This document shows positions 1 through 64,000 of a stretch of 64,000 nt of DNA, piece by piece (the stretch's first letter is position 1; each line of letters starts with the position of its first letter). Where the stretch lies: NCBI RefSeq assembly GCF_900111835.1, contig NZ_FOJP01000012.1, positions 124,001 through 188,000 on the forward strand, given 5' to 3'. The notes beneath the pieces were generated by a model that did no database searches, had not been told where the DNA came from, and was given only the letters and a program-made list of their open reading frames with translations. Source of the DNA: Metapseudomonas otitidis (GTDB lineage Bacteria; Pseudomonadota; Gammaproteobacteria; Pseudomonadales; Pseudomonadaceae). Position numbers and translations under genes: made by a program.

Positions 1-343
1 TGGCATCCAGGGCGCCGGGGATCAGCGCCGAGTGCTCGCCGACCTTGGCGATCTGCAGCGGCATGAAGCGCTCGTAGATCGCGGTGACGTCCGCGTCCGT
101 GGGCAGCCGGCCGAAGCGGCGCTCGAAGCGCGCGGCGATGGCCGGCACGTCGCACAGGGTGCGGATGTGGTCCCACTTGCCCATGCCCATGGGGCCGCGC
201 GCTTCCTCAAGGCTGATCTCGACGTCGAAGCTGGCGAAGGCCTCAACGAAGATCCGCGTGGGGGCGAAGGAGCCGAAGTCGACCACGGTGCCGGCCCAGT
301 CGAGGATGGCGGCCTGCAGGTGCGTGGGGGTCTGGTAATGCAT
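1..343 (-). CDS. phnX: Phosphonoacetaldehyde hydrolase (phosphonatase), N-terminal part
   Basis: Only the first 114 residues lie in the window; the gene runs off the left edge. The enzyme splits phosphonoacetaldehyde, made from 2-aminoethylphosphonate, into acetaldehyde and phosphate in the cytoplasm. The haloacid-dehalogenase nucleophile is visible in [12 protein letters not shown] (Asp15). The lysine of the family that forms a Schiff base with the substrate fits GMGKWDH (Lys56). The ATG at 343 follows a GGAG ribosome site. It lies 15 nt after the permease stop, so it is the third gene of a transporter-enzyme operon. Family assignment is strong; the C-terminal half cannot be checked. Confidence 0.88.
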
Positions 344-358
344 GGGGATCTCCGTGGA

Positions 359-2071
359 TCAGTGGCCGGGCGCGGTCTGGCGCCAGGCCTGGGAGCGGCG
401 CAGCAGGCCGCGCGAGGCCCCGGCCAGCAGCAGCGAGACGGCGGCCGAGGTGAGCAGGATCAGGGTGGACATGGCGGCCGCGCCGCCGACGTTGCCGGCG
501 TCGTCCATGTTCAGCACGGCGACGGCGGCGAGCACGCTGTCCGGGCTGTAGAGGAAGATCGCGGCGGACACGGTGGTCATGGCCGAGACGAACAGGTAGC
601 GGACGATGTCCAGCAGCGCCGGCAGGCAGATGGGCACCGTTACCTTCAGGTAGTGGCGGTACAGCGGCATCTTCAGCGACAGCGCGGCGGCCTCGAACTC
701 GCCGTCGAGCTGGCGCAGCGCGGTGCTGGCGGTCATCTGCGCGGTGGTGAGGAAGTGCGCGATGGAGCACACCACCAGCAGCGTCATGCTGCCGTAGAGG
801 CCGTGCAGCGGGTTGGCCGGCAGGTTGAAGAAGAAGACGTAGCCCAGGCCCAGCACCAGCCCGGGCACCGCCATGGGCACGAAGCTGAGCAGGCGCAGCA
901 CCTGGTTCAGGGCGCGCTGGCCGTGGGTCTTCTCCATCAGCCAGGCGCCGGTGAAGATCAGCGCGCCGCCGAACAGCGCGGTGCAGGTCGCCAGGGTCAG
1001 GCTGTTGCGGTACGCCAGCCAGCCGCCGCCGGCGGTTTCCTCGAAGGCGTAGTGACGCAGGGACAGCGACAGGTTGTAGGGCCAGAACTTCACCAGCGAG
1101 GAGTACACCGCCATGCCCAGCACCCCCAGCAGCACGGCGCAGACCAGCAGCACCAGGGCGAGGAAGCCGGCATCCCGCAGGCGCGAGGGCTTGGGCTGGT
1201 GGACCTGGGCGCGGCCGCTCATGGCATCGTTCTGGCGCCGGCGCAGCCAGGCATCGACGCCGAAGCTGAGCAGCGCCGGCAGCAGCAGCACCATGCCGAT
1301 CAGCGCACCACGACCGAACTGCTGCTGCCCCACCACCGCCTTGTAGGCCTCCAGGGCCAGCACCTGGTAGTCGCCGCCCACCACCACCGGCACGCCGAAG
1401 TCGGTGATGGTCAGGGTGAACACCAGGCAGAAGGCGGCGAACACGGCCTGGCGCGTGGCCGGCCAGGTGATGCTACGGAAGGCCTTCCAGGGCCCGGCGC
1501 CCATGCTGGAGGCGGCGTCGAACAGGCGGCCGTCGGCCAGGGACAGCGCCGAGATGAGGATCATCAGCGCATGGGGGAAGGTGTAGATGGCCTCGCCCAG
1601 GACGATGCCCCAGAAGCCGTAGATGTTGTCCGGCAGCCAGCCACGCAACAGGCCCTGGTTGCCGAACAGGTAGATCAGCGCGATGCCCGGCAGCATCGAT
1701 GGCGCCAGCAGCGGCAACAGGGAGATGCCGCGCCACAGCCCCTTGGCCGGGATCAGCGTGCGGGTCAGGGCGTAGGCGAACAGGTAGGCCACCGGCACCA
1801 CCAGGGCGGCGACGCTGAGGGAGACCTTGAGGCTGTTGCCCAGCAGCCAGTGGAAGTTGGCGCTGGCCAGCAGCTCGCGGGCGGCCACCAGGCCACCGCC
1901 CTGCCCGGCTTCACCGCTGAAGCCGCGCCAGAAGATGGCCGCCAGGGGCAACACCACGGCGACGGCGAGGAAGGCCAGGAACAGGCACTTGCCGCCCTGG
2001 ATGAACAGGCGGTCCCCCAAGTCGCCCGGGCGACGTCGGGCGCTCTGCGGCAGGGCCAGGGTGCGCTCCAT
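359..2071 (-). CDS. phnU: ABC transporter permease, two fused membrane domains (2-aminoethylphosphonate type)
   Basis: The protein has 570 residues with many hydrophobic segments and two copies of the binding-protein-dependent permease domain, the fused layout seen in iron (FbpB) and putative 2-aminoethylphosphonate (PhnU2) permeases. An EAA-type loop with a conserved glycine can be read in each half, for example AASSMGAGPWKAFRSITWP in the first. The chosen ATG at 2071 overlaps the ATPase stop in a TGATG junction. The open frame continues upstream to 2347, but that part overlaps the ATPase gene and is not credible. The phosphonate substrate is inferred from the adjacent phnX; iron or another solute is the alternative. 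Confidence 0.82.
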   Translation of the reverse strand: MERTLALPQSARRRPGDLGDRLFIQGGKCLFLAFLAVAVVLPLAAIFWRGFSGEAGQGGGLVAARELLASANFHWLLGNSLKVSLSVAALVVPVAYLFAYALTRTLIPAKGLWRGISLLPLLAPSMLPGIALIYLFGNQGLLRGWLPDNIYGFWGIVLGEAIYTFPHALMILISALSLADGRLFDAASSMGAGPWKAFRSITWPATRQAVFAAFCLVFTLTITDFGVPVVVGGDYQVLALEAYKAVVGQQQFGRGALIGMVLLLPALLSFGVDAWLRRRQNDAMSGRAQVHQPKPSRLRDAGFLALVLLVCAVLLGVLGMAVYSSLVKFWPYNLSLSLRHYAFEETAGGGWLAYRNSLTLATCTALFGGALIFTGAWLMEKTHGQRALNQVLRLLSFVPMAVPGLVLGLGYVFFFNLPANPLHGLYGSMTLLVVCSIAHFLTTAQMTASTALRQLDGEFEAAALSLKMPLYRHYLKVTVPICLPALLDIVRYLFVSAMTTVSAAIFLYSPDSVLAAVAVLNMDDAGNVGGAAAMSTLILLTSAAVSLLLAGASRGLLRRSQAWRQTAPGH

Positions 2072-3120
2072 CAGGCGAACACCTGCAGGCTGCGGGACGG
2101 CAGCGCCACCCAGATGTCCGGCCCGCCGAGGCGCGGCATCTGCGCCGGGTCCAGCTCGGCCAGCAGCGGGTGCCCGGGCAAGGCGTCCAGCTCGAAGCTG
2201 ACCCGGCAGCGGTTGCCGAGGAAGGTGATCTCGCGCACCTGGGCGCGGAAGCGGTTGTCGTCGTCCTGGCCGGGCTCCACGGCGATGGCCTCGGGGCGGC
2301 AGAACAGCTGGCCACTGGCGCCCTCGCCCGCCTGCTCGGGCAGGCACAGGCGCAGGTCGCCGACCCGCGCGTGGCGCCCGTCGCGGCCCTCGAACGGCAG
2401 CCAGTTACCCTGGCCGACGAAGCTGGCGACGAAAGGCGTGGCCGGGCGCCGGTAGATGGCCTCGGGGGTGTCGTACTGCTCGACCCGGCCGTGGTTCATC
2501 ACCGCGATGCGGTCGGCCATGAGCATGGCCTCGTCCTGGTTGTGGGTGACCATCAGGGTGGTGATGCCCAGGCGCTTCTGCAGCTGGCGCAGCTCGGTGC
2601 ACAGGTGCTCGCGGACGCGGGCGTCCAGCGCCGACATGGGCTCGTCCAGCAACAGCAGCGACGGCGACGGCGCCAGGGCACGGGCCAGGGCCACGCGCTG
2701 CTGCTGGCCGCCGGACAGCTGGCCGGGGTACTTCTTCTCGCTGCCGGTCAGGCCCACCAGTTCGAGCATCTGCGCCACGCGCTGGCGGGCTTCTTCACGG
2801 CTGGCACCGGTGAGGCCGTAGGCGATGTTCTGCTCGACGCTGAGGTTGGGGAACAGCGCATAGGACTGGAACAGGATGCCGTAGTCACGGGCCTGGGGCG
2901 GCAGGTGGGAGATGTCCCGCCCGCCCATGTGCAGCACGCCGGCATCCTGCCGCTCCAGCCCGGCGATGCAGCGCAGCAGCGTGGTCTTGCCACAGCCGGA
3001 GGGGCCCAGCAGGCACACCAGCTCGCCTTCGGCGATGTCCAGGGACACCCCGTCCAGGGCGGTGAAGCTGCCGAAGCGCTTGCGCACTTCGCAAGCCTGC
3101 AAATAGGGGGTGGCGGACAT
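2071..3120 (-). CDS. phnT: ABC transporter ATP-binding protein (2-aminoethylphosphonate type)
   Basis: This 349-residue ATPase energises the permease encoded immediately downstream. Walker A is GPSGCGKTT (about residue 39), the signature is LSGGQQQRVALARAL, Walker B is LLLLDEPMSALD, and the switch histidine follows in MVTHNQDEA. A C-terminal TOBE-like regulatory region starts near residue 240. It is the first gene of the minus-strand operon, with GAGG 7 nt before the ATG. No periplasmic binding protein gene is found upstream, although such systems need one; it may lie beyond phnX, outside the window. Substrate specificity is inferred from context. Confidence 0.85.
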   Translation of the reverse strand: MSATPYLQACEVRKRFGSFTALDGVSLDIAEGELVCLLGPSGCGKTTLLRCIAGLERQDAGVLHMGGRDISHLPPQARDYGILFQSYALFPNLSVEQNIAYGLTGASREEARQRVAQMLELVGLTGSEKKYPGQLSGGQQQRVALARALAPSPSLLLLDEPMSALDARVREHLCTELRQLQKRLGITTLMVTHNQDEAMLMADRIAVMNHGRVEQYDTPEAIYRRPATPFVASFVGQGNWLPFEGRDGRHARVGDLRLCLPEQAGEGASGQLFCRPEAIAVEPGQDDDNRFRAQVREITFLGNRCRVSFELDALPGHPLLAELDPAQMPRLGGPDIWVALPSRSLQVFA

Positions 3121-3348
3121 GACAGGACCTCGCAGAACACTGGCGCACCGCAGGAAGCGCGGTACGGCTCGACGAGGCTGATGCTAGGGAGCAAATGCGA
3201 AATCCATGTGGCGATAACCCCAAGCCCACCGATAGTGGCATTGGCGGATTTGGTATAGGCCAGCGCTCGGGTAGTGTGCGCAGCGGCCGGCGCAGCCGCG
3301 CCGGGACAGGCTTCAGGGCCTATCGATCCATGGAGAAGGAGACTCAGC

Positions 3349-3732
3349 ATGCCGAACGAACACCGCCCCCGCCCCCATCGCACCGTTGCCCTGGCGCTGG
3401 CCGTCATGGCTCTCGGACTGGGTGGCTGCAGCACCCACCCGCCCAGATCCTGGCCGAGGCCCTGACAGACCAGTTGGCAATCGCCTCCGGCGACGGTGCC
3501 AACGCCACTCAGCTGGCGGCGCTGCTGAGCCAGGTGGCGCGCTCGTCCACCCCGCGCGCTCCTATCATCGGGGGTGCGCCGGCACTGGACGCCGCGGTCT
3601 TGCAGGGGCGCTGAAGGGCCAGCGACTCGAAGGCCTGCAGGTGATCTTTGCGGGGCTGCCGGAACAGGAGGCGGACATCACCACGCTCGTCCGCCTGCCG
3701 GCGCGCGTTTTGATTTCGTTTCGAGGCAGTAA
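3349..3732 (+). pseudogene. Small lipoprotein gene broken by three single-base frameshifts
   Basis: The ATG at 3349 follows GAGAAGGAGAC and opens a lipoprotein signal peptide (VMALGLGGCSTHPP, lipobox GGC). The frame then ends at 3465 in low-complexity residues. A coherent protein continues in the next frame (QILAEALTDQLAIASGDG and onward to ALDAAVLQG, near 3607). It then moves to the third frame (ALKGQRLEGLQVIFAGLPEQ) and returns to the first frame for the end GARFDFVSRQ with a TAA at 3730-3732. Each junction is repaired by adding one base, two of them inside or next to C or G runs (about 3449 and 3610). The pieces join into one about 128-residue lipoprotein of unknown function. Decay or local sequencing error are both possible. 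Confidence 0.6.
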
Positions 3733-3742
3733 GAGGCAAGAC

Positions 3743-3768
3743 GGGGCTGGCATGCGATTGCCAGCCCC
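3743..3768 (+). terminator. Stem-loop after the broken lipoprotein gene
   Basis: A perfect 10-bp stem GGGGCTGGCA / TGCCAGCCCC with a 6-nt loop lies 10 nt after the reconstructed stop of the lipoprotein. It lacks a clear T tract on the plus strand, so termination is only suggested by its position between convergent genes. Confidence 0.45.
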
Positions 3769-3770
3769 TG

Positions 3771-3805
3771 GTTGAAAAGCCCGGCCCCTGCAACAGGGAC
3801 CGGGC
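3771..3805 (-). terminator. Rho-independent terminator of the metalloprotease gene
   Basis: On the minus strand GCCCGGTCCCTG pairs with CAGGGGCCGGGC (12 bp, one wobble or mismatch, 3-nt loop) and is followed by TTTT. It lies 8 nt past the protease stop codon. Confidence 0.7.
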
Positions 3806-3813
3806 GTGCGGGC

Positions 3814-5670
3814 TTAAAGCCGGTTGAGGCTGACGTTGTCCAGGTACAGCGACTGGTCGGCACGGGTGCTGAGCACCAACAGCTCCATGCGCCGGTAGGT
3901 TCCGGCCGGCACCTGGAAGCTCTGCTGCAGCTTGCCCCAGGCGCCGCCCTTGGTATTGACCACACCCAGGGACAGTAACCGGCCGTTGCCGGCGGTGTCT
4001 TCCAGGTAGAGGTAGGCATAGGCCAGCGCAGCCACGCTGGCGGTGCGGCTCACCATCACGTCGGCGGCGAAGCGGTAGGACAGCCCCGGCTGCACCTTGC
4101 CGGCCAGGAGCAGGCTGGCGCCTGTGCCGTCGGCACGGCGGGCATGGACTTCCAGGGACTTGCCGGTGGCTGCCAGGGCGGTCAGCCGGGTGCTGCCGTA
4201 AAAGCCCGTCCACTCGCCGATGGCGCTGTCGAAGTTCCAGCCGAAAGCGGCCGGGGTCGTCGGGGTTACCGGCTTGGCAGGCGTCACCTCGCGGAGTTCG
4301 ACCTCATCCAGCAGCACGCCGAGGCGGTTGACGCTGACCAGGCCCAGGTAGGTGTTGCGGATGACGCTGGCCGGCGGCTGGTAGACGAAGGTGACGTCGA
4401 TGGGGGTGAACTCGCTGCTGGTCACCGACTTGATCACGCCGTTGGCCGTGCTGTAGCTGATGCCGGCGTTTTCTTCGTGAAGCATGCCCAGGTAGACGTT
4501 GCCGCGCACATTGGTGCCCTTGAGCATCACCTTGGCCTTGAGCCGGTAGCTGGCGCCGACCTTCAGTGCGCCCACCGAGGTGGCCAGCACGTCGTCGCGG
4601 CCGGCCGGCAGTTCGAACTGCAGGGCGTCGTCACGGCAGGTCTTGCCAACGTTGAGCGTGCTGAGCTTGGCCAGGTTGAGCAGTGCCCTCCAGCCGTCCA
4701 GGGTGCGGAACTCGCCGTTGGCCACCAGGCTGCTCAGCACCGGCTTGCTGCACCAGGCCGGGGTTACCGGGGGCGCCGGGGTTGTCGGCGTGACGGGTTT
4801 GGTCGGCGTGGCAGGTGTGGCCGGGGTCGTGGGCGTCGAGGTCGGGTTGACCGTCTCCGGCACCTTGGTCGGCCGCAAAGTGGCGATCTGAGCCGCCATG
4901 TCGTTCAGTGCCCGGGCCGCGTCGGCGAAGCCGGCTCGCCCGCAGGCCTGGTTGGCGCAGGTGCTGTCCACCACTGCGGGCGTGGAGAACAGCGGCGCCT
5001 GCGCGGTGGCGTTGAACACCTGGGGGTAGGCCATGATGGTGGAGTAGCGCCCCTGCACGCCGTAGCCCCGGCCCCATTCGTAGGTGCCCTGGTGGATGCC
5101 CCGGGCCAAGTAGGCGTAGTAGCCCTCGGTCTGGTCCTGCTCGTAGGAGTGGCGCAACCCCAGGTTGTGGCCGATCTCGTGGGCCATGGTACTCAGGCTG
5201 CAGTCCACTCCGGTGATGCCGTAGGCGCTGGCCCAGGAGCCGTTCTGGAAGGTGCCGCTGTTCTTCGGCCCGGAGAGCACGTAGCCGATGCCGCACACGC
5301 CGTAGCCCTGCCCCACCTGGGTGCGGCTGATCAGCTGCACCACGTCGGCGCCGTAGGTTTCGCGCAGCTGCTGCACGCGCGGGTCGGCGGCGAAGGCGGC
5401 CAGGTCCTTGGAGGAGATGGTCGGGTAGCTGGCCCAGGTGAGCGGCTGGGCGTTGACCAGGCGCAGGCGCAGGTTGACGTTGCTCTTCTTGAACGCGTTG
5501 TTGGCGTATTCGATGTAGCTGGCGATGCGGGCGTTCATGTCCCGCCCGTTGGGCAGGGCCTGAGCGTCCTTGGTGTAGAGCACCAGCAGATCGACGGTGC
5601 GCGGTTCGGTGGCGGCCTGGGCGAACGGGGCCAGCAGGATCACGGCCAGGCAGGCAAGCAGTTTCTTCAT
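3814..5670 (-). CDS. Secreted reprolysin-like zinc metalloprotease with two C-terminal carbohydrate-binding-like domains (copy A)
   Basis: This 618-residue protein has a cleavable signal peptide (about residues 1-19, ending AQA). Its metzincin-type catalytic domain carries HEIGHNLGLRH at residue 164 and a Met-turn STIMAYP near 212. The extended zinc motif HExxHxxGxxH and Met-turn place it in the M12B/reprolysin-like group. A Thr/Pro-rich linker (about 270-305) leads to two beta-rich modules of carbohydrate-binding (CBM4/9-like) appearance, each starting with a G-E-F or D-S-A type entry and separated by a second T/P linker near 465. The ATG at 5670 is preferred over 5676 because AGGAA sits 8 nt upstream of it. 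It follows a propeptide-like gene by 20 nt. The paralogue is at 7861-9702. Type II secretion is an inference. Confidence 0.85.
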   Translation of the reverse strand: MKKLLACLAVILLAPFAQAATEPRTVDLLVLYTKDAQALPNGRDMNARIASYIEYANNAFKKSNVNLRLRLVNAQPLTWASYPTISSKDLAAFAADPRVQQLRETYGADVVQLISRTQVGQGYGVCGIGYVLSGPKNSGTFQNGSWASAYGITGVDCSLSTMAHEIGHNLGLRHSYEQDQTEGYYAYLARGIHQGTYEWGRGYGVQGRYSTIMAYPQVFNATAQAPLFSTPAVVDSTCANQACGRAGFADAARALNDMAAQIATLRPTKVPETVNPTSTPTTPATPATPTKPVTPTTPAPPVTPAWCSKPVLSSLVANGEFRTLDGWRALLNLAKLSTLNVGKTCRDDALQFELPAGRDDVLATSVGALKVGASYRLKAKVMLKGTNVRGNVYLGMLHEENAGISYSTANGVIKSVTSSEFTPIDVTFVYQPPASVIRNTYLGLVSVNRLGVLLDEVELREVTPAKPVTPTTPAAFGWNFDSAIGEWTGFYGSTRLTALAATGKSLEVHARRADGTGASLLLAGKVQPGLSYRFAADVMVSRTASVAALAYAYLYLEDTAGNGRLLSLGVVNTKGGAWGKLQQSFQVPAGTYRRMELLVLSTRADQSLYLDNVSLNRL

Positions 5671-5690
5671 GGTCATCGTTCCTGTAGCGC

Positions 5691-6368
5691 TCAGCCGCGG
5701 GTCGGCGGCGGGAGGGGCTGCAATGGCGTGGAGTCGGGTGAGATGAGCACGTCCGGGGTGGCGCGCATCAGCAACTGGTTCTGGTCGGTCACCAGGGTGC
5801 TGCCGGTGGCGTTGTCCACCACCATGGAGAGGGTCTGTTCGCGGGTGGCGAGGGTGATGTGGGTTTCCAGTTGGCCCTGTACCACGGTGAGGGTGTCTTC
5901 CGGCTGGCCACCTTCCACCGGGCCGCTCCAGACGGCAGCGCCGCCGGTGTTGTGGGTTTCGTCCAGCGTGGCGCGCAGCGGCTCCCGACGGCCGGGCACG
6001 CCCAGCTGCAGGGTCTTGCCGACGGACAGCTCGCCCAGGGAGGTGGTCGCCACCTGGGTGCGGTAAAGGGTCATTTCCTGCTGTTGCTCGGGCACCAGGG
6101 AGTGGCTGTCCCAGAGTTCGATCAGGGTGTCGGCGGGGGCGTCCGCCACGGGCACCGTGGCGACGTGGGGTGCCGGCACCACGTTCACCGCAACCGGCAT
6201 CGGGCTGGCCGCCACGACCGGGGCGACGGGCAACGGAGTCGTCGGTGGTGCTGGCAATGGGGTGAGCTGGGTAACGGCCGGAGCCGATGGGGCATCACGG
6301 AGGAGGACGGCAAGGGTGACACCTGATGTGACCAGGGCAACCGCCAGGTAAAGGAGCGTACGGGGCAT
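5691..6368 (-). CDS. Membrane-anchored propeptide-like partner of metalloprotease A
   Basis: The 225-residue product has a single N-terminal hydrophobic segment (TLLYLAVALVTSGVTLAVLL), a Pro/Ala/Val-rich stretch to about residue 75, then a globular domain. That domain reads like the prodomain fused to the front of many bacterial reprolysin-like proteases, with VWSGPVEGG, a TLTVVQGQLETHITL strand pair and a final LLMRATPD. Here it is a separate gene 20 nt upstream of the protease, which itself lacks a prodomain. A role as detached propeptide, chaperone or inhibitor is inferred. ATG 6368 was chosen over the longer frame (6428) because residues from MPRTLLY align with the paralogue at 7169-7840. 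Confidence 0.7.
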   Translation of the reverse strand: MPRTLLYLAVALVTSGVTLAVLLRDAPSAPAVTQLTPLPAPPTTPLPVAPVVAASPMPVAVNVVPAPHVATVPVADAPADTLIELWDSHSLVPEQQQEMTLYRTQVATTSLGELSVGKTLQLGVPGRREPLRATLDETHNTGGAAVWSGPVEGGQPEDTLTVVQGQLETHITLATREQTLSMVVDNATGSTLVTDQNQLLMRATPDVLISPDSTPLQPLPPPTRG

Positions 6369-6635
6369 GACCACCTTCCCATGTTTCACCCGGCACAGCC
6401 GGGTGGCAGCGAAACCACGGAAGAGCATCCCTGACGAACCGTGGAACAGGTTCGACCGTTGCGAGGGGTAACGGCCAGTTGTTCGATTTATTGACGCCGG
6501 AAAATTGATATCACAGTGCCTGCATGTGACTTAAATACGCTTTCGCTATTAGCAAAGCGCTGGATCACACCATTGCGCTGCTACCCGTCTGCTGCCGATC
6601 CCTGGCTTCCTGAAGGACGTTATACGGCTCGCAGA

Positions 6636-6655
6636 AAGTTGAACGCGTTCAACTT
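6636..6655. promoter_or_regulatory. Perfect 20-bp palindrome, candidate operator
   Basis: The sequence AAGTTGAACGCGTTCAACTT equals its own reverse complement. The central CG and symmetric TTGAAC half-sites resemble LacI-family operators, but no such regulator is encoded in the window. It lies about 270 bp from the start of cassette A and about 510 bp from cassette B. Confidence 0.55.
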
Positions 6656-7050
6656 CCGCAAGTGAACCAACCACCACCTTAAACAGTTCCCCAATGGCCA
6701 TCGGGATAATTGGGATTTCTCGCACATTGCTGGTTTGACAGCCTCGCCGCCAATCGTGGGTAATTACGAAATCCGGCGGCATTCAACAGCGAACAACTGA
6801 TAACACGTCGCCATCATCGACGTAATCGTTAGACAAAATCCTTTGATTACAAACGGTTGTGAAGCACTCCAGTGCGTGCCGCTTCACTTCTGCGCTATTC
6901 CCTTAGTTGGCTTCATGCAACTTAAGACACTGGCAATCTGATAGTAGAAACAAACTGTTCAATTCAAACCGACACCGCACGTTTGAATAAGTAGTACCCA
7001 CTTCATTCGGAATTAATTCACCGGCTCAACCGAACAGCCCCTTGCGTCGT

Positions 7051-7064
7051 CATTGAATTCAATG
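7051..7064. promoter_or_regulatory. 14-bp palindrome upstream of cassette B
   Basis: CATTGAATTCAATG is perfectly self-complementary and ends 104 bp before the ATG of the cassette B propeptide-like gene. A protein-binding role is inferred from symmetry and position only. Confidence 0.4.
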
Positions 7065-7168
7065 GCTGGCCTTTGCCTGCCCGTTGATCGAACCCGCCTG
7101 CGCATCACGGACGTGCTCCGGCGGATCACGAGAGACCCGGCCCAGACCGGGTGAAAAAGGAGAACCCC

Positions 7169-7840
7169 ATGCGGAAAACCTGGCTCTACTCGGCCGTCGC
7201 CCTGGTGACGGCCGGCACGACCCTCGCCGTCCTGCTCAAGGACGCGCCAGCACAAGGCGATCAGGCCCCGGTGGCCTCGGCACCGTCCGACACCCGCCCG
7301 ACCCCGTCGCCATCCCTGGCAGACGCCGGCAGCCTGCCGCAGGCCGCTGCCCCGGTCGCCGCCAAGGCCTCGCCAGCTGCTGCGCAGGATGCGCCCCCGG
7401 CCACTACCCTGGCCCTGTGGGCGCCTGACACCCTGCAGGCCGAGGATCAGGACGGGATGACCGTCTACCACACCCGGACTTCCCCCGACCTGCTGGGCGC
7501 ACTCGCCGTGGGCCGCACCCTGCAACTGGGCGTACCGGGCCGCCAGGAACCCCTGCGTGCCAAGTTGGACGAGACCCACAACACCGGCAGCACCGCCGTG
7601 TGGAGCGGCCCGGTGGAAGGTGGCAGCGATGCCGACACCCTGACCGTGGTGAAGGGCCAGCTGGAAACCCACATCACCCTCGCTACCACCGAGAAGACCC
7701 TGTCCTTCGTGGTGGACAACGCCACCGGCGCCACCCAGGTGACCGACCAGAACGAACTGCTGATGCGCGCCACGCCAGACCCGATCGTCACCCCCGACGC
7801 CAAGCAACTGCCTCCCCTGCCGCCGCCCGCCCAGGGCTGA
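7169..7840 (+). CDS. Membrane-anchored propeptide-like partner of metalloprotease B
   Basis: This 223-residue protein is the paralogue of the one encoded at 5691-6368, with the same order: N-terminal anchor (LYSAVALVTAGTTLAVLL), Ala/Pro-rich linker, then a globular domain with LQLGVPGR, LDETHNTG, VWSGPVEGG, VKGQLETHITLAT and LLMRATPD. AAGGAG lies 7 nt upstream of ATG 7169; an in-frame start at 7151 has no such site. It precedes its protease gene by 20 nt, exactly as in copy A, so the pair was duplicated as a unit. The function as a stand-alone prodomain or inhibitor is inferred from similarity to fused prodomains. Confidence 0.72.
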   Translation: MRKTWLYSAVALVTAGTTLAVLLKDAPAQGDQAPVASAPSDTRPTPSPSLADAGSLPQAAAPVAAKASPAAAQDAPPATTLALWAPDTLQAEDQDGMTVYHTRTSPDLLGALAVGRTLQLGVPGRQEPLRAKLDETHNTGSTAVWSGPVEGGSDADTLTVVKGQLETHITLATTEKTLSFVVDNATGATQVTDQNELLMRATPDPIVTPDAKQLPPLPPPAQG

Positions 7841-7860
7841 TCCAACAAGGAACGTCCCCC

Positions 7861-9702
7861 ATGAAAAGACTCTTCATCGGCACCCTGCTGGCCGTCGCCG
7901 TCCAGGCCGCCCATGCGGCCGAGCCGCGCACCGTCGACATCCTGGTGCTCTACACCAAGGACGCCCAGGCGCTGCCCAACGGCCGCGACATGGACGCCCG
8001 CATCGCCAGCTACATCGAGTACGCCAACAACGCCTACAAGAAAAGCAACGTCGACCTGCGCCTGCGCCTGGTGCATCGCCAGCTGCTGGACTGGGCCAGC
8101 TACCCCACCGTCTCCAGCCGTGACCTGGCCGCCTTCGCCGCCGACAGCCGCGTGCAGCAGCTGCGCGAGACCTACGGCGCCGACATGGTCCACCTGATCG
8201 GTCGCACCCAGGAAGGCCAGGGCTACGGCGTGTGCGGCATCGGCTATGTGCTCTCCGGGCAGAAGAACAGCGGCACCTTCAACTCCGGCTCCGCCAACAG
8301 CGCCTACGCCATCACAGGCGTCGACTGCAGCCTGAGCACCATGGCCCACGAGATCGGCCACAACATGGGCCTGCGCCACTCCTACGAGCAGGACCAGACC
8401 GAGGGCTACTACCAGTCCGACTGGCACCAGGGCACCTTCGAATGGAGCCGTGGCTACGGCGTGCAGGGTCAGTTCTCCACCATCATGGGCTACCCCCATG
8501 TGTTCAACGCCCGCGTCCAGGCCCCGCTGTTCTCCTCGCCGCGCGTGGTGGACAGCACCTGTGCCAACCAGGCCTGCGGCCAGGAGAACCACGCCGACGC
8601 AGCCCGTGCGCTGAACGCCATGGCGGCACAGATCGCCGCCCTGCGCGCCACCAAGGTGCCGGAGACGCAGAACCCCACCAACCCGGGCACCCCCACCACC
8701 CCGCCGACCACACCCCCGACCACACCGCCCACCACGCCGACCCCGGCCTGGTGCAACAAGCCGGCGCTCAAGGGTCTGGTGGCCAATGGTGAGTTCCGCA
8801 CCGAGGAGGGCTGGCAGGCCCTGCTGGGCTACGCCACCACGAGCCTGGTGAACGTCGGCAAGACCTGCCGCGACAACGCCCTGCTGCTGGAACTGCCCAA
8901 CGGCGGCAGCGACATCCTCGCCACCCCGGTCACGGCCCTGCGCGAGGGCGCCCGCTACCGCCTGCGTGCCAAGGTCATGCTCAAGGGCGCCAATGCACGC
9001 GGCAACCTCTACCTGGGCATCCTCCACGAGGCCAACGACCGCATCAGCTACAGCAGCGCCTCGGGCGTGACCCAGTCGGTGACCAGCAGCGAGTTCACCA
9101 CCCTGGAACGCACCTTCACCTACACCCGCGCCCAGACCCCGCCGCGCACCACCTACGTCGGCCTGATCAGCCGCGACGGCCTGAGCGTGCTGGTGGATGA
9201 GGTGGAACTGACCGAGGTGACCGAGCCGAAGCCCACCACCCCGACCACCCCCACCGTCCCCTCGACGCTGGCGTGGAACTTCGAGAACGGCGTGGCCGGC
9301 TGGGCCGGTTTCCACGGCCGCACTCGCCTCGTCAGCCTGGGTGGCAACACCGGCACCTCGCTGGAAAGCTACGCCCGCCTGTACGAAGGCAGCGGCGCCA
9401 GCATCCCGCTGCAGGGCAAGGTGCAGGGAGGCTTCGGCTACCGCCTGGCCGCCGACGTGATGATCGGCCGCAACGCCGCCATCAAGGGCCTCACCTACGG
9501 CTACCTGTACCTGGAGGACACCAGCGGCCAGGGCCGCTACCTGCCCCTGGGCATGAGCGGCACCGTGGGCGGCGCCTGGAGCCGTCTGCAGCAGGACGTG
9601 CAGATCCCCGCCGGCACCTACCGCCGCGTGGAGCTGCTGGTACTGGGCACCCGCAAGGACCAGTCCCTGTACCTGGACAACGTCAGCTTCAACCGGCTCT
9701 GA
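7861..9702 (+). CDS. Secreted reprolysin-like zinc metalloprotease with two C-terminal carbohydrate-binding-like domains (copy B)
   Basis: The 613-residue product parallels copy A throughout. The signal peptide ends AHA (about 19 residues). The catalytic motif is HEIGHNMGLRH at residue 163, with Met-turn STIMGYP. Cysteines are conserved around the active site (GVCGIGYV, GVDCSLST, CANQACG). A run of TTPP repeats (about 275-295) links to two beta-rich CBM4/9-like modules, the first opening with NGEFRTEEGW and the second with WNFENGVAGWAGF. AAGGAACG precedes ATG 7861. It probably degrades host or environmental glycoprotein material outside the cell; that role and T2SS export are inferences. Confidence 0.86.
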   Translation: MKRLFIGTLLAVAVQAAHAAEPRTVDILVLYTKDAQALPNGRDMDARIASYIEYANNAYKKSNVDLRLRLVHRQLLDWASYPTVSSRDLAAFAADSRVQQLRETYGADMVHLIGRTQEGQGYGVCGIGYVLSGQKNSGTFNSGSANSAYAITGVDCSLSTMAHEIGHNMGLRHSYEQDQTEGYYQSDWHQGTFEWSRGYGVQGQFSTIMGYPHVFNARVQAPLFSSPRVVDSTCANQACGQENHADAARALNAMAAQIAALRATKVPETQNPTNPGTPTTPPTTPPTTPPTTPTPAWCNKPALKGLVANGEFRTEEGWQALLGYATTSLVNVGKTCRDNALLLELPNGGSDILATPVTALREGARYRLRAKVMLKGANARGNLYLGILHEANDRISYSSASGVTQSVTSSEFTTLERTFTYTRAQTPPRTTYVGLISRDGLSVLVDEVELTEVTEPKPTTPTTPTVPSTLAWNFENGVAGWAGFHGRTRLVSLGGNTGTSLESYARLYEGSGASIPLQGKVQGGFGYRLAADVMIGRNAAIKGLTYGYLYLEDTSGQGRYLPLGMSGTVGGAWSRLQQDVQIPAGTYRRVELLVLGTRKDQSLYLDNVSFNRL

Positions 9703-9707
9703 GCCAC

Positions 9708-9736
9708 AGCCCCCGGCCTTGCCGGGGGCTTTCCCT
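9708..9736 (+). terminator. Rho-independent terminator of metalloprotease cassette B
   Basis: AGCCCCCGGC pairs with GCCGGGGGCT around a CTT loop and is followed by TTCCCTT, 5 nt after the stop codon. Confidence 0.8.
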
Positions 9737-9748
9737 TCTGCGGGCCCG

Positions 9749-10618
9749 TCAGCGGCCCTCTTCGCAAGCCTCGCGCGCCAGGGCCATGAACGCGGCCGGC
9801 AGACGCGCCTGGCGGCGGTCCTTCAGGCAGTACAGGTACTCGTCGATCACCGGCGCGCCTTCCAGCTCCACCACCCGCAGCTCCGGGTTATCCGGCACTT
9901 CATGCCGCGCGATGATGCTGATGCCGATGTTGCGGATCACCGCCTCGCGGATGGATTCGCGGCTGCCGATCTCCAGCAGCGGCCCCGCATCGATGCCCGC
10001 CTCCGCCAGCAGGCGCTCGGTGATCTGCCGGGTGATGGAACCACGCTCACGCATTAGCAGGTCATGGCCTCGCAGCGCCGCCACCTGCACCTGCCCGGCA
10101 GCGGCCAGGGGATGGCTGCGGTGCACCGCCAACACCAGCGGATCACGGCCGAGCAGCAGGCGCGTGAGGCGCGCATCCTCCACTGGCTGCGACGAGGCCG
10201 CCAGGTCCACCCGGTACTCGTCCAGCGCCTCCAGCACCTGCTGGGAGTTGCCGATCTCCACCGACACCTCGATCTGCGGGAAGCGCTCGCGGAAGCGCCG
10301 CACCAACCCCAGCACGTAGTACGGCGAGGTGGCGCCGATGCGCAGGGTGCCCTGCATCTGCCCGCTGTTGCGCAGGAAGAACTCGATGTCCGCCTCCTGT
10401 TGCAGCAGCTCGCGCACCATCGGCAACAGCCGCACGCCCTCCTCGCTCAGGGTCAGCCGCCGTCCGCCGCGGTGGAACAGCTCCACGGCGTAGCGGCTCT
10501 CCAGGTTGCGGATCTGGGTGGTGACGGTGGGCTGGCTCAGCCCCAGCTTCTTGGCGGCCTGGGTGATGCTGCCCAGGCGGGCGACCATGTGGAAGGCCTT
10601 GAGCTCGGCACAGAGCAT
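9749..10618 (-). CDS. LysR-family transcriptional regulator (aminoethylphosphonate-associated type)
   Basis: The 289-residue protein has an N-terminal winged helix-turn-helix (residues 3-60, GSITQAAKKLGLSQPTVTTQIRNLE) and a periplasmic-binding-like effector domain from about residue 90. It resembles the LysR regulators found beside aminoethylphosphonate genes, and a phosphonate operon lies on the same strand about 6.5 kb away. The metalloprotease cassettes sit between them and may have been inserted there. It is convergent with cassette B. Regulation of the phn genes is inferred; control of the protease genes is an alternative. Confidence 0.82.
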   Translation of the reverse strand: MLCAELKAFHMVARLGSITQAAKKLGLSQPTVTTQIRNLESRYAVELFHRGGRRLTLSEEGVRLLPMVRELLQQEADIEFFLRNSGQMQGTLRIGATSPYYVLGLVRRFRERFPQIEVSVEIGNSQQVLEALDEYRVDLAASSQPVEDARLTRLLLGRDPLVLAVHRSHPLAAAGQVQVAALRGHDLLMRERGSITRQITERLLAEAGIDAGPLLEIGSRESIREAVIRNIGISIIARHEVPDNPELRVVELEGAPVIDEYLYCLKDRRQARLPAAFMALAREACEEGR

Positions 10619-10949
10619 GGGGAAAGGTTCCGGACTGCGGGAAGGCGCCGATTATAGGCACGAAGATGACGGGATTCACCGCCGTTCAGGCCCGGCAGCC
10701 GCCCCCTGCCCCCGAGGCGGAGAGGCATGGATGGGCCGGGAATGCCAGCCCGGTCACACCGGCTAGCACACCCGTACTATTCAAGGCCGCCAAGTGCCTC
10801 CCTAGACTTCCGTCCACGGCGTCCAGGCCTGCCCTCGGCACCTTTGAAAACGCAGCTCGTTTTCAAAGGTGCCTCTGCGGGTCGATCGCCCACCACCCGG
10901 CCCTGCTCCCCTCCAGGGCCACTCCGCCCGCCCAACAAAGGAATGCCCG
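10619..10949. other. Intergenic region between lysR and a lipoprotein gene
   Basis: The region has no convincing gene. It contains the leader of the lysR gene at its left end and one strong hairpin at 10838-10872, listed separately. Confidence 0.5.
10838..10872. promoter_or_regulatory. Perfect 15-bp stem-loop upstream of the lipoprotein gene
   Basis: GCACCTTTGAAAACG pairs without mismatch with CGTTTTCAAAGGTGC around a 5-nt loop. No T tract follows on either side, so it is not a typical terminator. It lies 78 bp before the lipoprotein ATG and could be an mRNA leader structure, part of a small RNA, or an operator. Confidence 0.5.
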
Positions 10950-11315
10950 ATGAACCTCCAAGGAATCGCCGCCGGCTTCGCGCTCGTTTCGGTCATTTTC
11001 ACCACGTCCGGCTGCCTGCCGCAGAACACCCAGTCCCAGGGTCTGATGAACCAGGGGCGGCAGCCCACCCAGGTCGCCTCGGCGAACTCACCCTGCACCC
11101 CCAACGCCGCAGCCGACCTGGTCTCCACCGGGCGCAGCCTGCTGGAACTGGGGACCACCCTGATGCAGACCAAGGCGAACATGGACAGCTCGCGCACCGG
11201 CTACTCGAACTACACCATGCAGGACGTGGAGAACGCCCAGAAGATCAAGCAAGGCCAGGACGTGCTGAACAACGTCGAAGCCATCACCGGCGGCCCGCAG
11301 GCGCCCTGCAGCTAA
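10950..11315 (+). CDS. Small lipoprotein of unknown function
   Basis: The 121-residue product starts with a lipoprotein signal peptide and a lipobox near TTSGC (Cys at about residue 21). The rest is polar and Gln/Asn-rich, with two further cysteines (SPCTPN and the C-terminal APCS) that could form a disulphide. AAAGGAA stands 5 nt before the ATG at 10950. I do not recognise the family. The gene stands alone between lysR and a small minus-strand frame. Confidence 0.7.
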   Translation: MNLQGIAAGFALVSVIFTTSGCLPQNTQSQGLMNQGRQPTQVASANSPCTPNAAADLVSTGRSLLELGTTLMQTKANMDSSRTGYSNYTMQDVENAQKIKQGQDVLNNVEAITGGPQAPCS

Positions 11316-11431
11316 ACGGCCTGCCAACCGCTTTCCCGTGGTTCGCGTACAGGGACGTACGTGACGCGGGGCTTTCCCCCTCCCCGAGCCGGGAGCCGGT
11401 GCGCACAGGCACCGGCCCTTCCCGCCCTTCG

Positions 11432-11653
11432 TCAGTGACGCTTGCCCAGCCCGGCCCGCGAGGCCAGCAGCCCAGGGCGATGCCCCGGCATCGAGCCGTC
11501 TCCGGACACGCCATTCACGCCCCCAGCCACCGGCCGGCGAGCTGACGGGCTGGAATGGAAGAGGTTGGATTCCGGCAGTTCGGGCCCGTCGCAGCCCAGC
11601 AGGAAGAGGTCCAGCAGGGCCAGTGCGGAAGAGCAGTCACGAGGCGTAGCCAT
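11432..11653 (-). CDS. Small hypothetical protein, 73 residues
   Basis: The ATG at 11653 has GGAGA at a good distance (GGAGAACGACC before ATG). The first third (CSSALALLDLFLLGCDGPEL) looks like real amphipathic protein, while the C-terminal half is Arg/Gly/Ser-rich low-complexity sequence. The family is not recognised. It could be a short real gene or a chance frame in GC-rich DNA. Confidence 0.4.
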   Translation of the reverse strand: MATPRDCSSALALLDLFLLGCDGPELPESNLFHSSPSARRPVAGGVNGVSGDGSMPGHRPGLLASRAGLGKRH

Positions 11654-11883
11654 GGTCGTTCTCCATGAGTCATTCAATCCGATGGAGCCATGCTGAACCT
11701 CCCATCGGCCCTTCCCTTGATCTGGATCATTTCCGCCGTTGCCACACCTGCGACAACCCGGCGCAGCCCGCTTCCCGCCAGGATTGATCCCGATCAATCG
11801 CGCACGCGACCAGGGGCGTAAACAGGAGCCATACGCCGCGCTCAACGCGCGCACCGGTTTCGAACCTGTATGGAGACATGCCC

Positions 11884-12456
11884 ATGTCCGCGCTCAACAC
11901 CGCGATTGCCCAGCCCGCCCAACCCCTGCCGCTGCACGCCGCGCCCCGTGGCGAGTACTGGATCGAACCCCTGGAGGACGGCACCCACGTCCTGATCCGC
12001 CCGCTGCGCGAGGATGACCGCGAGCGCGAGCGCGCCTTCATCAACCGCCTGTCGCCCGAGGCACGCCACAACCGCTTCCTCGGCGAATTCCGCGAAGTGG
12101 CGCCTTCGCTGCTGGAGCAATTGATGGACGTGGACGACCACGACCGCGTGGCCCTGGTCGCCCTGGCCCACGTGGACGGTGAACTGCTGGAAGTCGGCAT
12201 CAGCCGGTATGCACGGGTCAGCGATGAGAAAGGCGAGTTCGCCGTCACCGTGGCGGATGAGTGGCTGCGCCGTGGCCTGGGCAGCGTCCTGCTGCGCCAC
12301 CTGATCGAAGCCGCCAAGCGCAATGGCATTCGCGGCCTCTACTCCATCGACTCGGCCAGCAACGCCGGCATGCGCGGGCTGGCCCGCCGCTTCGGCATGC
12401 AACGCCGCCGTGACGAAGACGACCCCACCCAGGTGGTGCACAAACTCGCCCTCTGA
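11884..12456 (+). CDS. GNAT-family N-acetyltransferase
   Basis: This 190-residue protein carries one acetyltransferase domain. Conserved elements are the N-terminal strand LIRPLREDD, the middle VALVALAHVDGELLEVGISRYAR segment and the acetyl-CoA binding loop DEWLRRGLGSVLLRHLIEAAK (Q/RxxGxG/A type). GGAGA lies 8 nt before ATG 11884, which makes it a better start than the ATG 6 nt upstream. The acceptor substrate cannot be read from the sequence. A terminator follows directly, so it is probably a single-gene unit. Confidence 0.82.
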   Translation: MSALNTAIAQPAQPLPLHAAPRGEYWIEPLEDGTHVLIRPLREDDRERERAFINRLSPEARHNRFLGEFREVAPSLLEQLMDVDDHDRVALVALAHVDGELLEVGISRYARVSDEKGEFAVTVADEWLRRGLGSVLLRHLIEAAKRNGIRGLYSIDSASNAGMRGLARRFGMQRRRDEDDPTQVVHKLAL

Positions 12457-12475
12457 CACCCCCTGCCTACCTGCA

Positions 12476-12506
12476 AACCCCGGCCCCGTGCCGGGGCTTT
12501 GCTTTT
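12476..12506 (+). terminator. Terminator after the acetyltransferase gene
   Basis: A CCCCGGC / GCCGGGG stem followed by TTTGCTTTT, about 20 nt past the stop. Confidence 0.72.
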
Positions 12507-12615
12507 CCGGGCGACGCACTCGGCGCCCTGGCGATCAGATAAATCTGAAAACGCCGCATCTTCCTTGAGTGCGCCTACGGGCCCTCGCTAGAGTCGCCCG
12601 CCACGACGGTCAACC

Positions 12616-12631
12616 TGTGAACGGGTTCACA
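12616..12631. promoter_or_regulatory. CRP/Vfr-type binding site candidate
   Basis: TGTGAACGGGTTCACA has both half-sites of the CRP consensus TGTGA-N6-TCACA without mismatch. Vfr is the Pseudomonas CRP homologue. The site is 150 bp upstream of the small gene at 12781, in a stretch otherwise without genes (12507-12780). Confidence 0.5.
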
Positions 12632-12780
12632 CATGAACGTGCAGCGCCCCCGTTCCGGCTGACCTCCCGGACCCTTCCGACCAGCCAGAGGCCTGACAAA
12701 AGGCCCAGACAGGACACCCGCCATGCGTACCCAATGGACCTCCCCGGCTGCCGCAGCCGACCGCCACCCGGAGCCCGCCG

Positions 12781-13167
12781 ATGCCTGACGCCACCTTGCT
12801 TCCCCGGCCCCACCAGGACCTGCTGCTGCGGGATATACGCGCGCCTGAGCAGACCCTGTTCGACGCCGCGCCCCTGAACGACCCGCTGCGTTTCCCCACC
12901 CTGGAGGACTTCTCCGACGAGGTGCTGGACGTGCGCCGGGACTCCCCGCCGGAAGCCTGCCGTGATCTCGGCAACTACCGCCTGGTGCAGGCCACCCACC
13001 TGGTGCAGCGCATCCGCGACGAGCTGGAGGCCGACGGCAACCCCCACGCGGCCCACCAACGTGAGCGCCTGCTCTCAGGGCTGGAAGCCCTGCTGATGGA
13101 CGCCTACCTGATGTTCGCCCGCAGCCAGCCCGGCATCGCCCCGCCACCGCGCAAGCCGGTGGCCTGA
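12781..13167 (+). CDS. Hypothetical protein, 128 residues
   Basis: The family is not recognised. The product is soluble, acidic and predicted mostly helical (LGNYRLVQATHLVQRIRDEL and RERLLSGLEALLMDAYLMFA), with a Pro-rich end. There is no signal peptide or membrane segment. Codon use fits the neighbours. The start at ATG 12781 lacks a strong ribosome site (only GGAGCCCGCCG upstream), so the N-terminus is not certain. It is convergent with the acyl-CoA operon and preceded by a CRP/Vfr-like site. Confidence 0.6.
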   Translation: MPDATLLPRPHQDLLLRDIRAPEQTLFDAAPLNDPLRFPTLEDFSDEVLDVRRDSPPEACRDLGNYRLVQATHLVQRIRDELEADGNPHAAHQRERLLSGLEALLMDAYLMFARSQPGIAPPPRKPVA

Positions 13168-13242
13168 GGCCCAACGCGGAGCCGCGAGGCTCCGCGCGCA
13201 CGAACGCAGCATCACCGAGCGCAGGCATTTTTCGTAGAGAGC

Positions 13243-14370
13243 CTAGAGACTCCGCGCAATCACCATCCGCTGCACATCCGACGTCCCCTCGTAGATCTGG
13301 CACACCCGCACATCGCGGTAGATGCGCTCCACCGGGAAGTCCTTCAGGTAGCCGTAGCCCCCCAGGGTCTGGATGGCCGCCGAGCACACCTCTTCCGCCA
13401 TTTCCGAGGCGAACAGCTTGGCCATGGAGGCTTCCGTCAGGCAGGGCATGCCCGCTTCGCGCAGGCTGGCGGCGTGGTGGACCATCTGCCGCGCCACGGC
13501 GATGCGGGTGGCCATGTCCGCCAGGCGGAAGGCCACCGCCTGGTGCTCGATGATCGGTTTGCCGAAGGTCTTGCGCTCGTGGGCGTAGTCCCGCGCCGCC
13601 TCGAACGCGGCCCGTGCCATGCCCACCGACTGCGCGGCAATGCCGATGCGCCCGCCCTCCAGGTTCGAGAGCGCGATGCGGTAGCCCTCGCCCTCCTCGC
13701 CCAGGCGCAGGGCGGCAGGGATGCGCACGTCATCCAGCTGGATCTGGCAGGTGTCCGAGGCGTGCTGGCCGAGCTTCTCCTCCACCCGCACCACCTGGTA
13801 GCCAGGGGTGTCGGTGGGAACGATGAAGGCACTGATGCCCTTCTTGCCGGCCTGGGGGTCGGTCACGGCAAAGACGATCACCACCCCCGCATGGCTGCCG
13901 GAGGTGATGAACTGCTTGGCGCCGTTCAGCACGTAGTGGTCGCCGTCGCGGCGGGCACGGGTGCGCAGGTCGCTGGCATCGGAGCCGGCCTGGGGCTCGG
14001 TGAGGGCGAAGGCGCCGATCATCCGTCCTTCCGCCAGTGGCCGCAGGAAGCGGGCCTTCTGCTCCTCGCTGCCGAACTTGAGGATGGGCATGCAGCCCAC
14101 CGAGTTGTGCACGCTCATGATGGTGGAGCAGGCGCCATCACCGGCGGCGATCTCCTCCAGGGCCATGGCATAGGCCAGGTGGCCGGTGGCCGCCCCGCCC
14201 CATTCTTCCGGCACCAGCATGCCGAGGAAGCCCAGCTCGGCCATCTCGCGGATGGCCTCGGCGGGGAAGCGGTGCTCACGGTCCCAGTCGGCCGCGAAGG
14301 GCTTCAGCCGCTCCTGGGCGAACTGGCGGGCCACGTCGCGGATCTGGATGTCGTCTTCGGAGGGAATCAT
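13243..14370 (-). CDS. Acyl-CoA dehydrogenase (short/branched-chain type)
   Basis: The 375-residue flavoenzyme introduces a trans-2 double bond into acyl-CoA and passes electrons to ETF. Family signatures are [32 protein letters not shown] and the C-terminal [18 protein letters not shown], where the Glu of YEGT is the catalytic base. AAGGAG stands 6 nt before ATG 14370; the frame extends upstream only across the neighbouring thiolase gene. It is the last gene of a four-gene operon, 11 nt after the thiolase stop. The set fits branched short-chain acyl-CoA oxidation, for example from isoleucine; exact chain preference is inferred. Confidence 0.92.
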
Positions 14371-14381
14371 GACGGGCTCCT

Positions 14382-15569
14382 TCAGCCGATGAGTTCGAGG
14401 GCCACGGCGGTGGCTTCGCCGCCACCGATGCACACCGAGGCCACGCCGCGCTTCAGGCCGTACTGGCCCAGCGCATTGAGCAGGGTCACCAGCACCCGCG
14501 CGCCGGACGCCCCGATGGGGTGCCCCAGGGCGCAAGCGCCGCCGTGGACGTTGATGCGGTCGTGGGCGATGTCCAGGTCACGCATGGCCACCATGGGCAC
14601 CACGGCGAAGGCCTCGTTGACCTCGAACAGGTCCACCTCCGACAGGCTCCAGCCGGTGCGCACCAGCAAGCGCTGGATGGCGCCCACCGGTGCGGTGGTG
14701 AACAGGTTGGGCGCATGGGCGAAGGACGCATGGCCGGCAATCCGGGCCAGGGGCGTGAGGCCGCGCTTCTCCGCTTCGGACTGGCGCATCAGCAGCAGCG
14801 CGGCGGCACCGTCGGAGATGGAGCTGGCATTGGCCGCCGTCACCGTGCCGCCGTCGCGGAAGGCCGGCTTCAGGGTCGGGATCTTCTCCAGGCGCGCCTT
14901 GGGCGGCTGCTCGTCCTGGTCGACAGTGCGGGTCTCGCGGCCGGCCCTGGCCTCCACGGCGACGATCTCGGCGGCGAAGCGCCCCTCGTTCATGGCCTTC
15001 TGCGCACGGGTCAGGGAGGCGATGGCGAAGGCGTCCTGCTGCTCGCGGGTGAAACCGTAGGCCTGGGCGCAATCCTCGGCGAAGGTGCCCATCAGGCGGC
15101 CCTTGTCGTAGGCGTCCTCCAGGCCGTCGAGGAACATGTGGTCGAGCACCTTGCCGTGGCCCATGCGGTAGCCGGAGCGGGCGCGCTCCAGCAGGTACGG
15201 CGCGTTGGACATGCTCTCCATGCCGCCGGCCAGCACCACGTCGGCGCTGCCGGCGGCCAGCAGGTCGTGGCCCAGCATCACCGCCTTCATGCCCGAGCCG
15301 CACATCTTGTTGACCGTGGAGCAGACCACGCCGGCCGGCAGCCCGGCACCGAGCGCGGCCTGGCGTGCCGGCGCCTGGCCCTGGCCGGCCTGCAGCACGC
15401 ATCCGGTGATGACTTCGTCCACGGCGTCGGCGGCCACCCCGGCGCGCGCCAGGGCCGCGCGGTTGGCGGCGGCGCCGAGCTGGGCAGCGGTCATGTCCTT
15501 GAAGTCACCGAGGAAGCCGCCCATGGGGGTGCGGGCGGCGCTGACGATCACGATGGGGTCATGGTTCAT
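14382..15569 (-). CDS. Acetyl-CoA acyltransferase (thiolase)
   Basis: The 395-residue thiolase cleaves 3-ketoacyl-CoA with CoA. The acylated cysteine is Cys90 in [13 protein letters not shown], the active-site histidine lies in [16 protein letters not shown], and the second cysteine in VCIGGGEA near the C-terminus. The length is typical. The RBS GGAGAA precedes the ATG. It follows the short-chain dehydrogenase by 10 nt. Together with the dehydrogenases it completes a beta-oxidation cycle minus a hydratase, which is not encoded here. Confidence 0.94.
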
Positions 15570-15579
15570 GGGGTTCTCC

Positions 15580-16347
15580 TTACTTGGCTGCCATGCGGAT
15601 GGCGCCGTCGAGGCGGATCACCTCGCCGTTGAGCATCACGTTCTCGATGATGTGGCGCACCAGCGCCGCGTACTCCGCCGGGCGCCCCAGGCGCGGCGGG
15701 AACGGCACCGAAGCACCCAGGGAATCGCGCACCTCCTGGGGCATGGCGGCCATCATCGGCGTCTCGAAGATGCCGGGGGCGATGCACATCACGCGGATGC
15801 CCGAGCGCGCCAGGTCACGGGCGATGGGCAGGGTCATGGCGGCCACACCGCCCTTGGAGGCGGAATAGGCCGCCTGGCCCATCTGCCCGTCGAAGGCCGC
15901 CACCGAGGCGGTGTTGATGATCACCCCGCGCTCGCCCTCGGCATTGGGTTCGGCGGCGGCCATGGCCTCGGCGGCCAGGCGCAGCATGTTGAAGCTGCCG
16001 ATCAGGTTCACCTCGATCACCCGGCGGAAGCTCTCCAGGCCGTGGGCGCCGTTGCGGCCCACCACCTTCTCCGCCGGGGCGATGCCGGCACAGTTGACCA
16101 GCCCGTGCAGGGCGCCGAAGGCCTCCAGGGCCGCAGCCACGGCCTGGCGGGCGTCGTCCTCGCGGGTGATGTCGGCACGAACGAAGCGCGCGCTCGCGCC
16201 CAGCTCCTCGGCAGCGGCGGCCCCGGCATCGGCATTGATGTCCACCAGCACCACACGGCCGCCCTGCCCCACCAGCTCGCGGGCGGTGGCCAGGCCGAGG
16301 CCGGAGCTGCCGCCGGTCACCAGGAATACGGATTGTTCGATACGCAC
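15580..16347 (-). CDS. Short-chain dehydrogenase, 3-hydroxyacyl-CoA dehydrogenase type 2-like
   Basis: The 255-residue SDR has the cofactor loop TGGSSGLG near residue 11, the structural NCAGIAP motif and the catalytic Ser-Tyr-Lys set ([24 protein letters not shown]). The C-terminal [33 protein letters not shown] pattern is shared with type-2 3-hydroxyacyl-CoA dehydrogenases (HSD17B10 group), which oxidise 2-methyl-3-hydroxybutyryl-CoA and short-chain substrates. The operon position between an acyl-CoA synthetase and a thiolase supports this. NAD is probably the cofactor because Asp follows beta-2 (VLVDIN). Confidence 0.9.
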
Positions 16348-16364
16348 GTTGTGTTCTCCTCAGA

Positions 16365-17975
16365 TCAGTGGGCAGCGGCCTGGGCCTTGGCGATCTCCTG
16401 GTTGCGCAGGAGGAAGCGCTGGATCTTGCCGCTGGGGGTCTTGGGCAGTTCCGCGACGAATTCGATCTCGCGGGGGTAGGCATGGGCCGAGAGGCGCTTG
16501 CGCACGTACTGCTGCAGCGCCTCGGCCAGGGGTTCGTCCGGCACGTGGCCGGCGTGCAGCACCACGAAGGCCTTCACCACCTCGGTGCGCTCCGGGTCGG
16601 GCTTGCCGATCACCGCCGCTTCGATCACCGCCGGGTGCTCGATCAGCGCGCTCTCCACATCGAACGGGCCGACCCGGTAGCCGGAGGTGGTGATCACGTC
16701 GTCGGCACGCCCGACGAAGCTGATGCTGCCGTCCTCGTTCAGCTCCACGGTGTCGCCGCTCAGGTAGTAGTCGCCGACGAAGGCGCGGGTCTGCATGGCG
16801 CGGTAGCCGGAGAACCAGAACAGCGGCGAGCGCGCCCGGTCCAGCGCGAGGATGCCCGGCTGGCCGGCCGGCAGCTCGCGGTGCTGCTCGTCCAGCACCA
16901 CCACGCGGTGGCCGGGCATGGCGAAGCCGGCGGCCCCCAGGCGCACCGGGTGCTCCAGGGCGTGGTGGTTGCACAGCACCATGCCCAGCTCGGTCTGCCC
17001 GTAGTGGTCATGGATGGTGCAGCCCAGGCCCTCGGCGAACCAGCGGATCACCTCCGGCGTCAGCGGCTCGCCGGCGCTGCTCACCGCCCGCAGCCGGCCC
17101 TTCAGGGCGCCTTCCACCTCGTCGCGGGCGGCCAGCAACAGGCGGAAGGCCGTGGGCGAACCCGCCAGGTTGGTGATGCCGTACTCGCGGATCACCCGGC
17201 AGGTGCTCTCCACCGTGAAGCCGCCCTCGAAGAAGGTGGTGGCGTGCCCCATGGCCAGCGGACCGGTCACGGCGTAATACAGGCCGTAGGCCCAGCCGGG
17301 ATCGGCAAGGTTCCAGAAGCGGTCCTCGGGGCGCAGGTCCACCGCGTCACGCATGTAGCTGACGAACGCGGGAATCGCCTTCAGCGGCACCTCCAGCGGC
17401 TTGGCCAGGCCGGTGGTGCCGGAGGTGAACATCAGCAGGAAGGGGTCCTCGGCCCGGCGCAGCACCGGCTCGAAGGCAGTGGCCTGGCGTTCCAGCTCCG
17501 GCCAGAAGTCATCGCCCACCGTCAGCACCGGCGGCGCGTTCTCCACCTCGTCCAGCTTGCTGCGGTTGCCTAGGTCGGTGACCACCAGCTTCGACCCGGC
17601 GCTGTGCACCCGGTGCTCGATGGCCTTGGGACCGAAGGCGGTGAACAGCGGCTGGTAGACCGCCCCCGCGCGCCAGGTGCCGAGGATGGTGATGAGCAGC
17701 TCCGGCGTGCGCGGCAGCATGCCCGACACGCAGTCACCCGCGCCGATGCCCCGGCTGGCCAGCAGGTTGGCGAAGCGGGCGGAGGCCGCGCGCAGCTCAC
17801 CGAAGGTCCAGCGCGCCCGCTGGCCATCACGGCCCTCCCACACCAGCGCCAGGGCCTCCGGCGGGTGGCGGTCGCAGCATTCGATGCAGGCGTTGAGCGC
17901 CGCCGGATCACCGGCCAGCCCGGCCCAGGCGGCGTCGAGGTCGAAGGAATGGGCAGCCGAGAAGTAGTCGCGCAT
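16365..17975 (-). CDS. Acyl-CoA synthetase (AMP-forming)
   Basis: The 536-residue ligase activates a carboxylic acid via acyl-AMP. Motifs are the P-loop LMFTSGTTGLAKPLE, the adenine motif YGQTELGM, the hinge region GRADDVITTSGYRVGPFDVE and the catalytic lysine in PKTPSGKIQRFLLR. ATG 17975 follows GGAG; a longer frame to 18044 has no such site. It is the first gene of the operon that continues with SDR, thiolase and acyl-CoA dehydrogenase, an order I associate with PA2555-PA2552 of P. aeruginosa. The acid used is not determined by sequence; short or medium, possibly branched, is likely. Confidence 0.92.
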   Translation of the reverse strand: MRDYFSAAHSFDLDAAWAGLAGDPAALNACIECCDRHPPEALALVWEGRDGQRARWTFGELRAASARFANLLASRGIGAGDCVSGMLPRTPELLITILGTWRAGAVYQPLFTAFGPKAIEHRVHSAGSKLVVTDLGNRSKLDEVENAPPVLTVGDDFWPELERQATAFEPVLRRAEDPFLLMFTSGTTGLAKPLEVPLKAIPAFVSYMRDAVDLRPEDRFWNLADPGWAYGLYYAVTGPLAMGHATTFFEGGFTVESTCRVIREYGITNLAGSPTAFRLLLAARDEVEGALKGRLRAVSSAGEPLTPEVIRWFAEGLGCTIHDHYGQTELGMVLCNHHALEHPVRLGAAGFAMPGHRVVVLDEQHRELPAGQPGILALDRARSPLFWFSGYRAMQTRAFVGDYYLSGDTVELNEDGSISFVGRADDVITTSGYRVGPFDVESALIEHPAVIEAAVIGKPDPERTEVVKAFVVLHAGHVPDEPLAEALQQYVRKRLSAHAYPREIEFVAELPKTPSGKIQRFLLRNQEIAKAQAAAH

Positions 17976-18204
17976 GGGTAACTCCGTCTTGTTCTTGTGG
18001 GGGGAGCGTGGGCGGATGATCCGGCGCACCTGCAGCACGGGCAATGTCGAAAGCCACCGATCAGGGCGAGCGTTTTTGACACTCGCCCCTGCGATCCAGA
18101 GCCCCGCGCAGGGTCCAAAAACGGTGACAGCGGCCAGTAGCAGCCCCTATCCTTGCCCTCCACCCGCCTGTAGGCACCGTTCCCGCTTTACCAAGGATTC
18201 CGCT

Positions 18205-20010
18205 ATGCCCCATGAAGGCAGCTCGTTGCAGGTCGCCGTCGTCTTCCTGCTCGCCGCCGTCCTCGCCGTTCCGCTCGCCCGTCGCCTGCACCTGGGCGCG
18301 GTGCTCGGTTATCTGTTTGCCGGTCTGCTCATCGGCCCGTCCGTGCTCGGGCTGGTGAATGACCCGCAGAGCGTCGCCACGCTGTCCGAGCTGGGGGTGG
18401 TGCTGTTGCTGTTCATCATCGGCCTGGAGCTGTCGCCCAAACGTCTGTGGGTGATGCGCCGCTCGGTATTCGGCGTCGGCTTGGCCCAGGTGCTGTTTAC
18501 CGGGGCCTTGATCGGCAGCGTGGCTGGGTTCGGCTTCGCCCAGAGCTGGCAGGCCTCGGTGGTGCTGGGCCTGGGCCTGGCGCTGTCGTCCACGGCGTTC
18601 GGCCTGCAGATCCTCGCCGAGCGCAAGGAGCTGACCAGCCCCCACGGGCGCCTGGCCTTCGCCATCCTGCTGTTCCAGGACATCGCGGCGATCCCGCTGA
18701 TCGCCCTGGTGCCACTGCTCAGCGGCTCGGCCACCCCGGAGCAGGACGGCGGCGGCCTGCGCCACCTCGCCGAGGTGGTGGGCAGCATCGGCCTGGTGAT
18801 CATCGGTGGCCGCTATCTGCTGCGCCCGGTGTTCCGCGTGGTGGCACGCACCGGCCTGCAGGAAGTGTCCACCGCCACCGCGCTGCTGGTGGTGATCGGC
18901 ACCGCCTGGTTGATGGAAGAGGCCGGCGTGTCCATGGCCCTGGGCGCCTTCCTCGCCGGCTTGCTGCTGGCCGATTCGGAATACCGCCACGAACTGGAAG
19001 CGCAGATCGAACCCTTCAAGGGCCTGCTGCTCGGCCTGTTCTTCATCAGCGTGGGCATGAGCACCGACCTCGGGCTGCTATTGCGCCAGCCGCTGCTGGT
19101 GCTGGGCCTCACCCTGCTGCTGCTGGCCTGCAAGTTCCCGGTGCTGTACCTGGTGGCACGCATGGCGGGCCAACTGGTGCGACAGAGCGCCCTGCGCCTG
19201 GCCGTGGTGCTGGCGGCTGGCGGCGAGTTCGCCTTCGTGGTGTTCAAGATGGCCCGCGAGCACCGCCTGGTGGATGCCGACCTGCACGGCTATCTGGTGC
19301 TGGCCATCACCCTGTCCATGGCCATGACGCCCCTGCTGATCCTGCTGGTGAGCCGCTTCGCCAAGACGGCGCCGGCCCCCGTGGAGGTGCCCGAGGAGTA
19401 CCAGCGCATCGAAGGCGATACCCCGCGCGTGGTGATCGCCGGCACCGGGCGCATGGGCCAGATCATCGCCCGTGTGCTGCACGCCCAGCGCGTGCCCTTC
19501 CTGGCGCTGGATACCTCGGTGGAAACCATCGAGCTGTCCCGCAGCCTGGGCCGCATCCCGATCTTCTACGGCGACCCGCTGCGCCCGGAGATCCTCCGCG
19601 CCGCCAAGGTGGACAAGGCCGAGTTCTTCGTCATCGCCACCGACGACCCGGTCACCAACCTGCGCACCACCGAACTGGTGCACCGGCTCTACCCGCACCT
19701 GAAGATCATCTCCCGCGCCCGTGACCGCCAGCACGTGCACCAGTTGCTCGACCTGGGCGCCATGCCGGTGCGCGAGACCTTCTATTCCAGCCTGGAGATG
19801 GCCCGGCAGATCCTCCTCGCCATGGGCCTGCCGCCCGAGCAGGCGGAGGCGCGCATCCGCCGCTTCCAGCGCCACGACGAGGAAGTCCTGGCGGCCCAGT
19901 ACAAGGTCCACGGCGACACGGCTGCCATGCTGCAGACCGCCCGCGAGGCCCGTGCCGAGCTGGAGACCCTGTTCGACGCCGACCGCATCGAGGACCAGGC
20001 GGTCAAGTAG
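18205..20010 (+). CDS. Kef-type cation/proton antiporter with TrkA-N domain (CPA2 family)
   Basis: The 601-residue protein has about a dozen membrane helices in its first 390 residues (for example LGAVLGYLFAGLLIGPSVLG and LSELGVVLLLFIIGLELSP) and the ion-path segment FQDIAAIPLIALVPLL. A cytoplasmic TrkA-N nucleotide-binding domain starts near 408 (VVIAGTGRMGQIIARVL). It belongs with KefB/KefC-like potassium efflux antiporters. Glutathione gating cannot be judged here. CCAAGGATTCC precedes the ATG; upstream in-frame sequence overlaps the divergent synthetase promoter and is rejected. It is a single gene divergent from the acyl-CoA operon. Confidence 0.88.
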   Translation: MPHEGSSLQVAVVFLLAAVLAVPLARRLHLGAVLGYLFAGLLIGPSVLGLVNDPQSVATLSELGVVLLLFIIGLELSPKRLWVMRRSVFGVGLAQVLFTGALIGSVAGFGFAQSWQASVVLGLGLALSSTAFGLQILAERKELTSPHGRLAFAILLFQDIAAIPLIALVPLLSGSATPEQDGGGLRHLAEVVGSIGLVIIGGRYLLRPVFRVVARTGLQEVSTATALLVVIGTAWLMEEAGVSMALGAFLAGLLLADSEYRHELEAQIEPFKGLLLGLFFISVGMSTDLGLLLRQPLLVLGLTLLLLACKFPVLYLVARMAGQLVRQSALRLAVVLAAGGEFAFVVFKMAREHRLVDADLHGYLVLAITLSMAMTPLLILLVSRFAKTAPAPVEVPEEYQRIEGDTPRVVIAGTGRMGQIIARVLHAQRVPFLALDTSVETIELSRSLGRIPIFYGDPLRPEILRAAKVDKAEFFVIATDDPVTNLRTTELVHRLYPHLKIISRARDRQHVHQLLDLGAMPVRETFYSSLEMARQILLAMGLPPEQAEARIRRFQRHDEEVLAAQYKVHGDTAAMLQTAREARAELETLFDADRIEDQAVK

Positions 20011-20086
20011 CTGCCCGCGTCCCGCCCTCCCCGCGCCGCCGGTCCACCCAGCGGCGCTGCCTTCCCGCCCCCATACCCGCAACCCT

Positions 20087-20244
20087 GAGCGGCCGAACGG
20101 CTTTCGGACTCGTCCCATGTGAGCGCTCCGACCCCAACGGCATTCTGGCCCCAGTCCCGAGATGCAGGGGCTGGAGAAGACCCCATCGACCCCACGCCTG
20201 CATCGAGGGCTCCTTTAAGACCTATCCACAAGGACCTTCAACGC
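20087..20244 (+). repeat. Leader of LPMO copy 1, duplicated upstream of copy 2
   Basis: The 158 bp before the first LPMO ATG match the 158 bp before the second (22091-22248) with about 15 mismatches and no net indel. The shared block must contain the common promoter or leader signals. Weaker similarity continues upstream to about 20020 and 22025. Confidence 0.8.
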
Positions 20245-21789
20245 ATGCGCAAGCAGAGCCTTCGCAAACTCCCCCTGGCCCTGGCCGTCGGCCTCGCCAC
20301 CCTGGCTTCCCAGCAGGCCATCGCCCACGGCTACATCGAAATCCCGAAATCCCGCTCCTTCATGTGCGCCTCCACCGGCGGCAACCTGAACGCCAGCTGC
20401 GGCGACATCCAGTACGAACCCCAGAGCGTTGAATACGCCCCGCCAGTTGACCATCACCTGAATGGCAAGTGGTGCGGCGGTACCTTCCAGGAATGTGGAC
20501 CGGCAGAAGGCACCATTGCTGCAGGTGGCATCAAGCGCTTCAGCGAGCTGAACGAGCAGACCGCCACCCGCTGGAACAAGACCACCATCAAGCCCGGCCT
20601 GCAGGACTTCACCTGGTACTACACCCAGGGTCACGCCACGGCCTACTGGCAGTTCTACATCACCAAGAAGGACTGGAACCCCAACCAGCCGCTGACCCGC
20701 GACGCCTTCGAAGCCACGCCGATCGCCCACGAGCAGTTCATCCCGGGTGTACATGAGCGTCCCCAGGCCAACGGCAGATCCGTTCACAAGGTGAATGTGC
20801 CGGCTGACCGCAGCGGCTACCACGTGATTCTCGCCACCTGGCGCGTTGGCGACACCGACGCCACCTTCTACCAGGCCATCGACGTGAACATCGACAACGA
20901 TCAGGCCGGTGGTGGCGAAACCCCGCCGCCCGCTCCGGAGTGGAACCTGATCGGTGCCGTGCAGCCGGAGCCACTGAGCGTCGGCGATACCGTGATCCTG
21001 CGCGCCTTCGACAAGAGCACCCAGCTGAACACCGTCGAGCTGAAGATCGCCACCGCTGAACAGGCCCAGGCCAACACCTGGCCCTTCCTGCTGGCCCAGA
21101 AGGTCAACGCCGGTGACTACGGCTACAAGCTCGGCGAACTGAACACCGCTGGTGAGATCGTCCCGAACTACGGCCGCAACGGCATCCACGTGAAGGCCGA
21201 CAGCAAGGTCACCAACGTCGAAGTCCAGAAGGACAAGCCCTCCGTACCGGGTTCCCTGAACCTGACCGGCCTGGCCTCCAGCTACCAGATCAAGGACGGC
21301 AAGGCTGACCTGCACTTCAACGCCATCGCACAGGGCGGCGAGTACCAGATCAAGGCCACCGTGCTCAACACCAAGGGCGAGACCATCGCTCACAAGGAAG
21401 CCGCGCCGGGCAATACCCCGCACATCCACATGGCGCTGAACAACGTGGAAGCCGGCGAACATGACCTGGTGGTCGTGGCCACTCCGAAGAAAGGCGAGCT
21501 GCTGCAGCAGACTCACCGCTTCACCCTGATTGCCGAGCCGGGTAACGGCGGCGGCGAGAACCCGGGCGAAGGCGGTGGCGAGAACCCCGGCACCGGTGAC
21601 TACGACTTCGTCTTCCCGGATGGTCTGCAGAGCTACAAGGCCGGCACCACCGTACTGGCGAAGGATGGCAACACCTACGAGTGCCTGCCGTTCCCGGCCA
21701 GCGGCTACTGCAAGCAGTGGACCAGCGGTTCCACCCAGTTCGAGCCCGGCAAGGGCACCCACTGGAACATGGCCTGGAAACGCAAGTAA
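20245..21789 (+). CDS. cbpD: CbpD-type chitin-binding lytic polysaccharide monooxygenase (AA10), copy 1
   Basis: The 514-residue secreted protein has a 27-residue signal peptide ending AIA, so the mature chain starts with His28, the first ligand of the copper histidine brace; the second is in GHATAYWQFYITKKDW. After the AA10 domain (to about residue 215) comes a middle module (about 230-425), a Gly/Glu/Pro linker (GGGENPGEGGGENPG) and a C-terminal chitin-binding module rich in aromatics and two cysteines (YECLPFPASGYCKQW), the CbpD layout (AA10, middle module, CBM73). It oxidatively cleaves crystalline chitin outside the cell. AAGGACC precedes the ATG. The paralogue lies 2004 bp downstream. 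Export by the nearby T2SS is inferred. Confidence 0.93.
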   Translation: MRKQSLRKLPLALAVGLATLASQQAIAHGYIEIPKSRSFMCASTGGNLNASCGDIQYEPQSVEYAPPVDHHLNGKWCGGTFQECGPAEGTIAAGGIKRFSELNEQTATRWNKTTIKPGLQDFTWYYTQGHATAYWQFYITKKDWNPNQPLTRDAFEATPIAHEQFIPGVHERPQANGRSVHKVNVPADRSGYHVILATWRVGDTDATFYQAIDVNIDNDQAGGGETPPPAPEWNLIGAVQPEPLSVGDTVILRAFDKSTQLNTVELKIATAEQAQANTWPFLLAQKVNAGDYGYKLGELNTAGEIVPNYGRNGIHVKADSKVTNVEVQKDKPSVPGSLNLTGLASSYQIKDGKADLHFNAIAQGGEYQIKATVLNTKGETIAHKEAAPGNTPHIHMALNNVEAGEHDLVVVATPKKGELLQQTHRFTLIAEPGNGGGENPGEGGGENPGTGDYDFVFPDGLQSYKAGTTVLAKDGNTYECLPFPASGYCKQWTSGSTQFEPGKGTHWNMAWKRK

Positions 21790-21807
21790 CCCGAGCCTGC
21801 AATAAAA

Positions 21808-21841
21808 GGAGCGTGGCGCCTAGCGCCACGCTCCTTTTCGT
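21808..21841 (+). terminator. Terminator of LPMO copy 1
   Basis: A perfect 12-bp stem GGAGCGTGGCGC / GCGCCACGCTCC with loop CTA, followed by TTTTCGTTT. The same structure ends copy 2. Confidence 0.9.
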
Positions 21842-21845
21842 TTCA

Positions 21846-22010
21846 ATGGGAACAGCGCCCCTGTCCACGACGCCTGGCTCGTGTGCAGCACCCACGTCCC
21901 GTCCACCGCACTGCTGATTCCGTCCTTCGCCCTGCGCATCGGCCATGCCCAGGCCGCATCCCGACCTTCTGACGGCCTGCTGCGCCCGGAAACCCTCCTT
22001 GGCGACGCGG
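21846..22010 (+). pseudogene. Fossil fragment of the cytochrome b561 gene between the LPMO copies
   Basis: The sequence after terminator 1 resembles the start of the intact cytochrome gene after terminator 2. The leader GGGAACA...TGTCCAC aligns. After a gap of roughly 130 bp, codons reading STALLIPSFALRIGHA match SLTALLIPFFVLRIGYA of the intact protein (DNA near 21905-21945 against 24008-24065). The similarity then fades before the leader of LPMO copy 2 begins. The fragment is too short and gapped to work. It shows that the duplicated unit once reached into the cytochrome gene. Confidence 0.7.
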
Positions 22011-22090
22011 CCAGCTTGCTGCAGCCCCGCACTCCTCGCCCTGTCCGGCCCTCCCGGCGGTACAGCTTCCTTCCCCATGCCTGCCGTCCC

Positions 22091-22248
22091 GAGCGGCCGA
22101 ACGGCTTTCGGACTCGTCCAATGTGAGCGGTCCAGGCCCGACGGCATTCTGACCCCAGTCCCGAGATGCGGGGGCTGGAGAAGACATGATCGACCCCACG
22201 CCTGCATCGAGGGCTCCTTTGAAACCTACCCACAAGGACCTTCAACAC
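22091..22248 (+). repeat. Leader of LPMO copy 2, duplicate of 20087-20244
   Basis: It keeps the same length and position relative to the ATG as the first copy, with about 15 differences, several of them clustered around the GAAGACATG / GAAGACCCC position. Confidence 0.8.
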
Positions 22249-23793
22249 ATGCGCAAGCAGAGCCTTCGCAAACTCCCCCTGGCCCTGGCCATCGGCTTCG
22301 CCACCCTGGCCTCCCAGCAGGCCTTCGCCCACGGCTACATCGAAAGCCCGAAAGCCCGTTCCTACATGTGCGCCTCCTCCGGCGGCAGCTTGAACGCAGA
22401 CTGCGGCAACATCCAATGGGAACCCCAGAGTGTCGAATACCGCCCGGGTTCCGACTTCCACCACGGTGGCAAGTGGTGCGGCGGTTCCTTCATGGAGTGC
22501 GGTCCGGCTGACGGCACCATCGCTGCTGGCGGCCACGACGCCTACGGCAAGCTGAACGAGCAGACCGCCACCCGCTGGGCCAAGACCACCATCAAGCCCG
22601 GCCCGCAGGACATCACCTGGTTCTACACCGCTGGCCACGCCACGGCCTACTGGCAGTTCTACATCACCAAGAAGGACTGGAACCCCAACCAGCCGCTGAC
22701 CCGTGACAGCTTCGAAGCCACCCCGCTGCTGCACGAGCCCTACGTCGAAGGTGTGAGCGTGCGTCCCCAGGGCCAGGGCAGAACCACCCACCGCGTGAAC
22801 GTCCCGGCTGACCGCAGCGGCTACCACGTGATTCTCGCCACCTGGCGCGTAGGCGACACCGACGCCACCTTCTACTCCGTCGTCGACGTCAATATCGACG
22901 GCGACCAGGCCGGTGGTGGCGAAACCCCGCCGCCCGCTCCGGAGTGGAACCAGATCGGCGCCGTGCAGCCGGAAGCCCTGAGCGTCGGCGACACCGTGAC
23001 CCTGCGCGCCTTCAGCAAGACCGGCCCGCTGAACACCGTCGAGATGAAGATCGCCACCGCCGAACAGGCCCAGGCCAACACCTGGCCCTTCCTGCTGGCC
23101 CAGAAGGTCAACGCCGGTGACTACGGCTACAAGCTCGGTGAACTGAACGCCAACGGCGAGATCGTCCCGAACCACGGCCGCAACGGCATCCACGTCAAGG
23201 CCGACAGCAAGGTCACCAACGTCGAAGTCCAGAAGGACAAGCCCTCCGTTCCGGGTTCCCTGAGCCTGACTGGCCTTTCCTCCAGCTACCAGATCAAGGA
23301 CGGCAAGGCTGACCTGCACTTCAACGCCATCGCACAAGGCGGCGAGTTCCAGATCAAGGCCACCGTGCTGAACGCCAAGGGCGAGACCATCGCTCACAAG
23401 GAAGCCGCGCCGGGCAACACCCCGCACTTCCACATGACCCTGGACAAGGCTGAAGCCGGTGCACACGACCTGGTCGTGGTCGCCACGCCGAAGAAAGGCT
23501 CCCTGCTGCAGCAGACCCACAGCTTCACCCTGATTGCCGAGCCGGGTAACGGCGGCGGCGAGAACCCGGGCGAAGGCGGTGGCGAGAACCCCGGCAGCGG
23601 TGACTACGACTTCGTCTTCCCGGATGGCCTGCAGAGCTACAAGGCCGGCACCACCGTACTGGCGAAGGATGGCAACACCTACGAGTGCCTGCCGTTCCCG
23701 GCCAGCGGCTACTGCAAGCAGTGGAACACCGGTTCCACCCAGTTCGAACCCGGCAAGGGCTCCCACTGGAACATGGCCTGGAAACGCAAGTAA
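22249..23793 (+). CDS. cbpD: CbpD-type chitin-binding lytic polysaccharide monooxygenase (AA10), copy 2
   Basis: It has 514 residues, the same length as copy 1, with the signal peptide ending AFA and His28 first in the mature chain. The second brace histidine is in GHATAYWQFY. The middle module, Gly/Glu linker and C-terminal chitin-binding domain match copy 1 almost residue for residue (GTTVLAKDGNTYECLPF). Most differences lie in the AA10 domain surface, such as YRPGSDFHHGGKWCGG against YAPPVDHHLNGKWCGG and the loop before the brace. That suggests divergence in substrate binding. It arose by tandem duplication and has its own leader and terminator. Confidence 0.93.
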   Translation: MRKQSLRKLPLALAIGFATLASQQAFAHGYIESPKARSYMCASSGGSLNADCGNIQWEPQSVEYRPGSDFHHGGKWCGGSFMECGPADGTIAAGGHDAYGKLNEQTATRWAKTTIKPGPQDITWFYTAGHATAYWQFYITKKDWNPNQPLTRDSFEATPLLHEPYVEGVSVRPQGQGRTTHRVNVPADRSGYHVILATWRVGDTDATFYSVVDVNIDGDQAGGGETPPPAPEWNQIGAVQPEALSVGDTVTLRAFSKTGPLNTVEMKIATAEQAQANTWPFLLAQKVNAGDYGYKLGELNANGEIVPNHGRNGIHVKADSKVTNVEVQKDKPSVPGSLSLTGLSSSYQIKDGKADLHFNAIAQGGEFQIKATVLNAKGETIAHKEAAPGNTPHFHMTLDKAEAGAHDLVVVATPKKGSLLQQTHSFTLIAEPGNGGGENPGEGGGENPGSGDYDFVFPDGLQSYKAGTTVLAKDGNTYECLPFPASGYCKQWNTGSTQFEPGKGSHWNMAWKRK

Positions 23794-23811
23794 CCCGAGC
23801 CTGCAACAAAC

Positions 23812-23845
23812 GGAGCGTGGCGCCTGGCGCCACGCTCCTCTTCAT
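23812..23845 (+). terminator. Terminator of LPMO copy 2
   Basis: The same perfect 12-bp stem as after copy 1, with loop CTG, followed by TCTTCATTT. It ends 20 nt before the cytochrome ATG, so the cytochrome and T2SS genes either depend on read-through or have a promoter here. Confidence 0.85.
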
Positions 23846-23864
23846 TTCCCTGGGAACACTGTTC

Positions 23865-24380
23865 ATGTCCACTGCTCGTTACTCGCGTCCCCGCGCCCTG
23901 CTGCACTGGGGTTCGGCGCTGGTCATCCTCTGGGCCACCGTCACCGGCTTCGCCAATGCCCTGCTGGATGTCCCGGCGGCCCTGTCCGAGGCCATCGGTT
24001 TCATCAACGTCTCGCTCACTGCGCTGCTGATCCCGTTCTTCGTGCTGCGCATCGGCTACGCCCTGGCCCAGCCCGGCCCTGACGACATCGCCCACGGCAA
24101 CGGCCTCGGCCAGTTCCTCGCCAAGGCGGGCCACCTGGCGCTGTACATCGCCACCGCCCTGGTGCTCGCCACCGGCGTGCTGATGATGGACCGCCCCATC
24201 GACCTGTTCGGCCTGGCCACCCTGCCGCAGCCGTTCGCCGAGCCGGTACTCATCGAATTCTTCAACAGCAGCCATCGCCTGTTCTGCGTGGTGCTGGCCC
24301 TGCTGGTCGCCGGCCATATCGGCGCCGTGGTGTTCCATCAACTGCGCGGCCACGCCGTGCTCGACCGGATGAAGCCCTGA
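23865..24380 (+). CDS. Cytochrome b561-family membrane protein
   Basis: The 171-residue product has four hydrophobic segments with histidines placed as heme ligands (ALLHWGS, AKAGHLALYI, NSSHRLF, VAGHIGAVVFHQ), the pattern of bacterial di-heme b561 quinol oxidoreductases. It would sit in the inner membrane and move electrons between quinol and a periplasmic partner. Its stop is 3 nt before gspC, so it is probably the first gene of the T2SS operon. Next to two copper LPMOs, which need electrons, it could have a role in their supply, but this is a guess. The ribosome site is weak (GGGAA). Confidence 0.85.
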   Translation: MSTARYSRPRALLHWGSALVILWATVTGFANALLDVPAALSEAIGFINVSLTALLIPFFVLRIGYALAQPGPDDIAHGNGLGQFLAKAGHLALYIATALVLATGVLMMDRPIDLFGLATLPQPFAEPVLIEFFNSSHRLFCVVLALLVAGHIGAVVFHQLRGHAVLDRMKP

Positions 24381-24383
24381 GCC

Positions 24384-24944
24384 ATGCTGCCGTCGCTGCG
24401 TCCCGACCTCCGCCTGCCGCTGCGCCGGGCCCTGCTGGCCCTGGCCGTGCTCGCCCTCGCCGGCTGGCTGGCCTGGCTCGCCCGGGATGCCTGGCACGCC
24501 CGCCAGGCCCTGGCCGCCGAGCTGGCCCAGCCGGCCCCCAGCGCCGCCGCCCCGGTGGCTGCCGAGGCCGCGCCGCTGGACAGCACCCTGGTGGCCCTGC
24601 TCTTCGGCGTGCTGCCCGCCAGCATTAGCCCCGAGGAGGCCGCCGAAGACGCCAGCACCAGCCTCTCGCTGGTGCTGATGGCGAGCCTGGCCGAACGCGG
24701 CGAGGCCGACTCCCGCGCGCTGATCGCCGGCCCGTCGGGCAGCGCCTTCTACCGCATCGGCGACCGTTTGCCCGGCGGCGCCGTACTGCGTGCCGTCGCC
24801 CCCGACCACGTGCTGCTGCAGCACGGCGGTCGCGACTACCGCCTGGGTTTCCCGCGCCCTGAAACCCGCCTTTTCGTACCCCGTCCGCCTGCGGCCGAAA
24901 TCGCAAACGGGGCCCCCACCCACACGCCGGAGACCCGACCATGA
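24384..24944 (+). CDS. gspC: Type II secretion inner-membrane protein GspC
   Basis: This short GspC (186 residues) has one N-terminal membrane helix (ALLALAVLALAGWLAWLA), an Ala/Pro-rich spacer and a homology-region domain (about 90-160) with the repeated pattern SLVLMASLAERG, ALIAGPSGSAFYRIGDRLPGGAVLRAVAPDHVLLQHGG. GspC links the inner-membrane platform to the secretin. No PDZ or coiled-coil domain follows the HR domain, unlike longer members. It overlaps gspD by 4 nt (ATGA). Confidence 0.88.
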   Translation: MLPSLRPDLRLPLRRALLALAVLALAGWLAWLARDAWHARQALAAELAQPAPSAAAPVAAEAAPLDSTLVALLFGVLPASISPEEAAEDASTSLSLVLMASLAERGEADSRALIAGPSGSAFYRIGDRLPGGAVLRAVAPDHVLLQHGGRDYRLGFPRPETRLFVPRPPAAEIANGAPTHTPETRP

Positions 24945-26839
24945 AACTGCCCCGCGTGACCGGCGCGCTGCTGGTGCTTGGCACCCTGCTCGCCCCCCTT
25001 CCCGCGTTCGCCGAACGCAACGAATCCCGCCAATGGACGCTGAACATGAAGGACGCCGAACTGCGCGACCTGGTCAGCGAAGTCGGCGAAATCACCGGCA
25101 AGACCATGGTCCTCGACCCGCGCATGAGCGGTAAGGTCACCGTGCAGTCCAGCAGCGCGCTGGACCAGGCCGGCATCTACTCGCTGTTCCTCACCGTGCT
25201 GCGCAGCCAGGGCTACGCCGCCCTCGACCAGGGCGACCGCGTGCTGATCGTCCCCGTGGCCGACGCCAAGACCAAGGCCAGCGGCAGCGAGCAGGCGGCA
25301 GACGACGAGTTCGTCACCGAGGTCATCCCGCTGCGCAACGCCACCTCCGCCGAAGTGGCCGCCGTGCTGCGCCCGCTGGTGGCGGTGGACGCCTACGTCG
25401 CCCCCTCCAGCAGCTCCAACGCCCTGGTAGTGACCGACAGCGCCAGCAACGTCGGCCGCATCCGTTCCCTGGTGCGCGAGCTGGACAGCGCCGGCGAGCG
25501 CGCCTTCTCCACCCTCGGCCTCAAGCACGCCTGGGCCACCGACCTGGCCGCCACCCTCACCGAGAGCGTCAACCAGGGCAGCGGTGCCCCGGCCGGCGCC
25601 CGCGCCATCGCCGATGCCCGCAGCAACCGGCTGATCCTGGTCGGCCCGAGCCAGGCCCGCGAGCAGATGGCCACCCTCGCCCGCCAGCTGGACGTGCCCG
25701 GCAACGCCAACGACGGCACCCGCGTGGTGCGCCTGCACCACACCGACGCCAAGCAACTGGCCGACCTGCTCTCCGGCATCGGCAAGCGCATGGAAGTGGG
25801 CAACGGCGGCAAGGAAGGCCGTGCCGGCTCCATCCTCATCAGCGCCGACGAAAGCCAGAACGCCCTGGTGCTGATGGCCGAACCGGCCCAGCTGGCGACC
25901 CTCGACGCCGTGATTGCCCAGCTCGACCGCCCCCGCGCCCAGGTGCTGGTGGAAGCGGCCATCGTCGAAGTCAGCGGCGACATCAACGACGCCCTCGGCG
26001 TGCAGTGGGCCGGCCGTGGCGGCGACGCAGCCGGTTCCATCCAGTTCGGCGGCAGCGGCCTGACCATCGGCTCCCTGCTGGGCACCCTGCAGGACGGCAA
26101 GCGCCCCACCCTGCCCGACGGCGGTGTGATCGGCGTCGGCAGCGGCCACTTCGCCGCCCTGGTCACCGCCCTGTCCAGCGACTCCAACAACAACCTGCTC
26201 TCCACCCCCAGCCTGCTGACCCTGGACAACGAACCGGCGGAGATCCTCGTCGGTCAGAACGTGCCCTTCCAGACCGGCTCCTACACCACCGACGCGGCCG
26301 GTGCCAACAACCCCTTCACCACCGTCGAGCGCCGCGACATCGGCGTGACCCTCAAGGTCACCCCGCACATCAACGAGGGCAACAGCCTGCGCCTCAAGGT
26401 CGAGCAGGAGAGCTCCGAGCTGGCCGCCGCCCCGCCGGGCATCACCACCAGCGACGCCATCACCAACAAGCGCGCGATCAAGAGCACCATCCTCGCCGAC
26501 AACGGGCAGATCATCGTCATCGGCGGCCTGATCAAGGACAACGTCAAGACCCAGGTCAGCAAGGTGCCGCTGCTGGGCGACATCCCCCTGATCGGCGGGC
26601 TGTTCCGCTCCACCAAGGAGGTCACCGAGAAGACCAACCTCATGGTCTTCCTGCGCCCCACCCTGCTGCGCACCAGCGAGGAGAGCGGCGAACTCGGCCA
26701 GCGCAAGTACAACGACCTGCGCAACCTGCGCAGCAACGACCGTGGCCCCAGCGGGCTGCTGCTGCCCAGCGACCCGCGCCAGCTGTTCGACAACGACGGC
26801 GGCCAGGTGCTGGACATGCGCGGAGCCAAGGGGCGATGA
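24941..26839 (+). CDS. gspD: Type II secretion secretin GspD
   Basis: The 632-residue secretin forms the outer-membrane channel. A standard signal peptide (ends AFA) without lipobox is followed by the N0 domain ([23 protein letters not shown]), N1-N3 repeats ([20 protein letters not shown] is typical) and the C-terminal secretin domain with [17 protein letters not shown] 60-residue tail after that could be a pilotin-binding region, but no pilotin gene is nearby. It overlaps gspC and gspE by 4 nt each, indicating tight translational coupling. Confidence 0.95.
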
Positions 26840-28305
26840 GCAGCGCGCGTCTGCCCTTCAGCTACGCCCGGCGCCACGGCGTGCTGCTGCACGGCGGCGA
26901 GCTGCTGTGCCGGGCCGGCGCCGAGCTGGCGATCCTCGCCGAGGTACGCCGCCAGCACGGCAGCGCCCTGCGCCCCCGGGTGCTGGACGCCGAGGCCTTC
27001 GCCCAGGCCCTGGCCAGCCACTACCAGGACGGCCAGAACGACGCCCGCGAAGTGGCTGACGGCCTGGGCGACGCCATGGCCGGCCAGGACGACCTGGCCA
27101 GCCTCGCCGAGCAACTGCCGCAGACCACCGACCTGCTGGAGCAGGAAGACGACGCGCCGATCATCCGCCTGATCAACGCCATCCTCGCCGAGGCGGTGAA
27201 GGCCAAGGCCTCCGACATCCACCTGGAGACCTTCGAGCGCCACCTCTCCGTGCGCCTGCGGGTGGACGGCCTGCTGCGCGAGATCCTCCAGCCCCGCCGT
27301 GAACTGGCCGGGCTGCTGGTGTCGCGGATCAAGGTCATGGCGCGGCTGGACATCGCCGAAAAGCGCATCCCCCAGGACGGTCGCATCGCCCTGCGCATCG
27401 CCGGCCACGAAGTGGACGTGCGCGTCTCCACCCTGCCCTCCACCCACGGCGAACGGGTGGTGATGCGCCTGCTGGACAAGCAGGCCGGCCGCCTCGACCT
27501 CAGCCGCCTGGGCATGGACCCCGGCACCCGCAGCCGCCTGGAAGGCGCCCTGGCGCGCCCCCACGGCATCCTGCTGGTCACCGGCCCCACCGGCTCGGGC
27601 AAGACCACCACCCTCTACGCCGGCCTGGCCAGCCTCAACAGCCAGACCCGCAACATCCTCACCATCGAGGACCCGGTGGAGTACCACCTGCCCGGCATCG
27701 GGCAGACCCAGGTCAACACCAAGGTGGACATGACCTTCGCCCGGGGCCTGCGGGCCATCCTCCGCCAGGACCCGGACGTGGTGATGGTGGGTGAGATCCG
27801 CGACCACGAAACCGCCGAGATCGCCGTGCAGGCCTCCCTCACCGGCCACCTGGTGCTCTCCACCCTGCACACCAACAGCGCCGTGGGCGCCGTCACCCGC
27901 CTGGTGGACATGGGCGTCGAGCCCTTCCTGCTGTGCAGCTCCCTGGTGGGCGTGCTGGCCCAGCGCCTGGTGCGGGTGCTCTGCCCCCACTGCAAGCAAC
28001 CCGGCCCCGCCGACGACGCCGCCTGCGAGCACCTCGGCCTCGACCCGCAGGCACGCCCCACGCTCTGGCACCCGGTGGGCTGCGACGCCTGCCAGCACAG
28101 CGGCTATCGCGGCCGCCAGGGCCTCTACGAACTGGTGCTGCTGGACGAAGCCCTGCGCCAGCTGATCCACCAGGGCGCCGGCGAGGCCGAACTGACCCGC
28201 CACGCCCGCCGCCACGGCCCCAGCCTGTTCATGGACGGCCGCGACAAGGTGCTGGCCGGCGTGACCAGCCTCGAAGAACTGCTGCGCGTCACCCGGGAGG
28301 ACTGA
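26836..28305 (+). CDS. gspE: Type II secretion ATPase GspE
   Basis: The cytoplasmic ATPase (489 residues) powers pseudopilus assembly. Walker A is [10 protein letters not shown] near residue 250, followed by the Asp box (IEDPVEY), Walker B ([23 protein letters not shown]) and the His box (LVLSTLHTN). A zinc-binding four-cysteine module is CPHCKQ...CDACQHS (about 382-420). The N-terminal region that binds GspL is shorter than in some family members. ATG 26836 overlaps gspD; the longer frame to 26005 is out of phase with gspD coding and is rejected. Confidence 0.95.
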
Positions 28306-28306
28306 G

Positions 28307-29521
28307 ATGGCCGCCTACGAATACCTCGCCATGGACCCGGGCGGCCGCAAGCTGCGCGGCGTGCAGGAAGCCGACAGCGAGCGCCAGGCGCGCCAGTTGC
28401 TGCGCGAGCGCAACCTGGTGCCGCTCAAGCTCAGGAACCACCGGGGCAGCACCCCGCGCGAGGGCGCCCCGGGGCGCAACCGCCAGGGGCTGTCCACCGC
28501 CGACCTGGCCCTGCTGACCCGCCAGTTGGCCACCCTGGTGCAGGCCGCCCTGCCCCTGGAAGAGGTGCTCGCGGCGGTCGCCGCCCAGTGCGAGAAGCGC
28601 GCCCACCAGGCCATGGTCCTGGCCATCCGCGCGCGGGTGCTGGAAGGCCACGGCCTGGCCCGCGCCATGGCCGAGTTCCCCCGCGCCTTCCCGGCGCTGT
28701 ACCGCGCCACCGTGGCCGCCGGGGAGCGCGCCGGCCACCTGGCCCAGGTGCTGATGCAACTGGCCGACTACACCGAGGCCCGCCAGGCGGCGCGCCAGCA
28801 ACTGCAGCTGGCCATGCTCTACCCCAGCATCCTGCTGGTGGCGGCCTTCGGCATCGTCGGCTTCCTGCTCGGTTTCGTGGTGCCGGACGTGGTCAAGGTG
28901 TTCATCGACAGCGGCCAGGAATTGCCCGCCCTGACCCGTGGCCTGATCGCCGCCAGCGCCGGCCTGCAGGCCCACGGCCTGCTGATGCTGCTGCTCGTCG
29001 CCGGCGCAGCGGTGGGCGTGCACCTGGCCCTGCGCCGCCCCGCCACGCGCCTGGCCTGGCACGGCCTGCAGCTGCGCCTGCCGGTGGTGGGCAAGGTGCT
29101 GCGGGCGAGCAACTGCACCCGTTTCACCAGCACCCTGGCCATCCTCGGGCGCAGCGGCGTACCGCTGGTGGACGCCCTGGAAATCGCCGCCGAAGTGGTG
29201 GCCAACCAACGGATTCGGACGAGTCTCAAAGACGTGGCGCGCTCGGTGCGAGAAGGTGGCGGCCTGACCCGGGCACTGGAGCGCAGCGGCCACTTCCCGC
29301 CGATGATGCTCTACCTGATCGCCAGCGGTGAGCGCTCCGGCGAGCTGGACGCCATGCTCGACCGCGCCGCCACCCAGCAGGAAACCCAGCTGGCCAACCG
29401 CATCGCCATGCTCGTCGGACTGTTCGAGCCGGCGATGCTGGTGTTCATGGGCGCCAGCGTGCTGCTCATCGTCCTGGCGATCCTGATGCCCATCCTCAGC
29501 CTCAACCAACTCATCACCTGA
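28307..29521 (+). CDS. gspF: Type II secretion platform protein GspF
   Basis: The 404-residue polytopic protein has two GspF domains (about 70-190 and 270-395), each ahead of hydrophobic helices such as LLVAAFGIVGFLLGFVVPDVV and the C-terminal PAMLVFMGASVLLIVLAILMPI. Family marks include LLTRQLATLVQAALPLEEVL and FTSTLAILGRSGVPLVDALE. It links GspE to pseudopilin assembly at the inner membrane. It starts 1 nt after the gspE stop. Confidence 0.95.
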   Translation: MAAYEYLAMDPGGRKLRGVQEADSERQARQLLRERNLVPLKLRNHRGSTPREGAPGRNRQGLSTADLALLTRQLATLVQAALPLEEVLAAVAAQCEKRAHQAMVLAIRARVLEGHGLARAMAEFPRAFPALYRATVAAGERAGHLAQVLMQLADYTEARQAARQQLQLAMLYPSILLVAAFGIVGFLLGFVVPDVVKVFIDSGQELPALTRGLIAASAGLQAHGLLMLLLVAGAAVGVHLALRRPATRLAWHGLQLRLPVVGKVLRASNCTRFTSTLAILGRSGVPLVDALEIAAEVVANQRIRTSLKDVARSVREGGGLTRALERSGHFPPMMLYLIASGERSGELDAMLDRAATQQETQLANRIAMLVGLFEPAMLVFMGASVLLIVLAILMPILSLNQLIT

Positions 29522-29535
29522 AGGCAGGCACACCC

Positions 29536-29970
29536 ATGCACACCCGCAACCGGCAACGGGGTTTCACCCTGATCGAAATCATGGTCGTCGTGGTCATCCT
29601 CGGCGTCCTCGCCGCACTCGTGGTCCCGCAGATCATGAACCGCCCGGACCAGGCCAAGGTCACCGCCGCCCGCAGCGACATCAAGGCCATTGCCATGGCG
29701 CTGGACATCTACAAGCTCGACAACCACGGCTACCCCAGCACCCAGCAGGGCCTCGAAGCGCTGGTCAGCAAGCCCAGCGGCACCCCGGCCGCACGCAACT
29801 GGAACCCCGACGGCTACCTCAAGCGCCTGCCCGTCGACCCCTGGGGCAACCCCTACCAGTACGTGGTGCCCGGCAGCCGGGGCACCGCCTACGACCTGTT
29901 CTCCTTCGGTGCCGACGGCCGTGCCGGCGGCGAAGGCCTGAATGCCGAGATCGGCAACTGGGACCTCTGA
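29536..29970 (+). CDS. gspG: Major pseudopilin GspG
   Basis: The 144-residue pseudopilin has the prepilin peptidase site RG/FTLIE and the helix IMVVVVILGVLAALVVPQIM. The conserved C-terminal region includes YPSTQQGLEAL and LPVDPWGNPYQYVVPG, with acidic residues that bind calcium in this family. It builds the pseudopilus shaft. No prepilin peptidase (GspO) is encoded in the window, so PilD elsewhere is presumably used. The stop overlaps the gspH start (TGATG). Confidence 0.96.
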   Translation: MHTRNRQRGFTLIEIMVVVVILGVLAALVVPQIMNRPDQAKVTAARSDIKAIAMALDIYKLDNHGYPSTQQGLEALVSKPSGTPAARNWNPDGYLKRLPVDPWGNPYQYVVPGSRGTAYDLFSFGADGRAGGEGLNAEIGNWDL

Positions 29971-30482
29971 TGCAGCGCTGGCGCCACCGCACCCCGCCGG
30001 CTCGCCAGGGCCGAGGCTTCACCCTGCTGGAAGTGCTGGTGGTGATCCTCATGGTCGGCCTGCTGGCCAGCACCCTGACCCTCGCCCAGAGCGACCACGG
30101 CCCGCAGCACGCCAAGCGCGAAGCCGAGCGCCTGCGCAGCCTGCTCGGCCTGCTGCGCGAGGACGCCATGCTGGAGCGCCAGGAACTGGGCGTGCGCATC
30201 GAACCCGACGGCTACTCCGTGCACCGACTGGACACCGACGGCCGCTGGATCCCGGCCAGCGACTACCGCCCGCAGCAGCTGCCCGACAGCCTGCGCCTGC
30301 ACCTGGAACTGGGCGAGCAGGCCCCCGGCCTGGGCGCCCCCGTGCCCGGCCCCGGCCCCCAGCTGCTGGTGCTCTCCAGCGACGAGCTGACGCCCTTCAG
30401 CCTGCAGATCGAGGTGCGCGGCCGGCCGGTGCTGGAACTGTCCAGCGACGGTCTGGAGGAGGTGCGCGTTGAAACGCTCTGA
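29970..30482 (+). CDS. gspH: Minor pseudopilin GspH
   Basis: It has 170 residues with the cleavage site RG/FTLLE after a 16-residue basic leader and the helix VLVVILMVGLLASTLTLA. The globular part carries RLRSLLGLLREDAMLERQELGVRIEPDGY, typical of GspH. It belongs to the tip-associated minor pseudopilins. It ends 14 nt inside gspI. Confidence 0.9.
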   Translation: MQRWRHRTPPARQGRGFTLLEVLVVILMVGLLASTLTLAQSDHGPQHAKREAERLRSLLGLLREDAMLERQELGVRIEPDGYSVHRLDTDGRWIPASDYRPQQLPDSLRLHLELGEQAPGLGAPVPGPGPQLLVLSSDELTPFSLQIEVRGRPVLELSSDGLEEVRVETL

Positions 30483-30837
30483 CGGCTTCACCCTGCTGGA
30501 AGTGATGGTTGCCCTGGCGATCTTCGCCACCCTCTCCGTCGCGCTCTACAGCGCCGCCACCCACGTCGCCCGCAACAGCGCCGGGCTGGTGGAACGCAGC
30601 CTCGCCAGCTGGCTGGCGGACAACCGTCTCAACGAACTGCGCGTCGGCCTGCTGGCGCCGCAGATGGGCCACCGGGAAGAGCGCATTGCCTTCGCCGGCC
30701 GCGAATGGCTGCTGGCCGTGGAAGTGGGCAACGCCCCCGACCCGCGCCTGCTGGAAGTGGACGTGGCCGTCGCCGTGCCCGGCCGCCCCCCGGTGACCCG
30801 CGCGCGCCTGAACGGCTTCATCGAGGCCCGCCCATGA
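30469..30837 (+). CDS. gspI: Minor pseudopilin GspI (TTG start)
   Basis: This is a 122-residue pseudopilin with the site DG/FTLLE and helix VMVALAIFATLSVALYSAA. The start is TTG at 30469: the ideal GGAGGAGG lies about 5 nt upstream, inside gspH, and no ATG is available before the cleavage motif. The globular domain shows the GspI pattern ADNRLNELR and REWLLAVEV. The use of TTG may set a low level relative to gspG. Confidence 0.92.
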   Translation: MKRSDGFTLLEVMVALAIFATLSVALYSAATHVARNSAGLVERSLASWLADNRLNELRVGLLAPQMGHREERIAFAGREWLLAVEVGNAPDPRLLEVDVAVAVPGRPPVTRARLNGFIEARP

Positions 30838-31418
30838 CCCAGCGCGGCTTCACCCTGCTGGAAGTGCTGATCGCCATCGCCCTGTTCAGCCTGCTCGGCC
30901 TGGCCAGCTACCAGCTGCTGCAGCGGGTGCTGCACAGCGAACAGCGCATCGAATTGCACGAACAGCAACTGCGCAGCCTGCAGCGGGCCCTGGACATCCT
31001 CCAGCGCGACCTCTGGCAGGCCGTACCCCGCCCCCTGCCCGACGACCCCAGCCGGCGCCAGGCGCTGATCGGCCGAGACGACCGCCTGCGCCTGCTGCGC
31101 GGTGGCGCGGCCAACCCCCTCGGCCAGCCCCGCAGCGACCTGCTGCTGGTGAGCCACCAGTGGGAAGACGGCGAATGGTGGCGCGAATTCCGTAACCCCG
31201 ACGACGGCGCCACCCGCCGCCAGCGCCTGCTGCAGGGCGTCACCCTGCTGCGCCTGGGCTACATCGACGCCCAGGGCGCGCGCCACGACAGCTGGCCTGC
31301 CAGCGGCGGCGCCCTGGCCTTGCCGGCCGCCGTGGACCTGGTGCTCGACGCACCGGGCTACCCGGAGCTGCGCCGGGTGATCCTCCTGCCCGGTAGCGAG
31401 GGCCAGCGTGATGACTGA
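30834..31418 (+). CDS. gspJ: Minor pseudopilin GspJ
   Basis: The 194-residue product begins MTQRG/FTLLEVLIAIALFS. The typical GspJ stretch LQRALDILQRDLWQAVPRP and the later LLLVSHQWEDGEWWREF support the call. GspJ forms the tip trimer with GspI and GspK. ATG 30834 overlaps the gspI stop (ATGA); the longer frame from 30705 lies inside gspI and is rejected. Confidence 0.93.
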   Translation: MTQRGFTLLEVLIAIALFSLLGLASYQLLQRVLHSEQRIELHEQQLRSLQRALDILQRDLWQAVPRPLPDDPSRRQALIGRDDRLRLLRGGAANPLGQPRSDLLLVSHQWEDGEWWREFRNPDDGATRRQRLLQGVTLLRLGYIDAQGARHDSWPASGGALALPAAVDLVLDAPGYPELRRVILLPGSEGQRDD

Positions 31419-32283
31419 ACACCGCCAACGCGGCGTCGCCCTGCTCAGCGTGCTGCTGGTCACCGCCCTGGTGACCCTGGTGGTGGCCGACATGCTCGCC
31501 CGCCAGCGCCTGAGCCTGGCCGCCACCGCCCGCCAGCTGGACCAGCAGCACCTCTGGCAGATGGCCCTGAGCGGCGAGACCTGGGCCCGCCAGCAACTGC
31601 GGGACGACCTGGCCAACCGCGAAGACCCGCCCCAGGTCCACCTGGGCCAGGGCTGGGCACGTACGCCACAGCGCTGGGACCTGGGCGGCGGCCAGGTGCA
31701 GGTGCGCATCGAAGACCTGGCCGGCCGCTTCGACCTCGACCACCTGCGGGTCGGCCGCAGCGACCTGCAGCGCGCCCGCTACCAGCGCCTGCTGGCCCAG
31801 CTCGACGTGCCCGCCCACGACCCCGCGCGCCTGCCCACCCGGCCCGGCCCCGGCGGCAAGGCCCAGGGCCTGCTGGACGCCAGCGAGCTGCTGCGCCTGG
31901 GCGACCTCGCCCCCCAGGACTTCGCCCGCCTGGCGCCCCACGTGGCCACCCTCGGCGGCGCGTCCCTCAACCTCAACACCGCCTCGGCTGTGCAGCTGGC
32001 GAGCCTGGAAGGCCTCGACCCGTCCCTCGCCCGCACCCTGGTGCAGGCACGCCCCGCCGACGGCTGGGCCACGGTGCAGGACTTCCTCGAACTGCCCCTG
32101 CTGCAGGGCCGCGAAGTGCGCGCCCCGGGCCTGGCCGTGGACAGCCGCTTCTTCCGCATCCACCTGCTGGCCGAGCTGGGCGACCGCCGCCTGCACCTGG
32201 CCAGCGACCTGCACCTGGAACAGGACGGGCACCTGCGGGTGCTGCGTCGCCAGGTGCTCCCATCCCCTTCAACGACGGAGTGA
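31411..32283 (+). CDS. gspK: Minor pseudopilin GspK
   Basis: The largest pseudopilin (290 residues) has a short leader, cleavage at RG/VALLSV, a hydrophobic helix and a helical inserted domain. LNLNTASAVQLASLEGLDPSLARTLV is the helix-hairpin-helix-like signature of GspK. As usual for GspK, the residue five places after the cleavage is not Glu. ATG 31411 is preferred over GTG 31408 because of codon and spacing from GAGGG. It overlaps gspJ by 8 nt. Confidence 0.93.
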   Translation: MTEHRQRGVALLSVLLVTALVTLVVADMLARQRLSLAATARQLDQQHLWQMALSGETWARQQLRDDLANREDPPQVHLGQGWARTPQRWDLGGGQVQVRIEDLAGRFDLDHLRVGRSDLQRARYQRLLAQLDVPAHDPARLPTRPGPGGKAQGLLDASELLRLGDLAPQDFARLAPHVATLGGASLNLNTASAVQLASLEGLDPSLARTLVQARPADGWATVQDFLELPLLQGREVRAPGLAVDSRFFRIHLLAELGDRRLHLASDLHLEQDGHLRVLRRQVLPSPSTTE

Positions 32284-32288
32284 CCCCC

Positions 32289-33371
32289 GTGCACGCCTGG
32301 CTCCACCTGTCCACCCCCGCCGCCGACAGTCCTGCCACCTGGTGGACGGCCACCGGCGCCCCCGCCCAGGGCAACCTGGAGCAGGCCGCCAAGGCACTGG
32401 CCGGCCACGCCCTGACCCTGCTGCTGCCCGCCGAGGCTGCCAGCCTGCACAGCGTCGAGGTCCCGGCGCGCAGCGGCCGCTGGCTGCGCCAGGCGGTGCG
32501 CTCCGCCCTGGAAGAACGCCTGCTGGACGACCTGGACCGCCTGCACCTGGCCCAGGGGCCGCTGCAACAGGGTCGCCAGTGCCGGGTGATCGCCCTCGAC
32601 CGCGCCTGGCTCAGTGCCTGCCTGGAGCGCCTGTCCGCCGTGGGGCTGACGCCCCGGCGCATCCACCTCGACGCCGACTGCCTGCCCCCCGGCCAACCCC
32701 TGGCCCTGCGCTGTGCCGGTCGCTGGCTGGTGGGCGGCGCACCCGGCCTCTGCGATGCCCTGGACGACGAAACCCTGGCCGCCAGCGCCGTGCTGCTGCC
32801 CAGCGACCTGCAACAGCGGGAAGACGAACCCTGGGCGCTGCTGGCCGAAGGCAGCCGCCAGGCCATCGACCTGCGCCAGGGCGAGTTCGCCGGTGGCGAC
32901 CGCCGCGCCATGCCCTGGGGCACCCTGGCCCTGCTGCTGGTGCTCGCCGGCAGCGGCCAATGGCTGCACGACCGCATGCAGCGCCAGACCCTGGAGCAGG
33001 CCACCGCCACCCTGGAGGCCGAGAACCTCGCCCAGTGGCAGGCCCGCGTGCCCGACGAGCCCCGCGTGGTGGACCTGGAGCGCCAGGTGCGCGCCCGCCT
33101 GGCCAAGGCCGATCAGCCCGACACCGACCTGGCCCGCAGCCTGGAGCACCTGGCGCGCACCTGGAGTGCCGGCGGCGGCGCCCTGGCCAAGGTCCAGCGG
33201 CTCGACTACCAGGCCGGCGAAGGCTGGACCCTGCGGGTCGGCAGCGCCTCCTTCGCCGACCTCGAACGCCTGCGCGAAGGGCTCACCGGCCAAGGCCTGG
33301 CGGTGCAGTCCGACGCCGGCGCCCGTGACGCCCAGGGCGTCAGCGCGCGCCTGCAGATCGCCACCCCCTGA
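32289..33371 (+). CDS. gspL: Type II secretion protein GspL (GTG start)
   Basis: It has about 360 residues, with an N-terminal cytoplasmic actin-like domain, one membrane helix near residue 215 (GTLALLLVLAGSGQWLHDRM) and a periplasmic ferredoxin-like end (VQRLDYQAGEGWTLRVGSASFADLERLREGL). GspL recruits GspE. GTG 32289 has GGAG 8 nt upstream; the GTG at 32280 overlapping the gspK stop is the alternative. Confidence 0.88.
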   Translation: MHAWLHLSTPAADSPATWWTATGAPAQGNLEQAAKALAGHALTLLLPAEAASLHSVEVPARSGRWLRQAVRSALEERLLDDLDRLHLAQGPLQQGRQCRVIALDRAWLSACLERLSAVGLTPRRIHLDADCLPPGQPLALRCAGRWLVGGAPGLCDALDDETLAASAVLLPSDLQQREDEPWALLAEGSRQAIDLRQGEFAGGDRRAMPWGTLALLLVLAGSGQWLHDRMQRQTLEQATATLEAENLAQWQARVPDEPRVVDLERQVRARLAKADQPDTDLARSLEHLARTWSAGGGALAKVQRLDYQAGEGWTLRVGSASFADLERLREGLTGQGLAVQSDAGARDAQGVSARLQIATP

Positions 33372-33385
33372 CCCCAGGAGCCCCC

Positions 33386-33859
33386 ATGTCGCCCGCCACC
33401 CTCACCGCCCCCTTGCGCCAGCGCTGGGACCAGTTGCCACCCCGTGAGCGCCGCGCCCTGCTGCTGCTCGTGCTGTTCCTCACCCCGGTGCTGGCCTGGA
33501 CCCTGCTCCTGCAACCGGAGCGCGCCGCCCTGCAGCACGCTCAGCAGCAGTACCAGCAGGCTCAGATGCTGCGCTTCGACCTCACCCGCCTGCCCGCCAG
33601 CGCCCCCCGCGCCAGCCTGGACGCCAAGGCCCTGCCCGGCCTGCTGGCCCGCTCCGGCGCAGAGGCGCAACTGAACATCGAGCGCATGGACAACGAAGCC
33701 GGCGGCGCCATCCACCTCACCCTGGAAGGCAGCCTCGACGCCCTGCTGGGCTGGCTGCAGAGCGTGGAACGGGCCGGCGCCCGGGTCACCCGCCTGGGCC
33801 TTGAAGTGAACCCCGACGCCCTCGCCCGCGCCCGCCTGCTGGTGGAACCGGGGCACTGA
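33386..33859 (+). CDS. gspM: Type II secretion protein GspM
   Basis: The 157-residue bitopic protein has one helix (ALLLLVLFLTPVLAWTLLL, about 25-43) and a periplasmic domain with LDALLGWLQSVERAGARVTRLGLEVN, the conserved GspM end. It partners GspL. Last gene of the operon; gspN and gspO are absent. A CAGGAGCCCCC ribosome site precedes the ATG. Confidence 0.9.
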   Translation: MSPATLTAPLRQRWDQLPPRERRALLLLVLFLTPVLAWTLLLQPERAALQHAQQQYQQAQMLRFDLTRLPASAPRASLDAKALPGLLARSGAEAQLNIERMDNEAGGAIHLTLEGSLDALLGWLQSVERAGARVTRLGLEVNPDALARARLLVEPGH

Positions 33860-33939
33860 CTCCGGGCGGGCATATTCAGACCTTCTTCCTGTCTTCTTTC
33901 CCTGAGTAGTGAGCGCACTCGGTGCTGATGCCAGTCTTG

Positions 33940-34185
33940 GAATGGTGGGGCGGGGATAACCGCCCCTTCAGGAGGCCGAGCGCAGTCGTCGTGTAGGGGG
34001 TTGAGCGACATGGATGTCGCGAGAGCGCTGCTGGGCCAGGGATGGCCCGTCAGCGCGTGCCCCTGGAACGACGATGGAGTGAGGGAAGTCCCGCGCAGCG
34101 GGACCCGTATGCAGGGGCAAGCCCTTTTGGCTCCTTTTGGGGCGACTGCCAAAAGGGGCTCGCCCGGGAGGGCGAAACATGTGCC
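33940..34185. repeat. Multi-hairpin intergenic element
   Basis: Between gspM and mexE lies a block made almost entirely of short inverted repeats: GCGACATGGATGTCGC (about 34008-34022), GGGCCA...TGGCCC (about 34033-34048), CCCGCGCAGCGGG (about 34090-34102), CTTTTGG...CCAAAAGG (about 34123-34156) and TCGCCCGGGAGGGCGA (about 34160-34175). I recognise this composite motif as one that recurs in intergenic DNA of pseudomonads and relatives. It codes for nothing convincing. The function is unknown; repeat or structured RNA are both possible. Confidence 0.6.
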
Positions 34186-34251
34186 ATCAGCAGAACTCCG
34201 ATAACCAGCCGGGCCTGAATAAACACTTCCCGCACCCTCCCAGACCCATTC

Positions 34252-34275
34252 ATCACCCACAGTGATAGTCACCTT
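34252..34275 (+). promoter_or_regulatory. Candidate MexT nod-box upstream of mexE
   Basis: ATCA-CCCAC-AGTGAT-AGTC-ACCTT fits the MexT nod-box form ATCA-N5-GTCGAT-N4-ACYAT in spacing and in 11 of 15 defined positions. It ends 77 bp before the mexE ATG. MexT, a LysR activator, is not encoded in the window. Confidence 0.4.
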
Positions 34276-34352
34276 CGCAGCGTTCGATTCGTTCCGCTCA
34301 GCCCCGCGACGCAGACTCCGCCCACTCACAAGTCCAACTGGCGGAGCTACAC

Positions 34353-35594
34353 ATGGAACAGACCCCCCACAAACCCTGGCGCACCGGCCTTACCCTCGCC
34401 GCAATGCTGGTGCTCGCGGCCTGCGGCAAGACGCCCGAGGCCCCGATGAACCAGGCCGCCGCCAAGGTCAGCGTTGCCGAAGTGCTGCAGCAGCCGATCA
34501 ACGAATGGGATGAATTCACCGGGCGCCTGGAAGCCCCCGAATCCGTCGAGATCCGTCCCCGCGTCTCCGGCTACATCGACAAGGTGGCCTTCCACGAAGG
34601 CGGCCTGGTGAAGAAGGGCGACCTGCTCTTCCAGATCGACCCGCGCCCCTTCCAGGCTGAAGTGAAACGCCTGGAAGCCCAGCTGCAGCAGGCCCGCGCC
34701 GGCCTCAACCGTGCCCAGAACGAAGCCCGCCGTGGTGACCGCCTGCGCCAGAGCAACGCCATCTCCGCCGAGCTGGCCGACGCCCGCACCAGCGCCGCCG
34801 CCGAGGCCCAGGCCAATGTCGCGGCGATCCAGGCGCAACTGGACAACGCCCGCCTCAACCTCGGCTTCACCCGCGTCACAGCGCCCATCGAGGGCCGCGT
34901 CAGCCGTGCCGAGATCACCGAAGGCAACCTGGTCAACGCCGGCGAATCGCTGCTGACCTCGGTGGTCTCCACCGACAAGGTCTACGCCTACTTCGACGCC
35001 GACGAGCGCGTGTTCCTCAAGTACGTGGAGCTGGCCCGCAAGACCGGTGCCGACGCCCGTGGCGCCAGCCCGGTGTACCTGGGCCTGTCCAGCGAGACCG
35101 GCAACCCGCACCAGGGCCAGCTGGACTTCCTCGACAACCAGGTCAACCCGCGCACCGGCACCATCCGTGGCCGCGCCGTGTTCGACAACGCCGACGGCCA
35201 GTTCACCCCCGGCCTCTACGCCCGGGTCAAGCTGGTGGGCAGCGACACCTACCCCGCCGCTCTGGTGAAGGACGAAGCCATCGGCACCGACCTCGGCAAG
35301 AAGTACGTGCTGGTGCTGGGCGACAACAACACCGTGAGCTACCGCCCGGTGGAGCTGGGCCCGAAGGTGGAAGGCCTGCGCATCATCCGCACTGGCCTGG
35401 CCAAGGGCGAGAAGATCGTCGTCAACGGCCTGCAGCGCGCCATGCCCGGCGCCACCGTGGACCCGCAGGCAGTGCCCATGGCCGACGACAAGACCCTCGC
35501 CCGCCTGGACGACCTGCGCCGCTCGGTGGAGGGCCGCGATGCCCCGCGCGTGGCCGAACAGAACGCAAAACCCTCCGTCAGCCCGCGCGGCTGA
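34353..35594 (+). CDS. mexE: RND efflux periplasmic adaptor MexE
   Basis: The 413-residue membrane fusion protein has a lipoprotein signal (VLAACGK), the lipoyl and hairpin region (RPRVSGYIDKVAFHEGGLVKKGDLLFQIDPRPF followed by a coiled coil about 105-165) and the beta-barrel part with DNQVNPRTGTIRGRAVFDN. The sequence closely follows P. aeruginosa MexE as I recall it (KVSVAEV, NEWDEFTGRLEAPESVE). GGAG precedes the ATG by 7 nt. It is the first gene of the mexEF-oprN operon, which exports chloramphenicol, fluoroquinolones, trimethoprim and quinolone-signal precursors. The divergent mexT/mexS pair of PAO1 is missing; a T2SS operon lies there instead. Confidence 0.93.
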   Translation: MEQTPHKPWRTGLTLAAMLVLAACGKTPEAPMNQAAAKVSVAEVLQQPINEWDEFTGRLEAPESVEIRPRVSGYIDKVAFHEGGLVKKGDLLFQIDPRPFQAEVKRLEAQLQQARAGLNRAQNEARRGDRLRQSNAISAELADARTSAAAEAQANVAAIQAQLDNARLNLGFTRVTAPIEGRVSRAEITEGNLVNAGESLLTSVVSTDKVYAYFDADERVFLKYVELARKTGADARGASPVYLGLSSETGNPHQGQLDFLDNQVNPRTGTIRGRAVFDNADGQFTPGLYARVKLVGSDTYPAALVKDEAIGTDLGKKYVLVLGDNNTVSYRPVELGPKVEGLRIIRTGLAKGEKIVVNGLQRAMPGATVDPQAVPMADDKTLARLDDLRRSVEGRDAPRVAEQNAKPSVSPRG

Positions 35595-35605
35595 GGTAGT
35601 ACGCC

Positions 35606-38600
35606 ATGAATTTTTCCCAGTTCTTCATCAAGCGGCCGATCTTCGCCGCCGTGCTGTCGCTGCTGATCCTGATCGGCGGCGCCATCTCGCTGTTCCAGCT
35701 GCCCATCAGCGAATACCCCGAAGTGGTGCCGCCCACGGTGGTGGTGCGCGCCAACTTCCCCGGCGCCAACCCCAAGGTGATCGGTGAAACCGTGGCCTCG
35801 CCGCTGGAGCAGGCCATCGTCGGCGTGGAAGGCATGCTCTACATGTCCTCCCAGTCCACCAACGACGGCAAGCTCACCCTCACCGTGACCTTCGCCCTGG
35901 GCACCGACCTGGACAACGCCCAGGTGCAGGTGCAGAACCGCGTCACCCGCACCATGCCCACCCTGCCAACCGAAGTGCAGCGGCTCGGCGTGACCGTGGA
36001 CAAGGCCTCCCCGGACCTGACCATGGTGGTGCACCTGACCTCGCCGGATCAGCGCTACGACATGCTCTACCTGTCCAACTACGCCGCGCTCAACGTCAAG
36101 GACGAGCTGGCGCGCCTGGACGGCGTGGGCGATGTGCAGCTGTTCGGCATGGGCAACTACTCCCTGCGCGTGTGGCTGGACCCGAACAAGGTGGCTTCGC
36201 GCAACCTGACCGCCACCGACGTGGTCAACGCCATCCGCGAACAGAACCGCCAGGTCGCCGCGGGTGCCCTCGGCGCGCCGCCGTCGGATGCCGGCAACAG
36301 CTTCCAGCTCTCCATCAACACCCAGGGCCGCCTGGTCACCGAGGAAGAGTTCGAGAACATCATCATCCGCGCCGGCGACGACGGCGAGATCACCCGCCTG
36401 CGGGACATTGCCCGGGTCGAGCTGGGTTCCAACCAGTACGCCCTGCGCTCGCTGCTGAACAACCAGCCGGCGGTGGCCATCCCGGTGTTCCAGCGCCCCG
36501 GCTCCAACGCCATCGCCATCTCCGATGCGGTGCGCCAGCGCATGGCCGAGCTGAAGCAGGGCTTCCCCCAGGGCATGGACTACGAAATCGTCTATGACCC
36601 GACCATCTTCGTGCGCGGCTCCATCGAGGCAGTGGTGCACACCCTGCTCGAAGCCATCGTGCTGGTGGTGCTGGTGGTGATCCTGTTCCTGCAGACCTGG
36701 CGCGCCTCGATCATCCCGCTGGCCGCCGTGCCGGTGTCGCTGATCGGCACCTTCGCGGTGATGCACCTGTTCGGCTTCTCCCTCAACGCCCTGTCGCTGT
36801 TCGGCCTGGTGCTGGCCATCGGCATCGTGGTGGACGACGCCATCGTCGTGGTGGAGAACGTCGAGCGGAACATCGGCCTCGGCAAGTCGCCGGTGGAGGC
36901 CACCCGCCAGGCCATGAAGGAAGTGACCGGCCCCATCGTCGCCACCGCCCTGGTGCTGTGCGCGGTGTTCGTGCCCACCGCCTTCATCTCCGGCCTCACC
37001 GGGCAGTTCTACCAGCAGTTCGCGCTGACCATCGCCATCTCCACGGTGATCTCGGCGTTCAACTCCCTGACCCTGTCGCCGGCACTGGCCGCCGTGCTGC
37101 TGAAGGACCACCACGCGCCCAAGGACCGCTTCTCGCGCCTGCTGGACCGGCTCTTCGGAGGCTGGCTGTTCGGCCCGTTCAACCGCTTCTTCGACCGCGC
37201 CGGCAAGGGCTACGTCGGCACCGTGCGCCGTGTGCTGCGCGGCAGCAGCATCGCCATGCTGGTCTACGGCGGCCTGCTGCTGGGCGGCTACCTGGGCTTC
37301 TCCAGCACCCCCACCGGCTTCGTGCCGCAGCAGGACAAGCAGTACCTGGTGGCCTTCGCCCAGCTGCCGGACGCCGCCACCCTCGACCGTACCGAGGCCG
37401 TGATCAAGCGCATGTCCGAGATCGCCGCCAAGCACCCGGGCGTGGAGAACACCGTGGCCTTCCCCGGCCTGTCCATCAACGGCTTCACCAACAGCCCCAA
37501 CAGCGGCATCGTGTTCACCCCGCTCAAGCCCTTCGATGAGCGCAAGGACCCGTCCATGTCCGCCGGGGCCATCGCCGCCGCCTTGAACCAGGAGTTCGCC
37601 GGCATCCAGGACGCCTACATCGCCATCTTCCCGCCGCCGCCCGTGCAGGGCCTCGGCACCATCGGCGGCTTCCGCTTGCAGGTGGAGGACCGTGGCGGGC
37701 TGGGCTACGAGGAGCTGTACAAGCAGACCCAGAACATCATCGCCAAGGCGCGCCAGCTGCCGGAGCTGAACCCCATGTCGGTGTTCACCAGCTACCAGGT
37801 CAACGTGCCCCAGGTGGATGCCGCCATCGACCGCGAGAAGGCCAAGACCCACGGCGTGGCCATCAGCGACATCTTCGACACCATGCAGGTGTACCTGGGT
37901 TCGCTGTACGCCAACGACTTCAACCGCTTCGGCCGCACCTACCAGGTCAACGTCCAGGCTGACCAACCGTTCCGCCTGGAGCCCGAGCAGATCGGCCAGC
38001 TGAAGGTGCGCAACAACCGGGGCGAGATGATCCCGCTGTCCACCTTCGTCAAGGTCGACAACAGCTCGGGCCCGGACCGCGTCATGCACTACAACGGCTT
38101 CATCACCGCCGAGATCAACGGCGCCGCCGCCCCCGGCTACAGCTCCGGCCAGGCCGAGGACGCCATCGCCAAGCTGCTCAAGGAAGAGCTGCCCAACGGC
38201 ATGACCTACGAGTGGACGGACCTGACCTACCAGCAGATCCTCGCCGGCAACACCGCGATCTTCATCTTCCCGCTCTGCGTGCTGCTGGCCTTCCTGGTGC
38301 TGGCCGCCCAGTACGAAAGCTGGAGCCTGCCGCTGGCGGTGATCCTGATCGTGCCGACCGTGCTGTTCTCCGCCATCGTCGGGGTGATCCTCGCCGGCAG
38401 CGACAACAACATCTTCACCCAGATCGGCCTGATCGTACTGGTGGGCCTGGCGTGCAAGAACGCCATCCTCATCGTCGAGTTCGCCAAGGAGAAACAGGAA
38501 GAAGGCCTCGACCGCCTGGCCGCGGTACTGGAAGCCTGCCGCCTGCGTCTGCGCCCGATCCTGATGACCTCCATCGCCTTCATCATGGGCGTGGTGCCCC

Positions 38601-38794
38601 TGGTGCTGTCCTCCGGTGCCGGTGCCGAAATGCGCCATGCCATGGGTGTAGCGGTGTTCAGCGGGATGATCGGCGTGACCTTCTTCGGCCTGCTGCTGAC
38701 CCCGGTGTTCTATGTGTTGATCCGCGGCTTCGTCGAGAAAGGCGAAGCGCGCAAGGCGGCCAAGGCCCAGAAACTCAAGGAACTGCACGCATGA
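35606..38794 (+). CDS. mexF: RND efflux pump inner-membrane protein MexF
   Basis: The length of 1062 residues equals that recalled for P. aeruginosa MexF. It has twelve membrane helices in two repeats, with the proton-relay aspartates in GLVLAIGIVVDDAIVVVENVER, the second-half counterpart GLACKNAILIVEFAKE, and two large periplasmic loops. The N-terminus FFIKRPIFAAVLSL is the usual RND opening. It takes substrates from the inner membrane or periplasm and exchanges them for protons. GAGG precedes the start, 11 nt after mexE, and its stop overlaps oprN (ATGA). Confidence 0.96.
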   Translation: MNFSQFFIKRPIFAAVLSLLILIGGAISLFQLPISEYPEVVPPTVVVRANFPGANPKVIGETVASPLEQAIVGVEGMLYMSSQSTNDGKLTLTVTFALGTDLDNAQVQVQNRVTRTMPTLPTEVQRLGVTVDKASPDLTMVVHLTSPDQRYDMLYLSNYAALNVKDELARLDGVGDVQLFGMGNYSLRVWLDPNKVASRNLTATDVVNAIREQNRQVAAGALGAPPSDAGNSFQLSINTQGRLVTEEEFENIIIRAGDDGEITRLRDIARVELGSNQYALRSLLNNQPAVAIPVFQRPGSNAIAISDAVRQRMAELKQGFPQGMDYEIVYDPTIFVRGSIEAVVHTLLEAIVLVVLVVILFLQTWRASIIPLAAVPVSLIGTFAVMHLFGFSLNALSLFGLVLAIGIVVDDAIVVVENVERNIGLGKSPVEATRQAMKEVTGPIVATALVLCAVFVPTAFISGLTGQFYQQFALTIAISTVISAFNSLTLSPALAAVLLKDHHAPKDRFSRLLDRLFGGWLFGPFNRFFDRAGKGYVGTVRRVLRGSSIAMLVYGGLLLGGYLGFSSTPTGFVPQQDKQYLVAFAQLPDAATLDRTEAVIKRMSEIAAKHPGVENTVAFPGLSINGFTNSPNSGIVFTPLKPFDERKDPSMSAGAIAAALNQEFAGIQDAYIAIFPPPPVQGLGTIGGFRLQVEDRGGLGYEELYKQTQNIIAKARQLPELNPMSVFTSYQVNVPQVDAAIDREKAKTHGVAISDIFDTMQVYLGSLYANDFNRFGRTYQVNVQADQPFRLEPEQIGQLKVRNNRGEMIPLSTFVKVDNSSGPDRVMHYNGFITAEINGAAAPGYSSGQAEDAIAKLLKEELPNGMTYEWTDLTYQQILAGNTAIFIFPLCVLLAFLVLAAQYESWSLPLAVILIVPTVLFSAIVGVILAGSDNNIFTQIGLIVLVGLACKNAILIVEFAKEKQEEGLDRLAAVLEACRLRLRPILMTSIAFIMGVVPLVLSSGAGAEMRHAMGVAVFSGMIGVTFFGLLLTPVFYVLIRGFVEKGEARKAAKAQKLKELHA

Positions 38795-40185
38795 TCAACA
38801 AGGCATTCGCCCCTGCCCTGCTGGCCCTCGCCTTGAGCGCCTGCGCCGTGGGCCCGGACTACAAGGCCCCCGAGAGCGAGCCCGCGCGGCTCGCCTCGGC
38901 CGAGGCCACCCCGGTCGACCGTTCGCATTTCGAGAGCCTCTGGTGGCAGCAGTTCGACGACCCGACCCTGAACCAGCTGGTGCAGCAGTCCCTCGAACAG
39001 AACCGCGAGCTGCGCGTGGCCTTCGCCCGCCTGCGCGCCGCCCGTGCCATCCGTGACGACGTCGGCAACGACCAGTTGCCGGTGATCACCAGCCGCGCCG
39101 CTGCCCAGGGCGGCAAGGCCCAGCAGCCCGGCCAGACCGAGGACCGGGTGACCACCGAGCGCTACGACCTGGGCCTGGACATGGCCTGGGAACTGGACCT
39201 GTTCGGCCGCATCCAGCGCCAGATCGAAGCCAGCGACGCCGAGGCCGGCGCCGCCCAGGCCGACCTGCAGCAGTTGCAGGTCAGCCTCATCGCCGAACTG
39301 GTGGACGCCTACGGCACCCTGCGCGGCGCCCAGCTGCGCGAGGGCATCGCCCGCGAGAACCTGAAGAACCAGCAGGAATCCCGTGGCCTCACCGAGCAAC
39401 TGCGCGACGCCGGCGTCGGCAGCGAGCTGGACGTGCTGCGCGCCGACGGCCGCCTGGCCGCCACCGAAGCCACCCTGCCGCAACTGCAGGCCATCGCCAG
39501 CCGCGCGCGCAACCGCATCGCCACCCTCCTCGGCCAGCGCCCGGACCAGCTCAGCGTGGACCTGTCGCCCAAGCCGCTGCCGGTGATCGCCAAGCAACTG
39601 CCCATCGGCGACCCCGCCGAGCTGCTGCGCCGCCGCCCGGATGTCGCCGCCGCCGAACGGCGCCTGGCCGCTGCCACCGCCAACGTCGGCGTGGCCACGG
39701 CGGACCTGTTCCCCCGGGTCAGCCTCTCCGGCTTCCTCGGCTTCACTGCCGGACGCGGCTCGCAGATCGGCTCCTCCGCCGCCCGCGCCTGGGGCGTGGC
39801 GCCCACCATCAGCTGGGCCGCCTTCGACCTCGGCAGCGTGCGGGCCCGCCTGCGCGGCGCCGAGGCCGAAGCCGACGGCGCCCTGGCCAGCTATGAACAG
39901 CAGGTGCTGCTGGCGCTGGAAGAGTCCGAGAACGCCTTCAGCGACTACGGCAAGCGCCAGCAACGCCTGGTCGCCCTGGTGCGCCAGTCGGAAGCCACCC
40001 GCGCCGCCGCCGAGCAGGCCGCCGTGCGCTACCGCGAAGGCACCGTGGACTTCCTCGTGCTGCTGGACGCCGAACGCGAACGCCTGGCCGCCGAAGACGC
40101 CCAGGCCCAGGCCGAAGTGGAGCTCTACAGCGGCATCGTCGCCATCTACAAGGCCCTCGGCGGCGGCTGGCAGCCCCAGGCCTGA
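38791..40185 (+). CDS. oprN: Outer-membrane efflux lipoprotein OprN
   Basis: The 464-residue TolC/NodT-type channel has a lipoprotein signal (LALSACAVGPDYKAP) and two outer-membrane efflux repeats (about 60-250 and 270-455). Typical marks are SLWWQQFDDPTLNQLV, WELDLFGRIQRQIEAS and LLRRRPDVAAAERRLAAATANVGVA. It completes the tripartite pump with MexE and MexF. The longer upstream frame lies inside mexF and is rejected. Confidence 0.93.
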   Translation: MINKAFAPALLALALSACAVGPDYKAPESEPARLASAEATPVDRSHFESLWWQQFDDPTLNQLVQQSLEQNRELRVAFARLRAARAIRDDVGNDQLPVITSRAAAQGGKAQQPGQTEDRVTTERYDLGLDMAWELDLFGRIQRQIEASDAEAGAAQADLQQLQVSLIAELVDAYGTLRGAQLREGIARENLKNQQESRGLTEQLRDAGVGSELDVLRADGRLAATEATLPQLQAIASRARNRIATLLGQRPDQLSVDLSPKPLPVIAKQLPIGDPAELLRRRPDVAAAERRLAAATANVGVATADLFPRVSLSGFLGFTAGRGSQIGSSAARAWGVAPTISWAAFDLGSVRARLRGAEAEADGALASYEQQVLLALEESENAFSDYGKRQQRLVALVRQSEATRAAAEQAAVRYREGTVDFLVLLDAERERLAAEDAQAQAEVELYSGIVAIYKALGGGWQPQA

Positions 40186-40223
40186 GTGTTGCCCTTGCCC
40201 GACCGCCCCCCGGTCGGCATTTC

Positions 40224-40260
40224 ATCCCGCCCCGAGCCCCTCGGGTGCGGGATTTTTTTT
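40224..40260 (+). terminator. Rho-independent terminator of mexEF-oprN
   Basis: ATCCCGC / GCGGGAT with an inner CCCGA / TCGGG stem, followed directly by eight T residues. Confidence 0.92.
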
Positions 40261-40295
40261 GAGTGGCCGATTGGACGTGGCCTGGGGGTTGCGCG

Positions 40296-41519
40296 TCAGC
40301 TCAGCTCGTCCAGCAGCTCGGCGCGGCTCGGCTCGGGGAAGCCCAGGGTGCGGTAACGCGGCGGGTAGTGGCCGGGCACGGGCTCTAGGTACTCGCCCAG
40401 CAGTTCCAGGGCCTGGTCCCAGGCGACCATGCGGGTCTGGGCGTTGCCGGTGTCGCCTTCGGGGCGGACCAGCATGAGGCGCTCGGTGACCGGGAGCAGC
40501 GTGTCGACGCCATGGGTCCAGGTGCTGAGGGAGAACAGTTGCTCCGGGTCCTGCTGGCTGGCGAACAGCAGGTAGCTGGCGACGAAGATGTCCACGGCGT
40601 TGTCTTCGTTGATCAGGTCCAGTGACTGCTTCTGGGCGTCGTACTCGCTCTTGGTGTAGAGCTTGCGCAGCCGCTCCAGGCTGGCCTGGAGCAATGGGTT
40701 GTGCACGCTGTAGGGCACTACCTTGGCGTTTTCGTAGCAGTACAGGCCCGCCGAGAGGATGCGGCCCTTCTCCATCGCCTCCAGGCTCAGCGCCACCAGG
40801 CTGGCCAGACCATGCCCGTCGCGGTCGCCGGTGACCAGCAGCACGTCGCGGGTGGGGATCATGAACACCGGGCGGCCCTTGAGCGGCAGCCGCTCGAGCA
40901 CGTCGGGCAGGAGGATGCGGCTGGTGTCGTAGCCGTCGCCCCAGGCGCCCTGGAAGACCCCCGGTGCCGGCTGGATGAAGCTGTCGGCGGTGGTGTCGCG
41001 CAGGTTGGTGAGGGCGATGGCGATGCCCTCCTCCAGGCGGATGTCCCAGCTGCGGTCCGGCCCTTTCACCAGGGTGGCGGTGGACTCGGGGTGGTCGATG
41101 GCCAGCAGCACGGCCGCGTCCATGCCCAGGGGCAGGTAGGCCGGGTGGAAGTCATTGTCGTGGCCGTCGGTGCGCACGTGGTGCAGGCGCACCTCTTCCA
41201 GGGTGCCGAGGCTGCGCACCACCGGCAGCAGCAGCGGGCGTGCCTCGTCCAGCGGCATGACCTGGGAACGCTGGTTGTCGCACAAGGCGGCGATGTAGCC
41301 CTGCAGCGCCTTGCGCCGGCCCGGTCCCCGCGCGTTGCAATATTCGCGGTAGGCGTTGTGCAGGTTGAAGAAGGCGCTCTCGCCGTAGTTGAGGCGGAAG
41401 TCGCGGGGGCTGTAGTGCATCTCGCCCTTGAAGCCGGCCTTGCGGGCCGCGGACTCGAACAGCGCGGCGAAGGCATCCGGCGAGGGCTTGCGGTTGAAGA
41501 GGAAGTCGAGCAATGCCAT
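40296..41519 (-). CDS. Hypothetical protein, 407 residues (possibly DUF1444-like)
   Basis: This is a soluble protein without signal peptide or membrane helix. The N-terminal part (FAALFESAARKAGFKGEMHYSPRDFRL...FFNLHNAYREY) and the middle segments RPVFMIPTRDVLLVTGDRDGHGLASLVALS resemble DUF1444/YtpQ-type proteins, but the length exceeds that family and the assignment is loose. The ribosome site is poor. It is convergent with oprN and next to the T6SS locus without being part of the usual set. No function can be given. Confidence 0.75.
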   Translation of the reverse strand: MALLDFLFNRKPSPDAFAALFESAARKAGFKGEMHYSPRDFRLNYGESAFFNLHNAYREYCNARGPGRRKALQGYIAALCDNQRSQVMPLDEARPLLLPVVRSLGTLEEVRLHHVRTDGHDNDFHPAYLPLGMDAAVLLAIDHPESTATLVKGPDRSWDIRLEEGIAIALTNLRDTTADSFIQPAPGVFQGAWGDGYDTSRILLPDVLERLPLKGRPVFMIPTRDVLLVTGDRDGHGLASLVALSLEAMEKGRILSAGLYCYENAKVVPYSVHNPLLQASLERLRKLYTKSEYDAQKQSLDLINEDNAVDIFVASYLLFASQQDPEQLFSLSTWTHGVDTLLPVTERLMLVRPEGDTGNAQTRMVAWDQALELLGEYLEPVPGHYPPRYRTLGFPEPSRAELLDELS

Positions 41520-41742
41520 GGCTTTACCAAAAGAAATCAGGCGATGGACTCAGGAGGAGCCATTCTCCGTGCGCAACCCTACAGGACCGGCACAGCCGCA
41601 CCAACCCGAGCAGAACCCACTAAGAGTGACGAATACAGCCTCATTGGAAATGGGCACGTTGACAAGGGTCAGCAAATCCTCGGTGGCGAAGGCATAGCGT
41701 GGTAACAGCTGCCCTCAAACGAACCCAGGAGATTCGCCGTCC

Positions 41743-41967
41743 ATGTTTCCCGAATACAGAACGCTGATCACGAAACTCAAACACACCGATGCCCACTTCC
41801 AGAAGAAGTTCGACCAGCACAATGCGTTGGATGAGGAGATAACGAAACTGGAAAAACACAACGCCAGTGATTACAGCAACGAAGTAAGAGACCTGAAAAA
41901 ACAGAAACTCAAACTGAAAGAAGAGCTGTACGAGATTCTCAAGCAGCACTCGCAACAAACACCCTGA
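41743..41967 (+). CDS. YdcH-like small coiled-coil protein (DUF465)
   Basis: The 74-residue protein starts MFPEYRTLITKLK and continues with FDQHNALDEEITKLEKHN and a Lys/Glu-rich coiled coil, the pattern of the YdcH/DUF465 family. CAGGAG lies 13 nt upstream. The gene is clearly lower in GC than its neighbours, which may mark separate origin or simply its Lys/Glu/Asn content. The role is unknown. Confidence 0.82.
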   Translation: MFPEYRTLITKLKHTDAHFQKKFDQHNALDEEITKLEKHNASDYSNEVRDLKKQKLKLKEELYEILKQHSQQTP

Positions 41968-41989
41968 CACTCACCCCAAACCGCCTATC

Positions 41990-42056
41990 CCGCTGCCTGC
42001 ATGCAAACCTCCTGCACGCAGGCAGCGGCCAAAGGGCGGGCCACCCAAGGCCCGCC
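41990..42056. terminator. Two stem-loops between convergent ydcH-like and tagQ genes
   Basis: CCGCTGCCTGC (41990-42000) pairs with GCAGGCAGCGG (42018-42028), and GGCGGGCC (42035-42042) pairs with GGCCCGCC (42049-42056). On the minus strand the second is followed by CTTTGG. Position suggests termination from both sides. Confidence 0.6.
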
Positions 42057-42064
42057 ACTCACAC

Positions 42065-43072
42065 TCAGGCCTTGGAGCAGCTGGCCGGCGCCCAGTCACC
42101 CATATCGGGACTGTTGCACACGTCGCTGACCATGGTCGCGCCCTGGCTGGCGACCTTCTGGCTTTCGGCACGCTTGGCCTCGGCCTTCTGCAGGGTGCGC
42201 TCGGTGGCCACGGCTTCCTTCGGCACCTTCTTCGCGGCGGCGGTGGTCGCCTTGGTGCTGGCCTTGGTGGTGGACGCCTTGCTGGTGGAAGTTTTGCTGC
42301 CGGACGCCTTGGTGCCGGTGGCCTTGCCGCCCTGGCTGGCGACGCTCACCGGGTTCTCGGCGGCGACCACCTGGGTCACGGTCTGACGCTCGACGCCCAC
42401 GGTCTGCAGGTCACGCTCGTAGGCCTGGGTGTAGGTGTTGATGTTCTCGCCGGCACGGCCGTCCACGGCAGCCATCAGGGCGTTGGTTTCCTGCAGGCCG
42501 GCCACGATCTCGGCCATGCGCAGGCGACCTTCGCTGTCGCTGATGCTCTTCGACTTGCGGGCGCTCATCAGGTTGTTGAATTCGCGCTGGTAGCAGCTCT
42601 GGGCGGCGCTGGCGTAGCGGATGCTGCGGTCCAGTTCGCCGCTGCTGCTGTCGATGTCGGCGGCGTAGGAGGCGATGCGCGCGTTGTCGTCGGCGATCTG
42701 CTGCTGGCGCGCGGTGTAGTAACCGGCTGCACCGCCCACCAGTGCGCCACCGGCGGCACCGATCAGGGCGTTGCGACCGGCGTGCTCGTCACTGGACAGG
42801 CCGCCCGCCAGAGCGCCGATCACGCCGCCGGCGATGGCGCCGGTGGCCACGGACTGGGTCACTGCCTGGTCGGAGGCGCGCAGCTGGCTCACCGGCTGGT
42901 AGCACTGCGGGTAGTACTCCGCCTTGGTGGTGGCGGCAACCTTGGAGCTGGGCGAGCCCATGCCGGCACAGCCGGTGAGCAGGACGCTGGTGCAGGTAAC
43001 CGCGGTGATCAGCGCAGTGCGCACCGCAGAGAAAGCCGGAATGTTGCGTGGAGTAGCCATAGCCATGGTCAT
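42065..43072 (-). CDS. tagQ: T6SS-associated outer-membrane lipoprotein TagQ
   Basis: The protein has 335 residues, with a signal peptide and lipobox LLTGC (Cys about 35), a glycine-zipper stretch (ATGAIAGGVIGALAGGL ... ALIGAAGGALVGGAAGYY, about 75-120), a helical part and a Lys/Thr/Ser-rich low-complexity region (KTSTSKASTTKASTK) near 250-280. TagQ anchors the TagR sensor branch at the outer membrane in the P. aeruginosa H1-T6SS. Three in-frame ATGs (43072, 43066, 43060) are possible starts. It is the last gene of the minus-strand unit. The low-complexity segment may be an insertion relative to PAO1. Confidence 0.82.
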   Translation of the reverse strand: MTMAMATPRNIPAFSAVRTALITAVTCTSVLLTGCAGMGSPSSKVAATTKAEYYPQCYQPVSQLRASDQAVTQSVATGAIAGGVIGALAGGLSSDEHAGRNALIGAAGGALVGGAAGYYTARQQQIADDNARIASYAADIDSSSGELDRSIRYASAAQSCYQREFNNLMSARKSKSISDSEGRLRMAEIVAGLQETNALMAAVDGRAGENINTYTQAYERDLQTVGVERQTVTQVVAAENPVSVASQGGKATGTKASGSKTSTSKASTTKASTKATTAAAKKVPKEAVATERTLQKAEAKRAESQKVASQGATMVSDVCNSPDMGDWAPASCSKA

Positions 43073-43176
43073 TGCTCTCGTTCTATGAGTTGTCCTGGTT
43101 CATGCGAACGCACAGTCGTCCGCCTGATCTTCATCCCTGCGCCCTGCCTGGGTACCGGATCGTTGCCGACCGACGC

Positions 43177-44874
43177 TCAGGGGCCGAGCAGTTCTTTCAG
43201 AATCACGTCCTTGTCCGCCTTGCGCTGTTGCCGATATTGGCTGACATGCTTGACGAAAAGCGTGGCCCGGTTCACGAGGCTCTTGCCCAATACCGGGTTT
43301 CGGTTGAGTTCCTCCTTGGTTCGCTGGAACTGCGCCTGGATCACCGCGTCGGTATAGCGGGTGCCGGTGGCCAGGTTGTCAATATAGATCGCCAGGGCGC
43401 CGTCGAGCGCCGTACGGCCGTTGGTCATCGCGCTCTCGTAGAGCTTGGCGGCGTTCTCGTCCTTGGCCGCCTGGGCCTGGTCACGGCTCTTCTTCAGGTT
43501 GGTCAGGCGGATGTTGTAGTTGTTGATGGTCTCGGCCACCAGGGCGGCGGACTGTATCAGGTTGCCCGCGGCCTCCTCGCGCTGTTTCGCGATCAGCGAG
43601 ATGTTGCGCTTGAGTTCCTCGTTGACCAGCGCCAGGCGCCCCTGCAGCTCCGGGTCGGTGCTGCTGGCGATCACGCTGTCGAGCAGTCGGGTGGGGTCCT
43701 GGTCTTCGCTGATCTCGTCGGTGAGGGACGAGGATCGGCCTTCGGCCTTCCATTGCTCGAACAGCTCCTTGTAGCGCGAGCGCGGGGCCGAGAGTGCACC
43801 GATGGCCACGCGAAAGCCCGTGGTCTCGTTGCGCTGCTCGGTGCCGTCGGCGGCGAACAGGGGGTACTCGCGGCGCATGCCGGTGAACAGCGTCATTTCA
43901 CCTTCCAGGTAGTTGCCGCCTTTGACCACGAAGCCGCCGTAGGTTCCCTGGCGACGCCCCGCATGCACCAGCTGGAAGGATTCCTGGACCATCTCCGCGG
44001 CGTTGCCGATCACATCGAACAGGCCGATCGGGTTGGGCTTCTTCAGGCCCACTGGCAGCAGCCGCGCCGCCTGGCCGGTGCCGCCGGCCACCTGGTTGAA
44101 CACCGCCCAGTCGGCCAGCGGGCCGTCCCCCTCGGCACCTTCCTGCTTGCGCGGGAACAGCCGGGCTTCCAGCTCCTGGCGGCTGACGGCATGGGCGCCA
44201 CGGGCGGCGTATTCCCATTCCACTTCGGTGGGCAGGCGCACGAAGGCGACGCCGCCCTCTTCCGCCTTGGTGCCCCGGCCGCTGACCGGCAGCAGGTCGC
44301 GGTGGTTCTTCAGCAGCCAGGCACTGTAGACGGCGGCGAAGCGCTCGGCGTCGAAGTGCGACAGGTTGACCTTCGGCAGCCGCGCCGCCATGCCCGGCTG
44401 GGCCGGTTCGCACGCCGGCGGCTCGCCCTGGCCGGCCAGGGACGGCGCCTGGGCCATCACCAGGTCGTACTGGCGCTGGGTCACCTCGTACTTGCCGACG
44501 AAATACAGCATGGGCTTGAGCAGCGTGCCCTTCTCCGGCTTGGGCAGGCCGGGGCCGACCTTCGCCTGCCAGGGCTTGGGCAGGTCGTTGAGGGTGAACT
44601 GGCCGTTGATGTAGTCGCGCCGGTAGCCGGAGATGAACGACTGCTGGTAGCCCGTCTCGCCTTCGCTGAAGGGGTAGCCGAGGCTCACCTCGCGGTCGTC
44701 CAGCGCCCCCTTGGCCAGCACGTAGACGTAGCGGAAGGCCATCTGCCCCTCGCAGGGCAACGGCAGCAGCACGTCGTCGTCCATCGGCTTGGGGTTGTAG
44801 AGCGGGTCCGGGTCGGCCTGGGCCACGGCGGCGACCAGGGACAGTGAAAATGCGACTGTCAGCAGCTTATACAT
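43177..44874 (-). CDS. tagR: T6SS regulator TagR (formylglycine-generating-enzyme-like domain)
   Basis: The product has 565 residues, with a signal peptide (ends AQA) and a sulfatase-modifying-factor fold: YEVTQRQYDLVMAQ, LPTEVEWEYAARG, IGLFDVIGNAAEMVQES and GFRVAIG. A helical extension of about 190 residues follows. The periplasmic TagR promotes activation of the kinase PpkA. ATG 44874 has GGAAGGA 8 nt upstream and overlaps the tagS end; the frame to 44919 is inside tagS. Cysteines typical of true formylglycine-generating enzymes are not evident, in line with a sensor rather than enzyme. Confidence 0.9.
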   Translation of the reverse strand: MYKLLTVAFSLSLVAAVAQADPDPLYNPKPMDDDVLLPLPCEGQMAFRYVYVLAKGALDDREVSLGYPFSEGETGYQQSFISGYRRDYINGQFTLNDLPKPWQAKVGPGLPKPEKGTLLKPMLYFVGKYEVTQRQYDLVMAQAPSLAGQGEPPACEPAQPGMAARLPKVNLSHFDAERFAAVYSAWLLKNHRDLLPVSGRGTKAEEGGVAFVRLPTEVEWEYAARGAHAVSRQELEARLFPRKQEGAEGDGPLADWAVFNQVAGGTGQAARLLPVGLKKPNPIGLFDVIGNAAEMVQESFQLVHAGRRQGTYGGFVVKGGNYLEGEMTLFTGMRREYPLFAADGTEQRNETTGFRVAIGALSAPRSRYKELFEQWKAEGRSSSLTDEISEDQDPTRLLDSVIASSTDPELQGRLALVNEELKRNISLIAKQREEAAGNLIQSAALVAETINNYNIRLTNLKKSRDQAQAAKDENAAKLYESAMTNGRTALDGALAIYIDNLATGTRYTDAVIQAQFQRTKEELNRNPVLGKSLVNRATLFVKHVSQYRQQRKADKDVILKELLGP

Positions 44875-46065
44875 CACGTAGTCCTTCCGAGGCTTCGATG
44901 CGGGCCGCGCGCCACCCACCGGAGGCAGCGGCCAGGGCGCTGCAGCCGAGGGTCGCCAGCAGCGCCAGCAGGTAATGGGAGAGTTCCAGCCGGCAGGCCT
45001 GTTCGCCCTCGGCCGACTGGAACAGCTGGTTCAAGCCACTCTCGGCCGCCAGGTACAGCAGGCCGGCGAGCACCAGGGCGATCAGCCCCGTATAGAGCGC
45101 CTGGAGCACCACGAACAGCACCAGGCCGAAGGTCGGGAAGCCCAGCAGGCGCAGCACCGAGAGGTCGCGGCGCTTGCGTTCCACCGCCGCCAGGGTGCTC
45201 GCCGCCATGGCGGCGAAGGCGCCGGCCAGGGCGAGCGCGGCGATGACCCAGAACACCAGGGTCAGGTTGCGGCTCAGGGCGCGCACCTGGGCGATGGCCT
45301 GGGCCTGGGTGGAAACCTCCAGGCCGCGCTCGGCGAAGTACAGCCGCAGCGGCTCCACCGCATCCAGGTCGCGGGCGTAGAGGCGGAAGCCGGGGTAGAC
45401 CCGCGCCCGCGTGGCGCCGGCCTCGACGCCCGGCCAGCCGAAGCGCGGCACGGCCAGGCCGTCGCGGTAGTCCTCCACCGCTTCCAGCAGGTCGAGCCGG
45501 GCAAACAGCGCCGGACGCGGGTAGGCCTCCAGGGGCAGCACCGCCTTGACCCGCAGGCGCGTGCGCTGGAATTCCGGCTGGCCGTTGCTGGCGCGGCCGA
45601 AGGCGGCGGTGAGCAGCGCACCGGCCTGCACGCCGAGGCGCTCGGCGGCGCGCTGGCTGAGCACCACCTCGTCGGCGCCGGGCAATTGCGCAGCATTCAC
45701 CAGCGGATCGCCCTCGGCGCTGGGGACCATCTCCACGGTGAGCGGCTGCGCGCTGTCGTCGGCGTACAGGTCGGCAGTGGCGGCGATCTGCCGGGTGCGG
45801 GGCACCACGAAGGCCACGTCGGGCCGGGCCGCCAGCTCGGCGATGCCCGCCAGGCTGAACCGCGCACCGCCCAGGGGGATCACCTCGCGCACGGCCGGAT
45901 CACGCTCCAGGCGCTCGGTGAGGGTGCTGACCAGGCCGTGCTTGAGGCCGAACAGCACCAGCAAGGGCGCCACCACGGCCACCAGCGCCAGCACCGCGCA
46001 CAGCGACAGGCGCGCCTCGTCGCGGTAGTCGTCCCAGGCCAGACCGGCCAGCAGCGCGCCGCGCA

Positions 46066-46066
<1 letters not shown>
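44867..46066 (-). CDS. tagS: T6SS-associated ABC permease TagS
   Basis: This 399-residue MacB/FtsX-like permease has one N-terminal helix (LCAVLALVAVVAPLLVLFGL), a large periplasmic domain (about 50-260) and three C-terminal helices (VIAALALAGAFAAMAAS, VVLQALYTGLIALVLAGLLY, YLLALLATLGCSALAAAS). With TagT it forms a complex that signals to PpkA, probably by a mechanical transmission rather than solute import. ATG 46066 forms a TGATG overlap with tagT. Confidence 0.9.
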
Positions 46067-46781
<715 letters not shown>

Positions 46782-46782
<1 letters not shown>

Positions 46783-49700
46783 CAGGGCAGCGTCGACAGC
46801 GGCACGCGGTAGAGGGCGTCACCGGGGGCGGCGTCGCCGAAGCGCACCCAGTTGGCGGTGTCGTTGTGGAAGGTCTCGTAGAGGCGGATCTTCGATTCCA
46901 GCTCGTCGATGAAGTCTTCCTGCTCGGCCACCGACAGCGACAGCCACAGGTCCTGGCTCATGTTCAGCGCCTTGCTGCGGTACGGCAGGCCGTCCAGGTA
47001 CTCGCCCAGCAGGCCGCTCTCGGCCAGGTTGCCGCCCTGGGTCAGCTTGGCCGGGTCGCGGCTCATGTAGGCGCTGGCGCTGGCGATTTCCTGGAAGAAG
47101 TCCTTGGGCGAGCTCTGGGTGCGGCGCGCGGCGTCGACGATCACCTTGAGCGCCTGCTGCAGGTCGTTGAGCTGCAGCTTGGTGAGCAGCGCACAGACCT
47201 GGAAGGCCGGCAGCTGCGGGTTGGTCAGGTCACGGTCGGAGGTCCAGGCGGTGACCAGTTGCGGGGCACGGGCCTGGTTGCGGTGGCCGAGAAAGTCCAT
47301 ATGCATGGCGTAGCCCACCGCCTCGGTCTTGGCGGCGATGCTGGCGCCACCGGTGGGCGCCTCCAGCTCGGCGTTGCTGCGCACCTTGTGCACCAGGTCG
47401 GCGAAGGTGCTGGCGATCTCGTTGACGCTCTCGCCGAACTTCTTCACGTCGCCGCCGCCCACGGGGATGTACAGGTCGCCGATCTGCGGGTTGGCGTCGG
47501 CGGTGAGCACGCGGTACTGCTGCTCGGCGAAGCTGTGGTTCTTCTTGCCGGCGTCGGTCTTCAGGTGCAGGGCGTAGATCTTGATCTGCTTGCGCAGCGC
47601 CGCTTCGCGCACCTCGGCCTCGTTCATGTGGGTCTGGCCCAGCGGGTCGCTCTTGCGCAGCGCGCCGGCATCGCTGACCAGCAGGATCAGGCGGCCGCCG
47701 TAGCCGCTCCAGTCCATGCCGTCGACGGCCTGCATCACGCCGGCGAAGGCGTCTTCGTTGAAGTCGTGGCTGGAGACGTTGGTGGCCTTGACCTGCTGGG
47801 CCAGCTCCAGGAAGCGCGCCGGGTCGCGGCCCTCCTCCAGGCTGACCAGGGTCTTGGCGGTGTACTGCAGGCCCGGCGTCTTGTCGGTGTTGTTGCGGAA
47901 CCCGACCATGCCGAAGCTGACGCTGTCCAGCTCGCCCCGCGCGGCGATCTCGCCGTGGAGCTGGTGGACCACATCACGCACGCGGTCGATGTAGGGCTGC
48001 ATGGAAACGGAGGTGTCCACCACCAGCACGATGCCGGTGCGGAAGGCGTCCGACGAGGCCGCTGCGGCGGGCTTGCCGTCCCCCTGCTTGCGCGGGGTGT
48101 CGCCCGGGTCGATGGAGGCGACGTTGAGCACCTGCACCGGCTGGCCGTTGCTGTCGAAGCTCTCCCGCGCGTCGAAGATCGGCAGCAGGTAGAACTGGTC
48201 CTGGGGCACGGCGCTGGCCGGCGGCTCGATGGCCACCAGCTCGGGGTCGGTGGCGTCGCCGAACTGGGCCTGGTGCACCGCGTTGCGGGCCTTGGCCGAG
48301 TCCATGAGGAACTGCTCCACCTGGTTGGCATCACGCAGGAACATCACCGGCGAACGGCCCGAACGCTCGGTGAACTTCAGCACCAGGCTCTGCTTCCAGT
48401 CGCTGACCTTGTCCAGCGGCAGCCAGCCGTCGCGGTGGCCATCGCTGGAGGCGCCCACTTCCACCCAGGGGGTGCCGTTCACCACCTGGCGGGCATACAC
48501 GTAGAATACCGAGAAGGCCGGCACCGCCTCGCCGTCGCCCTGGCCACCGGCCTGGCTGGCGAAGCGTGCGCCGGGCTTGCTCAGCACGCGTTCGAAGAGG
48601 GTCTTCTTGCCGGCCATCAGCAGCGGGCGGTCGCCGGCCTGCACGTCGGTCGCCGGGGTGGCCTGGGTCGCTACCGTGGCCGTGGTGGTATCGGGCGTGG
48701 ACGGGGTGCCGGTGGTCGGCGCCGTGTTGCTGTCGTCCCGCACCTGCACCACCGGCGGCGTGCTCTCGCCACCGCGGTTGAGCCACCAGTAGCCACCGCC
48801 CCCCAGGGCGGCAACGCCGAGGGCGGCCAGACCGGCGGCGACGATCAGCGGCGCACGGCTCTGCCCTTCGGGCTTCTGCGTGGCGACCATCTCGGTGTCC
48901 AGCACCGATTCGCGCTTGCGGCCGGCGCCGCTGTCCGCCACCGGCGGTGCGGGCGGCACCTGGGTGGCGGCGTCGGGAATGGAGACGGTGACCGGGGTCA
49001 GCCCGGTCATGCCGCTGGCGGCCGGCGGGTTCACCGCACTGGCAGAGGTGCCGGGCAGGTCCAGCGGGCGGAACTGGGTCGCTTCGTTGTCGTCGGCCAC
49101 CGGCGCCACGGGCGCGGCCGGCAGGCGGTCGAGGGCGGCGATCAGCGCGGCGGCGTCGGGGTAGCGGTCGTTCGGGTCCTTGGCCAGCAGCCGGGTGAGG
49201 ATCTCCTGGTAGCGCCCCTGGGCGATGGGCAGCTCCGGCAGCGGCTGGGTGATGTGCGCCAGGGCGGTGGACAGCGAATCGGTGCCCACGTAGGGCAGCT
49301 GCCCGGTGAGGATCTCGTAGAGCACCACGCCCAGGGCGTAGAGGTCGGCGCGGCCGTCGATCTCCTGGCCACGGGCCTGCTCGGGGCTCATGTAGCTGGG
49401 GGTGCCGACGGCGAAGCCGGCCTGGGTGAACTGGGTGCGGTCGTCCAGCGCCTTGGCAATGCCGAAGTCGGAGAGCACCGCGCCGCCGTCGGCGCGGAAC
49501 AGGATGTTGGCCGGTTTGACGTCACGGTGCACCAGGCCCTGGGCATGGGCGTAGCCCAGCGCCGAGGCGATCTGGCGCAGCCACACCAGGCCCTGCTCGG
49601 GGCTAAGACCGGCGGCGATACGCTCCTTCAGGGTGCCGTTGGGCAGGTACTCCATGGCCATGTAGTACAGGCTGCCGACGTTGCCGATGTCGTAGATGGT

Positions 49701-49907
49701 CACCGTGTGCGGGTGCGACAGCCGCGCCAGGGTCTTGCCCTCACGCAGGAAGCGCTCGCAGAAGCTGGCGTCGTTGGCCAGCGCAGCGGCCATCACCTTC
49801 AGCGCCACCTTGCGTTCCAGCGAGCGCTGGGTCGCCAGGTAGACGACGGCCATCGCGCCATCGCCCAGTTCGCGCTCGATCTCGTACCCCGGAATCTGAA
49901 TGTCCAT
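46782..49907 (-). CDS. ppkA: Serine/threonine kinase PpkA with VWA domain
   Basis: The protein has 1041 residues. The N-terminal Hanks kinase (about 8-265) has [25 protein letters not shown] and an SPE variant of APE. A Pro/Thr-rich linker leads to a single membrane helix (about 345-365, [21 protein letters not shown]). A periplasmic part includes an SH3-like stretch and a von Willebrand A domain with MIDAS motif VDTSVSMQ near 620. In the H1-T6SS PpkA phosphorylates Fha1 after envelope signals received through TagQRST. An A-rich purine run (AAAGAAAAAAAGACC) stands before the ATG in place of a classic ribosome site. Confidence 0.95.
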
Positions 49908-49926
49908 GCTGGTCTTTTTTTCTTTC

Positions 49927-50655
49927 TCAGGATGCTTTGACGACTACCGCCGTGATGTTGTCCGGCGCGCCCCGGGTCAAGCCCAGATGCACCAGGCTGC
50001 GGACCACCTGGTAGGGGTCCGCGTGGCCCAGCACTTCGCACAGTTCGTGGTCGTCGGCGGTCTTGTTCAGACCGTCGCTGCAGAGCAGGAAACTGTCTCC
50101 CGGCAGCACGACGAACCGCGATTCCTCCAGCTCCAGGTCATCCTGCACGCCGATGGCCCGGGTCACGATATTGGCCATGGGGTGCGCCCTGGCCTCCGTT
50201 TCGTTGAGCAGGTGGCTGTCCACCAGATCCTGGACGTAGCTGTGGTCGCGGCTGATGCCTTCCAGGCGCCCCTCCCGCAACCGGTACAGGCGGCTGTCAC
50301 CGGCCCACAGGCAGGTGCCTTCGCCCCCGCGTGCGGCCAGCACCACCACGGTGCTGCCCATCATGTTCACCCCGCGCTGGGCCGCCTCGGCCCGCACCAG
50401 GGTGTTGACGTGCACCAGCGCCGCGCGCAGGGCCTCCACGTAGAGGTCCAGCGCATCGGTGCAAGGCACGCCACGGAGCGTATCGACGATCAGGTTGCTG
50501 ACGTAGTCACCGGCGGCGTGTCCGCCCATGCCATCGGCCACCACCCAGAGCCCGCGTTCGCAGGCGTCCAGGCAGGCGTCTTCGTTGACCTGGCGGACCA
50601 TCCCCACATGGCTGTGGCTGGCCGACTGGTACTGCGTGACAGGAGGCAGCGGCAT
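49927..50655 (-). CDS. pppA: PP2C-type phosphatase PppA
   Basis: The 242-residue PPM phosphatase binds metal with acidic residues in VRQVNEDACLD, WVVADGMGGHAAG, LLCSDGLNKT and GAPDNITAVVV. PppA dephosphorylates Fha1 and resets the T6SS. ATG 50655 overlaps the tagF stop (TGATG); the frame to 51180 lies inside tagF. It ends 19 nt before ppkA, so kinase and phosphatase are coupled in expression. Confidence 0.95.
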   Translation of the reverse strand: MPLPPVTQYQSASHSHVGMVRQVNEDACLDACERGLWVVADGMGGHAAGDYVSNLIVDTLRGVPCTDALDLYVEALRAALVHVNTLVRAEAAQRGVNMMGSTVVVLAARGGEGTCLWAGDSRLYRLREGRLEGISRDHSYVQDLVDSHLLNETEARAHPMANIVTRAIGVQDDLELEESRFVVLPGDSFLLCSDGLNKTADDHELCEVLGHADPYQVVRSLVHLGLTRGAPDNITAVVVKAS

Positions 50656-51350
50656 CACAGGCTCCCGAAATCGATCTGCCCGATGGCCGGGGGCTGGCCG
50701 ACGGCGCCCTCGCCCACCAGGAAGCGACTGAAGTAGCGGGTCGGCGGCAGCCCCTGGAACCTCACCAGTTGCGCCTCCACCCGTTGTGATCCCCGCCCCC
50801 AGAAGAAGCTGCAGCCCTCGCCCGCCAGTTGGCCGAGCACCGCGCGGCGCGCCGCCTCGCCCTCCACCGGGTAGGCCAGTGCGCCCAGGTCGCTGACCCG
50901 GGGCGTCACCCGTGGGCTTGCCTCCGGCGCGCCCAGGGCCTGGACCCCGCGCTCGAAGGCATCGACGTCCGCCTCCGGCTCCAGGGTCGGCAGCAACAAG
51001 GCCTCGGCCTGTTCGAACCAGGCATCGGCGCCCCCCACCAGCGCGCCGCTGTTGCACGACGGTTCCAGCGCCACGGCGATGGTGAGGGGGAAATAGCGGC
51101 CCACGCGGTCGATGCTGGGCATCATCACGCCGGCCACCGCCTCGGGCACCAGCAGGCCCGGGGCGATGCTGAAGCGCCACAGCGGGCTGATCAGGTAGGC
51201 GTCGAGCCAGGCGCCGCCCAGCTCGGCCTGGCTTTCCGCCATTCCGGCGGCCAGCCAGCGGTCCCAGGCCTCGATGAAGGCCGGGGTCAGGCCGCGATGG
51301 ATGAAGTCGCCGCGGCCGGCGAGCTTGCCGTAGAAACCCGCTGCGCTCAT
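50655..51350 (-). CDS. tagF: T6SS post-translational repressor TagF
   Basis: The 231-residue protein starts MSAAGFYGKLAGRGDFIHRGL and contains SPLWRFSIAPG and FPLTIAVAL, the signature of the TagF/ImpM family. In P. aeruginosa TagF blocks assembly independently of phosphorylation. The start overlaps the tssM stop (ATGA). Here it is a stand-alone TagF, not fused to PppA as in some bacteria. Confidence 0.93.
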   Translation of the reverse strand: MSAAGFYGKLAGRGDFIHRGLTPAFIEAWDRWLAAGMAESQAELGGAWLDAYLISPLWRFSIAPGLLVPEAVAGVMMPSIDRVGRYFPLTIAVALEPSCNSGALVGGADAWFEQAEALLLPTLEPEADVDAFERGVQALGAPEASPRVTPRVSDLGALAYPVEGEAARRAVLGQLAGEGCSFFWGRGSQRVEAQLVRFQGLPPTRYFSRFLVGEGAVGQPPAIGQIDFGSL

Positions 51351-54300
51351 AGCCGCTCCGGCAGGCCGAAACCGCTCACCACGCGGCTGCGGAACGGGTT
51401 GAAGGCGCTGCTGGCACGCAGCTCGCTGGAGATGCTCAGGTTGTCCACGCGCATGCGCAGGGTGAAACGGTCCGGCGCGTTGCCCTGGGTCAGGTCGGAC
51501 TGGTCCAGCAGGCGGAACCAGGCCCACGGGCCCTCCAGGGTCAGGCCGGAACGGCCGGCGCTGGTGGGCGGAGTCACGCTCAGGCGCACCACGCCCAGGC
51601 TGTTGGGGCTCGGCCACTGCATGGCCACCGGGCGGCTCGGGCCGTGGTCATAGCTGAACTGCTGGCCGTCCAGGTCCAGCTGGAACTGGTCGATGGCGGC
51701 GTCCATGGCCACCGCCTTCAGCTCAAAGCGCACCATCGGCGTGGTGTTGCCGGAGCGGAAGAAGGCATCGCGGATCTGCGCCGCACGCTGGAAGGTGCCC
51801 AGCACGCCGGCACTGATGCCCAGCTTCTCCGCTGCGCCCGGCTGCCAGCGCCAGGTGGTGGCGGAGGTGTCGACGTAGGGCTGCAGGTACTTGCGGAAGT
51901 AGCTGTCCATCACCCCGCCGACGCCGAAGAAGGCGCCGAAGTCGTCCAGGGTGGCGTCGCGGGTGCTGTTGCGGTCCAGCGGGTAGCGACCGGCCAGGGA
52001 CTGGCGGTAGACGTTGACCACCTCGGCCGTCCAGGCGGCGTTCAGCTGGTTGCGGATGCCGCCCATCATGGTGTTGGTGGAGGCGCTGACCACCGATTTG
52101 ACCAGCCCCTGCACCAGCGGCGGCTGGCGCTCGGCGCCGAGGCTGACGCGCTGGGCGGCGGCCTGGGCCTGGTTCTTCGCCTCGCCCAGCAGCTGGTCGC
52201 CGCTGGCGCCGCTCATGGCGCTGAGCTGCACGTAGAGGGCGTTGAGGTCAGCCAGCAGGGCCTCGATGGGCGCGGCGGTGTCACCCTCGCCCTTGTCCAC
52301 CAGGCTGTTCAGCTCGGCGAAGTGGCGGCTGATGGGGTCGTCCGCACCCGGCTGGGCCGGCTGCTGGGTGTCGTCCCCGCCCTGCCCCACCAAGGCCTTG
52401 AGCTTGTCGACGGCGCCGTTGCCTTCCTTCGCCAGCTTGGCGGCGGCCAGGCGCTCTTCCTTCTGCAGGTCGGTCTCCTTGGCCACGGCTTCCAGCAGCT
52501 TCTTCAGCGGCGACTGCGGGCCGGACAGCACCCGCAGCACATCGGCCGCCTGGCCGGTGCTGGTGATGGGCACGAAGTCGATGTCAGCCAGCAGCGCATC
52601 CCACTGCCGCAGGTAGTCCTGGAAGTACAGCTGGCGCACTTCCAGGGCCAGGCTGGCGGCGTCCTGGGCGTCCTCCACGGTGCGGCCGAGCACCCACTGC
52701 TCCTCGGCCAGGGTCCCGGCCTGGCTCAGGCTGGAGACCATGAACACCTCGCGGTAGCCACGCTGGGTGAAGAAGCCGGGCAGCGGCTCGTTCAGCGGCT
52801 TGCCGCTCTTGCGTGCGAAGACCAGCGCGGCGTCGCGACCGGCGGCTTCGCTGATGCGGAAGTCCGGCACGTTCTGCGGCAGCTTCTGGCGCTTGACGCG
52901 ATCGTACACGCGCTGGGCGACGGAGAGCTGCTGCAGCTGGCGACGGGTGTCCTGCACCAGGTCGTCGTCCAGGCGCACGGCCGGCGGCGCGCGGTCGTAC
53001 AGCGCGGCCAGGTGGTCGTTGAGGGCCTGGCGCTGTTCCGGCGCCAGGTCGCGGGGCAGGCTGCGGTCCCAGTCCAGGGCGATCCAGGCCTTGATGAAGT
53101 CGCCGTCGTAGTGCTCCGGGTCGGCCAGCATCAGGTAGGCCTTGAGGCCCTCGTAGAGGAAGTCGGAACTGCCGCCCCCGCGCAACTGCTCTTCCAGGCG
53201 CGCCATGACCCGGGGGGCCATGACCGCGATCAGCAGCTTGCGGTACACGCTGGCGCCCTCGGCGCCGAGCATGTCGCCCTGGTAGAGGCCGAAGCCCTCG
53301 GCCCAGGACGGCGCATCACCCGGCGCATTGCGGATGGCATTGAGCAGCGGCAGCACCGCCAGCACGTCGCGCTGGGCCGGGCTGAGGGCCTGCAACTGGC
53401 CGTGCAGCGGCTTCACCCGCGCATCCACTTCGGCGATGTAGGCCTGGTTGGCGCGGAAGCTGGCGATCCACACACCCAGCACGGCCAGCACCAGCACCAC
53501 GGTGGCGGCGAGCACGCCCCGGGCGATCCAGGTGCGCTGGCGCTCCACCTTCGGGTTGGCGCCCACCAGGCCGCGTTCGCCGAAGGCCACCTCGCGGAAC
53601 AGCCGCTCGATGAAGTAGCTGCGCCCGGTGCCGGTCTGGCGCGCCAGGTGCTGGCGGTCCAGGTTCATGCTCTGGGCCATGGCACCGATCAGGCGGTCGA
53701 TGGGGCTGCCTTCCTGGGTGCCACTGGTGAAGTACACGCCGCGCAGCAGCGGGCGCTCTTCATAGGGGTTGGGCTTGAACACACCGTCGAGGAAGCCCGA
53801 CAGCGCATCGCGCAGGGCCGCGAACTGCTGCGGGAAACCGTAGATCAGGTCGCGACGGGCAGGGTCGCGCTCCTGCTGCAGGCGCTCCACCAGGCGCTCG
53901 TTGAGGCGCTGTTCGAGCAGGGCGAACTCGCTGCCGAACACCGACAGCGGGCCTTCGGCGCTCTTGCCGTCGTCCAGGGCGAAGGTCATGCCCCAGACCT
54001 GGGCGCGCTCTTCCTTGCTCAGCGCGTCGAAGAACTCCATGAAGCCCGGCACCAGGTCGAGCTTGGTGAGCATCACGTAGATGGGGAAACGCACACCGAG
54101 CTGGGTGTACAGCTCCTGCACCCGGGCGCGGATGGCGCGGGCGTGGGCGGCACGCTCGGTCTCGCTGCCCAGCAGCAGGTCGGACAGGCTGATGGCGACG
54201 AAGGCACCGTCGATGGGGCGGCGCTTGCGCTGGGTCTTGAGCAGGTCGAGGAAGCCCAGCCAGGCGGCCTTGTCCACCTCGGCGTGGCTGTCCTGGGTGG

Positions 54301-54859
54301 TGTAGCGGCCGGCGGTGTCCAGCAGCACAGCCTCGTCGGTGAACCACCAGTCGCAGTTGCGGGTGCCGCCGACGCCACGGATGGCACCCGAGCCCATGTG
54401 CTCGGCGAGGGGGAAGTTGAGGCCGGAGTTGACCAGCGCAGTGGTCTTGCCCGAACCCGGCGGGCCGATGATCACGTACCAGGGCAGCTCATAGAGGTTG
54501 CGCCGCTCATGGCCGCCGAGCTTGGCGCGCTTGAGCAGGGCCAGGGCCTCGTCCATGCGCTGCTTGAGGGTGGCCAGCTCTTCGCTGGTGGCCACGGTGG
54601 CGGCGTCGGGAGCAACGGCCACCAGGCCCTGCATGACCTTGGCCGCGTTGCGCCGGGCCTGGATCAGGCGCAGCACGCGCCAGCCGATCCACACGGCGAA
54701 CAGCAGGATGATGATCACCCAGCGCACGGTGGCCGAAGCCAGGGGCTCGAAGCCGCCGATGGCGATGAGCGGGCCGACGAACCAGATCACCAGGCTGAGG
54801 GCGATCAGGCCCAGCACCGGGATGACCCAGCGGGCCAGGAAACTGAAAAACGCCTTCAC
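51347..54859 (-). CDS. tssM: T6SS membrane complex protein TssM (IcmF)
   Basis: The protein has 1170 residues. Two N-terminal helices (about 10-30 and 43-63) flank a short loop. A cytoplasmic NTPase-like domain has Walker A IGPPGSGKTTALVNSG near residue 131 and DTAGRY. A third helix near 450 (VLAATVVLVLAVLGVWIAS) is followed by a large periplasmic region including the IcmF-related and C-terminal beta domains that bind TssJ. Intact Walker A suggests nucleotide use. It overlaps tssL and tagF by 4 nt. Confidence 0.96.
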   Translation of the reverse strand: MKAFFSFLARWVIPVLGLIALSLVIWFVGPLIAIGGFEPLASATVRWVIIILLFAVWIGWRVLRLIQARRNAAKVMQGLVAVAPDAATVATSEELATLKQRMDEALALLKRAKLGGHERRNLYELPWYVIIGPPGSGKTTALVNSGLNFPLAEHMGSGAIRGVGGTRNCDWWFTDEAVLLDTAGRYTTQDSHAEVDKAAWLGFLDLLKTQRKRRPIDGAFVAISLSDLLLGSETERAAHARAIRARVQELYTQLGVRFPIYVMLTKLDLVPGFMEFFDALSKEERAQVWGMTFALDDGKSAEGPLSVFGSEFALLEQRLNERLVERLQQERDPARRDLIYGFPQQFAALRDALSGFLDGVFKPNPYEERPLLRGVYFTSGTQEGSPIDRLIGAMAQSMNLDRQHLARQTGTGRSYFIERLFREVAFGERGLVGANPKVERQRTWIARGVLAATVVLVLAVLGVWIASFRANQAYIAEVDARVKPLHGQLQALSPAQRDVLAVLPLLNAIRNAPGDAPSWAEGFGLYQGDMLGAEGASVYRKLLIAVMAPRVMARLEEQLRGGGSSDFLYEGLKAYLMLADPEHYDGDFIKAWIALDWDRSLPRDLAPEQRQALNDHLAALYDRAPPAVRLDDDLVQDTRRQLQQLSVAQRVYDRVKRQKLPQNVPDFRISEAAGRDAALVFARKSGKPLNEPLPGFFTQRGYREVFMVSSLSQAGTLAEEQWVLGRTVEDAQDAASLALEVRQLYFQDYLRQWDALLADIDFVPITSTGQAADVLRVLSGPQSPLKKLLEAVAKETDLQKEERLAAAKLAKEGNGAVDKLKALVGQGGDDTQQPAQPGADDPISRHFAELNSLVDKGEGDTAAPIEALLADLNALYVQLSAMSGASGDQLLGEAKNQAQAAAQRVSLGAERQPPLVQGLVKSVVSASTNTMMGGIRNQLNAAWTAEVVNVYRQSLAGRYPLDRNSTRDATLDDFGAFFGVGGVMDSYFRKYLQPYVDTSATTWRWQPGAAEKLGISAGVLGTFQRAAQIRDAFFRSGNTTPMVRFELKAVAMDAAIDQFQLDLDGQQFSYDHGPSRPVAMQWPSPNSLGVVRLSVTPPTSAGRSGLTLEGPWAWFRLLDQSDLTQGNAPDRFTLRMRVDNLSISSELRASSAFNPFRSRVVSGFGLPERL

Positions 54860-56205
54860 TCGACGCCCTCCGCGAAAACAGTGATCTCCACCCGGCGGTT
54901 GCGCGAACGGCCGTCGGCGGTGTCGTTGGATGCGACCGGCTCGGTGTCGCTGCGGCCTTCGGCGCGGAAGCGCTCGGGCTGGCCGGTCTTGGCGGCGAGC
55001 ACGTCCATGACCTGCTGGGCGCGGTCCTGGGACAGCTTCCAGTTGGACGGGTAGCGCAGCGTGGCGATGGGCCGGTTGTCGCTGTGGCCGGTGACCAGCA
55101 CCTGGCCCTTGACCTTGCGGATCGCCTCGGCGATGCGCAGCAGCAGCGGCTGGAAGTCGTCGTCGATGCTGGCGCTGCCGGAGGCGAACAGCTGGTCGCC
55201 ACGGATGGTCACCACGGAGCGGTCCACGGCGTCTTCCACGGCCACCTTCTGGGCGCGGATCTCGTCGGCGAGGAAGCCGGCCAGGCGCGGGCGCTCGACG
55301 ATCTTCGGCTTCTGCGGCGGACGGTCGATGGTCTGCACCGGGATGTCGCCCAGGGCATGCAGGTTCTTGAACACCGGCTCGGCCTCGGCGGCCAGCTTCA
55401 GCCGCATGCCGAACAGCAGGGCCAGCAGCAGCGCGGCGCCGATGGCGATCACCACCCAGGGCGGCAGGAACTGGCGCAGGCGGTCACGGGCGACCACCAG
55501 GCCGCGCCAGTGCGGCGACAGCTCGCGCTCGATCTCGCCATGGGTGGCGCGGATGGTGGCGGCCACCCGCTCGCGCAGCGCGTCGAGCTGGCTGCGGCCG
55601 TCATTCATGACCCGGTAGCGGCCTTCGAAGCCGAGGCTGATGCACAGGTACAGCAGTTCGAGGATGTGCAGGCGCTGGCGCGGGTTCTGCAGGCAGTGGT
55701 CGAGCAGCTGGAACACCTTCTCGCCACCCCAGGCCTCGTTGTGCAGGGTGATCAGCAGGCTCTGCTTGCCCCACTCGCTGGCACTGCCCCAGGGGGTGCT
55801 CATGACCGCCTCGTCGAGGGCGGTGCAGAGCACGTAGCGGCTGAGCATCACCTCGTCCTGGGGGACGCCGGCGGCGCGGGCCTTCTCTTCGAACTGGCGC
55901 AGGTAGCCCAGCAGCTGCGCGCGCAGGCTGGCGGGCATCGGGTGGGCGATGGTGTTGCGCAGCCGGGTGAGCAACGCCAGCATCGGGCCGGCGGCGTTCT
56001 CCAGGGGGTTCAGGCCCAGGCCGCGCGCGGTGAGCATCGGCCCGCTGGCCGGAGCCGGGCCGGGCGGCGGTGCGTCATGGCGCGGCGCCGTCGGCTCGGG
56101 GCCACGCCCGCCCGGGCGCGGCATGATCATGGTGCGGTCGTTGTTGTTGCCGCCACTGCCGCCACCGATGGGCGGGCCGCCGAAGGGATCGTCGATCGGG
56201 TGCAT
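54856..56205 (-). CDS. tssL: T6SS membrane complex protein TssL with OmpA-like domain
   Basis: The 449-residue protein has a Gly/Pro-rich N-terminal tail, a DotU cytoplasmic domain (about 75-240, including LSRYVLCTALDEAVMSTPWG) and one helix (WVVIAIGAALLLALLFGM, about 245). The OmpA/MotB peptidoglycan-binding domain (about 330-449) includes VTGHSDN and NRRVEITVF. This is the long TssL form that carries its own peptidoglycan anchor. Next to TssJ and TssM it completes the trans-envelope complex. Confidence 0.95.
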   Translation of the reverse strand: MHPIDDPFGGPPIGGGSGGNNNDRTMIMPRPGGRGPEPTAPRHDAPPPGPAPASGPMLTARGLGLNPLENAAGPMLALLTRLRNTIAHPMPASLRAQLLGYLRQFEEKARAAGVPQDEVMLSRYVLCTALDEAVMSTPWGSASEWGKQSLLITLHNEAWGGEKVFQLLDHCLQNPRQRLHILELLYLCISLGFEGRYRVMNDGRSQLDALRERVAATIRATHGEIERELSPHWRGLVVARDRLRQFLPPWVVIAIGAALLLALLFGMRLKLAAEAEPVFKNLHALGDIPVQTIDRPPQKPKIVERPRLAGFLADEIRAQKVAVEDAVDRSVVTIRGDQLFASGSASIDDDFQPLLLRIAEAIRKVKGQVLVTGHSDNRPIATLRYPSNWKLSQDRAQQVMDVLAAKTGQPERFRAEGRSDTEPVASNDTADGRSRNRRVEITVFAEGVE

Positions 56206-56211
56206 CGCGAA

Positions 56212-57546
56212 TTAACTCCGGATGGCCCAGAAGGCCAGGTTGAGGCCGGGGAACTTGCCGGCGATGTGGAAGGCGAAGCCGCCGGAATGCACCAGCTGCT
56301 TCCAGTGGTCGCTGCCACGGTCCAGTTCGAAATAGGTGCTGCCGGCGTGGTACGGCAACTGGCGCGGCGCCACCGGCAACGGCAGCAGGCCGATGCCCGG
56401 CAGCTGCAGGTTGACCAGGTCGCGGATGTGCTCCACCGAACCCACCTTGGCCTGCTGCGGGAAGTGGCCACGGATGGATTCGCCGGGCACGTCGGCGCGC
56501 ACCACGAGGATGAACGCGGAGTTCTCCAGCAGGGTGCGGTCGGCCAGCATCGCCACGTGCACGCCGTAGGCCTTCTCGACGATGGGGATCGGCACCGCAC
56601 GGCTGTCGATGACCATCGACAGGGCCTGGCGCAGGGCCAGCATCACCGGGGCGAAGCTGTTGGCCAGGTCGTCGTGCTCGTAGGCCGGGTATTCGGCCGG
56701 GCGCCGGCCACTGGCGGTGAAGGTGGAGAACTCGCCGGCCAGGGCCACGGCCTCGCGGTAGAAGTCCTCGGGGTGCAGCGGGGCAATGCGCGCCAGGTGC
56801 GCCACCAAGGGCTCGGCACGGTTGACCAGTTGCAGCAGCAGGAAGTCGGCGATTTCCGAGGCGCCGCCCGCGCCGGAGGCGACCACGCGGCCGGCCAGGG
56901 CTTCGCCACGCTGGTGCAGCAGGCCCAGCAGCTCGCTGCGGAAGGCCGCCAGCGGCTTGGACACGGCCACGTCCAGCAGCGGCGGGATGTAGGACTCGTC
57001 CAGCACCACGGCGCGGTCGGCGCGCTTCTCCAGCACCCGCACCACGCCCACGGCGGCGTATTCGCCCAGGCCGTCGCGCTCGGTGACCAGGCGCAGGGCG
57101 CGACCGCCGATGGACACGGGGGCACGGCTTTCGAAGGCGGCGTTGTCGTCGCGCACTTCACGCACCTGGCTGCGGTAGCGGGCACCGCCCAGCTCCTCGC
57201 CCTCCTCCACCGTGTCGCGGGCACCGGCCCGCTTGAGCGGCAGCGCCAGGTAGATGATGCCGTCACGCAGGCTCTCTTCCACGTCGAACGGCTCCGGCGC
57301 CACGTCGTCGCCGGGGATGTCGAACGGGGTGCCGTCGGGCAGCAGGCCACGGGCGGAGAGGATCGCCAGCTTGCCCTGGGTGAGCAGCGACTCGTCGATC
57401 TTCAGCTCGGAGAACCCCCAGCTGCCGGGGCGCAGCGAACGGCAGCGCCCTTCCACCAGGGCTTCGAGGTAACGGTCATGCTGCTGGAAGTGCTGCGGAC
57501 GCAGGAACATCCCTTCCGACCAGACCACACGGTTGTTCCATGACAT
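56212..57546 (-). CDS. tssK: T6SS baseplate protein TssK
   Basis: The 444-residue cytoplasmic trimeric adaptor starts MSWNNRVVWSEGMFLRPQHFQQHDRYLE, the strongest TssK signature. The C-terminal domain, which contacts TssL/TssM, ends HIAGKFPGLNLAFWAIRS. It lies 16 nt after tssJ and 6 nt before tssL. Confidence 0.96.
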   Translation of the reverse strand: MSWNNRVVWSEGMFLRPQHFQQHDRYLEALVEGRCRSLRPGSWGFSELKIDESLLTQGKLAILSARGLLPDGTPFDIPGDDVAPEPFDVEESLRDGIIYLALPLKRAGARDTVEEGEELGGARYRSQVREVRDDNAAFESRAPVSIGGRALRLVTERDGLGEYAAVGVVRVLEKRADRAVVLDESYIPPLLDVAVSKPLAAFRSELLGLLHQRGEALAGRVVASGAGGASEIADFLLLQLVNRAEPLVAHLARIAPLHPEDFYREAVALAGEFSTFTASGRRPAEYPAYEHDDLANSFAPVMLALRQALSMVIDSRAVPIPIVEKAYGVHVAMLADRTLLENSAFILVVRADVPGESIRGHFPQQAKVGSVEHIRDLVNLQLPGIGLLPLPVAPRQLPYHAGSTYFELDRGSDHWKQLVHSGGFAFHIAGKFPGLNLAFWAIRS

Positions 57547-57562
57547 GGGCTGTCTCCGCTTT

Positions 57563-58042
57563 TCAGTGTTCGGTGATGGGCGCCGGCGCGACGGTCACGC
57601 CGCGTGCGCCGAACTTGAGGCTGTAGGCGCTGGTCTGGTTCAGCGGAACGGTGATGACGTCACGCCAGACGGCGGCATCCAGTTCGCGGTAGCCGACCAC
57701 GATGCCGAACTGCCGGGTGCCCTCGTCGAGGGTGCGCTCCTGCATCTGGCGATCGGACGGCTTGACCAGCAGTTCGTCCTGGGCGACCAGGTCGGCGGCG
57801 AGGGTCGCCTGGGCCTTGTCCACCAGGGAGAAGTAATCGGCACGGCTGAAGGTGGTGGCGTTGCGCAGCTCGTACAGGCGCACCCGCACCGGGGTGCCGG
57901 CACCGCCGGGCAGCGCGTTGAGGTCGGCACTGGCTTCGATCTGCAGCTGCACCACGGTGGGCGGCGGCGGGGCTTCCTTTTCCGGCTCGGAGGCACAGGC
58001 GCTGAGCAGCGCGGCCATGGCGAGCAGAAGAATCCTTGGCAT
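57563..58042 (-). CDS. tssJ: T6SS outer-membrane lipoprotein TssJ
   Basis: The 159-residue lipoprotein has the lipobox LLSAC (Cys about 16) followed by a beta-sandwich typical of TssJ: VVQLQIEASADLNALPGGAGTPVRVRLYELRN and FSLVDKAQATLAADLVAQDELLV. ATG 58042 has GAGGA 8 nt upstream; the frame to 58132 overlaps fha1. It tethers TssM to the outer membrane. Confidence 0.94.
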   Translation of the reverse strand: MPRILLLAMAALLSACASEPEKEAPPPPTVVQLQIEASADLNALPGGAGTPVRVRLYELRNATTFSRADYFSLVDKAQATLAADLVAQDELLVKPSDRQMQERTLDEGTRQFGIVVGYRELDAAVWRDVITVPLNQTSAYSLKFGARGVTVAPAPITEH

Positions 58043-58124
58043 TCGGTACGTCCTCGTTGACTGCTGTTGATCCACGGAAGCGACGGCGGGACGGGCCTGG
58101 CCACGCCCCGGCAGGCGGGCGGCG

Positions 58125-59840
58125 CTAGCCACCGCGCAACCTGGCGCTGTGCTCCTCGTAGGCGCGACTGAACTCGCGTCCGAACAGGTCCTGGAAGTCG
58201 TCCTCAGCCTCCCGCGAGATGCTCGCGTAGAGGTCGGTGAACAGCTCCCAGTACTGCGACTGCCGGGAACCCGGCAGCAGGGCCGACAGGCCCGATGGCT
58301 TGCTCAGGCGGGCTTCGAGGGTGGCGGGTTCGAAGCGCTTGAGCAGGTGCTTGATGGCGGCCTGCACACCGGCCATGACGGCCAGCTGGTGCGCCTTGAC
58401 GTCATCGAAGCTCTCCTTCACCGCCTGGTCCGGCGGCATGAAGGCGGCGTTGCCGTGGCGCAGCAAGAGCAGCAGCGCCTCGTCGGCATTGGGGGCGAAC
58501 TTGAGCGGGTTGTTCTCCACCGGGCGGATCATGGTCTGCGACATGCGGAACTCGCCCTTGAGGCTGGAGCGCGCGCGCAGCACGTCCACCAGCCCCTCCA
58601 CCATCAGCCGGTAGCTGCGCCCGATGGCCTCCATCTGCGCAGCCGCCTCGGCGCGGTCGATGCGCAGCTGGGATAACCCGGCACCGCGCAGGAAGGCTTC
58701 CAGCAACTCGCCCTGGGGCGCCTGGGTAGCCCCCTGGGGCGGCGTGGCGGCAGGCGGCGTCGGCACCGGCATGGCCGCGGCCAGGGGTTCGAGCGGCGGC
58801 GTGGCGATGGCGGCGTGGGTGGCCTGGGCGGTGGGCGTCAGCGCCGGGGCGACGGGCACGTCCACAGGCGCTTGCACGGGCACGGCCACCGGCGTCTCGG
58901 CCTGGGGGCTCGGCTCGAACGGGGTACTGCCGAACAGCACGGCCATCGGGTCCGGCTGGGCGGCGGCCTGGGGCGGCGGCACGGACGTGGCCTGGGCATC
59001 GCTGACAGGCGTGCCGATCCCGGCGAAGAAATCCTCGGGCACGTGCACCGGCGCCGGCTCGGGCACCTGGGGCGTGGCGGCCGTGGGCATCGGCACCGGG
59101 ATCGACGGAGCCGCCGACGGGGTGGAGAGTCCGAGGTCGGCAAAGGGGTCCCAGTCGGCCGGTATCGCATGGGCCTCGGCGGCGGCGGCCGGGGGCGGCG
59201 TCACGCTGGGCAGCGGCGGCGGCGCGGGCGGAGCCACCGGTGTCGGCGGGCGGAAATCATGGCGCTCGGCGGGCACGTGGTCGGGAATCGCGGCCGCCGG
59301 CGGTGGCGCCGGGTTGAGGAAGTCGAACAGGTCCGGCTTGGTATCCAGCGGCGAGCCGCCCATGGGCATCTGGGTGGCCGAGGGCGCGGCGTAGGGTTCG
59401 GGGATGGCGCTGGAGGCGACCTGTCGGCTCATCAGCGCATCGAAATTGCTGAACGGGTCCGCACCGCCCACCGACGGAGCAGCGGCCGGGCCACTGGAGA
59501 ACGGCTGCGAGGTGGCCGGCGCGGTGATCTGCACGAGGATCTCGTACTCGCCGAGCTTGAGCACTTCGCCATCATTGAGGCGCTCGCTGTTGCCCCGGCG
59601 CAGGCGGATGCCCGACTGCGCGAGCATCACGCCGTTGGTGCTGGTGTCGGTGAGGTAGTAGACGCCGTCACGGCTCTGGATGGTGCAGTGCTGGCTGGAC
59701 ACCAGGCGCTCGGGATCAGGGAGCACCCAGTCGTTTTCCGTACCACGACCTATCCTCAGTTCACCACGGTCCAGCTCGGCGTCGGGACGTTGCCCGGGGG
59801 TGAGCTTGTGATAACTGGTGATGGTCAAACGCAGTGGCAT
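58125..59840 (-). CDS. fha1: T6SS forkhead-associated protein Fha1 (TagH)
   Basis: It has 571 residues. The N-terminal FHA domain (about 1-105) has the phosphothreonine-binding pattern GRGTENDWVLPD, SSQHCTI and STNGV. A Pro/Ala-rich low-complexity linker spans about 110-385, and the C-terminal T6SS-FHA domain follows (VDVLRARSSLKGEFRMSQTMI...NNPLKF). PpkA phosphorylates this scaffold to trigger firing. AAGGAG stands 5 nt before ATG 59840, which decides the start against an upstream GTG at 59855. It is the first gene of the twelve-gene minus-strand unit. Confidence 0.94.
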   Translation of the reverse strand: MPLRLTITSYHKLTPGQRPDAELDRGELRIGRGTENDWVLPDPERLVSSQHCTIQSRDGVYYLTDTSTNGVMLAQSGIRLRRGNSERLNDGEVLKLGEYEILVQITAPATSQPFSSGPAAAPSVGGADPFSNFDALMSRQVASSAIPEPYAAPSATQMPMGGSPLDTKPDLFDFLNPAPPPAAAIPDHVPAERHDFRPPTPVAPPAPPPLPSVTPPPAAAAEAHAIPADWDPFADLGLSTPSAAPSIPVPMPTAATPQVPEPAPVHVPEDFFAGIGTPVSDAQATSVPPPQAAAQPDPMAVLFGSTPFEPSPQAETPVAVPVQAPVDVPVAPALTPTAQATHAAIATPPLEPLAAAMPVPTPPAATPPQGATQAPQGELLEAFLRGAGLSQLRIDRAEAAAQMEAIGRSYRLMVEGLVDVLRARSSLKGEFRMSQTMIRPVENNPLKFAPNADEALLLLLRHGNAAFMPPDQAVKESFDDVKAHQLAVMAGVQAAIKHLLKRFEPATLEARLSKPSGLSALLPGSRQSQYWELFTDLYASISREAEDDFQDLFGREFSRAYEEHSARLRGG

Positions 59841-60243
59841 TGCGACTCCTTGCACATCTCACTGGAGAGGGGCGCGAACACCGAACCCTTCGATGCCGTG
59901 CAACAGCGCGCCGGTCCGGACCCTGCACGTGCCCCTGTTTCGCCAAGCCGCGCGAACACTCTCAGCGAAGAAAAATCTGATGGCTTTAGCCGACTTATCT
60001 TAGAACGAAAAAAGTAAACTTTTACAATCCGAAGAGGCTAGCGTCGACTAGCGCACATCTGTCGGTTGTGGTTCGCGTTTGTCTTGACAAGGGCAAAATA
60101 CGACCCGAAAAATGGATAGGAGTTGCAGCGGTTGAGGCCAGAAAAATGGCGTCACCAAGACGTTGATCCAAGGGACTGTGATCAAGTCGTACGTCTGCTC
60201 CAGAACCATGCTCGCCCCAGCCCTGACAAGGAGAACACCCACC
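59841..60243. promoter_or_regulatory. Divergent T6SS promoter region
   Basis: About 400 bp between fha1 and tssA with an AT-rich core near 59985-60030 (GAAAAAAGTAAACTTTTAC, with arms AAAAGT/ACTTTT). A TTGACA at 60084-60089 with AAAAAT at 60108-60113 (18-nt spacer) is a possible promoter for tssABC-hcp. GGA-containing leader motifs (ATAGGAG near 60116, CAAGGAG at 60227 and, on the other strand, CAAGGAG before fha1) fit the known RsmA control of this locus in P. aeruginosa. No gene is seen here. Confidence 0.5.
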
Positions 60244-61275
60244 GTGGTGGACGTGTCGCACCTGCTTTCCCCCGTTTCCGCCGAGTCCCCGTGCGGTGAC
60301 GACCTCGAATACGACGCCTCGTATCTCGAACTCGAACGAATCGCCCAAGGCCAGCCCGAACGTCAGATGGGCGACTCCGTGCTGCCTGCCGAACCGCCCG
60401 CGTGGCGCGACGTGCGCGAGCTGTCCAGCCAGTTGCTGGGCCGCAGTAAGGACCTGCGCATCGCCAACTACTTCCTGCAGAGCGCCATCGCCCTGGAAGG
60501 CCTCGCCGGCCTGGCCCAGAGCCTGACACTGGTGCGCGAGCTGCTGACCCAGTTCTGGGACGGCGTGTACCCGCAGCTCGACGCCGACGACGACAACGAC
60601 CCGACCTTCCGCATCAATGCCCTCACCGGCCTCGCCTCCGAGCCGGTGATCCGCCTGGTGCGCGAGGCGAACCTGACCAGCTCCCGTGCCTTCGGAGCGG
60701 TCACTTTGCGTGCTGCCCTGAACGCCCTCGACCTGCAGCGGTTCCCCAGCGAGACGCTGACCGCCGAGCAGCTCCAGGGCGCCTTCCGCGACACCGACCC
60801 GGCGCTGCTGGAAAGCACCCGCCAGGCCCTCACCGATGCCCAGTCCGCACTGGCGGCCATCGAGTTGACGCTGTCCGACCAGGTCGGCTCGGCCCAGAGC
60901 GCCGACCTCGCCCCGCTCAAGCAGCTGATCCGCCAGGCCCTGCAGATCGTCAAGGAGCACGCGCCCCTGGACGACAGCGCGCCGGCCGAAGACGCCGCGA
61001 CGGACGACGGCGACGGCAGTGCCGGCGAGAGCCCGGTCGCCGTGGCCAGCGCGCCGCGCGCCGCCCCCCACGAGATCAACAACCGCGACGACGTGTTGCG
61101 CACGCTGGACCGCATCCTCGCCTACTACGAGCGCCAGGAGCCCTCCAGCCCGGTTCCGATGCTGCTCAAGCGTGCCCGGAAGCTGGTCACGGCGGATTTC
61201 GCCGAGATCGTGCGCAACCTCATCCCCGATGGGATGTCGCAATTCGAGAATTTGCGCGGCCCCGAGTCCGAGTAA
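60244..61275 (+). CDS. tssA: T6SS protein TssA (GTG start)
   Basis: The 343-residue protein has an ImpA N-terminal domain (SPCGDDLEYDASYLELERIAQGQPERQMGD) and a C-terminal part ending ADFAEIVRNLIPDGMSQFENLRG, the TssA1 type that primes sheath polymerisation at the baseplate. The longer frame begins at 60163, but AAGGAG at 60228-60233 and homology starting at VVDVSHLLSPVS point to GTG 60244 (or 60247). It is the first gene of the plus-strand unit. Confidence 0.92.
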   Translation: MVDVSHLLSPVSAESPCGDDLEYDASYLELERIAQGQPERQMGDSVLPAEPPAWRDVRELSSQLLGRSKDLRIANYFLQSAIALEGLAGLAQSLTLVRELLTQFWDGVYPQLDADDDNDPTFRINALTGLASEPVIRLVREANLTSSRAFGAVTLRAALNALDLQRFPSETLTAEQLQGAFRDTDPALLESTRQALTDAQSALAAIELTLSDQVGSAQSADLAPLKQLIRQALQIVKEHAPLDDSAPAEDAATDDGDGSAGESPVAVASAPRAAPHEINNRDDVLRTLDRILAYYERQEPSSPVPMLLKRARKLVTADFAEIVRNLIPDGMSQFENLRGPESE

Positions 61276-61361
61276 CCCCGATCCGGCAGACCGCGCATCC
61301 GTTACCGGCTAGCGGCCGATGACGCCCCAACAGCCGTAAAGGCAGCGAAGGAGGAGCAACC

Positions 61362-61877
61362 ATGGGTAGCACCAGCAGTCAGAAATTCATCGCGCGCAAC
61401 CGCGCACCCCGCGTCCAGATCGAGTACGACGTGGAGCTCTACGGCGCCGAGAAGAAGGTGCAGTTGCCCTTCGTCATGGGCGTCATGGCCGACCTCGCCG
61501 GCAAGCCGGCCGAGCCCCAGGCCGCCGTCGCCGACCGCAAGTTCCTGGAGATCGACGTCGACAACTTCGACTCGCGCCTCAAGGCCATGAAGCCGCGCGT
61601 CGCGTTCAACGTGCCCAACGCCCTGACCGGCGAAGGCAACCTCTCCGTGGACATCACCTTCGAGAACATGGACGACTTCAGCCCGGCCGCCGTGGCGCGC
61701 AAGGTCGACTCCCTGAACCAGCTGCTCGAAGCCCGCACCCAGCTCGCCAACCTGCTGACCTACATGGACGGCAAGACCGGCGCTGAAGAACTGATCATGA
61801 AAGCGATCAAGGATCCGGCCCTGCTACAGGCCCTGGCCAGCGCGCCGAAGCCGCAGGACAACGAGCCGCAAGCCTAA
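61362..61877 (+). CDS. tssB: T6SS sheath small subunit TssB
   Basis: The 171-residue protein is the VipA-like sheath partner, with SSQKFIARNRAPRVQIEYDVE at the N-terminus and LPFVMGVMADLAG, DRKFLEIDVDNFD. GAAGGAGGAG precedes the ATG. The 86-nt gap after tssA holds no gene. It pairs with TssC in the contractile sheath. Confidence 0.97.
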   Translation: MGSTSSQKFIARNRAPRVQIEYDVELYGAEKKVQLPFVMGVMADLAGKPAEPQAAVADRKFLEIDVDNFDSRLKAMKPRVAFNVPNALTGEGNLSVDITFENMDDFSPAAVARKVDSLNQLLEARTQLANLLTYMDGKTGAEELIMKAIKDPALLQALASAPKPQDNEPQA

Positions 61878-61889
61878 GAGGACAACCAG

Positions 61890-63386
61890 ATGGCCGAGTT
61901 GATGACCGACGCCGCGCCCCAGGCCGGCCAGACCACCGAGCAGACCAGCGAGTTCGCCTCGCTGCTGCTGCAGGAATTCAAGCCCAAGACCGACCGGGCC
62001 CGCGAGGCGGTGGAAACCGCCGTGCGCACCCTGGCCGAGCATGCGCTGCAGCAGACCAACCTGATCTCCAATGACGCGATCAAGTCGATCGAATCGATCA
62101 TTGCCGCGATCGACGCCAAGCTCACCGATCAGGTCAACCTGATCATGCACCACGCCGATTTCCAGCAGCTGGAAAGCGCCTGGCGCGGCCTGCACTACCT
62201 GGTGAACAACACCGAGACCGACGAGCAATTGAAGATCCGCGTGCTGAACATCTCCAAGGGCGAGCTGCACAAGACCCTGAAGAAGTTCAAGGGCACCGCC
62301 TGGGACCAGAGCCCGATCTTCAAGAAGCTCTACGAAGAGGAATACGGCCAGTTCGGCGGCGAGCCCTACGGCTGCCTGGTGGGCGACTACTACTTCGATC
62401 AGTCCCCGCCGGACGTGGAGCTGCTGGGCGAGATCGCCAAGGTCTCCGCCGCCATGCACGCACCGTTCATCTCCGCCGCCTCCCCCACCGTGATGGGCAT
62501 GGGTTCCTGGCAGGAGCTGTCCAACCCGCGTGACCTGACCAAGATCTTCACCACCCCGGAATACGCCGGCTGGCGCTCGCTGCGCGAGTCCGAGGATGCG
62601 CGCTACATCGGCCTGACCATGCCGCGCTTCCTGGCCCGCCTGCCCTACGGTGCCAAGACCGACCCGGTGGAGGCGTTCGCCTTCGAGGAAGACACCGCCG
62701 GCGCCGACAGCAGCAAGTACACCTGGGCCAACTCGGCCTACGCCATGGCGGTCAACATCAACCGCTCGTTCAAGCTCTACGGCTGGTGCTCGCGCATCCG
62801 TGGCGTGGAGTCCGGTGGCGAAGTGCCGAACCTGCCGGCGCACACCTTCCCCACCGACGACGGTGGCGTGGACATGAAGTGCCCGACCGAGATCGCCATC
62901 TCCGACCGCCGCGAGGCCGAGCTGGCGAAGAACGGCTTCATGCCGCTGCTGCACAAGAAGAACACCGACCTGGCGGCCTTCATCGGCGCCCAGTCGCTGC
63001 AGAAGCCGGCCGAATACGACGACCCGGACGCCACCGCCAACGCCAACCTGGCCGCGCGCCTGCCGTACCTGTTCGCCACCTGCCGCTTCGCGCATTACCT
63101 GAAGTGCATCGTTCGCGACAAGATCGGCTCGTTCAAGGAGAAGGACGACATGCAGCGCTGGCTGCAGGACTGGATCCTGAACTACGTCGACGGTGACCCG
63201 GCGCATTCCACCGAAACCACCAAGGCCCAGCACCCGCTGGCCGCCGCCGAGGTGGTGGTCGAGGAAGTGGAAGGCAACCCGGGCTACTACAGCTCCAAGT
63301 TCTACCTGCGTCCGCACTACCAGCTCGAAGGGCTGACCGTGTCGCTGCGCCTGGTATCCAAACTGCCTTCGGCCAAGGGGGCCTGA
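61890..63386 (+). CDS. tssC: T6SS sheath large subunit TssC
   Basis: It is the VipB-like protein of 498 residues. Conserved regions are QQLESAWRGLHYLV, PYGCLVGDYYF, GMGSWQELSNPRDLTKIF, LTMPRFLARLPYG and RFAHYLKCIVRDKIGSF. The N-terminal region holds the handle recognised by ClpV after contraction. It follows tssB by 12 nt with an AGAGGAC ribosome site. Confidence 0.97.
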   Translation: MAELMTDAAPQAGQTTEQTSEFASLLLQEFKPKTDRAREAVETAVRTLAEHALQQTNLISNDAIKSIESIIAAIDAKLTDQVNLIMHHADFQQLESAWRGLHYLVNNTETDEQLKIRVLNISKGELHKTLKKFKGTAWDQSPIFKKLYEEEYGQFGGEPYGCLVGDYYFDQSPPDVELLGEIAKVSAAMHAPFISAASPTVMGMGSWQELSNPRDLTKIFTTPEYAGWRSLRESEDARYIGLTMPRFLARLPYGAKTDPVEAFAFEEDTAGADSSKYTWANSAYAMAVNINRSFKLYGWCSRIRGVESGGEVPNLPAHTFPTDDGGVDMKCPTEIAISDRREAELAKNGFMPLLHKKNTDLAAFIGAQSLQKPAEYDDPDATANANLAARLPYLFATCRFAHYLKCIVRDKIGSFKEKDDMQRWLQDWILNYVDGDPAHSTETTKAQHPLAAAEVVVEEVEGNPGYYSSKFYLRPHYQLEGLTVSLRLVSKLPSAKGA

Positions 63387-63460
63387 GGCGCGTCACTTTA
63401 AGCGCCTGCCAGGTGGCGGGCGCGTCTGACAAGGTGGCGAAAGCCACGAAGGAGGAATAG

Positions 63461-63949
63461 ATGGCTGTTGATATGTTCATCAAGATCGGGGACATCGAGG
63501 GTGAGTCCGCCGACAAGGTGCACGCCAAGGAAATCGACGTACTGGCCTGGAGCTGGGGCATGTCCCAGTCCGGCAACATGCACCAGGGTGGTGGTGGCGG
63601 CGCCGGCAAGGTGAGCGTCCAGGACCTGTCCCTGACCAAGTACATCGACAAGTCCAGCCCCAACCTGATGATGGCCTGCTCCAACGGCAAGCACTTCCCG
63701 GAAGCCAAGCTGACCATCCGCAAGGCCGGCGGCGAGAACCCGGTGGAGTACGTGATCATCACCATGAAGGAAGTCCTGATTTCCTCCGTGAGCACCGGTG
63801 GCAGCGGCGGTGAAGACCGTCTGACCGAGAACATCAGCCTCAACTTCGCCCAGGTCCAGGTGGACTACCAGCCGCAGAAAGCGGATGGCGCGAAGGACGG
63901 CGGCCCGGTCAAGTACGGCTGGAACATCCGCGAGAACGTGAAGATCTGA
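63461..63949 (+). CDS. hcp: T6SS tube protein Hcp
   Basis: The 162-residue Hcp1-type subunit starts MAVDMFIKIGDIEGES and has the pattern VLAWSWGMSQSG, a Gly-rich loop (HQGGGGGAGKVSVQDLSLTKYID), VIITMKEVLISSV and the C-terminal YGWNIRENVKI. It forms the hexameric inner tube and carries small effectors. GAAGGAGGAA precedes the ATG. A hairpin follows its stop, consistent with Hcp being made in excess over downstream genes. Confidence 0.97.
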   Translation: MAVDMFIKIGDIEGESADKVHAKEIDVLAWSWGMSQSGNMHQGGGGGAGKVSVQDLSLTKYIDKSSPNLMMACSNGKHFPEAKLTIRKAGGENPVEYVIITMKEVLISSVSTGGSGGEDRLTENISLNFAQVQVDYQPQKADGAKDGGPVKYGWNIRENVKI

Positions 63950-63959
63950 TGTCTTCGCC

Positions 63960-63986
63960 AACGGTCCCGGCCCTGCCGGGACCGTT
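63960..63986 (+). terminator. Hairpin after hcp
   Basis: AACGGTCCCGGC pairs perfectly with GCCGGGACCGTT over 12 bp with loop CCT, 10 nt past the hcp stop. Only GTTGCT follows, not a strong T run, so partial termination or mRNA 3'-end protection is likely. Confidence 0.65.
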
Positions 63987-64000
63987 GTTGCTCCACCCTC

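Follow-up and report, generated by a model that had tools for sequence, protein, structure and literature searches.

The Mep72-BamI pair of Pseudomonas aeruginosa (PA2783-PA2782) is itself known, because both proteins have been named and published to bind each other, with BamI relieving the toxicity of Mep72 in E. coli (PMC4334185); the new part presented here is the prodomain identity of BamI. P. aeruginosa Mep72 is secreted by the type II system (PMC4334185), as is the Acinetobacter metzincin CpaA, whose anchored chaperone is CpaB (PMC4713064). Within that system, for which a solved complex exists (6o38), the CpaB gene lies downstream of CpaA, whereas BamI is encoded upstream of Mep72. CpaA carries extra accessory domains, different from those of Mep72, which has C-terminal carbohydrate-binding module (CBM)-like modules. 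In single-chain metzincin zymogens such as ADAM17, profragilysin-3 and bacterial relatives among L080-L139, the prodomain resides in cis, and those of ADAM17 and fragilysin are cleaved off; BamI is, by contrast, a separate chain with its own predicted anchor. Passmore et al. compared BamI with AprI, which inhibits the metzincin AprA of P. aeruginosa: like BamI, AprI is a co-expressed inhibitor of a secreted metzincin. AprA, however, is exported by a type I system of its own, whereas Mep72 of the same species uses type II.

The window, by which we mean the whole 64,000-nucleotide stretch analysed, contains two inverted Mep72-BamI cassettes that diverge from each other, the left one on the minus strand and the right one on the plus strand:

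3814..5670, minus strand: Mep72 copy A, 618 aa, 679 bits to NF052434
5691..6368, minus strand: BamI copy A, 225 aa, 226 bits to NF052435
6369..7168, no strand: non-coding region between the divergent cassettes, 800 bp
7169..7840, plus strand: BamI copy B, 223 aa, 253 bits to NF052435, with a structure model
7861..9702, plus strand: Mep72 copy B, 613 aa, 723 bits to NF052434

Both proteases score above the curated cut-off of the Mep72 family (NF052434, 645 bits) and both small proteins above that of the BamI family (NF052435, 180 bits). As in P. aeruginosa, the inhibitor gene is followed by the protease gene and the order of domains is the same; however, P. aeruginosa has a single operon, whereas in the window two copies diverge from a common control region. 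In each cassette BamI is located directly upstream of mep72 and in a different frame, with a gap that is 20 nt in both cases provided that the left protease starts at 5670, compared to the 77-78 bp reported for PAO1 with the start codons annotated there. Use of an alternative ATG at 5676 for Mep72-A would reduce the gap to 14 nt, so that the exact 20-nt spacing given in the preliminary description depends on the choice of this start. Its picture of duplicated, divergent cassettes of a small protein and a protease is, on the other hand, fully borne out by the coordinates, the strands and the identity between copies A and B, which amounts to 57% for BamI and 68% for Mep72 and is far above chance in both cases.

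Mep72 has the parts of a secreted metzincin, namely a signal peptide, a catalytic domain and the two CBM-like modules, and the metzincin zinc motif HExxHxxGxxH can be read in both copies:

5149..5181, minus strand: zinc-binding motif HEIGHNLGLRH of Mep72-A
8347..8379, plus strand: zinc-binding motif HEIGHNMGLRH of Mep72-B

In Pfam, Mep72-A matches Reprolysin_3, Reprolysin_5 and Reprolysin_4 as well as, over two stretches, CBM_4_9. No CBM was detected in Mep72-B by Pfam at E up to 1, yet this copy matches the Mep72 family profile along its entire length; the two carbohydrate-binding-like modules ascribed to each protease are thus directly recognized in copy A, with copy B sharing the full-length family match. 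The first Pfam match of the proteases begins at residue 22-24 and, since the signal-like stretch of each runs directly into the catalytic domain, both lack a prodomain of their own, as initially noted. The host genome encodes five GspD secretins above cut-off.

Conserved pairing of the two genes, which had been named as support for the prodomain role, is borne out by a sample of 398 Pseudomonadaceae genomes, in which a BamI gene lies just upstream of each of the 25 Mep72 genes over the cut-off. The identical two-gene layout of these 25 pairs also rules out the idea that the split is an artefact, with a single gene broken by frameshift or mis-assembly; the mere 20 nt between the genes and their different frames would agree with such a break, which is made exceedingly improbable by the presence of a signal-like stretch on the protease itself in 21 of the 23 split loci examined, and by the fact that NCBI holds Mep72 and BamI as two families.

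The suggestion that the small protein is a detached reprolysin-type prodomain is supported by sequence profiles and fold comparison, in addition to this co-occurrence. A profile built from the prodomains of single-chain relatives, trimmed to the core, matches BamI-B with 18.0 bits (E 2e-4) and, weakly, BamI-A with 13.8 bits (E 0.0041). Its first version retained signal-peptide columns and was therefore trimmed and rerun; untrimmed, it placed the BamIs in the top two positions among the 381 ORFs of the window (E 2.2e-6 and 0.0036), followed by an unrelated ORF (E 0.0097). A BamI profile searched against the fused prodomains gave no clear match. When the fold of BamI was compared by itself, CpaB was retrieved together with the pro-forms of fragilysin and of the M12B protease ADAM17, so that both approaches favour the relationship; the best 17 structural matches are all CpaB or pro-metzincins, and neither the Lif foldase nor AprI is among the 50 matches listed (VIA-align). 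The 17 best matches, together with sequence-profile links to prodomains that were run with decoy controls, render it very unlikely that BamI is a periplasmic inhibitor like AprI, unrelated to prodomains and resembling them by convergence, even if small beta-barrel-like folds are common. Up to an E value of 1, BamI also has no match in Pfam, neither to the AprI/Inh inhibitors nor to any other family, and kinship with AprI was put aside. FliD-like matches of BamI-B among PDB sequences (E 0.018) were discarded as chance, because the BamI family profile does not reproduce them.

No direct sequence link from BamI to CpaB was found when the search started from just BamI, just the distant anchored set or just the fused prodomains; it emerged only with a profile (A4) that pools all anchored relatives, or with the four Mep72-like rows of A4 from outside Pseudomonas. 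The periplasmic domain of BamI is CpaB-like in both sequence and fold. With metzincin prodomains BamI shares the sequence profile of the single-chain relatives and the fold, but not the covalent position N-terminal to the catalytic domain. Encoded by a gene of its own and equipped with a predicted anchor, it is not a cis propeptide but may act like a prodomain.

The model of BamI-B suggests the following architecture:

7178..7240, plus strand: predicted membrane anchor, residues 4-24 (model helix; hydropathy 2.17 over 15 residues)
7241..7405, plus strand: Pro/Ala-rich linker, residues 25-79, probably flexible (pLDDT block means 47-70; composition)
7406..7768, plus strand: prodomain-like beta core, residues 80-200 (model)
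7769..7837, plus strand: Pro-rich C-terminal tail, residues 201-223 (by position; cleft role proposed after the CpaB tail, PMC7542363)

A hydrophobic N-terminal segment is present in both copies and in 26 of 28 detached proteins; together with helix 4-24, modelled with a pLDDT of only about 70-75, it is consistent with the membrane anchoring assigned to the small proteins, the anchor itself being a prediction. The zinc-blocking residue of metzincin prodomains is a cysteine or aspartate switch. When such a residue was sought, Cys was found to be absent from all 24 BamIs, and a D-x-x-hydrophobic-P motif was present in 13 of the 28 detached proteins.

Based on the gene order, co-occurrence, sequence-profile homology and predicted fold described above, we propose, with a probability of roughly 85%, that the locus consists of two divergent Mep72-BamI operons in which BamI is a separate-gene metzincin prodomain, homologous to CpaB, that acts by tethered silencing. 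Mep72 and BamI would each be exported over the inner membrane; BamI, consisting of an N-terminal membrane anchor, a ~55-residue flexible linker, a beta core with the prodomain fold and a tail at the C terminus, would dock its core on the Mep72 catalytic domain in the manner of a cis prodomain and insert its tail into the active-site cleft, so that Mep72 would fold and remain silent in the periplasm. Mep72 would then leave by type II secretion while BamI remains tethered, and activation would therefore result from separation rather than propeptide cleavage. If BamI is Mep72's own safety-catch domain, split off, this would explain how the enzyme stays silent until export.

Alternatively, BamI could descend from a prodomain but now serve type II secretion only as a chaperone, for folding or targeting, that leaves the active site unblocked, considering that CpaB, the closest solved relative, is required for CpaA secretion (PMC4713064) and that the cis-type tail motif is missing in 10 of 15 BamI rows. 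We regard this as unlikely, given that the tail of CpaB is reported to obstruct the catalytic site of CpaA (PMC7542363), and that the relief of Mep72 toxicity by BamI in E. coli fits inhibition (PMC4334185). By analogy with CpaB, we infer that tethered silencing involves a CpaB-like pose of BamI on Mep72, with the BamI-B tail threading, and thereby blocking, the active-site cleft.

The region shared by the cassettes has, over its aligned stretch, a mean column identity of 91% in a four-species alignment that includes short gene ends, and contains a candidate operator:

6637..6654, no strand: perfect 18-bp palindrome AGTTGAACGCGTTCAACT

This element is kept in all four species that have the divergent arrangement. 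With any bases allowed at the two central positions, its 16-base core is found at a single place in the 6.34-Mb genome, and 0.02 matches with up to three mismatches are expected by chance in the window. A search of 6300-7250 for sigma-70 promoters and terminators found none. One two-mismatch match to a Vfr/CRP-type TGTGA-N6-TCACA site lies between the cassettes (6711-6726); it is not claimed, because the window contains fewer such matches than expected by chance.

The split arrangement is seen in Pseudomonas, Hahella, Microbulbifer, Marinobacter, Magnetococcales and a Myxococcota MAG, and a class-wide search with distant anchored proteins (A1) gave weak matches in 2 of 369 genomes. The catalytic-domain tree needs three changes of split state, so that gene fission may be a repeated event; despite this, we do not claim repeated fission, because the AU test does not reject a tree in which the split state arose once, in one clade (p 0.133).

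So far, BamI has been filed as a protease inhibitor and CpaB as a chaperone of type II secretion whose origin is unknown. Anchored chaperones of this kind were classed by their topology and the order of their genes, and a eukaryotic (Aha1-like) origin was guessed for CpaB (PMC4713064). We consider it probable that the two belong to one family of metzincin prodomains that were freed by gene fission and gained an anchor, making the zymogen a system of two genes with secretion off the tethered prodomain as the activation step. If BamI and CpaB are indeed detached prodomains, inhibition, folding and retention would come under a single explanation, the active-site tail of CpaB would be an expected zymogen feature, and single-chain relatives from many phyla could be used as models. 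Nature would here have turned a safety catch from cis to trans, so that a zymogen could be activated without being cleaved.

The two divergent cassettes, each a BamI small-protein gene followed by a Mep72 protease gene, were recovered, with all four genes in the layout first claimed for them:

3814-5670, minus strand: protease (Mep72) of the left cassette, gene call confirmed
5691-6368, minus strand: small protein (BamI) of the left cassette, gene call confirmed
6637-6654: perfect 18-bp palindrome within the conserved stretch between the cassettes, from the sequence
7169-7840, plus strand: small protein (BamI) of the right cassette, gene call confirmed
7861-9702, plus strand: protease (Mep72) of the right cassette, gene call confirmed

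The 20-nt spacing of small-protein and protease genes reported in the preliminary description is present in both cassettes (14 nt in the left one with an earlier ATG at 5676), and the cassettes are indeed copies, with 57% identity for the small proteins (214 aligned positions) and 68% for the proteases (601 aligned positions). Left and right proteases score 679 and 723 bits against the NCBIfam Mep72 model (cut-off 645), and the small proteins 226 and 253 bits against that of BamI (cut-off 180), which has no Pfam family match at E up to 1. These four are the only over-cut-off Mep72 and BamI matches in the host genome (6.34 Mb, 50 contigs), where a remote third metzincin-like match, L003, lies within a 1213-aa frame on another contig (G000:C21:143066-143668, minus strand). 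Five GspD secretins of this genome exceed their family cut-off, and the window has a gene for a GspD-type type II secretion secretin at 25040-26683 (plus strand).

The gene pair itself is known as PA2783-PA2782, and the loci described here are new members in a divergent double arrangement. According to one study, in biofilms the type II system secretes Mep72, which is also processed, full-length Mep72 is toxic to E. coli unless relieved by bamI, the two refolded proteins bind in pull-downs, and BamI, likened there to AprI, has some regions predicted to be unfolded (PMC4334185); another describes PA2782 as lacking a specific motif and the operon as controlled by Vfr (PMC4222646). Within the open-licence literature, which leaves most subscription papers outside and absence unproven, no publication joining BamI, CpaB and metzincin prodomains was found.

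The region between the cassettes has a mean column identity of 91% among four species (over an aligned stretch that includes short gene ends), and the 16-base core of its palindrome, found at one genome site only, is present in all four species having the double arrangement; judged by sequence, the palindrome is a candidate operator. A simple scan found no sigma-70-like promoter between the cassettes. The sole mismatch-free match to TGTGA-N6-TCACA in the window lies at 12616-12631 (TGTGAACGGGTTCACA). Because the left protease clusters with those of two other Pseudomonas, L061 and L068 (the latter one of two copies in its strain), and the right protease falls outside this group (100/99), the duplication appears to predate the split of these lineages.

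BamI occurs in 4 of 18 genomes of the genus, always as two divergent copies 800-807 bp apart by profile ends. Among 398 Pseudomonadaceae genomes, over-cut-off BamI and Mep72 are found in an identical set of 19, and the anticipated co-occurrence extends to every over-cut-off Mep72 gene (25/25), each with a same-strand BamI just upstream, these not being 25 independent cases since some genomes, such as G075 and G196, are close kin. Five further genomes encode a more distant metzincin, preceded in two by a weak BamI match and in the other three (L051-L053), where the BamI family model matches nothing, by an anchored small protein.

The suggested resemblance to prodomains was borne out by a profile limited to the prodomain cores of 45 single-chain proteins, with which we searched 1717 stop-to-stop ORFs from the window and from loci contributing no row to it. 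Its top 35 matches were all small proteins encoded close to a metzincin (the same or near-identical genomes supplying several) or single-chain metzincins outside the model; the clearest detached proteins reached 31-51 bits and the window BamIs 18.0 (E 2e-4) and 13.8 bits (E 0.0041), above the first unrelated ORF (rank 36, 8.5 bits, E 0.18); an untrimmed earlier profile placed an unrelated ORF third (E 0.0097). None of 2000 shuffles per BamI equalled the real score (14.2 versus at most 7.7; 18.4 versus at most 7.4). By hhalign, 24 BamIs matched the 45 fused prodomains with a probability of 90.2 (E 1.5e-6), the BamI core with 92.8 (score 41.7; 200 column-shuffled decoys at most 3.6 and 17.6, reversed alignment 15.1, catalytic domain 10.2) and five more distant anchored proteins with 97.1 (E 4.9e-11). 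Counting against the prodomain idea, a BamI-only profile reached detached relatives but not fused prodomains.

A profile of 28 detached proteins had a single match below E 0.01 among all PDB sequences, residues 69-167 of CpaB (6o38; E 2.2e-5), the anchored chaperone of the Acinetobacter metzincin CpaA. Scored alone, this stretch gave 27.2 bits (best of 2000 shuffles 7.0), and 21.8 bits once four Mep72-like rows from outside Pseudomonas had been removed, but profiles of BamI alone, of the distant anchored set and of fused prodomains alone gave it just 4.6, 4.9 and 6.6 bits (equalled by 8, 1 and 4 of 2000 shuffles, respectively); the link between BamI and CpaB therefore goes via the wider family. 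At L114 of Lysobacter antibioticus, a single-chain protease carries a prodomain, which may explain weak CpaB orthologs once seen in this species.

Searching genome contigs with 11 aligned catalytic domains yielded 79 loci, from the best 80 of 246 confirmed, in which prodomains were called by profile, with five-fold cross-validation for loci that had supplied it. In this best-80 set, the protease has its own N-terminal prodomain in 48 of 79 loci, a prodomain scores solely in a separate ORF in 23, including a weak case (L076, E 0.1) and one whose protease frame looks broken (L087), and neither scores in 8, among them two loci interrupted by contig ends (L107, L134), one whose small gene falls just below threshold (L073) and four with long N-termini (L099, L100, L117, L131). 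The last of these 8, a 1614-aa Magnetococcales metzincin (L089, 3899-8743), has no scoring prodomain in ORF or locus, and its relative L083 from the same MAG has a detached one. Among the matches listed, the detached gene is mostly directly upstream of the protease; it lies downstream at L084 (5057-6028) and, relative to a neighbouring metzincin, at L135 (2446-3093), which is also the gene order of CpaA-CpaB. A signal-like stretch on the protease itself is seen in 21 of 23 split loci among the matches listed (without L087, with L073), and an N-terminal hydrophobic segment in 26 of the 28 detached proteins.

On a tree of 75 catalytic domains, with seven of the 79 loci (best 80 of 246) omitted as partial, the matches listed need three changes between split and fused states, the split groups being one clade of Mep72 and lectin-tailed proteases, the L075/L076 pair and, within the fused group, L083; a topology that places every split row in a single clade is not rejected (p 0.133). 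In Nitrospira, a secreted-looking prodomain-only ORF ending in L-P-P-D follows a protease with its own prodomain (L094, 4828-5355; L095, 4687-5259; L121, 4829-5359), possibly a halfway stage to a detached prodomain. In Hahella (L078), a detached prodomain gene (178-1116) is followed by a metzincin (1173-2672) and, farther on, by a second (3926-5149) with no adjoining small gene, an arrangement in which a single inhibitor may act on both proteases.

Of the 45 fused proteins, 34 have a D-x-x-hydrophobic-P motif positioned between core and catalytic domain; of the 28 detached ones, 13 have it close to the C-terminus, and these include 5 of 15 BamI rows. The tail of BamIs is Pro-rich. None of 24 BamIs contains cysteine; single-chain relatives, mainly of Acidobacteriota and Planctomycetota, have one in P-C or P-x-C just behind the prodomain core (L093, L106, L111, L112, L116, L120, L122) that could be a cysteine switch. 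In the mechanism that we propose, BamI would be a trans-acting, anchored prodomain, with a C-terminal tail step suggested by analogy with CpaB and by the position of the BamI tail.
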